A stretch of DNA of 64,000 nt from Candidatus Nitrosopelagicus brevis (lineage in GTDB: Archaea > Thermoproteota > Nitrososphaeria > Nitrososphaerales > Nitrosopumilaceae): contig NZ_CP007026.1 of NCBI RefSeq assembly GCF_000812185.1, forward strand, positions 390,426-454,425. Direction: 5' to 3'. The position numbers and the translations under genes were made by a program. Within the stretch, counting starts at the first letter, position 1; the number at the start of each line of letters is the position of its first letter. Shown here in pieces: positions 1 to 64,000 of the stretch. The notes below the pieces were generated by a model. That model ran no database searches, was not told the DNA's origin, and worked only from the letters and a program-made list of their open reading frames with translations.

Positions 1-145
1 TTGTATCATTCGAACGTAAAATTTTTTTCACTATACTCTTTCCATCTGATAGTGCAGCAAGAAATATTGCTCTATGTGTATAGCTCTTATTAGATGGACA
101 TGTTATTCTACCATTTAATTTAGATTTTTGAATTTTACAGTTCAT
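1..145 (-). CDS. aroA: EPSP synthase, N-terminal fragment (cut by window edge)
   Basis: The minus strand from an ATG at 145 reads MNCKIQKSKLNGRITCPSNK and continues SYTHRAIFLAALSDGKS to the window edge. The lysine/serine-rich PSNKSYTHRA stretch is the substrate-binding N-terminus of 5-enolpyruvylshikimate-3-phosphate synthase, which joins shikimate-3-phosphate and PEP. The start overlaps the end of the shikimate kinase gene by 11 bp, so the two are probably co-transcribed. Only about 48 codons are visible. Confidence 0.88.
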   Translation of the reverse strand, partial: MNCKIQKSKLNGRITCPSNKSYTHRAIFLAALSDGKSIVKKILRSNDT

Positions 146-989
146 GAACATATGCCTTTTTGTTATTGATATTAGATATCATTATTTTTCCGTCTAATCC
201 TGAAAATTCTTTTTGAACTCTAGATTTATTCTTTCTATCGGCAATTGCCATTATTGATGGGCCATTTCCTGAAATTGTTGCACACAGTGCACCTTTTTCC
301 ATCAATCGCATGATCAGGTTTGGTTCTGAATTCAAAATTGATGTTGTCGCAATTCCGTTTAATACGGCGGCATTCCAATAATCTGAGTTTCTTGCTAATT
401 GCCATGATTGCTCAAAAGCATTTTTGAACTCTTTTAATTTTCTTAAATTTCCTCTCTTTCTTGATTTTGGTAAAAATATTATTGCCTGTAATTCTTTTGG
501 GGCTAACTCTCTATGTAATAATTTCATCTTTAGATTATCTGTCACATTAAAACCTCCAAAATGACAGGCACATGCATCATCGTAAGCCCCTGTTATGCTA
601 ACTTTTGTCTGGATTGACGTTTTTGCACCTAATTTCAAAATTTCTTCATCACTCATAGTTTTTCCAAAGGCTTTTGCACATGATAGCACGACTGCTGATG
701 AAATTGCACTAGAGCTCTTCAACCCATACCCTGTTGGTATGTTTGATTTAAAATCTAGTTCTAGTTTGGTATTATCTAAAATTTTCTTTGGAATCATATT
801 TTCAATTAATTTATTTATTAAGCGTGAACTAATTGTCTTATTCTCTGATGTAATGTGAATTCCTTTGCCCTCTTTTTTTGTCAATGTTGTTTCCACAAAT
901 GTATCAATTCCTAATGTTGATCCTTTTCCTACAGCAATTGCATTCACTATGGAAACTGCACCGTATACCTTTGCTACTACCTGTGTCAT
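135..989 (-). CDS. aroK: Archaeal shikimate kinase (GHMP family)
   Basis: A 284-aa GHMP-fold kinase that phosphorylates shikimate with ATP. It is the archaeal replacement for the bacterial P-loop AroK. The ATP-binding loop PTGYGLKSSSA lies near residues 85-95, and the C-terminal GHMP motif appears as SGNGPS. The ATG overlaps the aroE stop (TAATG), and the 3' end overlaps aroA by 11 bp, giving a tight aroE-aroK-aroA unit. That context distinguishes it from homoserine kinase, which has the same fold. Confidence 0.93.
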   Translation of the reverse strand: MTQVVAKVYGAVSIVNAIAVGKGSTLGIDTFVETTLTKKEGKGIHITSENKTISSRLINKLIENMIPKKILDNTKLELDFKSNIPTGYGLKSSSAISSAVVLSCAKAFGKTMSDEEILKLGAKTSIQTKVSITGAYDDACACHFGGFNVTDNLKMKLLHRELAPKELQAIIFLPKSRKRGNLRKLKEFKNAFEQSWQLARNSDYWNAAVLNGIATTSILNSEPNLIMRLMEKGALCATISGNGPSIMAIADRKNKSRVQKEFSGLDGKIMISNINNKKAYVHEL

Positions 990-1810
990 TAGAAACCTCC
1001 TAGAATAGATCTTTTCATTACATCATATGGAGCTTTTCTATCTAACCAAATTTCAAATGAACGTATTGCTTGTCCAAGTAACATTTCATAACCAAAAATT
1101 ATTTTACAATTCTTTTCCTTTGCTTTGTTTATCAAGTCTGTTTTTACTGGTTTGTAAACTATATCATAAATTATTGTTTTTTCATCAAATAATTTTTCAG
1201 GTATTATATTATTTTCATTTTTTAATCCTAACGATGATGCATTAACTATAAAATCAAAATTTGAATCAAATGAATTCATATCTTCAATTGTTTGTGATGT
1301 TGCATTTAATCCCAATTTATTTGAAAATTGTGCTAATTCATCACCATTGGTTTTTGTTCTATTGACGATTGTAATCTCTCTTGCATTTTCTTTTTGAAAT
1401 CCTGCTACAATTGCTCTTGATGCTCCTCCTGCACCGAGCAAAAGAATTTTGGAATTTTTTATTTCAAGTTCTTTTCTTTTTATTGGCTCTAGGAATCCAT
1501 CCATATCTGTATTAAATCCTCTTAGTATTCCATCATCATTAAGAACAGTATTCACTGCTCCAATTTTTTTACAATTATCATCTACATTATCTAAATAATT
1601 CATCATCTCAATTTTATGAGGTATTGTTACATTAAATCCTGAAATTTTGATTTTTTTTAAGGATTCTATGCCTGTGGCCAAATCTCCTTGAGCCACTCTA
1701 TATGCAATGTATGTGCATTCTAGCTGTAATTCTCTGTATGCTGCGTTATGAATTGTTGGGGATAATGAATGCTCAATTGGGTCTCCAATCACCGCATATG
1801 TCTTCAACAT
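989..1810 (-). CDS. aroE: Shikimate dehydrogenase
   Basis: A 273-aa enzyme that reduces 3-dehydroshikimate to shikimate with NADPH. The substrate-binding motif GDPIEHSLSP is at residues 9-18, the catalytic-Lys motif NVTIPHK at 60-66, and the nucleotide-binding GAGGASRA around residue 126. Length and motif order are normal for AroE. It is the first gene of the aroE-aroK-aroA unit and is transcribed divergently from the secreted protein at 1896, so its promoter must lie in the 85-bp gap 1811-1895. Confidence 0.95.
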   Translation of the reverse strand: MLKTYAVIGDPIEHSLSPTIHNAAYRELQLECTYIAYRVAQGDLATGIESLKKIKISGFNVTIPHKIEMMNYLDNVDDNCKKIGAVNTVLNDDGILRGFNTDMDGFLEPIKRKELEIKNSKILLLGAGGASRAIVAGFQKENAREITIVNRTKTNGDELAQFSNKLGLNATSQTIEDMNSFDSNFDFIVNASSLGLKNENNIIPEKLFDEKTIIYDIVYKPVKTDLINKAKEKNCKIIFGYEMLLGQAIRSFEIWLDRKAPYDVMKRSILGGF

Positions 1811-1895
1811 ATCTTCAATTCAATTTAGATTGATATAACCTATTCATTGGTAAAAAAAATTTTCATAGTAAAAATTAATTCTAGCAAATAGAAGA

Positions 1896-2681
1896 ATGGA
1901 TATGCATAAAATTCCTTTTTTGATTATTTTATTAATCGGAATTTCCCTTATCCCCTTCTCGTTTTCTGAAGGCATTCCTGAATGGGTGAAGAATAATGCT
2001 TCTTGGTGGTCTGAAAGACAAATTTCTCAAACTGAATTTACAAATGGTCTTGAATTTTTGATAAATGAAGGAATTATCTACATTCCTCCAACAGAACCTG
2101 GTCCTCCTGGACCTGATAAAATTATTCCAGATTGGGTTAGAAATACTGCTGGATGGTGGGCAGAAGGTAAAATTCCAGATTCTGAATTTGTCAATGCGAT
2201 GAAGTATTTGATTGAAATTGGACTTATCGAAGTTGAAGCATCAAGTCCTGAAGTAATAGAGAAAGAAACTGTAGAAGAAATTCCTGAAACTCCAGAAACA
2301 ACTGGAGTGCCATTAATGTTGTTACTTGAAGGATATGCTACAGTGACACCTGAAAAAAGATTTGTCTTAGATCTTTTGGTGTTTGATGCTGAAATGTATC
2401 CTCAGGCTTCTCCAACATTCAACAGAAATGCATCGTATACTGTTGATGGAGTAAATGTAGAAATAGAATTATACAACGAAGAAGGATTAATTCATACTTC
2501 TTCTGGAACTACCAAAGATGGATTTTTTAGATATCAGATACTTGCACGTGAAACCACTCAGGATGGTACACTTTGGATGATAAATAATTTGTATACCGTT
2601 AATGTTACTGTATCACTAGATGGTCAGACTACTGAAAAGATTCATCAATTCTATGGAATTTCAAACTACGACAAAGGTTAA
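1896..2681 (+). CDS. Secreted protein with two W-rich repeats
   Basis: A 261-aa protein. Residues 1-25 form a signal peptide (hydrophobic core IPFLIILLIGISLIPF). Two copies of a repeat of about 35 aa follow, residues 27-62 and 77-112, with the pattern I-P-x-W-V-x-N-x-A-x-W-W then F-x-N and L-I-x-x-G. A Pro-Gly linker separates them. The C-terminal half, about 145-261, looks like a beta-rich domain. Such W-W repeats recur in exported thaumarchaeal proteins; their function is not known to me. The gene sits in reverse orientation between aroD and aroE, and its stop overlaps the aroD stop by 4 bp. A TATA-like box lies near 1869-1878. Confidence 0.75.
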   Translation: MDMHKIPFLIILLIGISLIPFSFSEGIPEWVKNNASWWSERQISQTEFTNGLEFLINEGIIYIPPTEPGPPGPDKIIPDWVRNTAGWWAEGKIPDSEFVNAMKYLIEIGLIEVEASSPEVIEKETVEEIPETPETTGVPLMLLLEGYATVTPEKRFVLDLLVFDAEMYPQASPTFNRNASYTVDGVNVEIELYNEEGLIHTSSGTTKDGFFRYQILARETTQDGTLWMINNLYTVNVTVSLDGQTTEKIHQFYGISNYDKG

Positions 2682-3340
2682 CTCTCTAAAGATTTTATTT
2701 CATCAACGCTAAATTGTCCTGGGGCAATTGCTTTTCCCAATGACACATACGTAAATGGACTTCCTAAATGCAAACATAGTATTCTTGAGAATTTGCCTTG
2801 ATCTCCCATACAAAATGCTACCATCTTATTTTTTGATTTAACTGAATAAAGTGATAATAATCTCGAAGCATCAGATACATTCTTTGCAACAGTTACAATT
2901 TTTACAATATTTGAGAATTTTTCCATCTTCTTGAATCTAGATTTTAATTGTGATTCATTAGGTGTTTTCTTAAAATCATGCCATGAAATCAATAATTTAC
3001 ATTTCGATTTTTTAAGATATGATGCTAGATTCTTGTCTTTTTGAATTGTATTAAATTCAACATCAAGTAAAAATGGATTATATTCTGCAATTAATCGTAA
3101 AATTGATTTTCTTTCATCTTCTTTTCCAATAAATAAACCTCCTTCGGATTTTGGTCGTAATGTACATACGCATCTTGATAGATTTTTCTTAGAACTTTCT
3201 AAAACAATCGGAATATCTGATTTTTTCAAATAATCAAATCGTATTTCAGCAAAATCTGATTTTGAAAGTGCTTTTTTTAGAATTATTTTGAGTTTCTTTG
3301 GATTCTTCTCGCCAATTGATACGCAGGTCTTATACTTCAT
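2678..3340 (-). CDS. aroD: 3-dehydroquinate dehydratase, type I
   Basis: A 220-aa class I dehydroquinase that dehydrates 3-dehydroquinate through a Schiff base. Visible landmarks are EIRFDYLK (32-39), the catalytic histidine in SWHDFKKTP (His121) and the Schiff-base lysine in NIVKIVTVAK (Lys147). Its ATG overlaps the DHQ synthase stop (TAATG), showing translational coupling with the upstream gene. The C-terminus is convergent with the secreted protein gene. Confidence 0.93.
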   Translation of the reverse strand: MKYKTCVSIGEKNPKKLKIILKKALSKSDFAEIRFDYLKKSDIPIVLESSKKNLSRCVCTLRPKSEGGLFIGKEDERKSILRLIAEYNPFLLDVEFNTIQKDKNLASYLKKSKCKLLISWHDFKKTPNESQLKSRFKKMEKFSNIVKIVTVAKNVSDASRLLSLYSVKSKNKMVAFCMGDQGKFSRILCLHLGSPFTYVSLGKAIAPGQFSVDEIKSLES

Positions 3341-4398
3341 TATTTTTCGAGAATATATTCGTCGGCTACTTCCATTCCAAAGTGTCTTCCACTTGCTTCT
3401 TTAGAAAATGCCAAAACTGAATCACCTTTTTTGAGATGTGTTACTGACACTAATTGTCCATTTGCCTTTACAAATCGTATAGTTTCAGCATCTTGTGCTA
3501 TAATGCCACCTATTTCGTTTCCCACTTTTGCTTTGATCAAAAGCATTGGTCGTTTTTCAATCTTACATCTTCCAATAGCTGCTCTTCTTGCTTTTCCTTT
3601 AGAATTAAGAATTAGCACTTCACTGCCTGTTTCTAATTCTGATAGATATTTTGTATTTCCATCTGGTGATAATGTATAACAGTGAACTGCCCCGGCATTA
3701 ACTCTAAATGGTCTTGGTGATGTGAATGATGAACCCACTGATTCGTTATGAACTAAGAACATGAAGTTTGCTCTACTTCCAATTAACATTCCTTCTCCTT
3801 TGTGTAACATTGATGCTGTATCAACACAAACTCGTTCTCCATCTCCAACCTCTTGGATTTCTGTTATTTTTGCAGTTTTCAAATCAAAACTCTTTGTTCC
3901 AAGATTTACCAAAGTTTCTTGCACTTCGCCTATGGAACCTGTTTGGAAGATTACGCCATCAACTCCAACATCTAAAATTGAAAACATCTTTCTAACTTCC
4001 TTTTGGTTTTTTGCTATTGTGAATATTTTTGTGTGAATTTTATGCAATTTTGCTATAATGTTCTCTAGAGGAATTATCTTCCAATCTTTAACCTCAATTA
4101 TGACAAAATCAAGTCCTTTTTTTGCAGTTTCATAAACTCCATCAATATCTTTATTTGATAAGATCTTGAACTGTTTTCCATTTTTTTTACCCTTTACCTT
4201 TTTTCCATCTTTACCTAGAACCACATAATCTGCATTAGATGTTGTAAAGACAGTTTTCATTTTACTTTTTTTATTCGTAATTAGTTTAGGATCTGCGTAG
4301 ATGTGTTTTACACCTTCATCCTCTAAATTTTTTACAAATTTATTTAATTGATTTTTTCCAACTTTTGGTTGGACAATCAAAAGTTTATCAGTTGCCAA
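3340..4398 (-). CDS. 3-dehydroquinate synthase II (archaeal AroB')
   Basis: A 352-aa protein of the archaeal 3-dehydroquinate synthase II family. This family oxidatively deaminates and cyclises 2-amino-3,7-dideoxy-D-threo-hept-6-ulosonate to dehydroquinate with NAD. The C-terminal half carries conserved family blocks: MLHKGEGMLIGSRANFMFLV, RPFRVNAGAVH and NEIGGIIAQDAETIRFV. It overlaps the ADH synthase gene by 11 bp upstream and aroD downstream. The pair of this gene and the next replaces the DAHP synthase/AroB entry used by bacteria. Confidence 0.93.
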   Translation of the reverse strand: MATDKLLIVQPKVGKNQLNKFVKNLEDEGVKHIYADPKLITNKKSKMKTVFTTSNADYVVLGKDGKKVKGKKNGKQFKILSNKDIDGVYETAKKGLDFVIIEVKDWKIIPLENIIAKLHKIHTKIFTIAKNQKEVRKMFSILDVGVDGVIFQTGSIGEVQETLVNLGTKSFDLKTAKITEIQEVGDGERVCVDTASMLHKGEGMLIGSRANFMFLVHNESVGSSFTSPRPFRVNAGAVHCYTLSPDGNTKYLSELETGSEVLILNSKGKARRAAIGRCKIEKRPMLLIKAKVGNEIGGIIAQDAETIRFVKANGQLVSVTHLKKGDSVLAFSKEASGRHFGMEVADEYILEK

Positions 4399-5173
4399 TT
4401 TTCTTTGCCATTTCTTTTGCTGTTTCTTTTTTGAAAATTATTCCTGCTAATGCTTCTACCATTTTATCTGGTGTTTTATGTGCAAAAATATTTCTTCCAT
4501 ATGTAACTCCTTTTGCACCTGCTGCCATTGCATCTTCAGTCATTTGTAAAATATCCAAGTCAGTTTTTGATTTTGGACCTCCTGCAATAACTACTGGAAC
4601 TGGAATACTTTCTGTAACTTTTTTGAATGAATCAATATCTCCTGTGTATAATGTCTTGACAATATCTGCACCACACTCTGCACCAATTCTTGCAGTATGT
4701 GCAACTACTTCTGGATCATGTGGATCCTTGACATTCTCTCCTCTAGGATACATCATTGCAAGTAATGGAACATTCCATTCATGACATTCTTCTGAAATTT
4801 TTCCTAGTTGTTCAACCATCTCTGGTTCCTCTTTTCCTCCAATGTTGATATGCAATGAAACTCCGTCTGCTCCTAATCTTATTGCCTCTTTTACAGAGCC
4901 TGTTAGCATTTTTCTATTTGGAGCCAATGATAATGCAGTACTAGATGAAAAGTGGGCTAAAATTCCAACCTTGGTTGGCCTTGGTAATGTTTTGATAATT
5001 CCTTTGTTAATTATGATGCTTGTTAAACCGTGATTCTCACATTTGTAAATTACATCATGAGGTTTTTCTAATCCTTCAATAGGGCCATTTGAAATACCAT
5101 GATCCATTGGAATACAAAGCATCTTGCCTTTTCTCATAATCTTACTTAATCGAATTTCTGTACCTGTTGCCAT
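4388..5173 (-). CDS. 2-amino-3,7-dideoxy-D-threo-hept-6-ulosonate synthase (AroA')
   Basis: A 261-aa class I aldolase-fold enzyme that condenses an aldehyde derived from 6-deoxy-5-ketofructose phosphate with aspartate semialdehyde, the first step of the archaeal shikimate route. CIPMDHGISNGP near the N-terminus and the Schiff-base lysine in ADIVKTLYTGD are diagnostic. A longer reading frame opens at a TTG (5212), but I chose the ATG at 5173 (MATGTEIRLSK) because a TATA-like box at 5196-5205 is centred 27 nt upstream, as for a leaderless mRNA. Fructose-bisphosphate aldolase is the alternative name for the fold; neighbours favour the shikimate role. Confidence 0.9.
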   Translation of the reverse strand: MATGTEIRLSKIMRKGKMLCIPMDHGISNGPIEGLEKPHDVIYKCENHGLTSIIINKGIIKTLPRPTKVGILAHFSSSTALSLAPNRKMLTGSVKEAIRLGADGVSLHINIGGKEEPEMVEQLGKISEECHEWNVPLLAMMYPRGENVKDPHDPEVVAHTARIGAECGADIVKTLYTGDIDSFKKVTESIPVPVVIAGGPKSKTDLDILQMTEDAMAAGAKGVTYGRNIFAHKTPDKMVEALAGIIFKKETAKEMAKKIGN

Positions 5174-5195
5174 TAGTGATATCTTTGGTATACCA

Positions 5196-5205
5196 TACTT
5201 AAAAA
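5196..5205 (-). promoter_or_regulatory. TATA box of the ADHS-DHQS-aroD operon
   Basis: On the minus strand this reads TTTTTAAGTA, centred 27 nt upstream of the ATG at 5173. The spacing suits an archaeal TATA box driving a leaderless transcript and decides the start of the first gene of this operon. Confidence 0.55.
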
Positions 5206-5277
5206 TTGCCAAAAATGTAATTTTAGGCTCGTTTTTTATCTAAGAATTAAATATCAATCTCAAACGATAGATTGTGA

Positions 5278-6396
5278 TTGAGTCAATTAACACAACAAAT
5301 CCACTCTAGTGAAATAGGAGATATCTTAGAAAATTCACTTAATGGTATTCGACCAAAAAAAGAAGATTATCTAAGATTATTGAAATCTGACGATGTATAT
5401 CTAATGGGGCTTGTTGCTGGAAACATAACCCGAAAGAAATTTGGGAAAAAAGTATCTTTTGTAAATAATATTATCTTGAATTACACTAATGTCTGTATCA
5501 CTGATTGTAAGTTCTGTGCATTTTATAGACCTCCTAATCATGAAGAAGCCTACACCTTAACTTTAGATGAAATTGAAGCTAGAGTAAAAACAGGTTGGGA
5601 TATGTTCAAAATTAGACAGGTCCTAATTCAAGGTGGCCATAACCCAAAACTTGGAATTGAATATTATGAAGATTCATTTAAAATGATTCGTTCAAAATTC
5701 CCAAATGTAGGTGTGCATGGATTATCCACTTCTGAAATTGACATGATTGCTACAGTTGAAAAGTCATCTACAAAAGAAATTTTATCAAGATTGAAAGATG
5801 CAGGTTTACAATCTGTTCCTGGTGCAGGTGCTGAAATTCTAACTGATTCTGTTAAAGAAATCATCAGTCCAAAAAAAATTGATAGTGATGATTGGATTAG
5901 AATTATGAAAGAATCATTTGAACTTGGACTTCCTGCTTCTGCAACAATGATGTATGGACATGTTGAAACTGATAATGATATTGTGGAACATTATGATAAA
6001 ATTGCCAAATTACAAAAAGATCTTAATGGATTCATGGCATTTATTCCATGGAGTTTCGAACCAAACAATACTCTAATGCAAAAGGAAGGAACTGTTACAA
6101 CCGGTGCAGGTGGAATACAATTACTAAAAATGATTGCAATTTCTAGAATAATCTTTGATGGATTAATTGATCATATTCAATCATCATGGCTAACAAACGG
6201 TGTTGGTATGGCTCAACTAGCATTACAATATGGTTCTGATGATTTCGGTGGTACATTAATTGGAGAAGAAGTTGTTTCTTGTACAGGTGCTCGTTCCACT
6301 GAACTAACTGATAAAAGAATCATTGAATCAATAAAACAAATTGGTTATTCTGCTGAAGAACGTGATAACTTTTACGAAACAGTATCTATGCGTTAA
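5278..6396 (+). CDS. mqnC: Dehypoxanthinyl futalosine cyclase (radical SAM)
   Basis: A 372-aa radical SAM enzyme. The [4Fe-4S] cysteines are Cys73, Cys77 and Cys80 in NVCITDCKFCAFYRPP. The following YRPP and the later GAGAEIL, MMYGHVE and FIPWSFEPNNT blocks match MqnC (cyclic dehypoxanthinyl futalosine synthase) better than CofG, CofH or MqnE, the other members of this superfamily. It would close the spiro ring in futalosine-dependent menaquinone synthesis. The start is TTG, with an A/T box (aattaaatat, 5246-5255) about 27 nt upstream. It ends 4 bp inside the convergent UbiD gene. Confidence 0.85.
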   Translation: MSQLTQQIHSSEIGDILENSLNGIRPKKEDYLRLLKSDDVYLMGLVAGNITRKKFGKKVSFVNNIILNYTNVCITDCKFCAFYRPPNHEEAYTLTLDEIEARVKTGWDMFKIRQVLIQGGHNPKLGIEYYEDSFKMIRSKFPNVGVHGLSTSEIDMIATVEKSSTKEILSRLKDAGLQSVPGAGAEILTDSVKEIISPKKIDSDDWIRIMKESFELGLPASATMMYGHVETDNDIVEHYDKIAKLQKDLNGFMAFIPWSFEPNNTLMQKEGTVTTGAGGIQLLKMIAISRIIFDGLIDHIQSSWLTNGVGMAQLALQYGSDDFGGTLIGEEVVSCTGARSTELTDKRIIESIKQIGYSAEERDNFYETVSMR

Positions 6397-7829
6397 ATTC
6401 CATATTCGGACCATCTGGAATCCACTAATTTCTTAGTCTCATCATCTACCTGAACTTTCTCTTGAATTTCTCTTTCAAATCCTTCTTCTGCTGTTTTTTG
6501 TGTTGCATCAATTCCTAGTTTTGAGCCTAGATTCACTAACGGTGATGCAGGATCTAGTGTATCTGTTGGGGCTCTATCTATTATTGTAATGTCTCTTGCC
6601 GCATCTGTTCTAGTTGTAATTGCCCATATTACATCATTCATGTCGTGTACATTCACATCTTCATCTACAACTACAAACATCTTCGTTAATGCCAGTTGTC
6701 CCATTCCCCACAAACCCATCATGACTTTTTTTGCTTGTCCGGGGTATCGTTTCTTTATAGAAATTATTGCCAAACCCTGGAACCATCCTGCTGCAGGCAT
6801 TTCAAAATCAACAACTTCTGGATGGAACATTCTGATCATTGGCAAAAATGAACTTGCAATTACTTTGCCAATGTACGCATCTTCTAAAATTGGTTTTCCA
6901 ACAACTGTTGTAAGGTAAATTGGATTTTTTCTTTGCATCACTCCAGTCAATGTAAAAGTTGGGAATGGTTCTTTTGGTGTATAATATCCTGTATGATCTC
7001 CAAACGGTCCTTCATCTCTAATATCTGATGAATCAACATAACCTTCCAATACAATTTCTGCATTTGCAGGAACTTCCACATCAATTGTTTTGCATTTTAC
7101 CATTTTGATTCCTTTTTTTCTTGTAATTCCTGCAAAGAGATACTTGTCTAATCCTTCTGGAACTGGTGCAACTCCTGAAAAAACGGTTGCAGGTTCGCCT
7201 CCAATAATAATTGCAACCTCTGTTTTAGTTGATTTTGTGATGGCATGATGCTCTGCGCCTCGTTTGTGTTTTTGCCAATGCATCAGGGCATGTGTACTAT
7301 CTACAATCTGAATTCTGTAAACCCCTAAATTTCTAATTCCTGTTTCAGGATGTTTTGTCGCTGTTAAACCAAATGTTATGAATTTTCCTGCATCTTTGTG
7401 AAATGATTTCAGAATTGGTATGTCATCAAAAGTTGGATTTTCTTTTATTACTTCGGTTACAGGACCACTTTTTTCTAAACTTGGAAATGACTCACTCATC
7501 TTTGAGAGCTCAGGTAATTTCTTAATTTTATTCAACATTCCCTTTGGAATTTCCATCTTTGTCATATCTGCAATTCTTTGCCCAATTTCTGTAAAATCTG
7601 AAGTTTCAAGTGATAATTCCAATCTCTTCATTGAACCAAATGCATTTCCTAAAACGGGCATATCATATCCTTTAACATTTTCAAAAAGTAATGCTGGACC
7701 ATTGTCGTACATAGTGCGACGTAAAATTTCTGCTAACTCAAGCTCGGAATCTACCTCTGTTGTAATTTTTTTTAATTCTCCGGCTTTTTCTAAAACCTCG
7801 ACTAACTCATGAATGTCCTCAATTGGCAT
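6393..7829 (-). CDS. UbiD-family decarboxylase (probable menaquinone pathway)
   Basis: A 478-aa member of the UbiD family of prenylated-FMN-dependent (de)carboxylases. Typical family blocks are present: ALLFENVKG near the N-terminus, RNLGVYRIQ in the middle and the catalytic region RDEGPFGDHTGYY. In futalosine organisms a UbiD homologue is thought to remove the carboxyl of the 1,4-dihydroxy-6-naphthoate intermediate, and the convergent mqnC neighbour supports that role. A GAGG sequence lies about 6 nt before the ATG. Substrate cannot be fixed from sequence alone. Confidence 0.85.
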   Translation of the reverse strand: MPIEDIHELVEVLEKAGELKKITTEVDSELELAEILRRTMYDNGPALLFENVKGYDMPVLGNAFGSMKRLELSLETSDFTEIGQRIADMTKMEIPKGMLNKIKKLPELSKMSESFPSLEKSGPVTEVIKENPTFDDIPILKSFHKDAGKFITFGLTATKHPETGIRNLGVYRIQIVDSTHALMHWQKHKRGAEHHAITKSTKTEVAIIIGGEPATVFSGVAPVPEGLDKYLFAGITRKKGIKMVKCKTIDVEVPANAEIVLEGYVDSSDIRDEGPFGDHTGYYTPKEPFPTFTLTGVMQRKNPIYLTTVVGKPILEDAYIGKVIASSFLPMIRMFHPEVVDFEMPAAGWFQGLAIISIKKRYPGQAKKVMMGLWGMGQLALTKMFVVVDEDVNVHDMNDVIWAITTRTDAARDITIIDRAPTDTLDPASPLVNLGSKLGIDATQKTAEEGFEREIQEKVQVDDETKKLVDSRWSEYGI

Positions 7830-7924
7830 GTGCTACCTCTTTTCAAAAAGAAGGTATAAGCCTAACTCGGTACTCAAAAACTGCTTTCAGCAAGAGTTTA
7901 ATTCTGTTTTAATTTAATTGGTTT

Positions 7925-8161
7925 GTGACTGATTCGGACATTTGTGGTGTTTGCAAAGGTGTTGGAACAATCGAATTAATTGATTCTCAATGCCCTTTCT
8001 GTAATGGTACTGGTGAAAATTCTACTGCAGCAGAGAGTTACATGAAATCACACATCTGTCAATGCATATTCCTTGATAGAAAGATGTGTCCAATTTGTGG
8101 AGAAAAATGTCATCATGATACTCCACATCGTCCAAAAATTAGAATAAGCCCAATTAACTAA
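7925..8161 (+). CDS. Small cysteine-rich DnaJ-type zinc-finger protein
   Basis: A 78-aa protein starting at GTG. It has CGVCKGVGTIE and CPFCNGTGE, a pair of CxxCxGxG knuckles like half of the DnaJ zinc-finger domain. CQCIFLDRKMCPICGEKCHH then gives further Cys/His ligands. It is probably a zinc-binding adaptor; no J domain is present. The end overlaps the convergent gene at 8158. I know no specific function. Confidence 0.72.
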   Translation: MTDSDICGVCKGVGTIELIDSQCPFCNGTGENSTAAESYMKSHICQCIFLDRKMCPICGEKCHHDTPHRPKIRISPIN

Positions 8162-8535
8162 GGCATTGGCGGAAGTTCGCTTTTCTTTCCATGTCCACCT
8201 GAACCAAATTTGCAGTAAAAACACAGATCTGATTGCATATGAGTCAGGTGTTCGATCTGTATCGCACCAATTTTCAATGCGATTTTTGTGAGAATTTTAT
8301 ACTTTAGTGGCATTGCAGGAATTACCTCTTTGATGTAAACTTGATAATGTTCTGGGCAAAACTTTAGCGTTACTCGTGCAGCATCAGATCCTGCGTCATT
8401 GACCTGTTTTGCAAAATTAACCTGTTCTCGAATATATTCATGTTTTGGGCATGGACAATTTTTGCCCCCTGGATGCTTATAGGCTGGTGTATTTTTCCAA
8501 TCAAAATCAGGATATTCTTTTTCGAAATCGTCCAC
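8158..8535 (-). CDS. Conserved hypothetical Cys/His-rich protein
   Basis: A 125-aa protein, GTG start, not recognised as a named family. It contains GGKNCPCPKHEY near residues 24-35, FCPEHYQVY in the middle and LCFYCKFGSGGHGKK near the C-terminus, together enough Cys/His for one or two metal sites. There is no signal peptide or membrane segment. It is convergent with the zinc-finger gene 7925-8161, overlapping it by 4 bp. Probably cytosolic; function unknown. Confidence 0.6.
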   Translation of the reverse strand: MDDFEKEYPDFDWKNTPAYKHPGGKNCPCPKHEYIREQVNFAKQVNDAGSDAARVTLKFCPEHYQVYIKEVIPAMPLKYKILTKIALKIGAIQIEHLTHMQSDLCFYCKFGSGGHGKKSELPPMP

Positions 8536-8600
8536 CCATTTCCTACACGTGTATAATTAATAAAATTAGATCAATAATATCCTCATAGAAACATCATAAG

Positions 8601-8610
8601 CTAAATAAAC
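8601..8610 (+). promoter_or_regulatory. TATA box of the first NTGH-tail gene
   Basis: CTAAATAAAC centred 26 nt upstream of the ATG at 8631. A near-identical box, ATAAATAAAC, occupies the same place before the gene at 9939, suggesting shared expression of these paralogues. Confidence 0.55.
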
Positions 8611-8630
8611 ACCTCAAATGACGAGAAATT

Positions 8631-9434
8631 ATGGCTACAGCAAAAAAGACTACAAGAAAGTCTACAACAAAAAAAGATCTAGAAGCCAAAATTGCTGATT
8701 TAGAAGCAAAATTGAATAAATTAGCAGCTGCACAAGATGCAAAACCAGCAGAAACTGCACCAAAACCAGCAGAAACTGCACCGGAACCAAAACCAGCAGA
8801 AACTGCACCGGAACCAAAACCAGCAGAAACTGCACCGGAACCAAAACCAGCAGAAACTGCACCGGAACCAAAACCAGCAGAAACTGCACCGGAACCAAAA
8901 CCAGCAGAAACTGCACCAAAACCAGCTGAGAAAGCACCACCAGCATCAGGAGAACTTCACGAAAGATTCCGTGAAATTCCAACCGGAAACTGGAACACAC
9001 AAAAAGTTGCAATCACTGGTTTCACTGCACCTGGTAACAGATACTTTGGTAGTAGAGCTCTTGTAGCACAAACTAGTGTTACACCATCCAACTGGAATGA
9101 TCAAAAAACAAAAGTTACTGGTTATACAGCACCAAGTAACAAGTACTTTGCAACAAAACAAAGACTTGCATATCATCCAGAAGCCAAAAAATTTGGTACT
9201 TGGATTAATGACGCTCCTGCACCAAAAGCAGAAAAACCGGCAGAAGCTAAAAAAGCAGAATCTAAACCAGAAGCTGGCGGTGGTCCACACGGACATGATG
9301 AAAAACCAAAGACAGAGGCTAAAACCACTTCCGCAGATACAGCAAAAGATGAGTATGCTGCAAGAATGGCAAAAAAAGGAGCCACTTTACCAAAAGGATT
9401 CATCAAAGATGCTAAAGCAAACACAGGACACTAA
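8631..9434 (+). CDS. Modular NTGH-tail protein, large paralogue 1
   Basis: A 267-aa protein of no family I can name. In order: a basic K/T-rich N-terminus (1-16); a short coiled coil (DLEAKIADLEAKLNKLAA, 16-33); a Pro/Ala linker of repeated KPAETAP/EPKPAETAP units (38-103); two related 28-aa repeats built on NWNxQK, TGxTAP and NxYF (about 119-176); a second linker; the box GGGPHGHDEKP; and a tail DEYAARMAKKGATLPKGF ending DAKANTGH. There is no signal peptide or membrane segment, so it is probably cytoplasmic. The basic start plus Pro/Ala/Lys linker resembles H1-like nucleoid proteins, but that is only analogy. It shares a 267-bp block at roughly 97% identity with the gene at 10862. Confidence 0.8.
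   Translation: MATAKKTTRKSTTKKDLEAKIADLEAKLNKLAAAQDAKPAETAPKPAETAPEPKPAETAPEPKPAETAPEPKPAETAPEPKPAETAPEPKPAETAPKPAEKAPPASGELHERFREIPTGNWNTQKVAITGFTAPGNRYFGSRALVAQTSVTPSNWNDQKTKVTGYTAPSNKYFATKQRLAYHPEAKKFGTWINDAPAPKAEKPAEAKKAESKPEAGGGPHGHDEKPKTEAKTTSADTAKDEYAARMAKKGATLPKGFIKDAKANTGH
8742..8939 (+). repeat. Tandem minisatellite coding for (EP)KPAETAP units
   Basis: The linker of the gene at 8631 is coded by tandem copies of a unit such as ccggaaccaaaaccagcaga (27 bp, nine residues EPKPAETAP). Five 27-bp units are nearly identical, flanked by 21-bp versions lacking EP. Homogeneous copies suggest recent slippage or unequal exchange, so the copy number may vary between strains. Confidence 0.85.
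8955..9221 (+). repeat. 267-bp near-identical block, copy A
   Basis: Pairs with 11186-11452. Aligned by eye the two copies have the same length and about eight differences, roughly 97% identity, while the flanking parts of both genes are unrelated or rearranged. It codes for the NWNxQK double-repeat domain. This suggests recent gene conversion or partial duplication. Confidence 0.85.
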
Positions 9435-9443
9435 TCATTAGTG
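9365..9443 (+). repeat. 79-bp exact direct repeat, copy 1
   Basis: Identical by eye to 10028-10106. It covers the last 70 coding bases (tail MAKKGATLPKGF to NTGH and stop) plus the palindrome after the stop codon. Identity extends beyond the coding part, so it reflects DNA-level copying rather than protein constraint. Confidence 0.85.
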
Positions 9444-9478
9444 TAATTCTAGAACATTCTTTTTTCTTTTATCTTTTT
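9428..9478 (+). terminator. Palindrome plus T-tract after paralogue 1
   Basis: ACACTAATCATTAGTGT (9428-9444) is a perfect palindrome around a single C. It can fold as a 7-bp stem with loop TCA and includes the stop codon. A T-rich tract (ttttttcttttatcttttt) follows. This resembles an intrinsic terminator. The same 15-bp core follows two further family genes. Confidence 0.6.
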
Positions 9479-9586
9479 AAAAATATCTTGAATTTATTTT
9501 CATCATCAAAATATTTTTTCTCATCTTTTGAAATTAAATTTTAGAATTAACATCTGAATTAAATACAATCTTTTCAGATCTTCGTC

Positions 9587-9817
9587 ATGGCTGGTCCACA
9601 TGAACATGACGACAAACCAAAAGCTACAAAAAAAGCAAAACCAAAGAAAGCGGCACCAAAAAGAGATGAAAACTTTTGGAGAACCGATGAGGCAAAAGAC
9701 GAATATGTAGCAGAATACAACACTATGGCTAAAGATGGCAAAAGAGGAGCTTCACTATTAGGTCCTCTTCCTGCAAAATTTGTACCAGATGCTAAAGCAG
9801 GAAACACAGGTCACTAA
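9587..9817 (+). CDS. Small NTGH-tail protein (76 aa)
   Basis: A 76-aa protein with the family ends only. It starts MAGPHEHDDKPKATKKAK, so the GPHxHDxKP box is N-terminal. A lysine-rich stretch follows, then DEAKDEYVAEYNTMAKDGKRG, and it ends KFVPDAKAGNTGH. There is no cysteine, signal peptide or membrane segment. A TATA-like box AATTAAATAC (9557-9566) is centred about 26 nt upstream. The HxHD box might bind a metal, which is inference. Function unknown. Confidence 0.78.
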   Translation: MAGPHEHDDKPKATKKAKPKKAAPKRDENFWRTDEAKDEYVAEYNTMAKDGKRGASLLGPLPAKFVPDAKAGNTGH

Positions 9818-9858
9818 TCATTAGTGTAAAACAATTTCTTTTTTCTTTTATTTTCTTT
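9812..9858 (+). terminator. Palindrome plus T-tract after the 76-aa gene
   Basis: CACTAATCATTAGTG at 9812-9826, including the stop codon, followed by ttcttttttcttttattttc. Same core as the elements at 9428 and 10092; the coding sequence before it is diverged, so the element itself is conserved. Confidence 0.6.
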
Positions 9859-9938
9859 AATTTTTTCCTAAATTCATATCATATTTTGAAAAAATTTCAT
9901 ATCATTACATAAATAAACAACTAACGTCATTGCGAATC

Positions 9939-10097
9939 ATGGGTGGACCACACGCACACGATGAAAAACCTAAGAAAGAGGCTAAAGTTGACGACGCTGA
10001 CAAAGAAAAAGAAGAATATTCAGCAAAAATGGCAAAAAAAGGAGCCACTTTACCAAAAGGATTCATCAAAGATGCTAAAGCAAACACAGGACACTAA
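9939..10097 (+). CDS. Small NTGH-tail protein (52 aa)
   Basis: A short gene that a 60-codon cut-off would miss. It encodes 52 aa: MGGPHAHDEKPKKEAK, an acidic/lysine middle (VDDADKEKEEYSAK), then MAKKGATLPKGFIKDAKANT and GH. It is the minimal form of the family, the GGPHxHDEKP box joined directly to the tail. The TATA-like ATAAATAAAC (9909-9918) is centred 26 nt before the ATG. Its last 79 bp, including the trailing palindrome, are identical to the end of the gene at 8631. Homology, promoter and terminator together make this a real gene. Confidence 0.82.
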   Translation: MGGPHAHDEKPKKEAKVDDADKEKEEYSAKMAKKGATLPKGFIKDAKANTGH

Positions 10098-10106
10098 TCA
10101 TTAGTG
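10028..10106 (+). repeat. 79-bp exact direct repeat, copy 2
   Basis: Second copy of the block at 9365-9443, covering the tail, the stop codon and the palindrome of the 52-aa gene. Confidence 0.85.
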
Positions 10107-10132
10107 CAAAATTTCCTTTTTTCTTTATTTTT
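10092..10132 (+). terminator. Palindrome plus T-tract after the 52-aa gene
   Basis: CACTAATCATTAGTG at 10092-10106, overlapping the stop codon, followed by ttccttttttctttattttt. Third copy of the family terminator-like element. Confidence 0.6.
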
Positions 10133-10156
10133 AGATCGGTTAGATTATAGTATGAA

Positions 10157-10164
10157 TTAAATAT
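10157..10164 (+). promoter_or_regulatory. TATA box of the flavodoxin gene
   Basis: TTAAATAT centred 26 nt upstream of the ATG at 10186, so flavodoxin has its own promoter rather than depending on the family gene before it. Confidence 0.5.
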
Positions 10165-10185
10165 GAATACCATGAGTTTTTTTTA

Positions 10186-10740
10186 ATGACAATCGGACTT
10201 TATTTTGGTACTCAAACTGGTAAAACAGAAACCGTTTGTGGTATTATCAAAGAACAACTAGGCGATGCAGTAGCAAATGCAAAAGATGTTACCGAAAGTG
10301 ACTTGGCAGATTTTGCCGGTCTTGATGGTCTCATTTGTGGCATTCCTACATGGAATACTGGTGCTGAAGAACTTAGATCTGGAACAGCTTGGGATGACCT
10401 TTTAGAAAAAATTGGTGCATTAGATCTCAAAGGAAAACCAGTCGCAGTATTTGGCTTGGGTGACTCTGTTGGTTATGGACAAGATTATGTCGATGCAATG
10501 GAAGAACTACACAGATATTTCGAAAAAGCAGGCGCAAAAATGGTCGGATACGTAAGTCTTGACGGCTATGAGAACTTTACTAGTTCAAGATGTTTGATTC
10601 CACATCTCAATGAGATTACACCACCAGAAGATGGTGAAAAATTCTGTGGACTTCCTGTCGATGAAGATAGTGAAAACGATAGAACACAAGAACGAGTAGA
10701 AAACTGGTGTGCCCAGCTTAAAAAAGAAATGGGAATATAG
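10186..10740 (+). CDS. Long-chain flavodoxin
   Basis: A 184-aa FMN electron carrier. The phosphate-binding loop GTQTGKTE is at residues 8-15, the first isoalloxazine-stacking loop is PTWNTGAEELRSGTAWDD, and the FGLGDSVGYGQDY loop follows. The extra segment around KMVGYVSLDGYENFTSSR marks the long-chain class common in bacteria and cyanobacteria. It could substitute for ferredoxin under iron shortage. It lies between NTGH-tail genes but has its own promoter. The resemblance to bacterial long-chain flavodoxins suggests transfer, to be tested by phylogeny. Confidence 0.93.
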   Translation: MTIGLYFGTQTGKTETVCGIIKEQLGDAVANAKDVTESDLADFAGLDGLICGIPTWNTGAEELRSGTAWDDLLEKIGALDLKGKPVAVFGLGDSVGYGQDYVDAMEELHRYFEKAGAKMVGYVSLDGYENFTSSRCLIPHLNEITPPEDGEKFCGLPVDEDSENDRTQERVENWCAQLKKEMGI

Positions 10741-10861
10741 AAAAATCTACATCCTCATTACAACTCCTTTTTTCAAATTTTTACAAATTTTTGTTTATTT
10801 TTTTGGAAAAATTTTATGTCACTACAAAATGCACATAAGCAACTAATTCCCTATTCCACCA

Positions 10862-11740
10862 ATGGCGACATCTAAAAAGCGTACAACTACACGTAAAACT
10901 ACACGTAAAACTACAACAAAACGCAAATCCACATCTTCAAGAACGACAAAAGCTGATTTGGAAGCAAAAATTGCTCAATTAGAAAAGCGGTTATCAAATC
11001 TTGCTGAAGCTCCTAAACCAGCTCCAAAAGAAGCTCCTAAACCAGCTCCAAAAGAAGCTCCTAAACCAGCTCCAAAACCAGCAGAAGCTAAAAAACCAGA
11101 AGGCGGTGGCGGTCCACATGCACATGATGAAAAACCTGCAGATAAGGCACCACCAAAGCCTGTAGAGAAAGCACCTTCTGTTCCACTTCACGAAAGATTC
11201 CGTGAAATTCCAACCGGAAACTGGAACACACAAAAAGTTGCAATCACTGGTTTCACTGCACCAGGTAACAGATACTTTGGTAGTAGAGCTCTTGTAGCAC
11301 AAACTAGTGTTACACCATCCAACTGGAATGATCAAAAAACAAAAGTTACTGGTTACACAGCACCAGGAAACAAGTACTTTGCAACAAGACAAAGACTTGC
11401 ATATCATCCAGAAGCCAAAAAATTCGGTACTTGGATTAATGATGCTCCTGCAGGTGAACAAGCAAAATCTGCTCCACCTCCACCACCTCCACCTCCACAA
11501 CCTGAACCTCAGGCAAGTGCTGGAAGTGCATCTGATGGAAAATCAAAGCAAGCACAACTTGAAGACTATGAGAAAGAATACTTGGCACGTCTAGAACAGA
11601 AAAAAGTCGATGATGCAAAAGCAGTAGCTGAAGCCGCAAAAGCTGAAGCCGCAGCCGCAGCCGCTAAAGTACAATCTAATCGAGGCTCATTACCAAAAGG
11701 TTTTGGACCTGAAGGTGCTAAAGCAAACACTGGACACTAA
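10862..11740 (+). CDS. Modular NTGH-tail protein, large paralogue 2
   Basis: A 292-aa paralogue of the protein at 8631 with modules in a different order. A strongly basic T/K/R tail (RTTTRKTTRKTTTKRK) is followed by a coiled coil (DLEAKIAQLEKRLSNLAE) and a KPAPKEA linker. Then come the GGGGPHAHDEKP box, the NWNxQK double-repeat domain, a poly-Pro linker, a long Ala/Glu/Lys helix and a tail SLPKGFGPEGAKANTGH. In paralogue 1 the HxHD box follows the double-repeat domain; here it precedes it. No export signal is present. The basic tail suggests nucleic-acid binding, which is inference. The downstream region lacks the family palindrome. Confidence 0.8.
   Translation: MATSKKRTTTRKTTRKTTTKRKSTSSRTTKADLEAKIAQLEKRLSNLAEAPKPAPKEAPKPAPKEAPKPAPKPAEAKKPEGGGGPHAHDEKPADKAPPKPVEKAPSVPLHERFREIPTGNWNTQKVAITGFTAPGNRYFGSRALVAQTSVTPSNWNDQKTKVTGYTAPGNKYFATRQRLAYHPEAKKFGTWINDAPAGEQAKSAPPPPPPPPQPEPQASAGSASDGKSKQAQLEDYEKEYLARLEQKKVDDAKAVAEAAKAEAAAAAAKVQSNRGSLPKGFGPEGAKANTGH
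11186..11452 (+). repeat. 267-bp near-identical block, copy B
   Basis: Partner of 8955-9221, coding for the NWNxQK double-repeat domain of the second large paralogue. Confidence 0.85.
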
Positions 11741-11763
11741 ACGCCTTTACTCTTCTTTTTATT

Positions 11764-12222
11764 TTATTTTTGAAATGCCTCTAGGACTTCCTTTGCATGT
11801 CCCTTTGGTTTCACTTTAGGAAATACTTTGAAAATTTTTCCTTTCTCATTTACTAAAAATGTACTACGATTAATTCCCATAAACTCTCGACCCATGAATT
11901 TTTTTAATCCCCACACTCCAAATTTTTTACAAACCTCTGTTTCTACATCTGCAAGTAAAATGTAAGGTATGTTCATTTTATCACAAAATTTTCTATGTGA
12001 TGTTACGTCATCTTTACTAATACCTACGATCTCTATTCCAGCTTTTTTGAATTTTTTATAATCTTTTGAAAATTCATCTGCTTCAGTTGTACATCCTGGA
12101 GTAAAATCTCTTGGATAAAAATACACAACATACTTTTGTCCTTTCAATTGTGATGATTTTACCAAGTTACCATCTGCGTCTTCTAATTGAAATTTAGGTA
12201 CTGCTTTTCCTTCTTCGATCAT
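11764..12222 (-). CDS. Peroxiredoxin, BCP/PrxQ type
   Basis: A 152-aa thiol peroxidase. The peroxidatic cysteine is Cys44 in DFTPGCTTEADEF. The canonical resolving cysteine five residues later is absent (Asp instead). Cys80 and Cys98 are candidate resolving residues, or it may act as a 1-Cys enzyme. It would reduce H2O2 and alkyl hydroperoxides in the cytosol. A TATA-like box AATATTTAAC on the minus strand (12244-12253) is 26 nt before the ATG. It is transcribed divergently from the aquaporin gene. Confidence 0.92.
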   Translation of the reverse strand: MIEEGKAVPKFQLEDADGNLVKSSQLKGQKYVVYFYPRDFTPGCTTEADEFSKDYKKFKKAGIEIVGISKDDVTSHRKFCDKMNIPYILLADVETEVCKKFGVWGLKKFMGREFMGINRSTFLVNEKGKIFKVFPKVKPKGHAKEVLEAFQK

Positions 12223-12243
12223 ACCACCCGTACAGTTTTTCCA

Positions 12244-12253
12244 GTTAAATATT
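12244..12253 (-). promoter_or_regulatory. TATA box of the peroxiredoxin gene
   Basis: Minus-strand AATATTTAAC, centred 26 nt upstream of the start at 12222. Confidence 0.5.
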
Positions 12254-12278
12254 CTTTGAGTAAAAATTGACTAGAATG

Positions 12279-12287
12279 TTTTATATG
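12279..12287 (+). promoter_or_regulatory. TATA box of the aquaporin gene
   Basis: TTTTATATG centred 27 nt upstream of the ATG at 12310, within the 87-bp divergent promoter region shared with peroxiredoxin. Confidence 0.5.
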
Positions 12288-12309
12288 GACATCAAATTCG
12301 ACATCGAAT

Positions 12310-13023
12310 ATGGTAAATCCACGAGCATGGCTTGCAGAAGCAATTGCAACATATGCTCTAGTATTCTTTGGACCATTATCTGTAATTCTATCTGCTGCAT
12401 GGTATGGCGATGGATTATCAACTGAAGCAATAATTTTCATATCTCTTGGTCACGGTGGAATTATTGTTTTCATGGTTTATGCATTTGGACACATATCTGG
12501 AGCGCATATCAATCCTGCAGTTACAATACCTATGATGATTACAAAACAAATTGATGTTAAAAATGGAATTGGATACATTTTGTTCCAAATTATGGGTGCA
12601 ATTATCGCTACCCTCACCTTACAGGCTCTATTTCCAGAAATTGGTAAAAAAGTATTCTGGGGTGCTCACGGGGGTCCTAGTGAATTAATTGGTAACAGTA
12701 TGATGTCTGGACTAGTAGTCGAAATTATCTTAACATTCTTCTTAGTTGTTGTAATCTATATGGTGGCAGTTCATACAAAAGCACCAAAGCAGATCTATGG
12801 TGGTGCAATTGGTGGAATGGTTTTCTTACTTCACTTAGTTGGTGTACCTTTAACAGGCGCATCAATGAATCCTGCACGTTCCTTTTCCCCTGCAGTTGTA
12901 TCTGGAGATGCAGGTTTATGGGAAGTACAGTGGTTATACTGGGTAGGACCAATCATTGGTGGTATCATTGGAGGTGTAGTAATGAACTATCTGTACGTTA
13001 AACCAGCAGAAAAAGAAGCCTAA
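12310..13023 (+). CDS. Aquaporin / MIP-family channel
   Basis: A 237-aa membrane channel with six hydrophobic segments and the two NPA half-helices, SGAHINPAVT (NPA at 68-70) and GASMNPARSF (187-189). The Arg after the second NPA is the usual selectivity-filter residue. It would pass water or small uncharged solutes such as glycerol or ammonia; which one cannot be read from sequence. The length is normal for archaeal AqpM-like proteins. The divergent peroxiredoxin neighbour allows a link with peroxide handling, but that is only a suggestion. Confidence 0.93.
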   Translation: MVNPRAWLAEAIATYALVFFGPLSVILSAAWYGDGLSTEAIIFISLGHGGIIVFMVYAFGHISGAHINPAVTIPMMITKQIDVKNGIGYILFQIMGAIIATLTLQALFPEIGKKVFWGAHGGPSELIGNSMMSGLVVEIILTFFLVVVIYMVAVHTKAPKQIYGGAIGGMVFLLHLVGVPLTGASMNPARSFSPAVVSGDAGLWEVQWLYWVGPIIGGIIGGVVMNYLYVKPAEKEA

Positions 13024-13066
13024 TTCTTTTCCAAACGTTTTTAACAATTTTTCCAAGTAAATTAAT

Positions 13067-13141
13067 GGGTTCGTAGCTCAGCATGGATAGAGCGAGTGCT
13101 TGCGGAGCATTAGGTCGGGGGTTCGAATCCCTTCGGATCCG
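13067..13141 (+). tRNA. tRNA-Arg (anticodon GCG)
   Basis: A full cloverleaf can be drawn. The acceptor pairs 13067-13073 (GGGTTCG) with 13134-13140 (CGGATCC), with two G-U pairs. The D stem is GCTC/GAGC, the anticodon stem AGTGC/GCATT and the loop TTGCGGA, so the anticodon is GCG. The T arm is GGGGG-TTCGAAT-CCCTT and the discriminator is G. CCA is not encoded and no intron is seen. It decodes Arg CGC (and CGU by wobble). Confidence 0.95.
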
Positions 13142-13252
13142 TTATAATTCCAATAGAGAAATGACGGCAAGAATTACCTTGAAACAAAAATTTTATGTAA
13201 TTTTTTGGTAAAATAATAATACTTTAAATGATTTCCGGATGGAGGATTTCGG

Positions 13253-14188
13253 ATGTTAAAAGATAAGATTGAAGAATTGAAAAAAGAAAAGGATGTAGTA
13301 ATTCTTGCACACAATTATGAAATTCCTGAAGTTCAGGACATAGCTGATTTTGTTGGTGACTCATTAGGACTGGCACGACAGGCTGCAAAAACTCCTCATA
13401 AAACAATTTTATTCTGTGGTGTACATTTCATGGCTGAAACTGCAGCAATAATCAGTCCTGAAAAAAAAGTTCTCATACCTGATACTAATGCAGGTTGTTC
13501 ATTATCTGATTCAATAAACCTTGAACAACTTAAAAAATGGAAATCAGAACATCCAAACGCAATTGCAGTTGGTTATGTTAACACTACTGCTGAAATAAAA
13601 TCCGAATTAGATTATTGTTGTACGTCATCAAATGCTGTAAATGTTGTAAAAGCAATTCCAGATGACAAAGAAATTCTATTCTTACCTGACATGTTCTTAG
13701 GATCTTACGTTGCAAAGATGACTGGTAGAAAAAATATGTTAATCTGGGCAGGAGAATGTCATGTACATGCAGGTATTACACCTGATCATGTCAAAGAAAA
13801 ACTAAATTCACTTGCTAATGCTGAATTTTTAATCCATCCTGAATGTAGTTGTACAACTCCTATGATGTACGATGTTGCAAATGGCAGCTATAGTTCTAAT
13901 CAAGTACAAATTTTATCTACTGAGGGAATGATGAATCACGTAAAAAATTCAAAATCAAACGAATTTGTGGTTGCTACTGAAACAGGAATCTTATACCGAA
14001 TGAAGAAGCAAAATCCGGACAAAAAATTCATTCCTGCATCTGAAAAAGCAGAATGTGAATATATGAAAATGATTACACTGGAAAAAGTATACAATTCTCT
14101 ATTAAATGAAACAAACGTAGTTACTGTTCCAAAAGAAACTGCTGATAAAGCCAGATTGGCAATTGAAAGAATGCTTGCAATAAGTTAA
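13253..14188 (+). CDS. nadA: Quinolinate synthase
   Basis: A 311-aa [4Fe-4S] enzyme that condenses iminoaspartate with dihydroxyacetone phosphate to quinolinate for NAD synthesis. The cluster ligands are most likely Cys82 (NAGCSLSD), Cys169 (GECHVHAG) and Cys268 (AECEYMKM). A TATA-like box (ctttaaatga, near 13220-13230) sits about 27 nt before the ATG. It converges with nadC with a 4-bp overlap; the two catalyse consecutive steps. Confidence 0.95.
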   Translation: MLKDKIEELKKEKDVVILAHNYEIPEVQDIADFVGDSLGLARQAAKTPHKTILFCGVHFMAETAAIISPEKKVLIPDTNAGCSLSDSINLEQLKKWKSEHPNAIAVGYVNTTAEIKSELDYCCTSSNAVNVVKAIPDDKEILFLPDMFLGSYVAKMTGRKNMLIWAGECHVHAGITPDHVKEKLNSLANAEFLIHPECSCTTPMMYDVANGSYSSNQVQILSTEGMMNHVKNSKSNEFVVATETGILYRMKKQNPDKKFIPASEKAECEYMKMITLEKVYNSLLNETNVVTVPKETADKARLAIERMLAIS

Positions 14189-15012
14189 GAAATCTCTAAA
14201 CTCAAATCTATGCCATCAACTGAATTAGTTATACTTCCAACAGATATCATGTCGATATTTGTTTCAGCATATTTTGTAATGTTTTTTGAATTTATTCTTC
14301 CTGACGCTTCTAAAATTACTTTATTTCTTAATTTGAGCTCGGTTAATTTCTTCATAGTTTTTTTAATTTGAGTTGGAGAAAAATTATCTAACATTATGAT
14401 GTCTGCGCCCATTTTTGCACACAAAATTGCATCACTTGATGTTTCAACTTCTATCTCAATTTTACCTCTCGTCTTTTTTGCTTTTCTTAAAATCTCTTCA
14501 ATTGATTTCTGTACTGCCAAATGATTGTCTTTAATCATAATCATCTCGTTGAGATTCATTCTGTGTTTCTCACCGCCGCCAATTTTTACTGCTTCTTTAT
14601 CAAAAAATCTTAAACCTGGGGCAGTTTTTCTTGTAGCAAAAACTTTAGACTTTGAGCCTGTAGATTTCACAAGTTTTTTGAGACTGTTTGTTTGTGTTGC
14701 AATCCCACACATTCTTGAGAGAAGATTTAGTGCGGTTCTCTCACATGTTAAAATGTCTCCTGCATTTCCACTTAATTCTAAAATAGTTTGATTTGGTTTT
14801 GCTGTTTTTCCATCTTGTTTGAGAATTTTTGTCTTACATTTCTTTAATGCAAAAATTTCTTTTGCATACTTTGTACCTGCTACAACAGTTTCTTCTCTAG
14901 TTATGATTCTTGCAACGATTTTTTGTTTTTTTAATAACTTACTTGTAATGTCGCCTTTTGCAACATCTTCATCTAAAAATCGTTTTAATTCTCTTTTTGG
15001 AGAATATTTCAA
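14185..15012 (-). CDS. nadC: Nicotinate-nucleotide pyrophosphorylase (carboxylating)
   Basis: A 275-aa quinolinate phosphoribosyltransferase. Family blocks seen are CERTALNLLSRMCGIAT, ATRKTAPGLRFFDKEAV, GGGEKHRMNL and the substrate strand IMLDNFSP. It makes nicotinate mononucleotide from quinolinate and PRPP. The start is TTG (MKYSPKRE), one base after the spt4 stop. It is the last gene of an rpo7-spt4-nadC transcription unit. Confidence 0.95.
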   Translation of the reverse strand: MKYSPKRELKRFLDEDVAKGDITSKLLKKQKIVARIITREETVVAGTKYAKEIFALKKCKTKILKQDGKTAKPNQTILELSGNAGDILTCERTALNLLSRMCGIATQTNSLKKLVKSTGSKSKVFATRKTAPGLRFFDKEAVKIGGGEKHRMNLNEMIMIKDNHLAVQKSIEEILRKAKKTRGKIEIEVETSSDAILCAKMGADIIMLDNFSPTQIKKTMKKLTELKLRNKVILEASGRINSKNITKYAETNIDMISVGSITNSVDGIDLSLEIS

Positions 15013-15013
15013 T

Positions 15014-15202
15014 TTAAGTTACCTTTAATGCGTATTTACCTGGTTTAGTAATTCCTAATGTATTAGAAATTTTTGAGTTAGTTGGTTTCACAACTAATAC
15101 TATTCCATTCCAATCAGGTGAAAGGTCTGTTGATTTACATACTGGACAAACTTTTGCTGTTGTCACACATCTACATTCTCTACAAGCTAATTCTTTTGCC
15201 AA
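15014..15202 (-). CDS. spt4: Transcription elongation factor Spt4 (RpoE'')
   Basis: A 62-aa zinc protein with CRECRCVTTAKVCPVC near the N-terminus and the DWNGIVLVV strand typical of Spt4. It pairs with Spt5 to hold the RNA polymerase clamp closed. The TTG start follows directly on the rpo7 stop codon, a common archaeal arrangement. Confidence 0.93.
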   Translation of the reverse strand: MAKELACRECRCVTTAKVCPVCKSTDLSPDWNGIVLVVKPTNSKISNTLGITKPGKYALKVT

Positions 15203-15796
15203 TTATTTTTCCTCAACTACAACTTCTTTTGCATCGACTTCTTCACCATTGGCCTTTGCAATTTCTTCTTTAATCCATTCTTCTGTACCTAGGAATGGCT
15301 GTCTACAAGTAATTCCAATCTTTCCCATTGTAGCTGCTTTACCTAATGACACTGCGGTAATTCTAGTTCTTAACATTGAACCAACTTTTAATGTTCTTCC
15401 ACTTTGATTTGCAATTATCATTCCTGATGCAACATCACTTTTCAAATAATCATCCATAACTTGTGACAAATGTAACAATGCATCAGTTGGTCCAATTCTT
15501 ACAAATGCACCAAAGTCGGTAATGTCTACAATTTCACCTTGAACAATTTCTTGTAATTTTGGATAAAATGTTAATGCTTGAAATTCTACTCTATGGAATG
15601 TACCTCCATCACCAGGAATCATTTTTCCCATTGGTTCCACTTTGGCATCCATTACCATAATGATATATCCTAACTCTTGATTGATCATACTTTCATATTT
15701 TGATTTCAAAATACTTTCTGCGGCTTTTTTCAATGTTGAACCAAATAGACTAGGTGGAATTCTTACAATATCTATTAGAGTTGAAACAGAAAACAA
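15203..15796 (-). CDS. rpo7: RNA polymerase subunit Rpo7 (RpoE')
   Basis: A stalk subunit of RNA polymerase, pairing with Rpo4. The N-terminal domain has VRIPPSLFG and the S1 domain has VQGEIVDITDFGAFVRIGP and LLHLSQV. A longer frame opens at an ATG (15880), but I place the start at TTG 15796. The protein then begins 10 residues before VRIPP, as in Sulfolobus Rpo7, and a minus-strand TATA box ATAAATAAAA (15817-15826) is centred 26 nt upstream. This gives 197 aa. The extra 28 residues of the long form would contain that promoter. Confidence 0.9.
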   Translation of the reverse strand: MFSVSTLIDIVRIPPSLFGSTLKKAAESILKSKYESMINQELGYIIMVMDAKVEPMGKMIPGDGGTFHRVEFQALTFYPKLQEIVQGEIVDITDFGAFVRIGPTDALLHLSQVMDDYLKSDVASGMIIANQSGRTLKVGSMLRTRITAVSLGKAATMGKIGITCRQPFLGTEEWIKEEIAKANGEEVDAKEVVVEEK

Positions 15797-15816
15797 TTGC
15801 AATTTTTTGATGGAAT

Positions 15817-15826
15817 TTTTATTTAT
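15817..15826 (-). promoter_or_regulatory. TATA box of the rpo7-spt4-nadC unit
   Basis: Minus-strand ATAAATAAAA, centred 26 nt before the proposed TTG start at 15796. It argues against the upstream ATG at 15880. Confidence 0.5.
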
Positions 15827-15966
15827 GAACCTTTGGGTATTTTTCAAGATTTTTTCAAAAAATTCCAATTTTTTTGGCATGTCTGTGCCTCAATTCACTA
15901 TAATTCTCTAATTAGTTTGGACTAAGTAAAGAATATTTTAAATGAAGAGAATTAGTAATTTGCACA

Positions 15967-17052
15967 ATGGTTGGCGTAGATCAAGTATTGGAAAAACTGG
16001 CAACAGTCGTTGATCCTGATTTGAAAAAAGATATTGTTTCAATGGGAATGATAAAGGATCTGGAACTAAACTCAGGTGATCTTAAATTTACTTTGGAATT
16101 AACTACTCCTGCATGCCCATTCAATGAAGAAATTGAAGAAGATGTAAGAAAAGCTATTGACGAAATTGATGGCATTGAAAATTTTGATATGAAAGTTACT
16201 GCAAAAGTTATGGAAGGTCGTTCACTTGATGCCGACGAAGCAATGGCAACTGTCAAAAATGTAATTGGTGTTGCTAGCGGAAAAGGTGGAGTTGGAAAAT
16301 CTACCGTATCATTGAATCTTGCACTTGCATTATCTCAAACAGGCGCAAAGGTTGGTTTACTTGATGCAGATATCTACGGACCAAGTATTCCATTGATGTT
16401 GGGAATGAAAGATGGTGCAATGGAAGTAGAAGATAACAAATTACAACCTGCAACATTTAATGATCTCAAAGTAGTTTCTTTTGGATTCTTTGCAGAACAA
16501 GAACATCAAGCAGCAATTTATCGTGGACCAATTATTTCTGGAATTTTAAAACAATTTTTAGTTGACACAAACTGGACAGATCTTGATTATCTTATAGTTG
16601 ATCTTCCTCCTGGTACAGGTGATATACCATTAACATTAGCACAAACAATTCCTATTACTGGAATTTTAGTTGTAACTACTCCACAAGATGTTGCAAGTAA
16701 TGTTGCAGTCAAAGCAATTGGAATGTTTGACAAACTAAACGTACCAATACTTGGCGTTGTAGAAAATATGAGTTATTTTGCATGTCCTGATTGCACAAAG
16801 AAACATTACATCTTTGGTAACGGCGGCGCAAAAAAGATTAGTGAAAAACATGAAATTCCATTCTTAGGAGAAATTCCGTTAAACTCTGGAATTATGGAAG
16901 GTTCTGATTTAGGTAAACCTGTAATGATGACAAATACAGAATCACCTAGTGCAGATGCATTTAGAATTGCAGCAAAAAATGTTGCAGCACAATGTAGTAT
17001 TGTTGCAGCAAAACTACAAGAAGAAATACAAGCAGAAGCTACTACAAACTAG
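15967..17052 (+). CDS. Mrp/NBP35-type Fe-S carrier ATPase
   Basis: A 361-aa protein. Residues 1-90 form a DUF59/MIP18 domain (DPDLKKDIVSMGMI, TPACPFNEE). A deviant Walker A follows (ASGKGGVGKSTVSLN, about 102-116), then DLPPGTGDIPLTLAQ and the CxxC pair CPDC that bridges a [4Fe-4S] cluster between monomers. It is a scaffold/carrier in Fe-S cluster assembly. It lies 3 bp before the dephospho-CoA kinase gene, so the two are probably co-transcribed. Confidence 0.93.
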   Translation: MVGVDQVLEKLATVVDPDLKKDIVSMGMIKDLELNSGDLKFTLELTTPACPFNEEIEEDVRKAIDEIDGIENFDMKVTAKVMEGRSLDADEAMATVKNVIGVASGKGGVGKSTVSLNLALALSQTGAKVGLLDADIYGPSIPLMLGMKDGAMEVEDNKLQPATFNDLKVVSFGFFAEQEHQAAIYRGPIISGILKQFLVDTNWTDLDYLIVDLPPGTGDIPLTLAQTIPITGILVVTTPQDVASNVAVKAIGMFDKLNVPILGVVENMSYFACPDCTKKHYIFGNGGAKKISEKHEIPFLGEIPLNSGIMEGSDLGKPVMMTNTESPSADAFRIAAKNVAAQCSIVAAKLQEEIQAEATTN

Positions 17053-17055
17053 TAC

Positions 17056-17553
17056 ATGATTTTACCACCAAACTTACGTGATGAGTTAAAAATTCCTCTT
17101 GGTAAATTAATTCCAAACGATTCATCTGAAAAAGAATCCTACATTCGAAAAATTTACTCTGAGAAAGTTGTAATTACTGTTGGAGATGCAACATCTGAAT
17201 TACTTTTAGAAATGGGCCTAATTCCATTATTACACATAGTTGACGGACAAGAAAAACGTGAGAAACGTTCACCTCCTGAAATTGAATCCATCAGTACAGA
17301 ATTAACTATAAAAAATAATCCTGGCGAAATTAGTACTGAGAGTTTTAATCTTCTAAAAACTATCTTTGATCAAAAACCTCCTATACGATTGCTAGTTGAT
17401 GGTGAAGAAGATTTGTTGGTTTTACCTGTATGTCTATTTGCCCCTGAAAATTCAGTTGTAATGTATGGTCAACCAAATGAAGGATTAGTAATTGCTGAAA
17501 TCACTGATGAAGTCAGAGAGAAGGTTCAAAAAATAGTAAATCAAATGAAATAA
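17056..17553 (+). CDS. GTP-dependent dephospho-CoA kinase (DUF359)
   Basis: A 165-aa member of the archaeal DUF359 family, shown elsewhere to phosphorylate dephospho-CoA with GTP, the last step of CoA synthesis. Diagnostic blocks are VVITVGDATSELLLEMG, LHIVDGQEKREKR, NNPGEIS and VDGEEDLLVLPVCLFAP followed by VMYGQPNEGLV. Length is normal. It follows the Mrp gene closely, and a candidate C/D sRNA begins at the base after its stop. Confidence 0.9.
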   Translation: MILPPNLRDELKIPLGKLIPNDSSEKESYIRKIYSEKVVITVGDATSELLLEMGLIPLLHIVDGQEKREKRSPPEIESISTELTIKNNPGEISTESFNLLKTIFDQKPPIRLLVDGEEDLLVLPVCLFAPENSVVMYGQPNEGLVIAEITDEVREKVQKIVNQMK

Positions 17554-17607
17554 GGGATGATGAGACGGTGGCTGTATGACTTGTGATTACAACACTAAAC
17601 TCTGACC
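17554..17607 (+). ncRNA. Candidate C/D box sRNA (2'-O-methylation guide)
   Basis: Box C ATGATGA at 17557-17563 is preceded by GGG, and box D CTGA at 17602-17605 is followed by CC, so a short closing stem can form. Inside are a possible D' (CTGT, 17572-17575) and C' (GTGATTA, 17583-17589, one mismatch to consensus). The stretch before D (CAACACTAAACT) is 12 nt, the usual archaeal guide length. The stretch before D' is short, about 8 nt. Total length near 54 nt is typical. No target was searched. Confidence 0.55.
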
Positions 17608-17672
17608 ATCTTTTACACTTTGCCAAGATCATTTGACACAATCCAATAAAGTCTGAAATTTATAATCTAATC

Positions 17673-18053
17673 ATGAAGCTAGATGATGAGCTCCGTTTGA
17701 TAGTATTGGAAAAAGTAGGGATATACTCAAAAAGATTCTCAACTCCTGAGCCACAAGTATTTTTTACAAACAAGGAAGTAATGGCTGCTCCAAAAGAAAT
17801 CACTGAAGGTTGCAGAACTACGGCCTACAAGTATTATGGTGTATCATACATGGAAAAAAACACAATCTTCATCAATGTAAAAAAAATCCCTGATGAGAAG
17901 ACTTTGGAAAATACAATTGTACATGAATTGATCCACCAAAGGTTTCCATATCTGAGTCATGGCAAGAGATTCAACAAATTAGTCCGCCAAGGCTTACGTG
18001 GAAAGACATTTGATCCATACAGGAAAAGAAATTCTCCTGAAATCTCTTGTTGA
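17673..18053 (+). CDS. SprT-like zinc metalloprotease-fold protein
   Basis: A 126-aa protein with the zinc motif HELIHQRFPYLSHGKRF, that is HExxH plus a further His eight residues on, in the SprT/WLM style. TTAYKYYGVSYM before it and NKLVRQGL after it fit the compact SprT-like fold. It lacks the DNA-binding zinc finger of Spartan-type proteases. A possible role in removing crosslinked proteins is inferred from the fold only. It is followed 36 bp later by the pyrophosphatase gene. Confidence 0.75.
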   Translation: MKLDDELRLIVLEKVGIYSKRFSTPEPQVFFTNKEVMAAPKEITEGCRTTAYKYYGVSYMEKNTIFINVKKIPDEKTLENTIVHELIHQRFPYLSHGKRFNKLVRQGLRGKTFDPYRKRNSPEISC

Positions 18054-18089
18054 TTTATATTCTTCACAGATTCGTTTTTCAAATATACG

Positions 18090-20150
18090 ATGGCTACTGA
18101 AACTTTTCTGGGTTTGCCTATAGAGGTAATTATACCAATTATTGCCGCAATCGCATCATTTGCAGTTGCAGGCATATACACTGGTTGGGTTGCTAAACAA
18201 AATCCTGGCACAAAACAAATGCAGGAAATATCTGAAGCAGTAAGAATTGGTGCAGCAGCATTTTTGAGACGTGAAATGAGAATTATTATTCCAATAGCAA
18301 TTGGATTATCTGTCATCATTGGATTTTTCATTGGTGATTCAAACGGAATTGCTTTTGCAGTAGGTGCAACACTTTCTGCAGTTGCAGGATTTATCTCACT
18401 AAAAGTTACAGTAAAGGCTGCAGTAAGAGCAGCACATGCAACAGGTTCTGGTTTAGGAAAAACTTTTGCTATTACATTTAGAGGCGGTGCAACAGTAGGT
18501 CTTGCAGTTCCTGCAATGGCATTAGCTGCAACCGCAATTTTGTATATGATTTATCCAAACCCAATTACTATTGCCGGTATCGGAATTGGTGCAAGTCTAA
18601 TTGCATTGTTCATTAGAATCGGTGGTGGAATTTTCACAAAGGCTGCAGACATGGGTGCAGACTTGGTAGGAAAAGTAGAAGCAAACATTCCTGAAGATGA
18701 CCCACGAAATCCTGCTACAATTGCAGATAACGTAGGTGATAACGTAGGAGATGCAGCAGGCATGGGTTCAGACGTATACGAATCATACATTGTAACAATT
18801 TTAGCATCATTACTAATTGCAGCATTAATCGGTTCACCAGAAAACTTTGCATATCCAATCTTAATTGGAGCATCTGGACTCGTAGCATCAATCATTGGTA
18901 CAGCAACAATTGGCTCTAGAAAGATTACTGATGTCATGAAGCCGCTGAATATTTCATTTTATGTTTCAGCAGCAATAGCAATTGCACTAAACTTTGTATT
19001 CACTCAGATAATTCTAGGAGACACACCAATTGCTTACGCACTATTTGGCGCTACAGTCATTGGTGTAATTCTGGTTCCAGTTATACAAAAAATTACAGAC
19101 TATTACACAAACGCAAACTCAAAACCTGTTGTAGAAATCTCTGAATCTGCAAAGTGGGGTTACGCATCATTAACATTAATGGGAATTATCAAAGGATTAC
19201 AATCAACCGGACCATTCATGATTGCACTAGTTGCAGCAATTATCGTTTCATTTGCAATTACATCTGCAGCAGCACCAGAAGGTACCGACCCACTACTATA
19301 CGGAATCTTTGGAACATCACTAACTGCAATGGCTATGCTAAGTCTCGCAGGAATTGTTCTTTCAATTGACGCATTTGGTCCAATTGCAGACAACGCAGGC
19401 GGTATTGTAGAAATGACAGAAATGGGTGAAGAGAATCGTAAAATCACTGATGAAATTGACGCAGTTGGAAATACGACAAAGGCTGTAACCAAAGGCTTTG
19501 CAATTGCAAGTGCCGCACTAGCAGCATTAGCAATGATTCAAGCATTCCAATTCGAAGCATCACACTATTTCCAAGACATGGTAATTGATTATGGTCTATC
19601 AAACCCATCTGTAATTGTAGGTCTCTTAGTCGGTGGATTAATTCCATTTATCATCACAGGCCAATTAATCAGCGGCGTAGAACGTGCAGCAAAGAAAATG
19701 GTCTATGAAGTAAGAAGACAGTTCAAAGAAGATCCTGAAATTTTAACCGGTAAATCAAAACCTGATTATGCAAAGTGTGTAGATGTGGCAACAATTGCAT
19801 CAATTGGTGAATTATGGAAATCCGCATCAATCGCAGTAGCAGCACCAATCATTGTTGGTATTTTGTTAGGTCCATCTGCAGTAGCAGGTCTCTTAATGGG
19901 AGCAGTTGTTTCTGGAATATTCTTGGCATATCACTTGGCAAACACTGGTGGTGCATGGGATAACGCAAAGAAACTCATTGAAATGAAAGGTGAAAAGGGT
20001 ACTGAAGAACACAAAGTCGCAGTAGTCGGTGATATCATTGGTGATCCTTACAAAGACACAGCAGGTCCTGCACTAAACACAGTAATCAAACTCTTAAACA
20101 CAATTGCAATCGTATTCGTACCCGTATTCTTTGCAGTTATTGTATTATAG
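18090..20150 (+). CDS. hppA: Membrane-bound proton-pumping pyrophosphatase
   Basis: A 686-aa integral membrane enzyme that couples PPi hydrolysis to H+ export. Substrate and Mg binding motifs include DPRNPATIADNVGDNVGD followed by AAGMGSD, and DNAGGIVEM. The residue that separates cation dependence is visible in GNTTKAVTKG (near residue 464). Lys here, where K+-dependent enzymes have Ala, predicts a K+-independent H+ pump. About 15-16 membrane helices. Useful for recovering energy from PPi made by biosynthesis in an energy-limited ammonia oxidiser. Confidence 0.96.
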   Translation: MATETFLGLPIEVIIPIIAAIASFAVAGIYTGWVAKQNPGTKQMQEISEAVRIGAAAFLRREMRIIIPIAIGLSVIIGFFIGDSNGIAFAVGATLSAVAGFISLKVTVKAAVRAAHATGSGLGKTFAITFRGGATVGLAVPAMALAATAILYMIYPNPITIAGIGIGASLIALFIRIGGGIFTKAADMGADLVGKVEANIPEDDPRNPATIADNVGDNVGDAAGMGSDVYESYIVTILASLLIAALIGSPENFAYPILIGASGLVASIIGTATIGSRKITDVMKPLNISFYVSAAIAIALNFVFTQIILGDTPIAYALFGATVIGVILVPVIQKITDYYTNANSKPVVEISESAKWGYASLTLMGIIKGLQSTGPFMIALVAAIIVSFAITSAAAPEGTDPLLYGIFGTSLTAMAMLSLAGIVLSIDAFGPIADNAGGIVEMTEMGEENRKITDEIDAVGNTTKAVTKGFAIASAALAALAMIQAFQFEASHYFQDMVIDYGLSNPSVIVGLLVGGLIPFIITGQLISGVERAAKKMVYEVRRQFKEDPEILTGKSKPDYAKCVDVATIASIGELWKSASIAVAAPIIVGILLGPSAVAGLLMGAVVSGIFLAYHLANTGGAWDNAKKLIEMKGEKGTEEHKVAVVGDIIGDPYKDTAGPALNTVIKLLNTIAIVFVPVFFAVIVL

Positions 20151-20185
20151 TAAAATACTATATCTTTTAGAGAATTATAGTAATC

Positions 20186-20392
20186 GTGTTATCTAAAACC
20201 ATCTTCATGTTCATTGGCTGCATATTTGGAAGTGTTGCAGGAATATTTCCAAGTAATTTGATAATGTTTTACGGTTTTACCACTGAAACGTTTAGCATGT
20301 CCATTCCGTTTATTGTGGTTGGTGTAGTAGGAGTTGTAGTATGCTTTCACTTTGCTCATAAAGCAGAAAATGTTCAGTCTGAAACATCTTAG
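20186..20392 (+). CDS. Small two-helix membrane protein
   Basis: A 68-aa protein, GTG start, with two hydrophobic segments (about 4-30 and 37-57) and a short polar tail. I do not recognise the family. It lies 35 bp after hppA on the same strand and just before the cupredoxin gene. Could be an accessory membrane subunit; no direct evidence. Confidence 0.6.
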   Translation: MLSKTIFMFIGCIFGSVAGIFPSNLIMFYGFTTETFSMSIPFIVVGVVGVVVCFHFAHKAENVQSETS

Positions 20393-20426
20393 AAACTTTT
20401 ATCAATAAATTACTTCTATAACGAAT

Positions 20427-21944
20427 ACGAAAAATATACTGATTTTATCAATAATCTTCACTTTTGCTATTGGACTTTATGCCGCACCTGGTGCATTTGC
20501 TGAACACAGCATGAATGTTACCGTAGAGAACGCAATGGGTTCTTCAACTCCGGGATGTGAACCAGACTGTTTCTTACCTTCAACAGTTACTATTGGTGTT
20601 GGTGGAATGGTTACATTTGCTAACAATGATTCTGCAGCTCACACTTCCACATCTGGAACTCCTGCTGATGGACCAAATGGTATCTGGGACAGCTCATTAG
20701 TTATGATGGGCGCAGCATACACAACTCCAGCATTAGATGCAGGTGAATATCCGTACTTTTGCATGGTGCATCCTTGGATGGAAGGGTTGGTTATAGTAAC
20801 TGATGATCATAATGCAGTTACATCTACGCCATCTATTGGTCCACTGAGCTTTTACATTGACAAAACAACATACACAACTGGAGATACAATTATTGTTACA
20901 GGTAGTGGTGCTTCTCCTGAATCTAGTGTAGTGATACTTGTAAATGATCCTGATGGAGATATGGTTCTTGTTACACAGACCGGTGTAAATTCCGATGGTT
21001 CGTTTGAAACAACAATTCCAACTGATCCTACAGGAACATTATGGGGACAAGAGGGTTTTTACTCACTTGATGTATCTGATGGTCCTGAAACATTGTTTGT
21101 AGAATTTCTCATGTCAAATAGTCCCATAAACTCACATGTAATTGAAAACGCAATAGGTTCTTCAACACCGGGATGTGAACCAAATTGTTTCATTCCTTCT
21201 TTTTTAATAGTTGATCCTGGTGACATTGTTACATTTGTCAATAATGATTCTGCAGGTCACACTTCCACATCAGGAACTCCAGCAGATGGTCCAGATGGAA
21301 ATTGGGACAGTAGTTTAATGTCACCTGGTTACGGTATGGATGTTATTTTTGAAATTTCTGATGCAGGACAAGAGTTTCCATACTTTTGCATGGTACATCC
21401 ATGGATGGAAGGAACAATAATTGTTAGTGGTGGTGGAGCAACCTCTTCATCACAAGCTGAATCTTCACAAGCACAAGATGATGCAGCAGAAAGAATAGCA
21501 GCTGCAGAAGCAGCAGCTGCCGCAGCAGAAGCCGAGGCTGCAGCACGTATTGCAGAAGCTGAAGCCGCAGCAAGAATAGCAGCAGCAGAAGCAGCAGCTG
21601 CCGCAGCAGAAGCAGCAGCTGCCGCAGCAGAAGCAGCATCACAACAAGCAATTGCAGAATTATCTGTTAATGAAAAGATAGAGATTACAATGGACTTTAC
21701 CAATGATTCAGACGTTCAACAGTCATTTGCACTAATTGTACAGATTAAAGATTCTAACAACACTACAATTTCACTATCACACGTTACTGGAATGCTGGGC
21801 GCTGGACAAACATTAGACCAAGTCTTATCATATATGCCAAGTGAGGCAGGAACCTATACTGTTGAGAAATTCCTATGGAATAACTTTGCAGATCCTACGG
21901 CATTAACTGATAGCAAAGAAACGTTCTCACTAACAGTATCCTAA
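20427..21944 (+). CDS. Exported double-cupredoxin protein with Ala/Glu coiled coil
   Basis: About 505 aa. Two amicyanin-like cupredoxin domains each have an early His (SAAHTSTSG and SAGHTSTSG) and the copper loop YFCMVHPWMEG. Between them is a beta domain (YIDKTTYTTGDTIIVTG). A long Ala/Glu/Arg coiled coil (about residues 352-410) and a C-terminal Ig-like domain follow. The first in-frame ATG (20511) would cut off a good signal peptide. The open frame upstream reads KNILILSIIFTFAIGLYAAP then GAFA, but has no ATG, GTG or TTG back to the stop at 20406. I place the start at ACG 20427 (ACG 20421 or ATA are alternatives). Probably a periplasmic electron carrier or copper protein. Confidence 0.75.
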   Translation, partial: TKNILILSIIFTFAIGLYAAPGAFAEHSMNVTVENAMGSSTPGCEPDCFLPSTVTIGVGGMVTFANNDSAAHTSTSGTPADGPNGIWDSSLVMMGAAYTTPALDAGEYPYFCMVHPWMEGLVIVTDDHNAVTSTPSIGPLSFYIDKTTYTTGDTIIVTGSGASPESSVVILVNDPDGDMVLVTQTGVNSDGSFETTIPTDPTGTLWGQEGFYSLDVSDGPETLFVEFLMSNSPINSHVIENAIGSSTPGCEPNCFIPSFLIVDPGDIVTFVNNDSAGHTSTSGTPADGPDGNWDSSLMSPGYGMDVIFEISDAGQEFPYFCMVHPWMEGTIIVSGGGATSSSQAESSQAQDDAAERIAAAEAAAAAAEAEAAARIAEAEAAARIAAAEAAAAAAEAAAAAAEAASQQAIAELSVNEKIEITMDFTNDSDVQQSFALIVQIKDSNNTTISLSHVTGMLGAGQTLDQVLSYMPSEAGTYTVEKFLWNNFADPTALTDSKETFSLTVS

Positions 21945-21975
21945 AAATAAAATAAAATAAAAAAAGATTATAGAA

Positions 21976-22236
21976 TTAACAGCCTTCCATCTTTTGGATG
22001 AAATAACCTTTTTCTTTAATCTCGTTTTCTACTGGTTCTGGGGCACCTTGTGTGTGACAGAATTGGCATTCCTCTCCTGTTACAGTAGCACCTTCTTCAC
22101 CAACAGTTGCTAGCCATTCTTTTGCAAATGCAATTGCTTGATCATGATCCTGCTTATCGGTGATAACATCGAAATGCATTGTATGACCATCTTTGGCTTT
22201 AACATAAGTGTCGTAGACGTGTATATCCATTGCCAT
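21976..22236 (-). CDS. DUF2024 family protein
   Basis: An 86-aa protein starting MAMDIHVYDTYVKAKDGHTM, which matches the DUF2024 family; ECQFCHTQGAP gives a CxxC-H pair that may bind metal. I chose the ATG at 22236 rather than the TTG at 22242 because an A/T box (ATAAATTAAATAG on the minus strand, 22255-22267) is centred about 26 nt upstream. Cytosolic; function unknown. Confidence 0.78.
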   Translation of the reverse strand: MAMDIHVYDTYVKAKDGHTMHFDVITDKQDHDQAIAFAKEWLATVGEEGATVTGEECQFCHTQGAPEPVENEIKEKGYFIQKMEGC

Positions 22237-22272
22237 ATTCAAGTTCCAAGATTAGTTCTATTTAATTTATCA

Positions 22273-22677
22273 CTATATTATTGAAATCTGTTTTACGTTC
22301 TCGTCTTGTAAAATGAAGCAGTTCATCTCTTTTGTCTTACCTGAATAAATTATCCATGGGAAAGGATTCACTCTCATGAACTTTTTATCTGTCTCTGAAG
22401 GTTGGGCTTCTGATTCTGGATGTGAATGAAAGATACAAACTATTTCCATGTTTGATTCCTTTGCCTTTTGATCTACTTCAAATTCTTTATCTGGAGAAAT
22501 TGTAAACATAACTTCAGACTTTGTAGTATTTTCAGTCAGAACTATTTCTTTCACGGTCCAATTCTCGTCAGTTTCGTTTCCCACTAGAATTGCACAGGAT
22601 TCGTATGGCTTTTCAGCTTCTGCATACTTAGCTAGTTCTTCTTTATCCTTTTCTGATAAAATAATGGATTTATTCAC
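22273..22677 (-). CDS. JAMM/MPN+ domain metalloprotease-like protein
   Basis: A 134-aa protein with the JAMM zinc motif: Glu in KPYESCAILVG, then FHSHPESEAQPSETD (HxH, then S-x-x-D), the full set for a catalytic isopeptidase. Archaeal relatives trim ubiquitin-like SAMP conjugates or release sulfur from sulfur-carrier proteins. A longer frame opens at 22740 inside the preceding gene; I chose the GTG at 22677, five bases after that gene stops. It forms an operon with the membrane cupredoxin gene. Confidence 0.82.
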   Translation of the reverse strand: MNKSIILSEKDKEELAKYAEAEKPYESCAILVGNETDENWTVKEIVLTENTTKSEVMFTISPDKEFEVDQKAKESNMEIVCIFHSHPESEAQPSETDKKFMRVNPFPWIIYSGKTKEMNCFILQDENVKQISII

Positions 22678-22682
22678 TATTG

Positions 22683-23489
22683 TTATTGTGAAGGCTCTTG
22701 TATAATTATTGTTGATACCATCCATGGGTGTACAATACACATGTATTCGTATTCTCCAAGGTCTAACTTGTTAGTATCAAGTTTGTAAGTTTCACCGGCA
22801 TTTAACAAGCCTGTGTCAAATGTTTCTCCAAAGTCTACTGAACTTGTGGCAGTATGTGACATTGCATCATCATTCACCCACTCTATGATGTGTCCTTGTG
22901 GAACTAACGCTTCATCTGGATCATAGTCTGGAGCACCTTGTACATCTGAACCTGCTAACATTGAAATCACAAACAGTGGTCCTTCTGGAATTGCTTCTTC
23001 TATAACTTCTTCAATTTGCTCAACTTCTGTTGCAACCATGTATTGATCTGGGCTTACAAATCCAAATGCCACGTAAAGTCCAATTCCTGTTCCAAATGCT
23101 ATGATGAAAATTACTCCAACAGGTTTTGCATATACTGGTATTTTCATTGCAAAGTAAGAGATTACAATTGCTGGAATTGCAATCATGATTAGAAATCCTG
23201 CAAATAATGGTAATGTTGAATTCTCTGTCAGCGTTGTTGCAAATGTTCCGAATCCTAGAGAAATTGAGACGATTGTTAATACGGTTGCTTTGGTACGGTT
23301 GGATGTTGAAATACCACCTTCCAAAAGACCTGCTGCTAAAATTATCAATCCGAACATGAAAAGTAATCCGGTTAATGCGTGCATTCCATCAATGAATGTG
23401 TGGGCAATTCCTGAATATGATGTGACAAGACCTGCAAGTCCAATTGCAGTTAGCCCTCCTCCTGGCATGATTAGATCCCAATTACTCAA
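22683..23489 (-). CDS. Membrane protein with C-terminal cupredoxin domain
   Basis: A 268-aa protein. Four to five membrane helices occupy residues 10-160, followed by an acidic linker (EVEQIEEVIEEAIPEGP) and a cupredoxin domain with His in MSHTATSS and the copper loop YEYMCIVHPWMVS. The copper domain would face outside. It is divergent from heme O synthase (ctaB, 23581), a 91-bp gap, and followed by a JAMM gene. This context suggests a respiratory-chain or oxidase-linked role, which is inference. Confidence 0.82.
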   Translation of the reverse strand: MSNWDLIMPGGGLTAIGLAGLVTSYSGIAHTFIDGMHALTGLLFMFGLIILAAGLLEGGISTSNRTKATVLTIVSISLGFGTFATTLTENSTLPLFAGFLIMIAIPAIVISYFAMKIPVYAKPVGVIFIIAFGTGIGLYVAFGFVSPDQYMVATEVEQIEEVIEEAIPEGPLFVISMLAGSDVQGAPDYDPDEALVPQGHIIEWVNDDAMSHTATSSVDFGETFDTGLLNAGETYKLDTNKLDLGEYEYMCIVHPWMVSTIIIQEPSQ

Positions 23490-23580
23490 TTCTGCTTTGA
23501 TGCTTTCAGAGTATTATTTTATCCTTATGTAACAAAAAAGATCGTCTATTAGAAGGGAATAAATTCGATACGTCAAAAAT

Positions 23581-24462
23581 ATGAGTATATTGGGAATTAA
23601 AGAAATAATTGAGATTTCGAAACCAAGAATTGTCGTTCTTCTTGTAATTACAGCTGTCACATCGATGTATGCAGCAAGTAAGCTAATCGGACCTGAATTG
23701 GACACTTGGGGATTAATCCATATCATTATTGCAGGTGGTTTAGCATCTGCTGGTTCAAGTGCATTGAATCACTACTATGATAGAGACATTGATCCATTAA
23801 TGGAAAGAACAAGCACTCGACCAATTCCATCTGGCAGAATAAAACCAAACTCTGTTTTGATTTATGGTTTGACAGTAAGTGTAATTTCTGTTGTATATGG
23901 TGCTTTAGCTTTGAATTATGTCTCAGCATTTTTCATTGCACTTGGAATATTCTTCTATGTCATAATTTACACCGCATGGTTGAAGAGACTAAATTCTTCT
24001 AACATTGTAATTGGTGGTTTTGCTGGAAGTGCAGCTGCTATGGCTGGATGGTCTGCAGCAACAGGCTCTATGGACATACTGGGATTTCTAATCGGATTTC
24101 TTGTATTCGTTTGGACACCTTCTCACTTTTGGTGTCTGGCAATGAAAATGAAAGATGAATATTCTGCAGCCAAAGTTCCAATGCTTCCGGTTTTAATTGG
24201 AATGCAAAAAACATCAAAATACATTTTGATTAATACTTTGATTCTTCTCCCATACTCATTAATGCTTTATGCATTTGGAATGGGTCTTGTTTATACAGCA
24301 ATTGCAGCTGCCTCTGGGGGCTTGATGCTTGTATATCATTACAAATTAACAAAAGAACCAACTTCTGACTTTGCATGGAAAGCATACAAAGTTACTGCAC
24401 CATACTTGACAATAATTTTCTTGGCTGTTGCATTAGATGCAGCATTTCATTTTAGATTTTAA
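23581..24462 (+). CDS. ctaB: Protoheme IX farnesyltransferase (heme O synthase)
   Basis: A 293-aa UbiA-superfamily membrane prenyltransferase. The Asp-rich motifs NHYYDRDIDPLMERT and WTPSHFWCLAMKMKDEY with KVPMLPV identify CtaB rather than a quinone prenyltransferase. It makes heme O, the precursor of heme A for aa3-type terminal oxidases. Eight to nine hydrophobic helices. It is divergent from the membrane cupredoxin gene. Confidence 0.93.
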   Translation: MSILGIKEIIEISKPRIVVLLVITAVTSMYAASKLIGPELDTWGLIHIIIAGGLASAGSSALNHYYDRDIDPLMERTSTRPIPSGRIKPNSVLIYGLTVSVISVVYGALALNYVSAFFIALGIFFYVIIYTAWLKRLNSSNIVIGGFAGSAAAMAGWSAATGSMDILGFLIGFLVFVWTPSHFWCLAMKMKDEYSAAKVPMLPVLIGMQKTSKYILINTLILLPYSLMLYAFGMGLVYTAIAAASGGLMLVYHYKLTKEPTSDFAWKAYKVTAPYLTIIFLAVALDAAFHFRF

Positions 24463-24749
24463 GAGTTAGGAAAACTGGCTTCATAGTCTTTTTCTTGTGT
24501 TTCTTTTATCTGTTCTTCGTATTCATCTTCTTCAACTTTTTCTGTAACTGCTTCAATTCTTCTATTTTCTTTTGTTACCCATGAAACGTTAATCAGTCCC
24601 ATTATTTCTAAATCAAGTAAAACTTTGTTAAACTTACCTTCAGTCATAACTGTCTCTTCTTTTGTAAGTGCTTTTTGTAATTCTTTATCAGTCCAGTTTT
24701 CTTTCTGTTTGATTAAATCTAATAGGTGATTTCTTATTGGAATTGTCAT
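24459..24749 (-). CDS. Small winged-helix-like protein
   Basis: A 96-aa protein. Residues 1-70 read as a helix-turn-helix with a wing (WTDKELQKALTKEETVMTEG, LLDLEIMGLINVSWV), followed by a Glu/Lys-rich tail. It starts 6 bp after the cdc48 stop, so it is probably the last gene of that operon. It might bind DNA or act as an adaptor to Cdc48. I recognise no named family. Confidence 0.65.
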   Translation of the reverse strand: MTIPIRNHLLDLIKQKENWTDKELQKALTKEETVMTEGKFNKVLLDLEIMGLINVSWVTKENRRIEAVTEKVEEDEYEEQIKETQEKDYEASFPNS

Positions 24750-24755
24750 ATCAAT

Positions 24756-26930
24756 CTAACCGTAAAACGTTTTGTCAGCCTCTCGTGGAATTATGTTTGA
24801 TGCGCCTTCTTTAATCTTCTCATACCATGTTTCAACCTCTTTTGTTATTGATGGTCTAATTCTCTTTAATCCTGCAGCAAAGTCTTTACTTGTAATTTCT
24901 TTAGAATTGTTTTGCATTGCCTCAACCGCAGCTTCTCTACATAGAGATGCCAAGTCTGCACCTGAATAACTCTGTGTGGCAACTGAAATTTCGTTCAAAT
25001 CTACATCTTTTGATATAGGCATACCGTCTGTTAGTATTTTGATAATTTCTAAACGTCCTTTTTCGTCTGGTGGATTTACAAAGACGTTCAAATCTAGTCT
25101 ACCTGTTCTTAACATTGAACTATCAATCAAGTCTGGTCTGTTTGTAATTCCTATGATTACTACTCTTGATGTTGTTCCTTCCTCCATCTCTGTTAGCATT
25201 TGACTGAGTATGTTTTCTCCAATACCGCCTCCTTCTTCTCCATTTTTCATCTTTGCCAATGAATCTAATTCGTCAAAAATTATTACACATGGTGATGATG
25301 CTTTTGCTTTACGGAAAATCTCTCTAATGGCTTTTTCTGATTCACCGACCCATTTTGATAGTATTTCTGGCCCTCTTACGAGAATCATGTTTCCTCCACT
25401 TTCAGTAGCTAAGGCTCTAGCCAAAATTGTTTTCCCACATCCAGGTGGCCCGTATAACAATGCACCTTTTGGAGGTTTTATTCCCATTTTACTAAATTTC
25501 TCAGGGTCATTCATTGCAACTATCAAATTATCTTGAAGAATGTGTTTTGATTCTTCTAATCCTCCTACATCTTCCCAGAAAATTTTCGAGCGTTCAACAT
25601 AGAACTCTCTCATTGCTGTAGGAATTACGCCATGCATAGCATCATAAAAGTCAATTAATTTTACTTCCATTGATTGTAGAACCTTTGTTGGAATTTTTTC
25701 TGTTTCTAAATCAATTTCTGGTAAATATCTTCGAATTGATCTTATTGCAGCTTCTCTACATAATGATTTCATATCTGCACCTGTGTATCCATGTAATTCT
25801 GCTGCAAGACTTTTCAAGTTAACGTCATCTGCAATAGGCATACCTCTTGTGTGAATTTGCATTACCTCTAATCTTCCATCTGCGTTTGGAACAGAAATTT
25901 CCATCTCTCTATCGAATCTTCCTGGTCTTCTTAACGCAGGGTCTACGCTATCTGGTCTATTTGTTGCACCAAGAACGACTACATTACCTCTATCTGTTAA
26001 TCCATCCATTAATGCAAGTAATTGAGCAACAACTCTTTTCTCTACATCTCCATATGCTTCTTCTCTTTTTGGTGCAATTGCATCAATTTCATCAATGAAA
26101 ATTATACTTGGAGAGTTTTCTTTTGCTTCTTTGAAAATATCTCTTAACTTTGCTTCAGTTTCACCATAATACTTGTTCATAATCTCTGGACCATTAATCG
26201 AAAACATTCTTGCATCTGACTCACTTGCTAAAACTTTTGCAAGTAATGTTTTTCCACATCCTGGTGGTCCGTATAACAATATTCCGCTATGCGGTTCAAT
26301 TCCAAGTCTTACAAATAATTCTGGATGTCTTAATGGTAATTCAACAATCTCTCGCATTACCTTAATTTCTTCTTGTAATCCTCCAACTTGTTCGTATGTT
26401 ATACGTGATTTTTTATCCTCAGATACTTCTGATAAAATTGTTAGATTTGTAGTACGTTCAATACGAACTATTCCTTTAGGTGAAATTTTTTCGATTTTAA
26501 AGTCCATAGCATTACCAAGAATCATCACTGAAATTTCATCAGATTGACTTAATGGCAATCCTTTCAATCTATTTTTCACAAAATCAGTAAATTCCTTGTC
26601 AACTGTTACTTGGTCTGCAATTGGTGTTAACGTAACTGATTTTGCCGGTTTTGCTGTTACTTTATTAATTTCAACTACGTCGCTAAGTGCAACTCCTAAA
26701 TTTTTTCTTGTTTGACCATCAATTCGTATTGTATCTGGATATTTTTCATCCTCATCAGTTGGCCAAACTATTGCACACGTTGATCTTTTTGCATTAATTT
26801 GAATTACATCTCCTGGTGTGACTTGAAGATAATCCATTGCATCAGGACCGATTCGAGCTCTTTTTTTACCAATATCTCTTTGTTTTGCTTCTCCCACTCT
26901 CATTTGTAGTGGGTCGACATTTCGAGTCAA
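24756..26930 (-). CDS. cdc48: Cdc48/VCP-like AAA+ ATPase
   Basis: A 724-aa unfoldase: N-domain (about 1-190), D1 with Walker A GPPGCGKT at 221-228 and Walker [13 protein letters not shown], and D2 with a second GPPGCGKT near 494 and [11 protein letters not shown]. It extracts and unfolds proteins for the proteasome. The start is TTG ([10 protein letters not shown]), with GGAG five bases upstream, consistent with translation inside an operon after aEF-1beta. The C-terminus ends DKTFYG, near but not a standard HbYX proteasome-docking motif. Confidence 0.96.
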
Positions 26931-26938
26931 CTAAACTC

Positions 26939-27220
26939 CTACTTCATGTCAACTGACATGCGGCTCATGTTCAGCACCTCGAACTCACTAACACCTTCTA
27001 CAGATTTAACAGAACTTTCTAATGATTCCATTTTACCTTCTGCATCTTCTAATGTGAATTCTGCTTTGATAAATTCTAATCCAAAAGCTAATGGCTCTTT
27101 TGTATGTCTGAGCAATTCTATGTCGTCTTTTAGACTTGATTTTATTTCATCAACCAATTTTTCCAAATCTACTTCAGTTCCTGTAGGAAGTATTTTTACA
27201 ATTAAAAGTAATTTAGCCAT
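26939..27220 (-). CDS. ef1b: Translation elongation factor aEF-1beta
   Basis: A 93-aa guanine-nucleotide exchange factor for aEF-1alpha. The archaeal family signature is present: [34 protein letters not shown] and [15 protein letters not shown]. It lies between the zinc-ribbon gene (3 bp upstream) and cdc48 (8 bp downstream). Confidence 0.93.
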
Positions 27221-27223
27221 TTT

Positions 27224-27436
27224 CTATGGTCCCGAAAAGCCACATGATTCGCATTTATACGGTGCTGCGGCTTCTCTACAACTTCCACATCTCCAAATTA
27301 ATTCATCTGGACATTCTGGACAGATGAATTTTACATTATTGTCGCCTGGCATGATGTGTCTATTACAACCATTGCATACCGGCAATGAAATCTTTGGAGA
27401 GTTTCCATCCAAATCTAACATACCCTTTGAAGACAT
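27224..27436 (-). CDS. Archaeal zinc-ribbon protein
   Basis: A 70-aa protein with four paired cysteines: PVCNGCNRHI, FICPECPDEL, WRCGSCREA and YKCESCGFSG, that is two zinc ribbons. It matches the small archaeal Zn-ribbon family often placed next to aEF-1beta and thought to bind RNA. I chose the ATG at 27436 over a GTG at 27448 because the minus-strand box GGTATAAATT is centred 27 nt upstream. It heads the zinc ribbon-aEF1beta-cdc48 operon. Confidence 0.85.
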   Translation of the reverse strand: MSSKGMLDLDGNSPKISLPVCNGCNRHIMPGDNNVKFICPECPDELIWRCGSCREAAAPYKCESCGFSGP

Positions 27437-27479
27437 AATCAAATCCACTCTGTTAGGAATTTATACCTTCCTTGAAATT

Positions 27480-28622
27480 TTACGCTTTATTTTGAACAAG
27501 TCTCTTGATTTCTCCTCCAATCAATGCTTGCATTGTATTGAAGGAACCTTTCATTCCTAGTAATCTGAGAATTGAACTTGTATGAAAATCAAAATCTTCT
27601 TTATTTGAAATATCTTCCTCAATTTCCGGAGTAATTGAATTAAACAGTTTATTCACTGTATCATTATCTAGTCTTGCAAGTATTTTTCTAGCCAAATTTT
27701 GTTTTTCAAACTCTTTACCAAATTTATCTCTCCATTGTTTTTCATAATTCATTAAAGATGAAGAATTTCCTGTTTTAATTGCTTCAGAAATCGCTCTACC
27801 TGCCAAAATTCCTGCCATTCCACATGAGAAAATACCTCCAGCAGTTGTAGGTTTTGCTTGTCCTGCTGCATCTCCCACTATCACTGTATCCTCTTCCACA
27901 AAATTTTTGATTGGACCTTTAATCCATATTGGCGCAAATATTTTTCTAATTGTTGAAAAGTTGCCTTTAGATTTTAGAAATTCATCAATTATCGCTAATG
28001 TGTTAATTCCTTTGCCTGAAACTCCTACTTTTCCTACTCCTTTGCCTGATGGAATTATCCATGCAAAAAATTCTGGATATTTTTCTTGATCAAAATATAC
28101 CTCCACTTGACCTTCTTTAATCCAATCTGCATATACCTCGTATTGTGCAGTTAGTAGAATCCCATCTCTGTCTTTATTAGCTAATCTTGAAACTCCTCTA
28201 CAATCTATAAAAAATTTACATTCTATATTTCCGTTTGATGTTCTTATTGTATTGTGAATTTTTTCTTGGAAACTAGTCTTCACAGAAATTTCTGCACCGT
28301 TATCTCTTGCCTGTCTTGCTGCTTGTTTATCTAACTCTCTTCTGTTAATTACTATAATTTTTTGTCTTTTTGAATTAATTGTAATTTCTTTTCCTTTAGG
28401 AGAAAAAATTTTTGCGCATTCTATTTTACTATCAAATGTTTTTGGTGAAGGGTCTATACCTAATTCTTTTAAGGCATTTTCGCTAACTAATCCTCCACAA
28501 TGTTCAGGACTACCTACTTCAAAACCTTCTTCTAAAACTAAAACGGAATGACCATCTTTTGCAATTTCTCTTGCTGCTAAAAGTCCTGAAATACTTCCTC
28601 CAGCTACTACTGCATCATACAT
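27480..28622 (-). CDS. Geranylgeranyl reductase family flavoprotein
   Basis: A 380-aa FAD protein. The dinucleotide-binding motif VVAGGSISGLLAAREIA is at residues 5-21, with EHCGGLVSENAL after it and the second FAD motif VIVGDAAGQAKPTTAGGI. It probably saturates the isoprenoid chains of archaeal membrane lipids (digeranylgeranylglycerophospholipid reductase) or a related polyprenyl substrate such as menaquinone. Archaea usually carry several paralogues, so the exact substrate is open. Confidence 0.88.
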   Translation of the reverse strand: MYDAVVAGGSISGLLAAREIAKDGHSVLVLEEGFEVGSPEHCGGLVSENALKELGIDPSPKTFDSKIECAKIFSPKGKEITINSKRQKIIVINRRELDKQAARQARDNGAEISVKTSFQEKIHNTIRTSNGNIECKFFIDCRGVSRLANKDRDGILLTAQYEVYADWIKEGQVEVYFDQEKYPEFFAWIIPSGKGVGKVGVSGKGINTLAIIDEFLKSKGNFSTIRKIFAPIWIKGPIKNFVEEDTVIVGDAAGQAKPTTAGGIFSCGMAGILAGRAISEAIKTGNSSSLMNYEKQWRDKFGKEFEKQNLARKILARLDNDTVNKLFNSITPEIEEDISNKEDFDFHTSSILRLLGMKGSFNTMQALIGGEIKRLVQNKA

Positions 28623-28690
28623 GTATGGTCTGTAATTTTATTTGGTATTTGAATTGTAACGTTTATCATCAACTTGTATAATTATTTCAT

Positions 28691-29044
28691 ATGGCTGATA
28701 TCAAACAAGTAATTGCAGTTAGAACTGATCTTGGAATGGGCAAAGGAAAAATTGCCGCACAAGTAGGTCATGCATGCGTTATGGGTGCAGAACATGTAAG
28801 AAAATCACATCCTGAATGGTTTCAAACTTGGTGGACTGGACAAGAAAAAGTTGTTGTAAAAGTTTCTGGAATAAAGGAATTAGATGAAGTTAAAAGAGGT
28901 GCAATTGAGTTGGGGCTTCCGTGGTCTGAAATCACTGATGCGGGTCATACACAAATTGCACCTGGAACCACAACTTGCATATCTGTAGGACCTGCACCTG
29001 AAAATCTAATTGATAAAGTAACTGGAGATTTATCATTACTTTAA
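28691..29044 (+). CDS. pth2: Peptidyl-tRNA hydrolase, archaeal type
   Basis: A 117-aa Pth2. The family motifs are RTDLGMGKGKIAAQVGHA near the N-terminus, then VSGIKELDEV, ITDAGHTQIAPGTTTCISVG and GPAP. It releases tRNA from stalled peptidyl-tRNA. A TATA-like cgtttatcat (about 28658) sits 27 nt before the ATG. Confidence 0.95.
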   Translation: MADIKQVIAVRTDLGMGKGKIAAQVGHACVMGAEHVRKSHPEWFQTWWTGQEKVVVKVSGIKELDEVKRGAIELGLPWSEITDAGHTQIAPGTTTCISVGPAPENLIDKVTGDLSLL

Positions 29045-29079
29045 GAATCAGATATAACAAGCTCTAATTTTGAAAAATT

Positions 29080-30681
29080 GTGAAACAAAAAACAAAAGGA
29101 TACCTTGCATTCGCATTTTTAGGCGGTATTCTATTAACATCAACAGTATTGTTTGCGCTCCCTCCGCCACCCCCAATTGATATGACTGATGATGATGTAC
29201 AAATTACAAAAACTGGAACGCCTATGGATAATTTTCCTGATGAACAACGTGCAACTTTTTGTGGCGCTGGTGGTGATGCAAAATCCACATCTTTTGTGAA
29301 AGAATATCAAATTCCAACTTTGTGTACACAACCGCTTGCAATCAAGGTCGCACCAGATGGTAATGTATGGTTTGTAGAATCAAATGTTGGTCAAATTGCA
29401 AAATTTAATCCAATGTCTGAAATATTTACAGAATTTGAAAATGAATTGTGGCCTGATGGTGCACGTACAATGTCTTGGGGAATGGATTATTCCTCTGATG
29501 GTACAATGTGGTATACTGATGGAAGTTTTGATACAATTTGGCGTTTTGACACAATCAATGAAACGTATGATGCCATAGCATTTCCTCCTTCTGAAGTAGG
29601 TTCATTGCCTCAACAACTTGCTATACACGGTTCAAATATCATAGTAAATGACTTTACTGGAAGTAAAATCACTTTCTTTGATTTATCTCACAATATTGAT
29701 GAGATAGAATATTCTAGTATTGTAGCACCAATTCCAAATTCCTTCACAGGTGACTTTGCTATTGATTCTGAAAATAATTTATGGTATACAAATTGGGTCC
29801 CAGATACAACTGGATTATTATTGAAATTTAACATTGAACAATACAAACAAGATTCCTATTTGGCAAGTACTGGAATGGACATTCCACTTGAAGGTTATTT
29901 TGATGTATATGACTTTCCAACTGATCTTACTACTGCAAATGGATTATCTGTCGATGAAAATGATAATGTTTGGATAGTAGACACTTCAAGTAGCTTCTTT
30001 TTCAAATTTGATCCTGAAGAAGAAACATTTACAAAATTCATCACATCAACACCTCAAAAATCAGCTTATGGAAACTCCACTGGAATAATAAAATCTCCAA
30101 TTTCTAGACCATACTGGTCTGAAACAGACATGAATGGAAATCTAATCTTTAATGAACAAACCTCTAATCAACTTGCAGTTTTTGATATTGATAATGAACG
30201 CCTTGTAGAGTATATGGTTCCATCAAAAAATCCAAACTGGGCTGATTGTGAAGACAAGTCTAATTCCAATTGTGGTGTTGCACAAATCTTTGGTTTTGAT
30301 GCAATAGGTGATAAAATTTGGTTCACAGAGTGGGCAGAAAACAAAATTGGTGTTGTTGATACTGGAAAACCTCTTCCATTTACCGTGTCTACTGATACTG
30401 AGTCAATAACTCTCAAGAAAGGTGAACCTCAAACAATCTCTCTGAATATCAATAATTTATCAAATACTGATAAAATTAATTTCAATTTTGCTCATACTGC
30501 ATCTGCTGTAACAAAATCTTCAGATCTTCTGGTATCACATGATTTCACAAGTTCTGATGAAATTATTGTATCTGTCACTGCAAGCGAAATTGCAATATCT
30601 GGAGATTACAAATTACTTCTAGGTGTTTATAATTCTGAGATAAACGTCTCAAAATACATAGATGTAGTCATTGAACCGTGA
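29080..30681 (+). CDS. Secreted Vgb-like beta-propeller protein
   Basis: A 533-aa protein, GTG start. The signal segment YLAFAFLGGILLTSTVLFAL is followed by a Pro-rich spacer, then six or seven blades with repeats of the type GNVWFVESNVGQIAKFNP, GTMWYTDGSFDTIWRFD and DNVWIVDTSSSFFFKFDP. These resemble virginiamycin B lyase-like or NHL propellers. A C-terminal Ig-like domain closes it. Four Cys in the propeller may form disulfides. Catalytic function is unproven; it may be a surface binding protein. A TATA-like atataacaag lies near 29050. Confidence 0.75.
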   Translation: MKQKTKGYLAFAFLGGILLTSTVLFALPPPPPIDMTDDDVQITKTGTPMDNFPDEQRATFCGAGGDAKSTSFVKEYQIPTLCTQPLAIKVAPDGNVWFVESNVGQIAKFNPMSEIFTEFENELWPDGARTMSWGMDYSSDGTMWYTDGSFDTIWRFDTINETYDAIAFPPSEVGSLPQQLAIHGSNIIVNDFTGSKITFFDLSHNIDEIEYSSIVAPIPNSFTGDFAIDSENNLWYTNWVPDTTGLLLKFNIEQYKQDSYLASTGMDIPLEGYFDVYDFPTDLTTANGLSVDENDNVWIVDTSSSFFFKFDPEEETFTKFITSTPQKSAYGNSTGIIKSPISRPYWSETDMNGNLIFNEQTSNQLAVFDIDNERLVEYMVPSKNPNWADCEDKSNSNCGVAQIFGFDAIGDKIWFTEWAENKIGVVDTGKPLPFTVSTDTESITLKKGEPQTISLNINNLSNTDKINFNFAHTASAVTKSSDLLVSHDFTSSDEIIVSVTASEIAISGDYKLLLGVYNSEINVSKYIDVVIEP

Positions 30682-31874
30682 TTCCACAAATTGACAAAGA
30701 GATAGGAATCTCTGTTTACACCACAAAATCTCCTTCTATCTCAGGTAAAATCAAACAAAATGAAAATGATTTTTTGGTACGAGAAATTTTATCTGAAAAG
30801 ACCATTGATTCATTTAACAATCCAGACGGTCATGGGGTTTACTTACTAAAAAAATCTGGAATTGATACGAATCATGCATTGATTGATATTGAAAAACGAT
30901 ATGGATTGGTCTTAAAATCACTTGGTTTGAAAGATGCCAATGCAAAAACAGAACAGTATGTCTTTACTTACAAAAAAATTAATTCCTTGCCGGAATATAC
31001 TGGAAAAAAATATTCTGCACAAAGACTTGGATTTGTAAAAAAACCAATATCAAAAAAAGACATGTTGGGAAATTATTTTGAAATTAAAGTCTCGGAACTA
31101 AGTAATGCTTTACCCTCATTCACTGGTGGTGAAAAAATCCTTAACTTTTTTGGATATCAAAGATTTGGCTCAAAACGACCAATAACGCATCTAGTTGGAA
31201 AATCAATCATTAAAGGTGATTATGAAGAAGCACTAGAATATTTACTAAACTTTTCATCAAAATATGATTCAGAAAAAAATAATGAAATGCGGAAATTAAT
31301 ATCTGAACGAAAATCTGAAACTGAAGTAATAGAATTATTGCCATATTCCATGGATATTGAAAGAAATCTTCTACAACAACTCTCGAAGGATGATGATCCT
31401 AAAAATGCAATACGTTCAATTCCATTACAATTAAGAAGATTTTACATTCAAGCGTATCAGTCATTCCTATTCAATAAAACCTTGAGCCTTGCAAATGAAT
31501 TTGAAGAAAATCTATTTGAACCTGAAATTGATGATGTTTGTTTTGATAAAAACTCTGTACTGGGTAAATTTGAAAATATTCCTGAACAAAAACTTGCAGT
31601 TCCATTAGTAGGTCATTCATATTATAAAAAATCTCGATTTGATTATTATATTAAAAAAATTCTTGAAGAAGAATTACTTACACCAAAAGATTTCTTCATT
31701 AAAGATTTTCAAGAATTGTCTGTTGAAGGAGGATTTCGTAATGCATCAATTAATTATGTTGACTTTGCTATAGACAAAGACTTAGTAAAATTTCAATTAT
31801 CTCGTGGTTCATACGCAACTATAGTTCTAAGAGAAATCCTAAAACCTGCAAATCCTCTTGACTGTGGTTTTTAA
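30678..31874 (+). CDS. truD: tRNA pseudouridine synthase D
   Basis: A 398-aa TruD-family enzyme that makes pseudouridine 13 in tRNA. The catalytic Asp is in LGLKDANAKTEQ. The N-terminal KQNENDFLVREI and later FFGYQRFG are family blocks. The GTG start overlaps the propeller gene stop (GTGA), so the two are co-transcribed. Confidence 0.93.
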   Translation: MIPQIDKEIGISVYTTKSPSISGKIKQNENDFLVREILSEKTIDSFNNPDGHGVYLLKKSGIDTNHALIDIEKRYGLVLKSLGLKDANAKTEQYVFTYKKINSLPEYTGKKYSAQRLGFVKKPISKKDMLGNYFEIKVSELSNALPSFTGGEKILNFFGYQRFGSKRPITHLVGKSIIKGDYEEALEYLLNFSSKYDSEKNNEMRKLISERKSETEVIELLPYSMDIERNLLQQLSKDDDPKNAIRSIPLQLRRFYIQAYQSFLFNKTLSLANEFEENLFEPEIDDVCFDKNSVLGKFENIPEQKLAVPLVGHSYYKKSRFDYYIKKILEEELLTPKDFFIKDFQELSVEGGFRNASINYVDFAIDKDLVKFQLSRGSYATIVLREILKPANPLDCGF

Positions 31875-31915
31875 AATTTTGAAAGCTTTTTTTATTGTTT
31901 AATGGGATTATGTGT

Positions 31916-32374
31916 ATGGAGAAAGCAACCTTTGCCGCTGGATGTTTTTGGCATGTTGAAGAAGTATTTTCTAAAACCGATGGTGTAAAATCGACTGCAG
32001 TAGGTTATACTGGCGGTCATACAGATAATCCTACATACGAAGATGTTTGTACTGACCGAACAGGCCATGCCGAAGCCATACAAGTTGAGTATGATCCAAA
32101 TGAAATCTCATATTCTGATCTAGTAAAGGTGTTCTTTGCAAATCACAATCCAACTACTGCTAATAAACAGGGTCCTGACGTTGGCATTCAATACCGTTCA
32201 GCAATTTTCTGTCATAATGAGGAACAAGAAAAAACTGCAAAAGAAGTTAAAGAGGAATTAAATCCATCTGCTCATAAAACATTTGGAAATGACATTGTTA
32301 CTGAAATAAAACCTGCTTCAAAATTTTACCGTGCAGAAGAATATCATCAAAAATATTTTGAAAAAAATTACTAA
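31916..32374 (+). CDS. msrA: Peptide methionine sulfoxide reductase A
   Basis: A 152-aa MsrA that reduces methionine-S-sulfoxide. The catalytic motif AAGCFW is near residues 7-12, then GYTGGHTDNPTYEDVC, GHAEAIQVEYDP and FANHNPTT. The start is ATG 31916 (MEKATFAAG). A TTG at 31895 or ATG at 31910 are in frame, but a T-rich box (ttttttattg, 31886-31895) is about 25 nt before 31916. The end is 4 bp inside the convergent small membrane gene. Confidence 0.93.
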   Translation: MEKATFAAGCFWHVEEVFSKTDGVKSTAVGYTGGHTDNPTYEDVCTDRTGHAEAIQVEYDPNEISYSDLVKVFFANHNPTTANKQGPDVGIQYRSAIFCHNEEQEKTAKEVKEELNPSAHKTFGNDIVTEIKPASKFYRAEEYHQKYFEKNY

Positions 32375-32577
32375 GTTAACTTTTTCTTTTCTACAAAATA
32401 ACCAATTAATATCAAAATTACTCCTATCATACTGATAATTATTCCATTATCAATCCAATCTTGATTTTGATACATAAATGATGTTTCTGGTCCAACCATT
32501 CCTTGTCCCTGAAAATTGAATATTATTCCAAATATTACAAGAATTACTCCCGGAATTATGATTGATAATGATCTCAT
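32371..32577 (-). CDS. Small two-helix membrane protein
   Basis: A 68-aa protein with helices at about 4-22 and 46-62, joined by a polar loop, with a lysine-rich C-terminus. Similar short proteins are frequent in thaumarchaeal genomes. Function unknown. Confidence 0.65.
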   Translation of the reverse strand: MRSLSIIIPGVILVIFGIIFNFQGQGMVGPETSFMYQNQDWIDNGIIISMIGVILILIGYFVEKKKLT

Positions 32578-32719
32578 AATGTAAAGTCATTTTAGTTAAA
32601 ATAAAAATGCGATGTTCTTTAGAAATTATCATTTGTTAGGAACAAATTGAAAAGAATTGATTCATTGGGTAAATCAATTTTTACTCGGTTTTTTAATCCA
32701 AATTTCAAAAGAATTTTCT

Positions 32720-33412
32720 GTGTATAGTTGGAATAGTTCTGATGAGAATGTACCAAAAATATTCAAATATTCAAATTTGATTGTTTTTGGAGCTGCTGCT
32801 GGAATTGCATTACTTACTGCATTTTTACTCAATACCTATTATGGTGAATTGTTTCTTGAACATCCATATCTTATGAATATTTTATTTGCACCTGCATTTG
32901 GAATCGGATTCTTATATGGTTTAAAAATTTCTGAAAGGGCGTTACAACCATCTGAAACTAGAAGTGCATTTAAAAGAAAAATTATGAAATTATTTCTTTT
33001 CTTTTTAGTTATAGGTGGATTGTTTAGTTCTGTAAATTTTGCATTACATGGAGGTGCAATGATTCCAGATTCATCTTTGGTTGATGATGGAATAGTTCCT
33101 TGGGCTACTGACATGATTACTGCAAATGGGGGTGCAACATTTTTGATTGTATCAAGTATTACAATTATGGCTGCAGCTACACGAAGAATTGTTGGGTTAA
33201 ATGGTGGAATGCTTGGAAAAATTATTACATTTGCTGGAACCTTTGTCTTCTTTTCAATGATAAGTATGAGTTTAACCCAGAGTGACCCTACCAATTCACA
33301 AATCTATCTATACACATGTTACCATGCTGGAATTATTGGTGGTGCAATGTATCAAATGAATCGTTTTACTTCTAATCTTAACACTTGGGAAGATTACATG
33401 AATGGACAGTAA
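32720..33412 (+). CDS. Multi-pass membrane protein, unknown family
   Basis: About 230 aa with six hydrophobic segments: NLIVFGAAAGIALLTAFLL, then one each around FAPAFGIGFLYGL, LFLFFLVIGGLFSSV, ATFLIVSSITIMAA, IITFAGTFVFFSM and the C-terminal CYHAGIIGGAMY. A TTG at 32657 is in frame, but I prefer GTG 32720 because a T/A box (tttttaatcc, 32687-32697) lies about 27 nt upstream. It is convergent with a membrane-anchored cupredoxin gene. Not recognised; may be a thaumarchaeal respiratory accessory protein. Confidence 0.6.
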   Translation: MYSWNSSDENVPKIFKYSNLIVFGAAAGIALLTAFLLNTYYGELFLEHPYLMNILFAPAFGIGFLYGLKISERALQPSETRSAFKRKIMKLFLFFLVIGGLFSSVNFALHGGAMIPDSSLVDDGIVPWATDMITANGGATFLIVSSITIMAAATRRIVGLNGGMLGKIITFAGTFVFFSMISMSLTQSDPTNSQIYLYTCYHAGIIGGAMYQMNRFTSNLNTWEDYMNGQ

Positions 33413-34021
33413 TTATTCAACTACGACGGTTCCAACCATCCATGGATGAACAAGACAATAATAAACAAATTCTCCTGTCTCTGAAAATTCATATTCATAT
33501 GTGGCTCCACCCATAATCATTCCTGAATCAAAAACTCCATCTGGACCGCCATCTGGAGTTCCACTTGTTGCAAGATGTGCAGCAGCGTCATTATTTTCCC
33601 AAATAACAGTAGTGCCAGCTGGTATGTTTAGTGTTGCAGGAATGTAACATTCATCTGTTTCTTCACATCCTGGTGCACCTGAACCTTCTGGAATTGAAAC
33701 AATTTCTGCAGAAACTTGTGATACTTCAGCAACAGGTTCTTCCATCGCCATTGTTGATTCTTCTGTATCATCTAATGTCATTCTAGGAATTTCGTATAGT
33801 GTGTTTCCAGGTTGTATAAACATGTCACATCCTTCTTGCATGTAATTTCCTGCTTTACACATTTCAAAAAATGCAGTTTTGTCTCTTTGCATATCGTCTG
33901 CAAATAGTACGTCTGGTCCGATCCAAACTTGAACTACTCCTATTGCAGCTAATGATGCAGCAACAAGTACCATTGACCAACCTACTTTTCTATAGTTATG
34001 AGGATTCTGCATTTCTGACAT
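33413..34021 (-). CDS. Membrane-anchored plastocyanin-like protein
   Basis: A 202-aa protein. One N-terminal helix (GWSMVLVAASLAAIGVVQVW, about 14-33) anchors it with the rest outside. A Cys-containing spacer (FFEMCKAG, EGCDMF) follows, then a cupredoxin domain with SGAPGCEETDECYIPATL, His in AAAHLATSG and the loop YYCLVHPWMVG. The C-x2-H-x2-M copper loop resembles amicyanin. It could carry electrons between the ammonia oxidation module and respiratory complexes, as proposed for thaumarchaeal blue copper proteins. Confidence 0.88.
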   Translation of the reverse strand: MSEMQNPHNYRKVGWSMVLVAASLAAIGVVQVWIGPDVLFADDMQRDKTAFFEMCKAGNYMQEGCDMFIQPGNTLYEIPRMTLDDTEESTMAMEEPVAEVSQVSAEIVSIPEGSGAPGCEETDECYIPATLNIPAGTTVIWENNDAAAHLATSGTPDGGPDGVFDSGMIMGGATYEYEFSETGEFVYYCLVHPWMVGTVVVE

Positions 34022-34076
34022 TTACTTTGAGGCAAAATTAGGCAAATTTAAAACTTGAGCCTTCATAATTTTGATA

Positions 34077-34400
34077 GTGACAATACAAATACTCCATTAT
34101 GAATTTCTTGGCCCTATCAAGCTCTCTGAATGGGGACCTCCTATGGAAAAAGTGGTTTACATAATATTCAATCAGAACAAATCTGGTTATGTTCCACTAT
34201 ATGTTGATGAATCTGAAAAAACTGATCAGAATGACTTTTTCACGCAAAATGATAATTTCAAATGTTGGATCCAGCATGCGGGCAACGAAGCGAATCTTTC
34301 TCTTGCAATTTTACCTCTATGGGAATCTGACGAACCAGAAAGAAAACGAATTGTAGACAAAATCATATCAAAATATCGTCCACTATGCCAAGTTGAATGA
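34077..34400 (+). CDS. Conserved hypothetical protein (107 aa)
   Basis: A 107-aa soluble protein containing LGPIKLSEWGPPMEKVVYII near the N-terminus and an acidic segment after it. No known domain recognised. The start is GTG 34077 (VTIQILHYEF) rather than TTG 34071, because the box caaatttaaaac (34044-34055) is 26-27 nt upstream. Confidence 0.6.
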   Translation: MTIQILHYEFLGPIKLSEWGPPMEKVVYIIFNQNKSGYVPLYVDESEKTDQNDFFTQNDNFKCWIQHAGNEANLSLAILPLWESDEPERKRIVDKIISKYRPLCQVE

Positions 34401-34637
34401 TTATTTTGAATTTATTTTATCTTTAACATCAAATAACTGCATTGTGAGAAGATCGATTGCTTTCTTTAGATGATCAAATTCATTAATTGAATGAATCTGC
34501 CCTTCTGTTAATTTTCTTAAAATTTTGACATTAGCTTTTGCTTCTTCATCTTTAGCGGTAACCTCTAAAGCATTAATTTTTGCCAAGATATTTTCCAAAT
34601 CTTTTATCATTTCTTCTTTTGGAGCATGTTTATCCAT
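34401..34637 (-). CDS. Small helical protein (78 aa)
   Basis: A 78-aa protein that is almost entirely amphipathic helix, with heptad-like Leu/Ile spacing (MIKDLENILAKINALEV, LLTMQLFDVKDKI). Probably a coiled-coil dimer. No cysteines or membrane segments. The stop abuts the stop of the convergent gene at 34400. Function unknown. Confidence 0.6.
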   Translation of the reverse strand: MDKHAPKEEMIKDLENILAKINALEVTAKDEEAKANVKILRKLTEGQIHSINEFDHLKKAIDLLTMQLFDVKDKINSK

Positions 34638-34667
34638 GTTTTTGAAATTCTTTTTTCCTATATATGA

Positions 34668-34820
34668 CTAGAGTTGTTCATCATCAATCTCTTCAAAAGC
34701 GTCTAAAAATTGGTTACAGGTACAATCTGGGATTTGGCATGCTCCCCTTCTCAACATGGACTCTGATGATGTAGTTGATTTATGAATTTCATCTGTATGA
34801 TGACAACGCCTACAAATCAT
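34668..34820 (-). CDS. Tiny zinc-binding protein (50 aa)
   Basis: A short gene filling the gap 34638-34844. It reads MICRRCHHTDEIHKST and then a second cluster RRGACQIPDCTCNQFLDAFE, ending DDEQL. Two CxxC-type pairs plus His give a plausible zinc site. A minus-strand A/T box (CCTTAAATTA, near 34846-34855) lies about 27 nt upstream of the ATG. Function unknown. Confidence 0.6.
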   Translation of the reverse strand: MICRRCHHTDEIHKSTTSSESMLRRGACQIPDCTCNQFLDAFEEIDDEQL

Positions 34821-34844
34821 ATTTGTAACAAAATTCTTAGTAAT

Positions 34845-35882
34845 TTAAGGAATTAGAACAGCACGTGCTTCAATATCTGAATTTTTTAATCTCTCAAGTA
34901 CTTCGTTTGCCTGTTCTAAAGGAAATGATTCAGTAACAACTTTAAAATTATTTTTTTGCGCAATCTCGATTACTTTTTCCATATCTTTCATGGAACCAAT
35001 TAGTGTACCTCTTACTGTCTTTTCCTCAAATGCTAAGAAATTTGGAATTTTACCAACTGTGGCAATTATTACGGTTCCTCCTTTTTTCACTGATTTTATT
35101 GCTGTATCTGTTACCATGTCTGATGGTGCAAAGACAACAGCTGCATCAAAGTAACCATAATCATCTTTAACTTTAGTCAAAAATTCTTCTTGAGACTCTG
35201 TAAATTGGAATGTTTTTTCTGCACCCAATTTCTCTGCAACATTAAGATGCTCTTTCTTTCTTGATATGCCTGTTACTTCACATCCTTCTACTTTAGCAAA
35301 TTGTATTGCCATATGTCCTACTCCTCCAATTCCATAAATCGCAATTTTTTTATTTTTTTCTGGTTCTGCAGCTTTTATTGCCTTGTATGCAGTTATTCCA
35401 GGACAAAATAATGGAGCTGCATATTCCGATGACATACTATCTGGAACTTTTGTCAAAAAATTTTCTGATGCATTAATAAATTCAGTATATCCTCCGCGTA
35501 ATGTTTCGCCTGTTATTTCACTATTTTCACAAAGGTATTCTTTTCCTTCATCACAGTATGTACAATTCATACATGATTTCAAAAGTGGTGTAATACCAAC
35601 TCTGTCACCAATCTTAAACTTTGTAACTTTTTCTCCAATTTCAATAATTTTTCCGACTACTTCATGTCCAGGTACTGTTGGAAATGATGGAGGAATTCCT
35701 ATCTCTTGCCAATCTCCTTCTATTCCATGTAGCTGAGAATGACATACCCCGCATGCTTCGATTTTGATTAAAACTTCATCGGGATTGTCTATTGAATGTC
35801 TTTCAATATCTGTTAGTTTTAGTGGTTTTTCCTCAATCTTTTTACATTCTGAAAGAACCATGGCACGCATAACTTCTGTCAT
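34845..35882 (-). CDS. Zinc-dependent alcohol dehydrogenase
   Basis: A 345-aa medium-chain dehydrogenase. Catalytic zinc ligands are in ACGVCHSQLHG and PGHEVVGKI; the structural zinc loop is CMNCTYCDEGKEYLC; the NAD(P) motif is YGIGGVGHMAIQFAK. It oxidises alcohols or reduces aldehydes; the substrate cannot be read from sequence. I chose ATG 35882 (MTEVMRAMVL) over the upstream ATG at 35906, as the box AAAAATAAAT is centred about 30 nt upstream of 35882. Confidence 0.9.
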   Translation of the reverse strand: MTEVMRAMVLSECKKIEEKPLKLTDIERHSIDNPDEVLIKIEACGVCHSQLHGIEGDWQEIGIPPSFPTVPGHEVVGKIIEIGEKVTKFKIGDRVGITPLLKSCMNCTYCDEGKEYLCENSEITGETLRGGYTEFINASENFLTKVPDSMSSEYAAPLFCPGITAYKAIKAAEPEKNKKIAIYGIGGVGHMAIQFAKVEGCEVTGISRKKEHLNVAEKLGAEKTFQFTESQEEFLTKVKDDYGYFDAAVVFAPSDMVTDTAIKSVKKGGTVIIATVGKIPNFLAFEEKTVRGTLIGSMKDMEKVIEIAQKNNFKVVTESFPLEQANEVLERLKNSDIEARAVLIP

Positions 35883-35937
35883 ATTTGAGCATAATACCAC
35901 ACACATTTATTTTTAGTAGAGTGATCTAGAAACAAGT

Positions 35938-36171
35938 ATGGCTGAAATTCTAAAAAAAGATGATTTCAAACGTGTAGAATTATTAAATCTAGTAACCAAA
36001 AAGGGTGGAATGAGAAACCTAAGTCTTGAGCAACTCATATTGTTAGATGAGTTGTTAAAAAAGAAAGATTACAGTAATGAAGAAAAAGCAGAAAAATCAA
36101 AAAAGAAACTTCTAAAACAAATCAATATAGAAATTTACAAACGTAATGATACTGCAATCTGGAAAATCTAG
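35938..36171 (+). CDS. Hypothetical small basic protein (77 aa)
   Basis: A 77-aa Lys/Leu-rich helical protein with GGMRNLSLEQLILLDELLKK in the middle. No domain recognised, no membrane segment. It lies 35 bp before the YyaL-type gene on the same strand, so it may share that transcript. Confidence 0.6.
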   Translation: MAEILKKDDFKRVELLNLVTKKGGMRNLSLEQLILLDELLKKKDYSNEEKAEKSKKKLLKQINIEIYKRNDTAIWKI

Positions 36172-36206
36172 ATTACATACAAATAATCAAACTCTGAAGT
36201 AACATC

Positions 36207-38231
36207 ATGCCAAATAATCTATCTCAAGAAACTAGTCCTTATCTTTTACAACATAAGGATAATCCAGTTGAATGGTTTGCTTGGAATGATGAGTCATTAA
36301 AAAAGGCAAAAGATGAAAACAAACCTATTTTCTTATCTGTAGGATACAGCTCTTGCCATTGGTGTCATGTAATGGCTCATGAATCCTTTGAAAATGACGA
36401 TGTGGCAAAAATCATGAATGAAAATTTTGTTAACATAAAAGTTGACAGAGAGGAAAGACCAGACTTAGATGACATTTACCAAAAAATCTGTCAAATGTCA
36501 ACCGGTCAAGGTGGATGGCCACTTAGCGTATTCTTAACACCTGATCAAAAACCATTTTACGTTGGGACATATTTTCCAGTTCTTGATTCCTATGGACGAC
36601 CTGGTTTTGGTAGTTTGTGTAGACAGTTAGCACAAGCATGGAAGGAAAAACCAAAAGATGTTGGTACTTCTGCAGAACAATTTATGGCAAATCTTACGAA
36701 ATTAGAAAGAGTTTCTGATGGTGGAGACATTGAAAAATCTATTTTAGATGAGGCAGCTGTTAATCTTTTGCAAGTTGCTGATACTAACTATGGTGGGTTT
36801 GGTCAAGCACCTAAATTTCCAAATGCTGCCAATCTTTCTTTCATGTTTAGATATTCAAAACTTTCAGGAATCACAAAATTTCAAGAATTTGCATTATTAA
36901 CATTAAAAAAAATGGCTAAAGGTGGAATCTTTGATCAAATTGGTGGTGGATTTCATAGATATTCCACTGACGCAAGATGGCTTGTACCACATTTTGAAAA
37001 AATGTTGTATGACAATGCATTATTGCCTCCTGTATATGCAGAAGCTTATCAGATAACAAAAGATCCTTTTTACCTAGATGTCGTCACAAAAACTCTTGAT
37101 TATGTACTGCGTGAAATGACCTCGACTTTGGGCTTATTTTATTCTGCACAAGATGCCGATACAAATGGGGAAGAAGGACAAACATTTGTTTGGAAAAAGC
37201 GTGAAATTGAAAACATTTTGGGAAGTGATTCCGACATATTTTGTATTTTTTATGATGTAACCGACGGTGGTAACTTTGAAGGAAATACCATTCTTGCTAA
37301 TAACATAAACATCTCATCGCTTTCGTTCAAGTTCAATAAAACTGAAGATGAAATCACTGAAATTCTAAATCGTTCATCAAAAAAATTACTCGATGTTAGA
37401 AGTAAAAGAGATCAACCTGGAACTGATGATAAGGTTATCACATCATGGAATTCCATGATGATCTCCGCATTTGCAAAAGGTTATAGAATTTCAGGCAATG
37501 AGAAATATCTCAATGCTTCTGTAAATGCTGCCAAATATTTTTCAGAACAGTTCTCTAAACATGGTTTCATACACAGAACATTCAAAAATGACACTCCAAA
37601 ACTTAATGGCTATCTAGATGATTACTCCTATCTTGTAAATTCCTTAATTGATGTTTTTGAAATAACTGCTGATTCATATTTTCTTGATATGGCTCAAAAA
37701 ATTGCACATTATATGATAGAACATTTCTGGAATGAAAATGAAAAATCATTTTATTTCACTGCTGATACGCATGAATCCTTGATAGTTCGTCCAAAGAATT
37801 ACTATGATTTGTCCGTACCTTCTGGAAATTCGGTTGCAGCAAATGCATTACTAAAACTACATCATCTTGTGAATGATGAAACCTTTCTTCAAATATCAAA
37901 ACAAATTTTGGAACTAAATGGTACTTCTGCTGCAGAAAATCCATTTGCGTTTGGATATCTACTTAATGTCATGAATCTATACCTAAACCATCCTACAGAA
38001 ATTACAATAATTAATTCTGAGAATTCAGAAATTGTAAACTCTCTTTATAAAAAATTCATACCTGAAGGAATTATAATTGAAATTAAGGATGAAGAGAATT
38101 TAAAATCATTATCTAAATATCCATTTTTTGAAGGAAAAGAATTTTCAGATAAAACAAGTGTTACTGTTTGTAAAAATTTCACTTGTTCTTTACCCTTATC
38201 TGAGTTATCTAAAATCGAAGAAAATCTCTAA
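36207..38231 (+). CDS. YyaL/SPATA20-type thioredoxin-domain protein (DUF255)
   Basis: A 674-aa protein. An N-terminal thioredoxin-like domain has the CxxC in [16 protein letters not shown] and the family motif [14 protein letters not shown] long alpha/alpha six-barrel follows ([33 protein letters not shown]). This family is widespread but its substrate is not established; a redox-linked glycoside or cellobiose epimerase-like fold is inferred from family knowledge. The stop overlaps the convergent gene by 4 bp. Confidence 0.9.
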
Positions 38232-38548
38232 ATTTTTTGCAAATCTACTCTTAAAACTTGCCCAACTTGTGGTCTTCCCAGTTTTTCATATCTAATTTTT
38301 GGCATTGTAATTGAAATATTTGTTTGCGCATAACTTTTCATTTTAATAGTTGGTTGTGCTTGAAGCATTGCTTCAAGTAATGGCATAACTTGTTCTTTTG
38401 TATCTTGATCGAGTTTTTTTGAAACATTTTCCATAATCAATTGTTTTTGTGATACTGGCTCTGTTTGAACATCTTCTACAAGTGACATTTGTATTGCTTG
38501 ACCGTTATCTACAATTTGTTGAATTTTGTATCCGATTACTTCTGACAT
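38228..38548 (-). CDS. Conserved hypothetical protein (106 aa)
   Basis: A 106-aa soluble protein with no recognised domain; the Gln-rich middle and the C-terminal [18 protein letters not shown] are distinctive. AAGGAG lies about 8-12 nt before the ATG, an obvious ribosome-binding site. It is therefore probably translated from an mRNA shared with the gene at 38583-38867, 34 bp upstream. Confidence 0.6.
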
Positions 38549-38582
38549 GACAACTCTCCTTAACGTTTGGATTTATTCTTAC

Positions 38583-38867
38583 CTATAGCTTATTCTCATC
38601 TAATGCTTTGGTGATTTTATCAATATTATCTCTCATGAGTTCATGAAATTCTTGAATGTCGTCTAGTTTAACCTCTAATTGTTGATTTGAATATGCCTGT
38701 AGGAATGCAGAATATACTGTACCTATTATCACGCCAAAGGCTATTTCTCTTTTAGAGTTTGAAAATTCATTGTATTCCTTTGCAAACTGATTATAGGAAT
38801 CGGCCTGATCAATATAATATTGCAATAAATCCTCTAAAAATTTTTTATTTTCATCTGAAATTGCCAT
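38583..38867 (-). CDS. Conserved hypothetical helical protein (94 aa)
   Basis: A 94-aa mainly helical protein, with a mildly hydrophobic middle (REIAFGVIIGTVYSAFLQAY) that could be a buried or membrane-associated helix. No family recognised. It is the first of a two-gene unit with 38228-38548. Confidence 0.6.
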   Translation of the reverse strand: MAISDENKKFLEDLLQYYIDQADSYNQFAKEYNEFSNSKREIAFGVIIGTVYSAFLQAYSNQQLEVKLDDIQEFHELMRDNIDKITKALDENKL

Positions 38868-38899
38868 TTAGTTTTCTTTCTTGTATATGCGTATAAGAA

Positions 38900-39664
38900 T
38901 TATTGTCGAACTAGAATTTTTGAACATTTGTCTAATGCATTTGTAATCTTTTCAGGATTTCTTGAAAAAATGACGTATGATGATACTGAAATTATCAACA
39001 ATGCTCCTGAACCTAATGGAAATTCTGGAACAGCTGCATATTCATCTGATTCTGCAATTATACTATAATCAACAACATCTATTGATTGATTCTTTTCATA
39101 AATTGGGACTACAAAGTGACTTTCTTCACCGGCTCTCAAAAAATCTGGCTGTGTTTGAACTTTTGAAACAGTTAACACTTTTCCATCTCTATCGTACAAT
39201 GTTGCAACGATATTTATCATATTGGCAGTAATTTCACCATTATTTTCAATGGTTCCAGAAATAATCAAATTATTTAATTGGTCTCTTTTCATATCTGATG
39301 AAACAATTTCAATTACTTGATTTTTTGGTGCTGCCAGTTTGTACTCAAAACCTAACTCGTAATTCAAATTCTCTTGAAGATTTTTTTCATTTGTAATTAT
39401 ATCAAAACTACCTTTCATTCCCGGCATTAAAATATTGGACATGATCTTTCCATCTATCTTATCTACAACTTTTCCGTTTTCATCAGTGAGTGTAGCTATG
39501 ATCTTTATTTTATTTACTGGAGATTTTGATTCATTTTTTATCTCGCCTACAATATGCATAATTCCGTCATTGCCAATGTAGGTTTGATCATTCTCTACAA
39601 TCATTTCTCCAAAAGCTGGTTGCATCAAAAGTAATAATGGAATCAAAAATATCAATTTTTTCAT
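38900..39664 (-). CDS. Exported protein with PEF-type C-terminal sorting signal
   Basis: A 254-aa protein. A signal peptide (MKKLIFLIPLLLLMQPAFG) precedes two beta domains of the FxLYD type, each with a strand such as HIVGEIKNESKSPVNKIKI or LIISGTIENNGEITANMINI. The C-terminus has VPEFPLGSG, then a hydrophobic stretch ALLIISVSSYVIF and a basic tail. PEF plus helix plus basic residues matches the thaumarchaeal PEFG-CTERM signal, though Pro follows PEF here. It is a likely substrate for an archaeosortase such as the protein at 46054. Confidence 0.8.
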   Translation of the reverse strand: MKKLIFLIPLLLLMQPAFGEMIVENDQTYIGNDGIMHIVGEIKNESKSPVNKIKIIATLTDENGKVVDKIDGKIMSNILMPGMKGSFDIITNEKNLQENLNYELGFEYKLAAPKNQVIEIVSSDMKRDQLNNLIISGTIENNGEITANMINIVATLYDRDGKVLTVSKVQTQPDFLRAGEESHFVVPIYEKNQSIDVVDYSIIAESDEYAAVPEFPLGSGALLIISVSSYVIFSRNPEKITNALDKCSKILVRQ

Positions 39665-39695
39665 AAAAGTACTATTGCCCTAAAGTCTTAAAGAT

Positions 39696-40202
39696 TTACT
39701 GCTGAATACCTGCTTTTGCATCATTAAATGATTTTAACCCTGCTTGTTCTGCTTCAAATGATAACTGGGTTAATTCTTGGGATCTGATTAATTCTGACTC
39801 ATCCCCATTTTTTATCCATCCTAATCGATGTTCATGTGACTCAATTTGATATTCTAAAGACAGTCTTAGTAGTTTTACAGATTTTATGAACGCATCTGGT
39901 GGGTGTAACTCATCATATTTGTCTAATAATCCATTGAATGTTTCAAGATGTTTTTCTCCAATTCGTATCATCTCGTCATCTGAGATTGTTTTTTCATTCC
40001 ATTTTGCAATACTTGAAATAAATTTTCCTTGTTCATCTTGAATCTCTTCTTGCAGTGTTTGAATCTCGTTTCCAAAGGCAAATCCACGAATTTTTGCCTG
40101 ATCTGCTGAGTAGAAATAGAATACAATTACTCCTATTATGATTGCGCCAATTATTGCTATAGGAAATTTATTTTTGGATTTCTTTGCTTTTCGTTTTTTC
40201 AA
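39696..40202 (-). CDS. Single-helix membrane protein with extracellular helical domain
   Basis: A 168-aa protein. A lysine-rich cytoplasmic start (MKKRKAKKSKNK) is followed by one membrane helix (FPIAIIGAIIIGVIVFYFY) and an acidic helical domain (about 35-168) with HPPDAFIKSVKLLRLSLEYQ. No family recognised. It is 3 bp after the gene at 40206, so it is in that operon. Confidence 0.65.
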   Translation of the reverse strand: MKKRKAKKSKNKFPIAIIGAIIIGVIVFYFYSADQAKIRGFAFGNEIQTLQEEIQDEQGKFISSIAKWNEKTISDDEMIRIGEKHLETFNGLLDKYDELHPPDAFIKSVKLLRLSLEYQIESHEHRLGWIKNGDESELIRSQELTQLSFEAEQAGLKSFNDAKAGIQQ

Positions 40203-40205
40203 TTC

Positions 40206-40496
40206 TTAGTCGATATATTTTCCAGTTTCATCTGATTTTAATTCTATGTTGAGCTCTGTTCCGCTGATAAATGATTCGCCTCTTACCGTTCGAATTCTTG
40301 CAACAACTAATTCATGTGGCCATATTTCGACAACAACTTGACCTACCTCTGGATTATCTGGTGCGTCAACTATTTTGATATCCTCTTTTTTTACTCCATA
40401 ATCTCCTAGTTTTTTAATACTATGCTCGATTAATGGTTCTGGGTCATTGTGACTTAATGCCCATACGGTTCCAGAATATTCAATTTGCTGCAACAC
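40206..40496 (-). CDS. Conserved hypothetical protein (96 aa)
   Basis: A 96-aa soluble alpha/beta protein (YSGTVWALSHNDPEPLIEHS, VGQVVVEIWPHELVVARIRT). No domain recognised. It is probably co-transcribed with the AsnC-like gene before it (27-bp gap) and the membrane protein after it. Confidence 0.6.
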   Translation of the reverse strand: MLQQIEYSGTVWALSHNDPEPLIEHSIKKLGDYGVKKEDIKIVDAPDNPEVGQVVVEIWPHELVVARIRTVRGESFISGTELNIELKSDETGKYID

Positions 40497-40523
40497 ACTT
40501 TCACTTTTTTTTTCGTATAAGTG

Positions 40524-40760
40524 TCATTCGCCTTTAATGACATTTAATGTCATTGTACTTACGACTCTTGATAATTGTCTAACCTTCATTGAAACTGTCT
40601 TTTCAAATTCTTCCTGTGTTTTGGCATGAATTTCTGCAATTATGTCATATGCACCAAATGTAACATATGCATTTTTTATTTCATCTACTTGTTGTAATTC
40701 TTCTAAAATGTATTCTTCTGCGCCCAAATCGCAATTTAATAAAACAAATCCTCTATGCAT
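40524..40760 (-). CDS. Stand-alone Lrp/AsnC ligand-binding (RAM) domain
   Basis: A 78-aa protein matching the C-terminal RAM domain of Lrp/AsnC regulators: FVLLNCDLGAEEYILEELQQ, KNAYVTFGAYDIIAEIHAKT and VRQLSRVVSTMTL. The N-terminal helix-turn-helix is absent. Such stand-alone domains bind amino acids and may modulate full-length Lrp proteins, which is inference here. Confidence 0.85.
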   Translation of the reverse strand: MHRGFVLLNCDLGAEEYILEELQQVDEIKNAYVTFGAYDIIAEIHAKTQEEFEKTVSMKVRQLSRVVSTMTLNVIKGE

Positions 40761-40805
40761 TTTTTCTTACACTATTCTAACTAATCCTTGTCTTTAAGTG
40801 TTAAA

Positions 40806-42161
40806 TTACCACTTCTTCTTACTGTCGCGACCTTGTCTTCCATATGATGCTCGTGCACTACTTCTTCTTTTGTATTGGTCTCTAGCTGGACCGTCTCTAC
40901 TTCTACCACCACCATAACTTGGTCTACTTCTACCACCATAACTTGGTCTACTTCTACCACCATAACTTGGTCTACGTCCATAACCTGAACGCATTGGTTG
41001 TGCAATACGTCGTCCTACATCTCGTTTTAGTGGATCTGGGATGTGAACCTCAATTCCCATTTTTTTATTCAAATCTGTTAAATCTGATTTAATTTGTTTT
41101 TTAATGATTTTCCAATCTGCAATTGATGAGTATGACACTAAAGTGATTGCTCTTCCTTTAGCTCCTGCTCTAGCCGTACGCCCAATTCTATGGAAATAGA
41201 CCATATCTTGGTTTGGAACATCATAATTTACTACTAATCCTACTTTAGGAACATCTATTCCTCTTGCTGCAACATCTGTTGCTACTAATACATCTGCCTG
41301 ATTTTTTCTAAATTTCATCATAGAGTATTCACGTTTATTTTGTGACATGTCTCCTTCAATTGCAACCACTTTGTATCTGGATTTTTGTAAATCTCGTGCA
41401 ACATTTCTTGTTCTAATTTTTGTTGAACAAAATACTATTACTTGACCTCTATTTTGATTAATAAAATCTGTAAGGTACTTGTGTTTCTCTCTGTCTTTGA
41501 TTACTAAAAATGACTGATCAATCCCTTCTCCACTCAAATCATCTGAATCAATTAGAATATTTTTTGGATTATTTAGATACTTGTCAGAAAGTCTGAGAAT
41601 TTCTGGTGGCATTGTTGCTGAAAATAAAGATGTAATTCTATTTGCAGGAACTTTTTGTAAGACATATTCTATGTCTTCAATAAAACCCATGTCTAACATG
41701 ACATCTGCTTCATCTAATACTACGTGTTTGATATCATCTGTTCGGATTGAACCATTATCCAAATGATCAATTAATCTTCCAGGTGTAGCAACTACTATCT
41801 CTGGTTTTCTACGTAGTGCATCTAATTGGACTCCGATTCCTTGTCCGCCGTAAACAGTCACCACTTTGATTTTAGTATACTTTCCAACTTTCTTTATTTC
41901 TTCTGTAATCTGCATTGCTAATTCTCTTGTAGGTGCAATGACTAGTCCTTGAATTCCTCCTCCATGTAAGATATTTTGTAACATTGGTATTCCAAATGTA
42001 GCTGTTTTTCCTGTTCCAGTATGTGCTTGACCTATTACATCAGTTCCTCGTAATAGTACTGGTATGGCTTCTGCTTGAATTGGAAAAGGTGTGGTAAAAC
42101 CGAGCTCTTTGACGGATCTCATTATGTCTTCATTTATTTCTAGTTCTTCGAATGTTTTCAT
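40806..42161 (-). CDS. DEAD-box RNA helicase with SYGGR tail
   Basis: A 451-aa helicase. The Q motif is FTTPFPIQAEAIP; motif I is AHTGTGKT; then PTRELA, TPGRL, VLDEADVMLD (DEAD), SAT, VATDVAARGID and HRIGRTARAG. The C-terminus has repeats RPSYGGRSRPSYGGRSRP and is Arg/Gly/Tyr-rich, an RNA-binding, phase-separation-prone tail. It probably remodels RNA structure in the cold. A hairpin lies directly before the start codon (42165-42193). Confidence 0.95.
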   Translation of the reverse strand: MKTFEELEINEDIMRSVKELGFTTPFPIQAEAIPVLLRGTDVIGQAHTGTGKTATFGIPMLQNILHGGGIQGLVIAPTRELAMQITEEIKKVGKYTKIKVVTVYGGQGIGVQLDALRRKPEIVVATPGRLIDHLDNGSIRTDDIKHVVLDEADVMLDMGFIEDIEYVLQKVPANRITSLFSATMPPEILRLSDKYLNNPKNILIDSDDLSGEGIDQSFLVIKDREKHKYLTDFINQNRGQVIVFCSTKIRTRNVARDLQKSRYKVVAIEGDMSQNKREYSMMKFRKNQADVLVATDVAARGIDVPKVGLVVNYDVPNQDMVYFHRIGRTARAGAKGRAITLVSYSSIADWKIIKKQIKSDLTDLNKKMGIEVHIPDPLKRDVGRRIAQPMRSGYGRRPSYGGRSRPSYGGRSRPSYGGGRSRDGPARDQYKRRSSARASYGRQGRDSKKKW

Positions 42162-42164
42162 TTT

Positions 42165-42193
42165 TTTTTCTGTCTAAAGCAATGACAGAAAAA
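42165..42193 (-). promoter_or_regulatory. Inverted repeat directly 5' of the helicase start
   Basis: TTTTTCTGTC (42165-42174) and GACAGAAAAA (42184-42193) are perfect 10-bp arms around a 9-nt loop. On the minus strand the hairpin ends only a few bases before the ATG at 42161. A TATA-like TTTATTAGAC (minus strand, about 42240-42248) would put the hairpin in a 5' leader of about 50 nt. It could be an RNA thermosensor or autoregulatory site, or a DNA operator. Confidence 0.55.
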
Positions 42194-42340
42194 GCGAACC
42201 TAATCCGTCATTATTTTCTAATCACACTCGATTCGGTCGTCTAATAAACCCATGCTTATAATTAATTGATTCCTATGGTGAATAGTGTAATTGTAAAATC
42301 CTGTCAAATTGTTTATAACCTATTTTTGGTTAAACATGCT

Positions 42341-42466
42341 ATGGATGAAAAAAAGAAAAATGACATGGATAACCAAATTGAGGCTGAAAATGCAGATGTC
42401 TCATGTAGTTCCTGTCCTATTGATTCCGTCGCTCAAAAAATCATGAGTTTATTCAGGCGTAAATAA
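42341..42466 (+). CDS. Short CSSC-containing peptide (41 aa)
   Basis: A 41-aa protein: an acidic N-terminus (MDEKKKNDMDNQIEAENADV), then CSSCPIDSV and a basic end MSLFRRK. The frame opens further upstream (ATG 42275, GTG 42278). I chose ATG 42341 because the box gtttataacc (42311-42320) is centred about 26 nt upstream. A second A/T box near 42253-42264 could serve the longer form. CSSC could bind metal or be redox-active. Confidence 0.5.
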   Translation: MDEKKKNDMDNQIEAENADVSCSSCPIDSVAQKIMSLFRRK

Positions 42467-42520
42467 CACACTCTTGGAGACAATGCAAGGTTTTTTAGTT
42501 AAATTTCTCTCTAAAAATTA

Positions 42521-43198
42521 ATGGTTGATGCAAAGAAAATTGGAGTTGCTGGCGCTGCTATAGTGTTGGTTACATTAGTTGCAGTTTTTGCTACCTCATA
42601 CATGGCTGATTTTGAAACTGCAAGAACTCCAAACACCGAAGATGAAACTAAACCTCTTCATCTAAAAGATGCACCTGTATTAGGATCTAAAGATGCAACT
42701 ATAACAATTGTAGAAGTCGGTGATTATCAATGTCATATGTGTAAGCTTTGGTTTGAAGAAACACGTCCACAAATAATTAAAAATTATGTTGAAACTGGAA
42801 AAGCAAATCTTGTTTTTATTGACATGCCTTTCTTAGGACGTGACTCTACTCCTGCATCTGAAGCAACTTATTGTGCTGATGATCAAGGAAAATATTGGGA
42901 ATACCATTCAATGCTTTTCACATATCAAGAAGATGAAATAGATGGTGGTTGGGCAAACGCAAATAGATTACAAGCTTTTGCATTAAACCTGGGATTAGAT
43001 ATGGAACAATTCGATAAATGTATGATAACTGATGATCATAGGGCTCACGTTAATTTTAACATGCAAATGGCAAAAAAAGAATTTGGTGCAAATAGTACTC
43101 CTACATTTGTAATAGTCGGTCCAACTGGTGAGGCCCAAAAAATTGTTGGCGCACACCCATACTCTACATTTGTAAGTGTACTAGATCAAATGCTCTAA
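42521..43198 (+). CDS. Membrane-anchored DsbA-like thiol oxidoreductase
   Basis: A 225-aa protein. An N-terminal helix (IGVAGAAIVLVTLVAVFATS) acts as anchor or signal. A thioredoxin-fold DsbA domain follows, with active site DYQCHMCKLWF, a second Cys pair region (EATYCADDQGKYWEYH, FDKCMITDD) and the cis-Pro strand NSTPTFVIVG. It would make or isomerise disulfides outside the membrane. The next gene starts at the base after its stop, so the two form a pair. Confidence 0.9.
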   Translation: MVDAKKIGVAGAAIVLVTLVAVFATSYMADFETARTPNTEDETKPLHLKDAPVLGSKDATITIVEVGDYQCHMCKLWFEETRPQIIKNYVETGKANLVFIDMPFLGRDSTPASEATYCADDQGKYWEYHSMLFTYQEDEIDGGWANANRLQAFALNLGLDMEQFDKCMITDDHRAHVNFNMQMAKKEFGANSTPTFVIVGPTGEAQKIVGAHPYSTFVSVLDQML

Positions 43199-43675
43199 AT
43201 GAACAACACTTTTGGAATTATTTATTCAAATCCGTCATACATTTTAATTTTAATTGGAATATTTTTTCTACTTTTCATACCGTTAATTATAATCTCAGAA
43301 TTTTTATTCTTCGAACCATTTCTTGTATTTTCTATATATCCTGAAACTACGTTAAGCTTTTCTCTGATCGTAACATTGTCGTTATTCTCTGCATTTGCGG
43401 TATCGATGAACATCTATCGAGTTAAACTAATCAAAGAAACCAAAAAAATAGGTTCTAGTATTATTGGAACTATAATTGGAGCATCTGCAGGTGCATGTTC
43501 ATGTGGACCAATTGCATTTTCAATTATTACCACCTTTGGGACAGCTGGAAGTATTGCCAGTTCATTTCTAACAGTTTACGAAGTTCCAATCCGACTAACT
43601 TCTATTGGAATTCTTGTAATAGTAATTTTTGTAACAACAAAGTCACTTTCACGTGAGTGTAAAGTGAAATCCTAA
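43199..43675 (+). CDS. Four-helix membrane protein with CSC motif, DsbA partner candidate
   Basis: A 158-aa protein with four hydrophobic segments (about 12-34, 50-70, 85-110, 130-150). The third carries GASAGACSCGPIAF, and a Cys lies near the end (SRECKVKS). It starts directly after the DsbA-like stop. It is not DsbB or VKOR by sequence that I can recognise, but position and cysteines suggest the electron-accepting partner of the DsbA-like protein. This role is inference. Confidence 0.7.
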   Translation: MNNTFGIIYSNPSYILILIGIFFLLFIPLIIISEFLFFEPFLVFSIYPETTLSFSLIVTLSLFSAFAVSMNIYRVKLIKETKKIGSSIIGTIIGASAGACSCGPIAFSIITTFGTAGSIASSFLTVYEVPIRLTSIGILVIVIFVTTKSLSRECKVKS

Positions 43676-43754
43676 CTTAGTTCAATTTTGTTGATGTAAA
43701 AAGACAATTTTTTACAACCCACTAAAATTACTTTAAAAATCGTAATACCCTAGC

Positions 43755-43835
43755 ATGTCACGATTCTTCGTACCAACTCGACCAGCAAAACGAGCATATG
43801 ATGCTGACGAGTTAGATGAGACAGACGATCAATAA
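43755..43835 (+). CDS. Candidate 26-aa microprotein
   Basis: An ORF of 26 codons: basic/aromatic start MSRFFVPTRPAKRAYDAD, acidic end ELDETDDQ. The A/T box CTTTAAAAAT (43730-43739) is centred about 21-25 nt upstream of the ATG. It lies in a 172-bp gap between 43675 and 43848 that otherwise holds only an 8-bp inverted repeat (43695-43716). It may be a real peptide or a short untranslated RNA. Confidence 0.4.
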   Translation: MSRFFVPTRPAKRAYDADELDETDDQ

Positions 43836-43847
43836 TAGAAGTTTCTT

Positions 43848-44768
43848 CTATATTTTTAAAAATGAATTATTTGGTACCTCTAACTCTTCAAACATTTCTG
43901 GGTGCAAAATTTTTGCCAAGATCTCTATACCAGTTATCACTCTGATACTTGGTTTACTAAAAAAAGAATTTGCATCAACTGCAAAAACCTTTCTTTCCTT
44001 GACCGCTTTCAATTGACTCCATCTTGGATCATTTTTTAAATTTTTTTCATACTCTGAAACTGTTCTTTGAACATCAAAACCACATGGCATCAGAATCAAT
44101 ATGTCAGGATCCTCTTTTTCAATCTCTTCAATTTCCATTTTTCTTGAATGTTCGCCGGTTTTTGTAATCATATTTACGCCTCCTGAAATTTCAACCATTT
44201 CTGGAACCCAATGTCCAGATGTAAAAAATGGATTTAGCCACTCTATTCCCAAAACTTTGGGTCTGCTTGAAATTTTTACATTTCTTATTTCTTCAATTCT
44301 AGAATTCAGTGAATTAACAATTTCATTTCCTCGTTTTACTTCATCAATTTTTTCAGCAATATCCTCTACACATTTTAAAATTCCTTGAATATCATGAGGA
44401 CTCATTGAATAAATCTCTGGTTTTTCATCTAGAATTTCAATTGCATTTTTTACTTGATTTGTATATGCTGAACATACCTCACAAATCTCTTGTGAAATAA
44501 TTAGATCTGGTCTTGCATTTGAAACATTTTGTGCAACTAATTTGTAAATGTCCTCTCCTTTTTCTGAGAGATCACAAATTTTTTTATCAATTTCTAAGCT
44601 TGACATATTCTCTGGTTCAAAAACACTCTCAATCACTTTTGGTTTATTTGTAGCATCACTAGGATAATTACACTCGTGAGTAACTCCAAATAATTTTTCT
44701 TGAGCACCTAATTCATAAATTAACTCTGTCGCACTAGGTAAAAATGAAATAATTCGTTTCTTCTGCAT
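43848..44768 (-). CDS. BtuF-like cobalamin/siderophore-binding protein without signal peptide
   Basis: A 306-aa protein of the periplasmic-binding fold used by B12 and iron-chelate ABC systems: IISFLPSATELIYELGA, GVTHECNYPSDA, RPDLIISQEICEVCSAY and GIEWLNPFFTSGHWVPEMV. The N-terminus (MQKKRIISFLP) runs straight into the first strand with no signal peptide or lipobox, and no permease or ATPase gene is adjacent. It may be a cytosolic corrinoid-binding protein. Thaumarchaea make cobalamin, so a handling role is plausible. Confidence 0.85.
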   Translation of the reverse strand: MQKKRIISFLPSATELIYELGAQEKLFGVTHECNYPSDATNKPKVIESVFEPENMSSLEIDKKICDLSEKGEDIYKLVAQNVSNARPDLIISQEICEVCSAYTNQVKNAIEILDEKPEIYSMSPHDIQGILKCVEDIAEKIDEVKRGNEIVNSLNSRIEEIRNVKISSRPKVLGIEWLNPFFTSGHWVPEMVEISGGVNMITKTGEHSRKMEIEEIEKEDPDILILMPCGFDVQRTVSEYEKNLKNDPRWSQLKAVKERKVFAVDANSFFSKPSIRVITGIEILAKILHPEMFEELEVPNNSFLKI

Positions 44769-44857
44769 TTGAAATTATGTTATCAAAGTTCTCTTTAAGT
44801 TTGTGTCAATATTTGACTAGATGAATTATTTATTATTCATAATTTTCTTAAAAATAC

Positions 44858-46015
44858 ATGTCTAGAACTGGTTCTGATATTAGAAAAGGAATTGAACAAA
44901 ATTGGCATGAATATCTTTCAAAATATGCTAACCTCTTTTCTTCTAATGAAATACAAGGCTCTAGCCCACCATCTGTTTTTGTAGGCTCGTATGGATACCC
45001 AAAAGTTGGGATTGGACCCATGTTACCTCCAATTCATGGCGATACCACTCTTTTAGATACGCCTGAAAAATGGCTTGGCAAAAGTCTTGAGGAAATTGTG
45101 AATTATCGATTAAATCTTGTGCGTGGAGTACAAAAAACTGGAATTGAAGAAACCACAGGTCGCTTCATAGAAAGTCTTCATGAACTTGCGATGTCATCAG
45201 GTTCTATTGATTCTGAAATTAAATTTATAAAAAATCCGACACCTATTCCATCAATCGATGGTCAAAATGCACCTTTTGGTCCTCTTGGAGAAATTAAAAC
45301 TGCAAAATTTTCTCCAAACTCTTCTATAAAATCAATAGAAAATGCATACTATGATACTGATTTAAAAGCTGAAGATGCAGTAATGAAACTATATAATTCT
45401 GGAATTGAAATATCCAAAATTCAAAAATGTTTCAGTATTGGAATGTTTGGGAAAAATAGAAAATTAGTTCCAACAAAATGGAGTATTACTGCAACAGATC
45501 AAATAATATCTAATGATTTAATGCATGATATACTTGAATTTGATATAATTGATCGATATGAAGTCTTTAGATTTGATCATCTCGGAAATTTATTTTCAGT
45601 AATATTATTTCCTCATAGATGGATTTTTGAAATGCAAGAAGCATGGCATGATAAAAATTCTATAGGATTTGGAAGTGATTATGAAACTGCAAAAGGAATT
45701 GATCATCCTCCATCTATTGCAGGTGCATACTTTGCAGGTAAATTAGCAGTAACAGAATATCTTCAAAAAATAAAAAAACAATCTGGTGTTATGATATTTA
45801 GAGAAATTCAACCTCAATATGCTGTACCTGTTGGTGTTTGGCAAGTACGTGAAGGAGTTAGAGAAGCAATGAAAAATAATCCTCAAGAAGTGAATTCATT
45901 AAATGAGGCAATCGCTCTTGCAACAAAACGTATGAGTATTAGTAAAAATGAATGGCTTGCTCACGGGGATATGCTCAAACTCATAGCTCAAACAAGTATG
46001 TCTGATTTTTTCTAA
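44858..46015 (+). CDS. Nre family DNA repair protein with PCNA-binding tail
   Basis: A 385-aa archaeal Nre protein. The N-terminal block PPSVFVGSYGYPKVGIGPML is diagnostic, with GPLGEIKTAKFSPN, WSITATDQIIS and AGAYFAGKLAVTEYL later. The extreme C-terminus QTSMSDFF fits the PCNA-interacting PIP box (Q-x-x-M-x-x-F-F). In haloarchaea and Sulfolobus, Nre proteins act with PCNA in DNA damage tolerance. Confidence 0.9.
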   Translation: MSRTGSDIRKGIEQNWHEYLSKYANLFSSNEIQGSSPPSVFVGSYGYPKVGIGPMLPPIHGDTTLLDTPEKWLGKSLEEIVNYRLNLVRGVQKTGIEETTGRFIESLHELAMSSGSIDSEIKFIKNPTPIPSIDGQNAPFGPLGEIKTAKFSPNSSIKSIENAYYDTDLKAEDAVMKLYNSGIEISKIQKCFSIGMFGKNRKLVPTKWSITATDQIISNDLMHDILEFDIIDRYEVFRFDHLGNLFSVILFPHRWIFEMQEAWHDKNSIGFGSDYETAKGIDHPPSIAGAYFAGKLAVTEYLQKIKKQSGVMIFREIQPQYAVPVGVWQVREGVREAMKNNPQEVNSLNEAIALATKRMSISKNEWLAHGDMLKLIAQTSMSDFF

Positions 46016-46053
46016 TATTTGCATATTTATTGAGAGTATACAACCAACACTCA

Positions 46054-46992
46054 ATGGAAAACAAAGGTGTCATGATAGCAATTTTGCTCGTTTTATCTCC
46101 AATTCTATTCACAATGGCGATATATCCTGATAGCTTTAGTCTTAGCTGGAATCAAGGTCGAGGTGGATTTCTTTTTGCAGCAGCATTCATTGCCGCAGAA
46201 TTAATTGGTTTAAAATTTGTAATTCCAAAAAAGCGCTTCTTTTATTGTATACCGTTAATCGCACTAACTATCACATATTTTGTATCACTTCAATTTGGTG
46301 TAAGAGATTACATCATGAGTCTAGTTGATGTTTTTGGTGTTTTGGAATATTCTTGGGAGTGGTTGTTTGATTTCGCTGTAATGGCGATATTTGTTACTGC
46401 ATCTCTTGCAATATTATTTGGCAGAAAATGGATTAGAATAGGACCTGCTGGACCAATATTTCTAGCTGGCAATGCAATAATTTTGGCATTAGATTCATTC
46501 TTTCCTTATGATACTCTTGGACCATTACAATACATTGTACCATATTTTGTACAAGCCAACGTTTGGGTAATTACCGTGCTTGATCTTGGTGTGGCTACTG
46601 CACGCGATAATCTAATGTTTCTTAACGGTGACTTTGGTCCTTTTGCGTTACAGGTATTCTGGCCATCTGCTGGAGTACACAGTATAATCATCTATTCACT
46701 TGTAATGATGGCATTTCTCATAAAAATGAGAATTCCTCGTAATCGTAAAATCATTTACTTTGTTATAGGTATCCTCGGAACAATCTTTGTCAATATGATT
46801 AGAATATTTTCATTATCTGTTTATGCATTGAAGGTTACTACTGATCCTGAAGCTTGGGAAGAATTCCATTCTGTAGCTGGAGAAATAATGTTCCTACCCT
46901 GGTTATTCATATTTCTGTTGGTAGTTACTGCAGTTGAAACAAAACGACTCAAAAAATTAGAATCTGAAAATGAATCTAAAAATAATTCGTAA
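46054..46992 (+). CDS. Archaeosortase-family protein (thaumarchaeosortase-like)
   Basis: A 312-aa membrane protein with about eight helices and the exosortase/archaeosortase layout. The position usually held by the catalytic Cys is Ser205 in FWPSAGVHS. The conserved Arg is Arg250 in NMIRIFSLS, and His272 lies in EEFHSVAG. It probably cleaves and re-anchors PEF-type C-terminal signals such as that of the protein at 38900. The start is ATG 46054 rather than TTG 46030, since the box gcatatttat is about 27 nt upstream. It sits between two DNA repair genes and overlaps dinB by 17 bp. Confidence 0.85.
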   Translation: MENKGVMIAILLVLSPILFTMAIYPDSFSLSWNQGRGGFLFAAAFIAAELIGLKFVIPKKRFFYCIPLIALTITYFVSLQFGVRDYIMSLVDVFGVLEYSWEWLFDFAVMAIFVTASLAILFGRKWIRIGPAGPIFLAGNAIILALDSFFPYDTLGPLQYIVPYFVQANVWVITVLDLGVATARDNLMFLNGDFGPFALQVFWPSAGVHSIIIYSLVMMAFLIKMRIPRNRKIIYFVIGILGTIFVNMIRIFSLSVYALKVTTDPEAWEEFHSVAGEIMFLPWLFIFLLVVTAVETKRLKKLESENESKNNS

Positions 46993-48067
46993 TACTACTT
47001 TGCCCTTCAACGTCTGAGAATTCTGAAATCCTAACTCCAATTCTTCTCACCAACATTACTTGTTCGGTTAATGCTTCTTCTAGTAATTGGTTTGCAACTT
47101 TCTTTAATTCCTCTTCACTATTTACTGGATTTTTTAACATTCTAGATTTAGTTTTTGTTGACAAATCTTCATTTACAAACTGAATCCCAATTGAACGATA
47201 CATTTTGTTATCATTTATTGCCAATTTGTTTAATTGTGCACATAATTCATTCACATTTCCTTGTAAAAATTCTAATTCTTTAGAATTTTTCTTCAAAGTA
47301 ACAATCTTACTAAATTGAATTGTTGGAGGTCTTTCTTTAACTATTTCAGTGTCTATTCCCTTAGCAGAATTGAAAATATATCCTCCAGTTTTCCTTCCAA
47401 ACATCTTATTCAAATCAAAAACATCAATTTTTCTTAATTCTTCTATGATGTGAATATCCATCTGCGTAAATACATCCTCTGTTTTTTTACCTATGCCTGG
47501 AATTTCTCTAATTTTTAATGGTGACAAGAACTGTTCTACTTGTTCAGGTTTTACTGTTGTTAGTCCATCAGGTTTCTTAAAATCTGAAGCAATTTTTGAA
47601 AGCAATTTGTTTGGACTAATGCCTATTGAACATGTAAGTTTTAGACTATTTCTTATTTCATTTTTTAATTGCTGTGCTAGATGTTCTGCATTATCAAAAC
47701 TCATTTCAGTTTTTTTTGTAACGTCAAGATATGCCTCATCTCTTCCAACATATTCAAACACATCTGCATATTTCTCAATTATTTCCATTCCCTTGGACGA
47801 CATATCAGAATAGTAGTCAAAATCTGCTGGCAAAAATACTGCATCTTGCTCTTTCAATTTATTTTTTGCAAGCATTATTGGTATTCCTGATTTCACTCCA
47901 AATTTTCTTGCATTATAATTTGCAGTAGCTATTGCACCGCTATCCCCACCTCTGTCAGAAAAAATACACACTGCAACACATTTCCCTTTAATCTTAGAAT
48001 TTCTAATCTCTTCGCATTGTGCATAAAAATAGTCAAAATCTATATGAAAAACAATTCTTTTTTCCAT
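46976..48067 (-). CDS. dinB: DNA polymerase IV (Y-family)
   Basis: A 363-aa translesion polymerase. Metal-binding residues are in FHIDFDYFYAQCEE and YVGRDEAYLDV. The helix-hairpin-helix is IPGIGKKTEDVF and the little-finger domain follows. The C-terminus has QSSITNYF, a PIP box for PCNA. The 3' end overlaps the archaeosortase gene on the other strand by 17 bp. Confidence 0.95.
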   Translation of the reverse strand: MEKRIVFHIDFDYFYAQCEEIRNSKIKGKCVAVCIFSDRGGDSGAIATANYNARKFGVKSGIPIMLAKNKLKEQDAVFLPADFDYYSDMSSKGMEIIEKYADVFEYVGRDEAYLDVTKKTEMSFDNAEHLAQQLKNEIRNSLKLTCSIGISPNKLLSKIASDFKKPDGLTTVKPEQVEQFLSPLKIREIPGIGKKTEDVFTQMDIHIIEELRKIDVFDLNKMFGRKTGGYIFNSAKGIDTEIVKERPPTIQFSKIVTLKKNSKELEFLQGNVNELCAQLNKLAINDNKMYRSIGIQFVNEDLSTKTKSRMLKNPVNSEEELKKVANQLLEEALTEQVMLVRRIGVRISEFSDVEGQSSITNYF

Positions 48068-48137
48068 ACCATATTTTAGAATTCAATTCTTATTACAATT
48101 ACGTAATTTTATATCTTAACCTCAATTAAACATCTTA

Positions 48138-48386
48138 ATGGATTCGCCAATTGAGGTAAATGATGATGGTGTTAAGGTTAATCCTGAAATCATGGAAAAT
48201 GAAAAATTTTATCATTGTGTTTTCAAAGAAAAAGTAATCCTAGTCTTTAAAGATCATCAAGAATTTCTCAACTGTTTTGAAATAGAAGAAAAAGAGATAG
48301 TTGAGCAAATTAAATCTTCAAAAGATGAAGACGTACATTCTATACTGGAATCTTATATTGAAAAAGAGAAGCTTAAAAAACAATAA
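48138..48386 (+). CDS. Hypothetical small acidic protein (82 aa)
   Basis: An 82-aa acidic protein with no recognised domain. A short beta segment (FYHCVFKEKVILVFKDHQEF) is followed by charged helices. It lies 18 bp before the Alba gene on the same strand and is divergent from dinB; it may be co-expressed with Alba. Confidence 0.6.
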   Translation: MDSPIEVNDDGVKVNPEIMENEKFYHCVFKEKVILVFKDHQEFLNCFEIEEKEIVEQIKSSKDEDVHSILESYIEKEKLKKQ

Positions 48387-48404
48387 ACTTGTCTTACTGT
48401 ATTA

Positions 48405-48887
48405 ATGAGTTCAAAATCTGATGCTTCTGACATTCTTGATGAAATACTAGAAGATTCAAAAAAACCTGAAGCACAACCTGAAGCACAACCTGAAGCACAA
48501 CCTGAAGCACAACCTGAAGCACAACCTGAAGCACAACCTGAAGCACAACCTGAAGCACAACCTGAAGCACAACCTGAAACTAAGTCTGAAAAAAAACCAT
48601 TTGTCCCTGAAGAAAAACCTACAAGAAAATTAATTTTGGTTGGTGTGAAACCTTTGGTCACATATGTGAATTCAACGTTAACTCAGTTATCGACCTTACC
48701 TACCGTTACGATAAAGGCAAGAGGTCAACGCATAACTCAGGCTGTAGATGTATCTCAATTCATTATGAAACGTATGCATTCCATCGGTTATCGAATATCT
48801 GATGTAAGAATATCATCAGATGCACTAGAATCTAGAGATGGAAAAACACGTAATGTTTCTACTATAGAGATTGACATATCAAAGTAA
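48405..48887 (+). CDS. Alba-family chromatin protein with (PEAQ)9 extension
   Basis: A 160-aa protein. Residues 1-70 form an acidic, disordered extension with nine tandem PEAQ units (21-56). Residues 74-160 form an Alba domain (LVGVKPLVTYVNSTLTQLS, IKARGQRITQAVDVSQFIMK). Alba dimers bind DNA and RNA. A long N-terminal extension of this kind is unusual for Alba, which is normally about 90 aa. The usual acetylated-lysine N-terminal segment of Alba is replaced by EEKPTRK. Confidence 0.9.
   Translation: MSSKSDASDILDEILEDSKKPEAQPEAQPEAQPEAQPEAQPEAQPEAQPEAQPEAQPETKSEKKPFVPEEKPTRKLILVGVKPLVTYVNSTLTQLSTLPTVTIKARGQRITQAVDVSQFIMKRMHSIGYRISDVRISSDALESRDGKTRNVSTIEIDISK
48465..48572 (+). repeat. 12-bp tandem repeat (nine copies) in the Alba gene
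   Basis: Nine in-frame copies of cctgaagcacaa, coding PEAQ, nearly without variation. It is protein-coding, with no spacers, so it is not a CRISPR. Copy number is likely to vary between strains by slippage. Confidence 0.9.
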
Positions 48888-48890
48888 TTT

Positions 48891-49505
48891 TTACAATTTT
48901 AATAGAAATTCTATTCCAAAATAGACTAAAACTACACTCAATCCAATTATGATGAACTTGAAATTTCTTTTTGAAAGATAATTCTTGGCTCTTGATGAAA
49001 AGGCTGCAATTGTAAATAACCATGCATAATCCATCCAAATATGAAATAAAAATAGAACAACAATTCCAAGAATTCCAAAAATTTGTATTGATTCTGAAAT
49101 TAGTACTAAACCAATTGTTAACCACCAAACAATAAAAAATGGATTTAATGCACTGAGAAGAATTCCTGCCACGAACGGTCCTTGACCTGATTTTGTTTCT
49201 AAGCTAAATTTTTGTTTTGTAACTGCTCTTATTTGTAAAAATGCAAATCCAAATAGTCCTATTGCTCCTAATATTGTAATTGCAGTTCTAATTTCTGGAA
49301 CATTTTCTATGGAAAAAAATCCTATTCCTAACAACAATATCAATGGAAATTCTACAATGGTATGACCTACCGCCATTTTTATTCCAGAAATTTTTCCTTC
49401 ACGTAATCCATACATCACATTTGCTGCAAATAATGGACCTGGTGACATTACACCTGATGCAGAAATTACTATGACTAATCCTAAAAAACCAAATATCTCT
49501 TGCAT
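48891..49505 (-). CDS. LysE-family exporter
   Basis: A 204-aa membrane protein with about six helices. The N-terminal SASGVMSPGPLFAANVMYGL matches the conserved Gly/Pro block of LysE/RhtB exporters, and LSALNPFFIVWWL is the second family motif. It would export amino acids or similar small solutes. It is convergent with Alba. Confidence 0.88.
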   Translation of the reverse strand: MQEIFGFLGLVIVISASGVMSPGPLFAANVMYGLREGKISGIKMAVGHTIVEFPLILLLGIGFFSIENVPEIRTAITILGAIGLFGFAFLQIRAVTKQKFSLETKSGQGPFVAGILLSALNPFFIVWWLTIGLVLISESIQIFGILGIVVLFLFHIWMDYAWLFTIAAFSSRAKNYLSKRNFKFIIIGLSVVLVYFGIEFLLKL

Positions 49506-49529
49506 GTTGAATTGAATATGCTCTAGATA

Positions 49530-50240
49530 TTAACGATAGATGTGGTCGCCTAAATTTTTTGTATCTTGAGTTGCTTGTTGCAATTGTTCTTCAATAATTT
49601 TTGATTCATTTTCTAATTTTGTCATATTACAAGATATGCCTGGGATAATTTTAGAAAATGTTTCACACAAATTTGCAGTTGCTTTGAAATCTGGAATTTC
49701 TTTATTTGAACTAACTAGTAATACTATGACATCTTGACCACGTGACGCACCCTCATTCAACAATATTCCGGATATTCCTGGAATTGTTGCATGATCTACC
49801 ATTGTAATCCCATTTTCAACAAGTTTTCCTCTTGCATTTCCCGTTGATGCAACTCCAAATACTTCTACATCATTTGATCCTTTGACTGTGATACTACTTA
49901 CAATAGTTGAACATTTTTTCTCTTCTGCCCAATCTAACATCATTCTTGCAGCAGTTCGGTGCATTGTAACATCAAGTGTAAGAAATGATGAAAATATTCC
50001 AACTTTAAGATCTCTGTTTACAAATATTCTAGTTGCATAATTTGGCATACCATTTTTTATGACACTTATTGGTGGAAATTTTTCTGAATCGATATTTGCT
50101 TGTAACTCAAAATTAGACGTATTAATCAAAGATTCTGTAGCTATTGCACTTGTTATTCCAGATGATGGGAATCCATTAACTAATGTCCCTCCTTCCAAAT
50201 CTACCGGTACGATCTCCTTGATTTCTATGTCTTTAGTCAT
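49530..50240 (-). CDS. PAC2-family protein (proteasome assembly chaperone-like)
   Basis: A 236-aa protein of the PAC2 family: EGGTLVNGFPSSGITSAIAT near the N-terminus, TIVSSITVKGSNDVEVFGVA and GISGILLNEGASRGQDVIVL. Archaeal members resemble eukaryotic proteasome assembly chaperone 2, though archaeal function is not settled. I chose ATG 50240 (MTKDIEIKEI) because the box AATTATTTTA (minus strand, 50264-50273) is about 28 nt upstream; the frame extends to 50261. Confidence 0.87.
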   Translation of the reverse strand: MTKDIEIKEIVPVDLEGGTLVNGFPSSGITSAIATESLINTSNFELQANIDSEKFPPISVIKNGMPNYATRIFVNRDLKVGIFSSFLTLDVTMHRTAARMMLDWAEEKKCSTIVSSITVKGSNDVEVFGVASTGNARGKLVENGITMVDHATIPGISGILLNEGASRGQDVIVLLVSSNKEIPDFKATANLCETFSKIIPGISCNMTKLENESKIIEEQLQQATQDTKNLGDHIYR

Positions 50241-50320
50241 ATTATACTCCATACATTGCATGTAAAATAATTTGTTATTCTAGGAAAACTTTAAACTGTA
50301 AGTAATTCACAATTTGACGA

Positions 50321-51415
50321 ATGCCTGAAAAAATTAAAGTCGCATTAGTTGGTTTAGGAAACTGTTTTTCTGGACTAATTCAAGGAATTGAATATTATTC
50401 AAAAAATCCTTCTCAAAAGGTTACTGGAATAATCCATGAAAATTTACGTGATTACACTATTCATGATATTGAATTTGTAGCTGGATTTGATGTTGGAGCA
50501 AATAAAGTTGGAAAACCAATCAATGATGCCATCTATGAATCACCAAATATGGTAAATTGGATTGACAAAAATGACATGCCTAAAGCTAATGGAAATGTCT
50601 ATGAAAGTCCTGCACTTGATGGAGTTGGCATATGGGTTGAAAATAAGGTTAAACCAATCGAAAGTGGAAAATCTGAATCTGAATTACGAGAAGAAATTAT
50701 CAAGGTTTTAGAAGAAACTGGAACTGAAATCATAGTATCATATCTACCTGTAGGCTCAGAAAAAGCAACACAATTCTGGGCTCAAGTATGCTTGGATACA
50801 AATACTGCATTTGTTAATTGCATGCCTGCATTCATTGCATCTGATAAAGAATGGGCACAAAAATTCACTGATAAAAACATCCCAATCATTGGTGATGACA
50901 TTAAGGGTCAAGTTGGAGCAACTATTGTTCATAGAACACTTGCACGATTATGTGATGAGCGTGGAACGAAAATAGAAAAAACCTACCAGATTAACGTAGG
51001 CGGAAATACAGATTTTCTCAACATGAAGGAGCAAGAACGTCTTATTAGTAAAAAAATTTCAAAAACTGAAAGTGTTCAAAGTCAATTAACAGACAGATTA
51101 GATGATGATAATATCTATGTGGGTCCTTCAGACTTTATTCCATTCTTAGGAAATACAAAATTAATGTTCATGAGAATTGAAGGCAGGCAATGGGCAAATA
51201 TTCCGTACAACATGGAGGTTCGTTTAGAAGTAGATGATAAGGCAAATTCTGCTGGAATAGTAATTGATGCTATTCGTCTTGCAAAAATTGCTCTTGATCG
51301 AGGCTTGGGCGGTCCAATTATTCCTGCTTCTGCATATCTCATGAAACATCCGATAGAACAAATGACTGATCCTGTAGCAAAAAGTAAAATCGAAGCCTTT
51401 GTGAAAGACGAATAA
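50321..51415 (+). CDS. ino1: myo-Inositol-1-phosphate synthase
   Basis: A 364-aa NAD-dependent enzyme that converts glucose-6-phosphate to inositol-1-phosphate, the head group of archaeal phosphoinositol lipids. VALVGLGNCFSGLIQGIEYY is the NAD motif. Catalytic/metal region blocks include GDDIKGQVGATIVHRTLA, YQINVGGNTDFLNM and GPSDFIPFLGNTK. Length is typical of the short archaeal class. Confidence 0.93.
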   Translation: MPEKIKVALVGLGNCFSGLIQGIEYYSKNPSQKVTGIIHENLRDYTIHDIEFVAGFDVGANKVGKPINDAIYESPNMVNWIDKNDMPKANGNVYESPALDGVGIWVENKVKPIESGKSESELREEIIKVLEETGTEIIVSYLPVGSEKATQFWAQVCLDTNTAFVNCMPAFIASDKEWAQKFTDKNIPIIGDDIKGQVGATIVHRTLARLCDERGTKIEKTYQINVGGNTDFLNMKEQERLISKKISKTESVQSQLTDRLDDDNIYVGPSDFIPFLGNTKLMFMRIEGRQWANIPYNMEVRLEVDDKANSAGIVIDAIRLAKIALDRGLGGPIIPASAYLMKHPIEQMTDPVAKSKIEAFVKDE

Positions 51416-51511
51416 CCTCTACAATCTACTTAGTAGCATTACAAAGTTTGTTTCCAAAGTCAACATTACTTGTTCACATTAATTATGCAAGTCTAAACAT
51501 CATATTCTTTA

Positions 51512-54500
51512 TTGGTTCATGTAAAAAAAGTTGAGATCTTTGGATTCAAATCATTTGGGTTCAAAAATACTATTGTAGATTTTGAACCTGGATTGGTATC
51601 AATCTCTGGTCCAAACGGTTCTGGTAAAAGTAACATCTTAGATGCAATTACTTTTGCACTGGGTGAAAATAGACCTAAAGTAATGCGTGCTCCAAATTTA
51701 CGTGGACTCATGCATGATGTTGAAGGTGCAGCTAGACGTGGGCCTAAAATGGCAAGAACCAGTGTACATTTTGATAATTTAGATCGAAAGATTCCGGTTG
51801 ATTCTGATATTGTTACAATTACAAGAGAAATGAATGATAAAGGCGACAATATCTATTATCTGAACAAGAAGAAGGTAATACGTTCAAAAATTCTTGATCT
51901 GATGGAAATTGCAAATGCAGGTCTAAATCAAATTAACAATGTCCAACAAGGAACTGTTACTCGAATTTCTGAAATGACATCAGAGGAAAAAAGAATTGTT
52001 ATTGAAGATTTGATTGGTCTTTCTGCATTTGATGAAAAGAAAAAGGAAGCAGAAAAACAACTGACAGATGCTGATCATAAACTCGAAATTGCGATGGCTA
52101 AGATGGGTGAGGTAAAGAAACGAATTGATGAATTAGAGGAGGAACGAAATAAAAAACTTCGATATGATATACTTGAGCGTGAATTAAACCGTTATCGTGC
52201 AATATCTGCTGCAAGTAGTTTGAAATCAATACAATCTGAAAAAGTGTCAAAGGATAAGACCCTAAATTCATTAAATTCTGAAATAAAACATCTAGAAGAA
52301 GAACGGGCATCCATACGAAAAGATGCCTCTGAGATACGGGCTCAAAAAACTAAATTTATGGATGAAGTAAACGCATACAATAAATCCAAATCTGAAATTG
52401 AGACAAAATTAAGTATGCATCGACAAAAATTTGATGAGGCTGATAGTTTAATCAAAACAAGTACTAATCGTTTAACTGAAATTGATACAAATTTACCTAG
52501 TCATAAAATAGATCTTGATAATTTACAAATACAAAAATCATTTTCTGAATCACAAATTTCTTACTTTAAAACTGAAATAAATAATATTCGTGAAACTGAA
52601 AAATCATTTGATGAAAAAACAAAAAATCTTAGAATTCAAAAAACTGAAGCCATGAAAAAACAATCACAAGTTATTACACAAAAACGTGATGTTGATCAAA
52701 AAATTCAAAGATTGACTGATAAAATAACGGCAACAAAATTGGCTGTTGGTGAATTTGAATCTGCATCAACTAATGGAAAAGAAAAACTTTCTTCTAATCA
52801 AGAAAAATTCAATTCTCTTGTAAATAGTCTTGATACTTTAGAGCAACAAAAAATAAAACTAGAACGTATTATTGAAAACCATAAACATTCTATTTCTGAA
52901 ATTAATTTACGAATTAAAAAATTTACTGATGACAAAAAAAGATCTGAACATGACATACATGAATTATCTGAATTAATTGATGCATCATCAAAAGGTGCAA
53001 ACAAATATGAAACTAAAATTAAATTTGCAAAAGGAATAATGCATGAAGATTATTCAATATCTAAACTCAAACATAGCACACAAGACTTGGGAATAGAAGG
53101 TTTAGTTTATGAGATACTCTCTTGGGATAAAAAATATGAGCGTGCATCTCTTGCAGTTTGCTCAAATTGGATTAAAGCTGTAGTTGTAAAAGACTTTGAA
53201 TCTCTTATTTCTCTTGCAGAATTTGTTACAGATAAAAAATTGCCAAAACTCAAAATCATACCGTTGGAATCTATACCTCAAGTGAAAATTGAATGTCCAA
53301 AACAAACTGGTGTTTTGGGAATATTATCTGATTATGTAAAATGTGAAAATAAATTCTCATCACTCAAAAACTTCCTCTTTGGAAATGTTGTATTAGTTGA
53401 ATCACGAAATATTGCAATCAACTTATCAAAATCTGGTTTCAAAACAATTACTCTATCTGGAGAATATTTTGAAGCAAAAACAACATCTGTTGTAATTGAC
53501 AATAACTCAAAAATCTCAAAATTAACCAAAATTATCAACATGAGTGATTCTGTTGAAGGTCTTCAGCAAATGATTTCTGCACTTAGACTAACAGTCACAA
53601 AAAAGAAAAATCGTGCCAAAAAACTCGATTTACTAGTAAACAATTATGAAAAAAGATTGTCTTTGTCTGAAGTAGGAATGAATACTACCTCAAACAGTCT
53701 TTCTGAACTAAAATCTCGAATTTCTCAAATTTCAAACAACAAAAAATCATTTGAAACAAGAATCAACCAATTAACTAGAACACAGGAAAGAATTTCACGA
53801 GAATTAACTAATCGTAAATCGCATTTAGAATCATTAGAATCTCAAATAAAACTTGTTAGAGATAATTACGCCGAACCTCAAATGGATAGAATTGCAAATG
53901 AGATAAAACTTGTAAATGAACAAATCTTAGAACAAGATAAAAAATTAGAACCAATTCAAAATGATTTGAAGAAAAAAGAGAGACATCTTGCTGAACTTAT
54001 GGCACATGATACAAAAATTACTGGAGAGAGAAAAAATCTTCGACATACTGTATCTTCTATGGATCAAGAAAAATATCATTTAGAAGTTGACATACGTCGT
54101 TTAACTAAAGAAAAAGAAACAACTGAAACAGAACTTGTAACACTTCGTGACGATGAACAAAAACTTATCTCAACCTCTGGCACTTCTGTAGAACAAATGA
54201 CAGAATTTGATAATAGCCTTGAAAGTCTGAACTCAAAAGAACGTGATTCCACAAAAGAAATTACTTTACGTGAACGTAATACTGATGCACTAAATAGAGA
54301 TCTTACTGATCTACGTCAAAAAGAATCCAAAATCACCTCACTGCTTGCTACCTTTGGGTTCGATATTAGTATCGAAGTATTTGATGTTGAATCCACTATA
54401 ACATCCCTTGAATCTGAACAAAATCGTATAAAGAATTCTCTAAATGCAGGTGCACCATTACAATATGTCGAAATTTCAAATGGATACAAATCCTCATCAT

Positions 54501-55042
54501 CCAAAAAGAATATGCTTGAAAAAGAACGTAATACAATTGTTGCATTTATTGAATCCGTGGAAAAAGACAAGAGACAGACATTCCTTGACGCATTTGATAC
54601 TGTTGACACTCAAGTTAAAGACGCATTTTCAAAAATGACTGGCGGAAGTGCTTGGTTAGAACTTGAAAATGAGGATGATATATTTAATTCTGGATTAAAC
54701 TATCTAATTCAATTCCCTGGAAAACCAAAAAGGGAATCAACATCAATCAGTGGTGGTGAAAAAACTCTTGCTGCAACTGTCTTTGTACTTGCGCTCCAAA
54801 AACTTAACCCTTCACCGTTTTACATGTTTGATGAAGTTGATGCTCACCTTGATGCACCAAATGCTGAAAAATTATCCAACATAATCAAAGAAAGATCTGA
54901 AGGTAGTCAATTTATCATGGTTTCACTCAAAGATTCTGTTGTAGAAAAGGCACGGCTAATTTATGGTGTATTTCCAAAACATGGAGTATCTCATGTAATA
55001 AAATACAAAGACAAGAGACTCCTGTCTTCCCTAGAAACTTAA
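51512..55042 (+). CDS. smc: SMC chromosome condensation ATPase
   Basis: A 1176-aa SMC protein. Walker A GPNGSGKSN is at 33-41; a coiled coil runs about 165-495; the hinge is at about 510-650 (LGIEGLVYEILSWDKKYERA); the return coil follows; the signature STSISGGEKTLAA lies near 1078-1090 and Walker B FYMFDEVDAHLD near 1102. It loops DNA for chromosome folding and segregation. The start is TTG. No ScpA partner gene is adjacent. Confidence 0.96.
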   Translation: MVHVKKVEIFGFKSFGFKNTIVDFEPGLVSISGPNGSGKSNILDAITFALGENRPKVMRAPNLRGLMHDVEGAARRGPKMARTSVHFDNLDRKIPVDSDIVTITREMNDKGDNIYYLNKKKVIRSKILDLMEIANAGLNQINNVQQGTVTRISEMTSEEKRIVIEDLIGLSAFDEKKKEAEKQLTDADHKLEIAMAKMGEVKKRIDELEEERNKKLRYDILERELNRYRAISAASSLKSIQSEKVSKDKTLNSLNSEIKHLEEERASIRKDASEIRAQKTKFMDEVNAYNKSKSEIETKLSMHRQKFDEADSLIKTSTNRLTEIDTNLPSHKIDLDNLQIQKSFSESQISYFKTEINNIRETEKSFDEKTKNLRIQKTEAMKKQSQVITQKRDVDQKIQRLTDKITATKLAVGEFESASTNGKEKLSSNQEKFNSLVNSLDTLEQQKIKLERIIENHKHSISEINLRIKKFTDDKKRSEHDIHELSELIDASSKGANKYETKIKFAKGIMHEDYSISKLKHSTQDLGIEGLVYEILSWDKKYERASLAVCSNWIKAVVVKDFESLISLAEFVTDKKLPKLKIIPLESIPQVKIECPKQTGVLGILSDYVKCENKFSSLKNFLFGNVVLVESRNIAINLSKSGFKTITLSGEYFEAKTTSVVIDNNSKISKLTKIINMSDSVEGLQQMISALRLTVTKKKNRAKKLDLLVNNYEKRLSLSEVGMNTTSNSLSELKSRISQISNNKKSFETRINQLTRTQERISRELTNRKSHLESLESQIKLVRDNYAEPQMDRIANEIKLVNEQILEQDKKLEPIQNDLKKKERHLAELMAHDTKITGERKNLRHTVSSMDQEKYHLEVDIRRLTKEKETTETELVTLRDDEQKLISTSGTSVEQMTEFDNSLESLNSKERDSTKEITLRERNTDALNRDLTDLRQKESKITSLLATFGFDISIEVFDVESTITSLESEQNRIKNSLNAGAPLQYVEISNGYKSSSSKKNMLEKERNTIVAFIESVEKDKRQTFLDAFDTVDTQVKDAFSKMTGGSAWLELENEDDIFNSGLNYLIQFPGKPKRESTSISGGEKTLAATVFVLALQKLNPSPFYMFDEVDAHLDAPNAEKLSNIIKERSEGSQFIMVSLKDSVVEKARLIYGVFPKHGVSHVIKYKDKRLLSSLET

Positions 55043-55048
55043 CAATAG

Positions 55049-55924
55049 TTATTCTTTTGATAATTTTCTAATGTATGAAATTATTCCTGTATAATCGATA
55101 TCTCCAAATCCTGCATCAGTAGCATCTGCGTAAATCTTTCTTGCAATCTTTGCCATTGGCAACTCTGCATCAAAGGATTCTGCTGCATCGTTGATTGTGT
55201 CCAAGTCTTTTTTGAGATTTGCGAGAGTAAACGTTGGTTTTACACTATCATTGATCATTTTGTGTGCCTTTCCTTCACTCATTCCTGTTTTGAAATAAGT
55301 AGAATTCAATACTTTGAGAAATATTTCTGGATCAAATCCTGCTTTTTTTGTCAATGTAATTCCTTCTGAAAGTGATAATGCCAACATTGCGATTTGTAAG
55401 TTCATTGCAAGTTTTATTGAATGCGCAGTTCCTGTATCTCCCAAGTAAATTGATTGGTCTGCTATAGATTCAAAAATGGTTTTGAATTTTTCAAAAACTT
55501 CTTTTTTACCTGATGCCATGATTACTAACTTGCCATTAATTGCAACATTTGGGCCTCCCATGACTGGTATTTCCATATAGTCTATGCCGTCTTCTGTAAC
55601 TTTTTTTGAAATTTCTCTTGTTGAATTTGGATTTATTGTACTCATATCTGCTATACACATTCCCTCATGTCTACCTGCCAATATTCCACAATCTCCAAAA
55701 ACTACATCCTTCACTGCATTTGCATCTTTTACCACCATTATTACCAACTCAGAATTTTCAGCAACATTTTTTGGAGAATCTACAACTAAAGCTCCTTTAT
55801 TTTCAAGTTTTTCTGTTTTTTCTTTACTTCTATTAAAAACTGTTATTTTGTAACCTACATCAAGTAAGTGTAGCCCCACTGCTTCACCTAACATTCCTGT
55901 TCCAACAATTCCAATTTTCATCAT
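55049..55924 (-). CDS. Beta-hydroxyacid dehydrogenase (HIBADH family)
   Basis: A 291-aa NAD(P) enzyme. The Rossmann motif IGIVGTGMLGEAVGLHL is at the N-terminus. MEIPVMGGP is the substrate motif and the catalytic lysine is in GTAHSIKLAMNLQIA. Relatives reduce succinic semialdehyde or glyoxylate, or oxidise 3-hydroxyisobutyrate. Succinic semialdehyde is an intermediate of the thaumarchaeal carbon-fixation cycle, but assigning that substrate is inference. It overlaps the 3' end of the next gene upstream by 4 bp (ATGA). Confidence 0.88.
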   Translation of the reverse strand: MMKIGIVGTGMLGEAVGLHLLDVGYKITVFNRSKEKTEKLENKGALVVDSPKNVAENSELVIMVVKDANAVKDVVFGDCGILAGRHEGMCIADMSTINPNSTREISKKVTEDGIDYMEIPVMGGPNVAINGKLVIMASGKKEVFEKFKTIFESIADQSIYLGDTGTAHSIKLAMNLQIAMLALSLSEGITLTKKAGFDPEIFLKVLNSTYFKTGMSEGKAHKMINDSVKPTFTLANLKKDLDTINDAAESFDAELPMAKIARKIYADATDAGFGDIDYTGIISYIRKLSKE

Positions 55925-56307
55925 CTTCTTTCCTCCTCAACTAATTCCCAATCTCCTTTGCCAATTCTAGGTGCAGTAAATTTCAAATGACCTATTATCC
56001 TATCTCCTTTTCTAACCATTGCAAAATCTGCTTTTTTTGTACTGTAGATTTTTTCTTTGGCTTTGTATCCGCCTTCTATAACTTTGACTCTAAATTTTTT
56101 ACTTGCTTTAACAATTAAACTTCTTGCAGTTTTTACATCTCCCATCCATGAAAACATTTCAAATGTACCAAAATTTTCCGTTTTTATCACATAATCGTAC
56201 AATCTTGCTTCAAACTTCATCTTTTTTTTCTTAGCTTCTTCATTAAGCCATTGTACAAGCTCTTCACCTGAGCCTTCTTCTGAACCAAATGTTTCTGATT
56301 CTCTCAT
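55921..56307 (-). CDS. Conserved hypothetical protein (128 aa)
   Basis: A 128-aa basic protein with no recognised domain. It has an acidic start (GSEEGSGEELVQWLNEEAKK) and a beta-rich C-terminal part (FRVKVIEGGYKAKEKIYSTK, RIIGHLKFTAPRIGKGDWEL). It is coupled to the downstream dehydrogenase by ATGA overlap. Function unknown. Confidence 0.62.
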   Translation of the reverse strand: MRESETFGSEEGSGEELVQWLNEEAKKKKMKFEARLYDYVIKTENFGTFEMFSWMGDVKTARSLIVKASKKFRVKVIEGGYKAKEKIYSTKKADFAMVRKGDRIIGHLKFTAPRIGKGDWELVEEERR

Positions 56308-56337
56308 GCTTTACTACTAATTTCACTATACATGAAG

Positions 56338-56550
56338 TTATCTTGGAGGTCCCCATGTTTCTTCAATGACGGTTTTCTCATTTTCAGTATGAACAAAATA
56401 CTTTTTCCCACATCTAAAACACTGCCACACAAATTTGTCTTCAATTTTTTTCTGGTATTGCATAGGTAACAAACAGGTTGTGCAGTCAAGTGATTCAGGC
56501 ATTTCTGTGGAATCGATGATTGGTAATCCACTTTTCTTTTTTTCTTGCAT
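56338..56550 (-). CDS. Small zinc-ribbon protein (70 aa)
   Basis: A 70-aa protein with the ligands LDCTTCLLPM and WQCFRCGKKYF (CxxC twice), a single zinc ribbon, ending ETWGPPR. It probably forms an operon with the two genes downstream (30-bp gap). An overlapping frame at 56304-56531 is a shadow; the zinc motif decides which is real. Confidence 0.72.
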   Translation of the reverse strand: MQEKKKSGLPIIDSTEMPESLDCTTCLLPMQYQKKIEDKFVWQCFRCGKKYFVHTENEKTVIEETWGPPR

Positions 56551-56622
56551 TCAATTTAACTAGATTTTCAGTTATAGATATTTGCTCTGTATGAAAAATT
56601 GGATTTATGTTAAAATGAATTA

Positions 56623-58077
56623 CTAGTAGCCTCTTGCAAATAGTGGTCTAATAGTACTCTGATCTGAACATTTTATGCATTTTGAACTTGTATCTTTTGC
56701 ATCATTTGTTATTACTCTCACATCAGCGCTAGTTTCTTCTTTAATTTCTTCTTCACATTTTGGATTATCACAAATTGGTGCTTTAATCAGTCGTCCTTTT
56801 TCAAGTTCAGTCTTAAATTCATCATATGTGTTTACTTCGGAGGTTCTATCTTCTAGAATTTTCTTAGCATCTGAAAACATATCATTATGAATTTTATCTA
56901 ATTCTGAAACTACTCTTTCTACAAGACCTGTGATTGCTTGATCATCTTTTTGACGATTATGTCTTCTAGCAAATGTTACCTGATTTTTTTCTAAATCTTT
57001 TGGACCAATCTCAATTCGTAATGGGATTCCTTTCATTTCCCATTCATTAAATTTGAAACCTGGTGTAAGTTGTTCTCTATTGTCCACTTGCACTCTAATT
57101 TTGGCATCTTTTAATTTCTCTTCAATTTCTTTTGAGATTTTTTCAATTTTTTCTTTATCCTCATCTGAATAATAAATTGGAATTATGATCACTTGAATTG
57201 GTGCAACTCTTGGAGGCAACACTAACCCTCTATCATCACCATGAACCATGATCATTCCACCAATCAGTCGCCATGAAACTCCCCATGATGTCTGCCATGC
57301 ATAACTTTCAACATTTTCTTTATCAGCATATTTTAGTTCAAATGGTTTTGAAAAATTCTGTCCAAGGAAATGTGATGTTCCCATTTGTAGTGCTTTGCCA
57401 TCAGGCATCAATGATTCCATTGTAAGAGTATAAACTGCACCTACAAACTTTTCTTTCTCTGATTTTTTTCCAGTAATTACTGGAATTGCTAATTCTTCTT
57501 CAACTGTTTTTTTATATAATTCTAAAATGTCTGTAACTTCTTTTTCAGCTTCTTCACTATTAACATGAACCGTATGTCCTTCTTGCCAAAGAAATTCTGA
57601 TGTTCTCAAAAATGGTTTTGTTGCTTTAATTTCTGCTCTCAATGCTGTATTCCAAAAATTAATTTTTAAAGGCAAATCTCTCCAACTTCTAATCCATTTT
57701 GCAAATAATGTGTATGCTAAAGTTTCTGATGTTGGTCTTAATGCTAATCTATCGCCAAGCTCTCCGTCTCCTGATTTAGTTACCCAAAATACTTCTGGAT
57801 TAAATCCTGCAAAATGATCTTTTTCTTTTGTTAAGAGTGATTCTGGAATTAAAGTTGGTAAAAATCCATTTCTATGACCTGTATCTGCAAATTTTTTATC
57901 AAGTGATGATTTCAGTGATTCCCAAATTGAATATCCGTCAGGTCTTAGAACAATCAGTCCTTTAACTGGAGCGTAATCTGCCAACTCTGATTTTATCACA
58001 GTTTGTGTATACCATTCGCTAAAATCTTCTGATTTTTTTACGGTTACTCCAATCTCTTTTCCCATTTGAAAAGACAA
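56623..58077 (-). CDS. proS: Prolyl-tRNA synthetase, archaeal type
   Basis: A 484-aa class II synthetase. Motif 2 includes FWNTALRAEIKATKPFLRTS and EFLWQEGHTVH; motif 3 is around VHGDDRGLVLPPRVAP. An anticodon-binding domain follows, and a C-terminal zinc domain (CDNPKCEEE then CIKCSDQ) ends in FARGY, as in archaeal/eukaryotic ProS. Length is normal. Confidence 0.95.
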   Translation of the reverse strand: MSFQMGKEIGVTVKKSEDFSEWYTQTVIKSELADYAPVKGLIVLRPDGYSIWESLKSSLDKKFADTGHRNGFLPTLIPESLLTKEKDHFAGFNPEVFWVTKSGDGELGDRLALRPTSETLAYTLFAKWIRSWRDLPLKINFWNTALRAEIKATKPFLRTSEFLWQEGHTVHVNSEEAEKEVTDILELYKKTVEEELAIPVITGKKSEKEKFVGAVYTLTMESLMPDGKALQMGTSHFLGQNFSKPFELKYADKENVESYAWQTSWGVSWRLIGGMIMVHGDDRGLVLPPRVAPIQVIIIPIYYSDEDKEKIEKISKEIEEKLKDAKIRVQVDNREQLTPGFKFNEWEMKGIPLRIEIGPKDLEKNQVTFARRHNRQKDDQAITGLVERVVSELDKIHNDMFSDAKKILEDRTSEVNTYDEFKTELEKGRLIKAPICDNPKCEEEIKEETSADVRVITNDAKDTSSKCIKCSDQSTIRPLFARGY

Positions 58078-58145
58078 GAATTTTGTAATTATTTAGTCTT
58101 GTTTCTACATACTAAAACCTAGAATTATATTGAAAATATTGAATT

Positions 58146-58526
58146 ATGAAGAATATGGCAAAACAGGATCTTCTTAGTATAGTTGAAAAAATTATTGCTC
58201 TAGATTCTCAAATGAGATTTGCATCTATAATTGATCTTAAAGGCAATATTGTTGAAGGAATTATGAAAACAGGTAAAAACTCACTTGAATCTCAACATCA
58301 GGAAGAACATTTTTGTAAACAGGTATCTCAAAGACGTAAAATGAGAAAAGAATTTGACCGTCCACTTGGAAAGGTAAGATATGTTCACGTTGAACGTGAA
58401 AAGGTAACTCAATTTGTTATTTACACTAGTCGAAAAACTATTTTCTTTACAATGGAACCTGAACTAACAATACAACGAAAAATGAAGATTGTTTCTCAAA
58501 TTAAGAGAATAGCAGCTAATCTTTGA
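58146..58526 (+). CDS. Roadblock-like thaumarchaeal protein
   Basis: A 126-aa protein (LDSQMRFASIIDLKGNIVEG, VRYVHVEREKVTQFVIYTSR) with the alternating strand/helix pattern of roadblock/LC7-like sensors. Similar proteins occur in many copies in thaumarchaea (I believe grouped as DUF6659). Probably a small cytosolic regulatory or adaptor protein. The end overlaps the convergent gene by 11 bp. Confidence 0.7.
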   Translation: MKNMAKQDLLSIVEKIIALDSQMRFASIIDLKGNIVEGIMKTGKNSLESQHQEEHFCKQVSQRRKMRKEFDRPLGKVRYVHVEREKVTQFVIYTSRKTIFFTMEPELTIQRKMKIVSQIKRIAANL

Positions 58527-58809
58527 GTGAGTCGCCTTTACACAAGACATTTCCCATAACTCTGCTTTGAAAGTTTGAACAAACAAAACATTGAATGAAA
58601 TGAATCTCATCTTTTAAGACTGGACATTCAACAAATTCTTGCTTCATTCTTTTTAGCATTTTTGGGCTAACTCCTTTCAGCTTCAATTTTCCTTTTTCAT
58701 CCATCATTCCTCCTTCTTTGAGGATTGCTTTTACATCGTCTGGAAGTTTTTGTCGTCCTTCTCTTGTTTGAACTTTAACTTCGTATTTGTGTTCTAATTC
58801 GTCAACCAT
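58516..58809 (-). CDS. Conserved hypothetical Cys-containing protein (97 aa)
   Basis: A 97-aa protein. A basic helical part (GRQKLPDDVKAILKEGGMMD) precedes four cysteines in ECPVLKDEIHFIQCFVCSNF and VLCKGDS. This Cys spacing could hold a zinc ion or an Fe-S cluster. No family recognised. Confidence 0.62.
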   Translation of the reverse strand: MVDELEHKYEVKVQTREGRQKLPDDVKAILKEGGMMDEKGKLKLKGVSPKMLKRMKQEFVECPVLKDEIHFIQCFVCSNFQSRVMGNVLCKGDSLKD

Positions 58810-58911
58810 ATCAAAAACTCCATGAGGGCTGATTTATTACTAGCTATTACAGATCGGATTGTCTTGTTTCAACTTTTATATGATGAACTTTTTTTGTCAA
58901 AATAGAAAATA

Positions 58912-59562
58912 ATGCTAGCTATTTTTGATGTTGAAGGAGTATTGTATGACGCAGAATATCTGCCAATTCTAGCTGAAAAAGTTAACAAAGAAAAAGAGAT
59001 TTGGGATATAACAAAAAAAGGTATTCAAGGTTCAATAAATTGGGAAGAAGGTCTAATCAAAAGAGTTGAACTTCTAAAGGGTATTGACTTTGAAACTTGT
59101 AAACAAGTTGCTGATTCTTTACCTATAATGACTGGTGCACGAGAAGCATGCCAAACTCTCAAGAATGCGGGATGGAAAGTAATGGCTGTTTCTGGAGGAT
59201 TTACTATAATGACAGATAGACTAAAAGAAGAACTAAACCTTGATCATGTCTATACAAATGAATTGATATTCAAAGATGGAAAACTTGATGGTGTAAAAAT
59301 TAATGTTGATTCAGATAAAGCAAAATCTGCTCGAGTTAAAATCGAAGAATGGAATGTTCCTAAAGACGAAATTGTAGTTATTGTTGATGGTGCTAATGAC
59401 ATAAAATTATTTGATATTTCTAATCTTGGAATTGCATATCGTGCACAAGATTTGGTAAAAGACCTTGCAACTACTACCCTTGAGGAAAAGGATCTTGCAA
59501 AAATCATTCCTATAATTAATGAGCATTATTCTATGCAATTGCCCATCCCTGTATCCTCATAA
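58912..59562 (+). CDS. serB: Phosphoserine phosphatase-like HAD hydrolase
   Basis: A 216-aa HAD-superfamily phosphatase. Motif I is IFDVEGVLYD (nucleophile Asp, with Glu where the second Asp usually sits); motif II is VMAVSGGFTIM; motif III has a lysine at DSDKAKSARVK; motif IV is VIVDGANDIKLF. The whole resembles SerB (serine synthesis). The Glu in motif I and VDGAND instead of GDGAND are departures, so substrate assignment is tentative. Confidence 0.78.
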   Translation: MLAIFDVEGVLYDAEYLPILAEKVNKEKEIWDITKKGIQGSINWEEGLIKRVELLKGIDFETCKQVADSLPIMTGAREACQTLKNAGWKVMAVSGGFTIMTDRLKEELNLDHVYTNELIFKDGKLDGVKINVDSDKAKSARVKIEEWNVPKDEIVVIVDGANDIKLFDISNLGIAYRAQDLVKDLATTTLEEKDLAKIIPIINEHYSMQLPIPVSS

Positions 59563-59600
59563 GATTGAAAAAACTCAATTATAGCAATTTTTTTCATTAA

Positions 59601-60341
59601 TTGTTGACCTTACAAATAATTCCTATTCATTTTAAAAATGACGTTCAACCTACCGATGATCTAATTGATTTGTTATTGTCATCTTCTAAAACATCTCTTG
59701 AAAATGGAGATGTTTTGGTAATATCGCAAAAAATCATATCAAAACATGAGGGTAGAGTTGTAAATTTAGATTCTATTATTCCCTCTGAATTATCCATTGG
59801 TATTGCTTCGGCATATGATAAGGATCCAAAATTAGTTCAAGCCATTTTATCTGAATCTCAAAGAATTGTTAGAATGGAACATGGAGTAATTATTGTTCAA
59901 ACTAATCATGGGTTTATTTGTGCAAATGCGGGAATTGATGAAAGTAATGTGGAAAATGGATATGCAACATTACTTCCAAAAGATTCTGATAAATCTGCTG
60001 ATAATATACGATTAAAAATTTTACAACAAACTGGAAAAAAAGTTGCTGTAATAATTTCAGACACTTTTGGACGCCCTTTCAGAATGGGGCAAACTGATCA
60101 TGCAATTGGTGTATCTGGAATTGATACCATTTTACATTATGAGGGAACCCCAGACACCTTTGGCAAAATCTTAAGAGTTACTGCAACTGCAATAGTTGAT
60201 GAACTTTGTTCTGCAGCAGAGCTTGTAATGGGTAAAACCAAAAAATGTCCTGCTGCAATAATCAAAAATTTTGAATTTAAAGAAAATACTGGAAATATCA
60301 AGAGTATACTTCGTTCAGAAGAGGAAGATCTATTCAGATAA
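59601..60341 (+). CDS. cofE: F420-0:gamma-glutamyl ligase
   Basis: A 246-aa CofE that adds glutamates to coenzyme F420 using GTP. Family blocks are NGDVLVISQKIISKHEGR, ICANAGIDESN, SDTFGRPFRMGQTDHAIG and DELCSAAELVMGK. The start is TTG (59601 or the next TTG). Thaumarchaea are known to make F420. It is followed 27 bp later by the PHP gene. Confidence 0.93.
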   Translation: MLTLQIIPIHFKNDVQPTDDLIDLLLSSSKTSLENGDVLVISQKIISKHEGRVVNLDSIIPSELSIGIASAYDKDPKLVQAILSESQRIVRMEHGVIIVQTNHGFICANAGIDESNVENGYATLLPKDSDKSADNIRLKILQQTGKKVAVIISDTFGRPFRMGQTDHAIGVSGIDTILHYEGTPDTFGKILRVTATAIVDELCSAAELVMGKTKKCPAAIIKNFEFKENTGNIKSILRSEEEDLFR

Positions 60342-60368
60342 TTAATAAAAAGTGAATTTTTATACAAA

Positions 60369-61289
60369 ATGTTAGAAATGCTTAGAACTGAACTTCATTG
60401 TCACAATGTTTTCTCAAATGGCCATGTGGGTGATTTGGAACCACCTTTTGACTGCAACGTTACTGTCAACGAACAATTACAAAAAGCACTAGATTCAAAA
60501 TTAGATGTACTATTTGTTACAAATCATAACACTCTGGATGGATTCAAACAAATGACTGATTACAAAAACAGCCATGAAAAGTTCTCCAATGTCAAAGTAT
60601 ATCCTGCTGTCGAAATAACTACTGACAAAGAGGCACATGTACTTGTTTATGGTTTACAAGAAGAAATCAAATCCTCTCAAAGTATTGATGAGATTCTTGA
60701 TGCTGCAAAATCACAGGATGCTGTAACAATTGCTCCACATCCATTTAGTTTGATTGACGCCTTACGCGATGATTCATTAAAATGTGATTTGTTTGAGATT
60801 TTCAATAGCGCCAATATTGACATTTATTCAAACAAAAAAGCAGAAGTTTTTGCCAAAGAACATAATCTCTTAACTATAGCTGGAAGTGATTCTCATGTTG
60901 CATCTACAATTGGAAGATGCACCAATTTGATAAATTCTGAAAATAACCTAGATGATATACTATATGCAATGAAAAAAGGTAAAATCTCAATTGAAAAAAT
61001 GGAATACGTAACGCGTCGTGAAGTATTAGAACATCTTCAGTATAAAATTGAAAATTCTAAAGAATACATAGATCAATATGTTAAGGAATTTTATCCAAAA
61101 TACTTCCGCCTATTCAATTCCATGTACAAATTCTATATGTTTACTAAAAACTCATTTGTTTGGGATGTTGCATTCAAACTTGCCTTATTTGGATTAAGAA
61201 GAATTTCTTATAAAATTAATTTTGAAGGCTATGATCCTTATGCATTTAGAACTCGTGATATCCCGACGATTACTAAGATGGTCATCTAA
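60369..61289 (+). CDS. PHP-domain phosphoesterase
   Basis: A 306-aa protein. PHP metal-binding motifs: ELHCHNVFSNGH near the N-terminus, LFVTNHNTLDGF, PAVEITTDKEAHVLVYG, APHPFS and AGSDSHVA. The C-terminal third (after about 210) is a separate basic helical part of unknown role. Substrates of archaeal PHP proteins are diverse (phosphates, nucleotides). It follows cofE on the same strand. Confidence 0.87.
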   Translation: MLEMLRTELHCHNVFSNGHVGDLEPPFDCNVTVNEQLQKALDSKLDVLFVTNHNTLDGFKQMTDYKNSHEKFSNVKVYPAVEITTDKEAHVLVYGLQEEIKSSQSIDEILDAAKSQDAVTIAPHPFSLIDALRDDSLKCDLFEIFNSANIDIYSNKKAEVFAKEHNLLTIAGSDSHVASTIGRCTNLINSENNLDDILYAMKKGKISIEKMEYVTRREVLEHLQYKIENSKEYIDQYVKEFYPKYFRLFNSMYKFYMFTKNSFVWDVAFKLALFGLRRISYKINFEGYDPYAFRTRDIPTITKMVI

Positions 61290-61352
61290 TTTCTAGATAA
61301 TCTGAAAAGAATTAGATTTTAATATAGACATACTATATTTTTATTAGATAAA

Positions 61353-61586
61353 ATGTCAGAACCAGAAAAAACATTAGATGTAAGAGGATTATACTGTCCT
61401 TCTCCTGCAATGCAAACTGTAGTTGAATTATCAAAAATGCAGGTTGGTCAAGTACTTCTTGTATTAGCAGATGATCCTGCTGCTGAAGATGACATCACAG
61501 ATTTATGTAGAACTCGTGGTCATGAACTTGTACAATTGAATAAAAACGGTAGTGATCTGGAATTTACAATTAAAAAAATAAAATAA
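61353..61586 (+). CDS. TusA-family sulfur carrier protein
   Basis: A 77-aa TusA/SirA-like protein. The persulfide cysteine is in LDVRGLYCPSPAMQT, followed by the two-helix/four-strand pattern (VGQVLLVLADDPAAEDDI). It would pass sulfur for tRNA thiolation, cofactors or Fe-S assembly. It is convergent with thioredoxin reductase (2-bp gap). Confidence 0.9.
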   Translation: MSEPEKTLDVRGLYCPSPAMQTVVELSKMQVGQVLLVLADDPAAEDDITDLCRTRGHELVQLNKNGSDLEFTIKKIK

Positions 61587-61588
61587 TC

Positions 61589-62596
61589 TTATTTTTGTTC
61601 TGATAGATATTTGTCAACATCAATTGCAGACATACAACCAAATCCTGCTGCAGTAACTGCTTGTCTGTATCTGTGATCATGAACGTCTCCTGCAGTGAAA
61701 ACTCCTTTTACACTTGTTTCTGTATTTTGTTTCTGAATGATGTATCCATTTTCATCCATCTCCAATTGATTTTTGAATAATTCTGTATTTGGTTCATGAC
61801 CAATTGCTACAAAAACTCCTCCCATCTCCAGGGTTTTATTTTCCCCAGTTTTTGTGTCTTTTAGAATAATCTGTTGAACTTTTTGGTCACCTTTGATATC
61901 TTCAATAACGCTGTTCCAATGAACTTCGATATTCTCGTTGCTTAATGCACGATCTTGCATGATTTTACTTGCTCTAAATGCATCTCGTCTGTGAATGATG
62001 TGAACCTTTGATGCAAATTTTGTAAGAAATGTTGCTTCTTCCATACAAGTATCTCCTCCTCCGACAACTGCAATGTCTTGATTTCTGAAAAATGCACCAT
62101 CACATGTTGCACAATATGAAACTCCTTTTCCGCTAAATGTTTGCTCACCTTCTATGCCAATTTTTCTTGGTGTGGCACCTGTACAAACTATTACGGCTTT
62201 TGCTTCATATTCTTCTGAACCTGTTAAAACCTTGAATGGTTTTGCACGGAAATCTACATTCACAACCACATCATCGATAATTGTGGTGTTCATTCGTTCT
62301 GCTTGTTTTCTCATTGTCAACATTAAATCTGGTCCCATAATTCCTTCATCAAATCCTGGATAATTTTCAACATCTGTTGTATTCATTAACTGACCGCCCG
62401 GCAAAAGCCCTGAAATTATTAGTGTATCATGTCTTGCTCTTGAACAATAAATTCCTGCAGTGTATCCTGCAGGTCCTGCACCAATTATAATTACATCATA
62501 CGATGTCTTTGTTTTTTTTGGAAAATCTGGAGTCTTTGGTTCATCATTTGAACCTCTATCTTCCATAACTAGTGAACTATCATCTCCTGACATCAT
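61589..62596 (-). CDS. trxB: Thioredoxin reductase
   Basis: A 335-aa FAD enzyme. A non-standard N-terminal extension of about 30 aa precedes VIIIGAGPAGYTAGIYCSRA. The redox motif is CATCDGAFF; the NADPH motif is AVVGGGDTCMEEA; FAD motif II is GVFTAGDVHDH. It reduces thioredoxin with NADPH. The extension (MMSGDDSSLVMED) may be untranslated if an internal start is used. Confidence 0.94.
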   Translation of the reverse strand: MMSGDDSSLVMEDRGSNDEPKTPDFPKKTKTSYDVIIIGAGPAGYTAGIYCSRARHDTLIISGLLPGGQLMNTTDVENYPGFDEGIMGPDLMLTMRKQAERMNTTIIDDVVVNVDFRAKPFKVLTGSEEYEAKAVIVCTGATPRKIGIEGEQTFSGKGVSYCATCDGAFFRNQDIAVVGGGDTCMEEATFLTKFASKVHIIHRRDAFRASKIMQDRALSNENIEVHWNSVIEDIKGDQKVQQIILKDTKTGENKTLEMGGVFVAIGHEPNTELFKNQLEMDENGYIIQKQNTETSVKGVFTAGDVHDHRYRQAVTAAGFGCMSAIDVDKYLSEQK

Positions 62597-62625
62597 AATG
62601 ATTTACTTTATGATTATAATTTAAA

Positions 62626-63420
62626 TCAATTTAGATTTGCTAAGATCTCATTGTGTTTTTTACATAGTTTGTTTATTTCAAGTTGTGAGAATAAAAGATC
62701 CTTTTGCCAATGAGCGTTATTTAATCTACATTCAATATCTTCACAAAATGATTCTCCTGTTATATTGTAAAAAATGACTTGTAAGATGTAACCTTCCAAA
62801 ACTTTGGTCAATCTTTTATCGTTATATTCTAAAAATTTGTCTTTGTATTTCTCTTTAGCAGACTCGATGTCTAACCCTTGTGTTCTTAACTTCATTACTT
62901 CAAAATAGTATTCTTTTGGCTTTGCCGGGGCTTCAATAATTCCGGTGGTAGAAATGATTGAAGGGTTTGCACAAATCACCGCTCTGGCATGATACCTTTT
63001 ATCATTTTCATCAAATGTACATGTCAATCTATTTGTTAGAATGATGTGTAATACTTCGTTATCTTTATTGAGATATCTAAGAATTTTTTGTAATTCAAAA
63101 CCATCATACATGAAAACTTCACTAATCTCTTGTGCATTTTCAACCTTGGTTGTGGAATTCATTACTGAAGAATCTCCGCACAACTTTTTTTCAAATTCAA
63201 TTTCATCATCACTTGCCCCATACTCTGAAAATGGATTTTTAATATCTGTGATACGAATATTTGATAATTTTTTGATATCTTCAAGACTGAATTCTTTGAA
63301 AACATTATTTTTTATCTCAACTTTGATTGGAAATTTTTCTTCTAAAAACTCTGTTAATAATTCTGTATTAATTTCAGAAATTGCTGGTTCTTTGTATAAT
63401 ATGATTTTTTTTAAGTTCAA
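62626..63420 (-). CDS. Conserved protein, possible DUF6775-type metallopeptidase-like
   Basis: A 264-aa protein. The C-terminal region has ESFCEDIECRLNNAHWQKDL and LCKKHNEIL, a Cys/His pattern that I associate loosely with the archaeal DUF6775 group described as putative metallopeptidases. An HExxH motif is not visible. The middle shows LHIILTNRLTCTFDENDKRY and HARAVICANPSIISTTG. Recognition is from memory and should be checked. It lies 5 bp downstream of the thi4 stop. Confidence 0.6.
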   Translation of the reverse strand: MNLKKIILYKEPAISEINTELLTEFLEEKFPIKVEIKNNVFKEFSLEDIKKLSNIRITDIKNPFSEYGASDDEIEFEKKLCGDSSVMNSTTKVENAQEISEVFMYDGFELQKILRYLNKDNEVLHIILTNRLTCTFDENDKRYHARAVICANPSIISTTGIIEAPAKPKEYYFEVMKLRTQGLDIESAKEKYKDKFLEYNDKRLTKVLEGYILQVIFYNITGESFCEDIECRLNNAHWQKDLLFSQLEINKLCKKHNEILANLN

Positions 63421-63425
63421 ATAGA

Positions 63426-64000
63426 TTATTTTGGAATTTGATTCTCAAATTCTTTAATCTTTTGATCAGTAACCTCTGCTGCTCTTTTTCCAGAGTATAA
63501 CATTGAACCAAATGTTGGTCCCATTCTTGCTAATCCATGTGTCTCAGTTACTGACATTCCTGCAGCAACCAATCCTGGATATATCTCTCCTGTCTTGTGT
63601 ACTACGTGTTCTTCGCCATCTTCTACCCACATTGGATTCATTCCTTTCCATTCCACTAGTTGTCTATCTACTAATCTTTTTACTGCAACTGAGTCGTGGC
63701 CTGATGCATCAATGATCATTTTTGCTTCCAATGCAACAGGATCTACACATGTAATGTTTCTTGGCAATGCTGAGACTGGCATCCAGTTAACAACGATTCC
63801 TGCAACTCTTCCATGTCTCATAACTAAATCGTCAAACTTTGTTAAATTCAAAAATTTTACTCCTGCATCACATGCTGCTCCAATTAATTTAGAAACTGCA
63901 TGTGGTCCTGGTGTAAGATATAATCCCTCGCCAACTTTTTTGTATGGGATACCTAATTCATCCCAAATTTTTTGTGCTGGTGCACGTACTGTTACTGGAT
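63426..64000 (-). CDS. thi4: Thiamine thiazole synthase, C-terminal part (cut by window edge)
   Basis: The minus-strand frame is open to the window end; about 191 residues are visible. Upstream of the first in-window candidate start it reads WDELGIPYKKVGEGLYLTPG, clearly the same protein, so the visible part is only the C-terminal two thirds. THI4 features: IIDASGHDSV, WVEDGEEHVVHKTGEIYPGL and MGPTFGSMLYSGKRAAE. A cysteine sits at NITCVDPVALEAK where yeast THI4 has its sulfur-donating Cys205 and methanogen enzymes have His. Makes the thiazole of thiamine. Confidence 0.92.
   Translation of the reverse strand, partial: PVTVRAPAQKIWDELGIPYKKVGEGLYLTPGPHAVSKLIGAACDAGVKFLNLTKFDDLVMRHGRVAGIVVNWMPVSALPRNITCVDPVALEAKMIIDASGHDSVAVKRLVDRQLVEWKGMNPMWVEDGEEHVVHKTGEIYPGLVAAGMSVTETHGLARMGPTFGSMLYSGKRAAEVTDQKIKEFENQIPK

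Follow-up and report, generated by a model that had tools for sequence, protein, structure and literature searches.

In the pyrenoid, a Rubisco-binding motif is common to the disordered scaffold EPYC1, to other pyrenoid proteins and to the C-terminus of a membrane protein, and on the membrane protein BST4/RBMP1 the motif is used for targeting rather than tethering (PMC10614612, PMC10680556). The alpha-carboxysome linker CsoS2 is a repetitive disordered protein with short Rubisco-binding motifs (PMC10614612). Here we describe two proteins, A and D, encoded within a 64,000-nucleotide stretch of the Candidatus Nitrosopelagicus brevis genome (the window), which resemble both systems in combining repetitive linker sequence, predicted to be largely disordered, with repeated short motifs. 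One of these motifs, LPKG[FYW], also lies on AmoX, on a protein with one TM helix (the one-TM protein) and on coiled-coil proteins, which may form one assembly with A and D; soluble and membrane proteins alike thus carry it, as in the pyrenoid. However, A and D are archaeal and not homologous to EPYC1 or CsoS2, there is no shell or encapsulated enzyme here, and AmoX carries the motif rather than binding it. In profile searches with A to D, none of the Pfam, NCBIfam and PHROG families passed its cut-off, and the PDB gave nothing convincing. Since an enzyme subunit bears the motif, the hub would be something other than the enzyme. Our main reading, to which we give a probability of just under 0.4, is that A and D form a multivalent cytosolic scaffold, with LPKG[FYW] acting as a short linear motif that has a common putative reader and gathers ammonia monooxygenase (AMO) and membrane clients.

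The genome that carries the window is complete (1.232 Mb, 33.9% GC). As the initial annotation had recognised, four genes of the window, all on the plus strand, are linked by a GPHxHD(E/D)KP box together with a common tail at the C-terminus, and every open reading frame, box and NTGH-stop was located. Protein A (267 aa, 8631-9434) consists of a coiled coil, a KPAETAPEP linker encoded by a 27-bp tandem repeat of 6.1 copies (8759-8924), a double WNxQK..TGxTAPxNxYF repeat without a confident predicted fold (8952-9203), a GPHGHDEKP box (GPHxHD at 9282-9299) and the tail TLPKGFIKDAKANTGH, in which LPKGF lies at 9387-9401 and NTGH-stop at 9420-9434. Protein D (292 aa, 10862-11740) has a basic start, a predicted N-terminal coiled-coil helix (residues 30-49, 10949-11008), a linker, the box (11111-11128), the double repeat (11186-11434), a Pro linker, a predicted helix with a DYEKEYLARLEQ module (residues 229-272, 11546-11677) and the tail LPKGFGPEGAKANTGH (LPKGF at 11690-11704, NTGH-stop at 11726-11740). 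The box therefore follows the double repeat in A and precedes it in D, again in agreement with the annotation, which had also rightly described modular proteins with no signal peptide and no named family. The small proteins B (76 aa, 9587-9817) and C (52 aa, 9939-10097) have the box at the N-terminus, at 9593-9610 and 9945-9962, respectively. The tail of B, LPAKFVPDAKAGNTGH, reads LPAKF at the position where the other members of the window have LPKGF, and ends in NTGH-stop at 9803-9817; the tail of C is LPKGF (10050-10064) plus NTGH-stop (10083-10097). A flavodoxin gene between C and D (10186-10740) is outside the family.

All four proteins were classified as disordered by charge and hydropathy. 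AlphaFold2 gave a pLDDT of 55.9 and a pTM of 0.30 for the double repeat, and for full-length D it was confident only for the helices at residues 30-49 and 229-272, the low-confidence predictions being built on shallow alignments. A and D are thus predicted to be largely disordered apart from two helices in D. A known fold for the double repeat was considered and set aside because the AlphaFold2 prediction was not confident. Weak matches of the double repeat to glutamine synthetase (NSYKRLVPGYEAP, E 0.004-0.09) were taken as chance, as were PDB profile matches to CFA/I fimbrial subunit B, which depend on one stretch of about 20 residues (82-101), no stretch being significant by itself. The combination of strong conservation with no confident fold suggests that the double repeats may themselves be binding motifs that fold upon a partner.

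Pattern searches of the complete genome found five NTGH-stop sites (none for the reversed-pattern control) and seven GPHxHD sites (none for the control), and all of them fall in A to D plus one 839-aa coiled-coil protein that has both tail and box (C1:531833-534352; L007:2334-4853). This co-occurrence in five proteins exceeds chance. In the 839-aa protein the tail core and the box are continuous (LPKGFGQKSTSGGPHAHDEKP; LPKGFGQEPPSTGPHAHDEKP), so that tail and box may be two halves of a single extended motif. Its N-terminus has a weak match to DUF3892 (PF13031; E 3.2e-4, 21.6 bits against a cut-off of 22.3), and no match to this domain was found in any of A to D by profile search. A 377-aa protein on the minus strand (L008:2890-4023) includes an internal KKGATLPKGYVQKTSSGGPHAEEEKP (LPKGYVQKTSSGGPHAEEEKP) in which the second His of the box is missing. 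Any metal binding by HxHD, which the initial annotation had suggested as possible, would be confined to this genus: the residues are not conserved as metal ligands across the family, as the box is absent outside Nitrosopelagicus-type members.

Relatives of A were found in 164 of 200 genomes of the Nitrosopumilaceae, in all 22 genera, and the 72 named loci that contain one are all thaumarchaeal; close named relatives of the A/D gene pair belong to Nitrosopelagicus sp. Genomes outside this genus typically have two such genes near each other, in a neighbourhood that matches the window in the order UbiD-like protein, 125-aa protein, A, D, peroxiredoxin and MIP channel (the neighbours' names are our own reading of their sequences). 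These members retain the coiled coil, a KPAE-type linker and the double repeat and, with L136 as the sole exception, have neither NTGH nor the box. Their C-termini are of the (K/R)G(T/S)LPKGF type or MPKGWKP-type variants. Most family members also have the motif at internal positions, with up to six copies in a single protein. Among the 78 family members with a readable C-terminus, [LM]P[KA]G[FW] occurs within the last 24 residues in 70 and no more than four residues from the end in 52. The expectation of the initial annotation that the tail would recur at the C-termini of other modular proteins of ammonia-oxidising archaea was therefore borne out family-wide for the LPKGF core; NTGH itself was found only in Nitrosopelagicus and close kin. 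Judged by these distributions, NTGH and the GPHxHD box are elaborations inside one genus, Nitrosopelagicus, and what is deeply conserved is instead [ST][LM]PKG[FW].

The DNA of the A and D double repeats is often 100% identical inside a genome (median 0.976), whereas the median between the A repeats of different genomes is 0.60, which indicates that the A/D pair evolves in concert. No double repeat was found outside the Nitrosopumilaceae in the genomes tested, including those of the Nitrososphaeraceae-type family (f3). A viral origin was rejected, as neither viral contigs nor phages yielded a relative and there was no PHROG match.

In the genome of the window, a 120-aa membrane protein that starts MTLPKGF (L207:1995-2354) is encoded between amoC and amoA, with amoB adjoining; the neighbours match AmoA (8e-117), AmoC (5e-14) and Monooxygenase_B (3e-7). 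From its gene position, which agrees with that of amoX in the amo clusters of Nitrosopumilaceae (PMC10030591), this protein is AmoX, a subunit of the archaeal ammonia monooxygenase. The N-terminal TLPKGF of AmoX, six residues long, recurs in A/D-type proteins, and AmoX is otherwise unrelated to A to D, a connection that the initial annotation had not drawn. The codons of the motif in AmoX are unlike those in A, which speaks against a recent DNA copy. AmoX starts with M[TA]LPKGF in all 34 Nitrosopumilaceae (f1) genomes and with MTLPKG[YWF] in all 11 readable f3 genomes, and in the AmoX sequences read the motif is followed by a Gly/Ser-rich linker. The motif is absent from AmoX in one f5 genome and in one readable genome of the Nitrosocaldaceae-type family (f2), alignments of other f2 genomes beginning at residue 17-18, past the motif; the family names for f2 and f3 are presumed from genome size and kinship. 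Since f3 AmoX retains the motif although no double repeat was found in that family, A and D cannot be its only partner, and the f3 reader must be another protein.

A census of the same genome with degenerate DNA patterns, which cover F and W at the last position (LPKGY was seen only via other searches), found [LM]PKG[FW] codons at 12 sites. Nine of these are in frame: one each in A, C and D, four in the 839-aa protein, one at the start of AmoX and one at the end of the one-TM protein. The other three comprise two FPKGL readings and one site outside any frame of at least 45 codons. In other Nitrosopumilaceae, coiled-coil proteins of about 500 aa bear RG[ST]MPKGW. The one-TM protein (about 450 aa) has an apparent signal peptide, an ectodomain, one TM helix and the motif at the end of a predicted cytosolic tail. 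It was found in 92 of 100 genomes of the class, with a tail that is MPKGW in some genera, Cys-rich in many and of a third type in two.

Positively charged residues mark the cytosolic side of a membrane protein, according to the positive-inside rule. By this rule, the KG and MIGRRVEN residues of AmoX would place its N-terminus in the cytosol, and the tail of the one-TM protein is predicted to lie there likewise, so that all carriers would show the motif to the cytosol. AMO and other membrane clients would then be gathered with the scaffolds at the inner face of the membrane.

We propose that A and D represent, in Nitrosopelagicus, a pair of soluble, mostly disordered, multi-motif scaffold proteins that occurs across the Nitrosopumilaceae. 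The sequences themselves show the gene structure, the motif network, conservation, synteny and predicted disorder, and from these we infer a cytosolic reader, its binding, the clustering of AMO and the role of B and C. Oligomers would form through the N-terminal coiled coil, and the Pro/Ala/Lys linkers would space the short conserved motifs: two WNxQK..GYTxPxNxYF repeats, in D a helix with YExxYLxRLE, and [ST][LM]PKG[FW] in one or more copies, of which one mostly sits at the C-terminus or close to it. A putative common partner would read LPKG[FYW] in the cytosol, and AmoX would present the motif to it on a flexible N-terminal arm; this shared reader would join AMO, the one-TM protein, the coiled-coil proteins and the multivalent A and D. 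In Nitrosopelagicus the motif appears to have been extended to LPKGFIKDAKANTGH and joined by the GPHxHDEKP box, and motif and box may also have been placed on B and C, which could cap or adapt the network. We hold more tentatively, and as the less probable claim, that a cytosolic scaffold of ammonia-oxidising archaea built on TLPKG[FYW] connects to AmoX and draws AMO and other membrane proteins into a patch or condensate under the membrane. Several observations weigh against a scaffold. The motif is just five to six residues long; the A-like proteins of lineages g6 and g9 carry LPAGF or LPAGW while AmoX there still has LPKGF; some AmoX-bearing genomes of the same genus, such as G036, gave no A match; and the one-TM protein has the motif in some genera only.

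Such a short motif, N-terminal, C-terminal or internal in unrelated proteins and usually beside flexible sequence, is also what would be expected if TLPKG[FYW] were the site of a shared modifying, processing or degrading enzyme, acting for example in regulated degradation or maturation with no scaffold involved. We regard this as unlikely, since it accounts neither for several motif copies in one protein nor for the coiled coil of A and D and their conserved double repeat. It is less likely again that AmoX and A/D are alike by chance and have unrelated functions. Five to six residues can recur without meaning, and four occurrences were taken as such chance matches: those in Mre11, CheB, an epimerase and an 847-aa secreted protein. 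However, from composition one would expect 0.46 sites in the proteome, or 0.03 close to termini, and the nine that are in frame fall in six proteins with several unrelated architectures. The motif also recurs at the N-termini of other f3 proteins (two further proteins of genus g24 begin MTLPKG[FY]), and two genomes of other families, G218 and G204, gave no terminal sites, although the f2 genome G211 has one near an N-terminus (RPRLPKGF).

The initial annotation had favoured a cytoplasmic or nucleoid-associated role with a histone H1-like start, in which case the motif would be an unrelated packing element. D of Nitrosopelagicus does resemble histone H1 in its Lys/Thr-rich basic start and its Lys/Pro/Ala-rich linkers, and the pI values of A and D are 9.4 and 10.0. 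The nucleoid part of that proposal has nevertheless lost weight: only Nitrosopelagicus-type members have the long basic start and orthologues elsewhere begin like MAAKRKASTKKDLE, so that the family has no conserved basic DNA-binding region; there is no profile match to H1, the net charge per residue is low, and the motif on AmoX and on a membrane protein is left unexplained. We consider this explanation improbable. Least probable of all is that A and D coat storage granules in the manner of phasins and tie them to other parts of the cell. Phasin-type architecture combines a coiled coil with Pro/Ala/Lys linkers, which A and D resemble. Polyphosphate- and polyhydroxyalkanoate-like granules have been described in N. 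maritimus (PMC11082331). Nevertheless, no phasin-family sequence match and, in the loci read, no synteny with polymer genes were found, and AmoX would again be unexplained.

Ammonia-oxidising archaea are responsible for much of the nitrification in the ocean. In the literature searched, we found no account of the intracellular organisation of AMO and, searching by term, no description of an LPKG[FYW]-type motif in ammonia-oxidising archaea. If the scaffold reading is true, the system would be predicted in Nitrosopumilaceae and Nitrososphaeraceae-type archaea and not in the Nitrosocaldaceae-type. The motif yields a synthetic bait peptide and a list of candidate partners. Overall, because the invariant start of AmoX is shared with dedicated disordered proteins, our analysis suggests that it may have the role of a docking arm.

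We found that the double repeats (WNxQK..TGxTAPxNxYF, twice) of the paralogous large proteins A (8631-9434, +) and D (10862-11740, +) evolve together. DNA identity was compared for the copies at 8952-9203 and 11186-11434 and those at related loci (L081, L082, L086, L115, L205, L028, L031 and L034); within one genome the paralogues' repeats are often 100% identical, yet between genomes they diverge, a pattern that points to gene conversion. In addition, the linker of A (8759-8924) consists of a 27-bp unit repeated in tandem 6.1 times which, judging by its 98% match, is a recent expansion. The A-like proteins of genera g6 and g9 (L264, L265, L266) have a single repeat rather than a double one, with LPAGM or LPAGF replacing the LPKGF motif, and in one of them the entire unit is duplicated. 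Two likenesses to known proteins, a short stretch of the second half of the double repeat (RLAYxPxxKxFxS[FY]) resembling the CFA/I fimbrial subunit CfaB (PDB) and a marginal match of the repeat's profile to a segment of glutamine synthetase, both look like chance.

The LPKGF-type motif is also found on other proteins. In large genomes of f3, putatively a Nitrososphaeraceae-type family, a soluble protein of ~87 aa and a coiled-coil repeat protein (L281, L286, L284, L289) begin with MTLPKGF or MTLPKGY, as does the ammonia monooxygenase subunit AmoX. Coiled-coil proteins of ~500 aa (L189, L201, L049, L058, L038) carry RG[ST]MPKGW together with a doubled GDxGRLxxILxxLKxNxxLYxSDxxYLExKL domain, for which there is no Pfam family. 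Finally, a one-TM protein conserved in ammonia oxidisers has a predicted cytosolic tail that, among the loci compared (L296-L324 versus L295, L208 and L185), switches among three kinds of ending: one with MPKGW, one that is rich in Cys and resembles metallothionein, and a further type.
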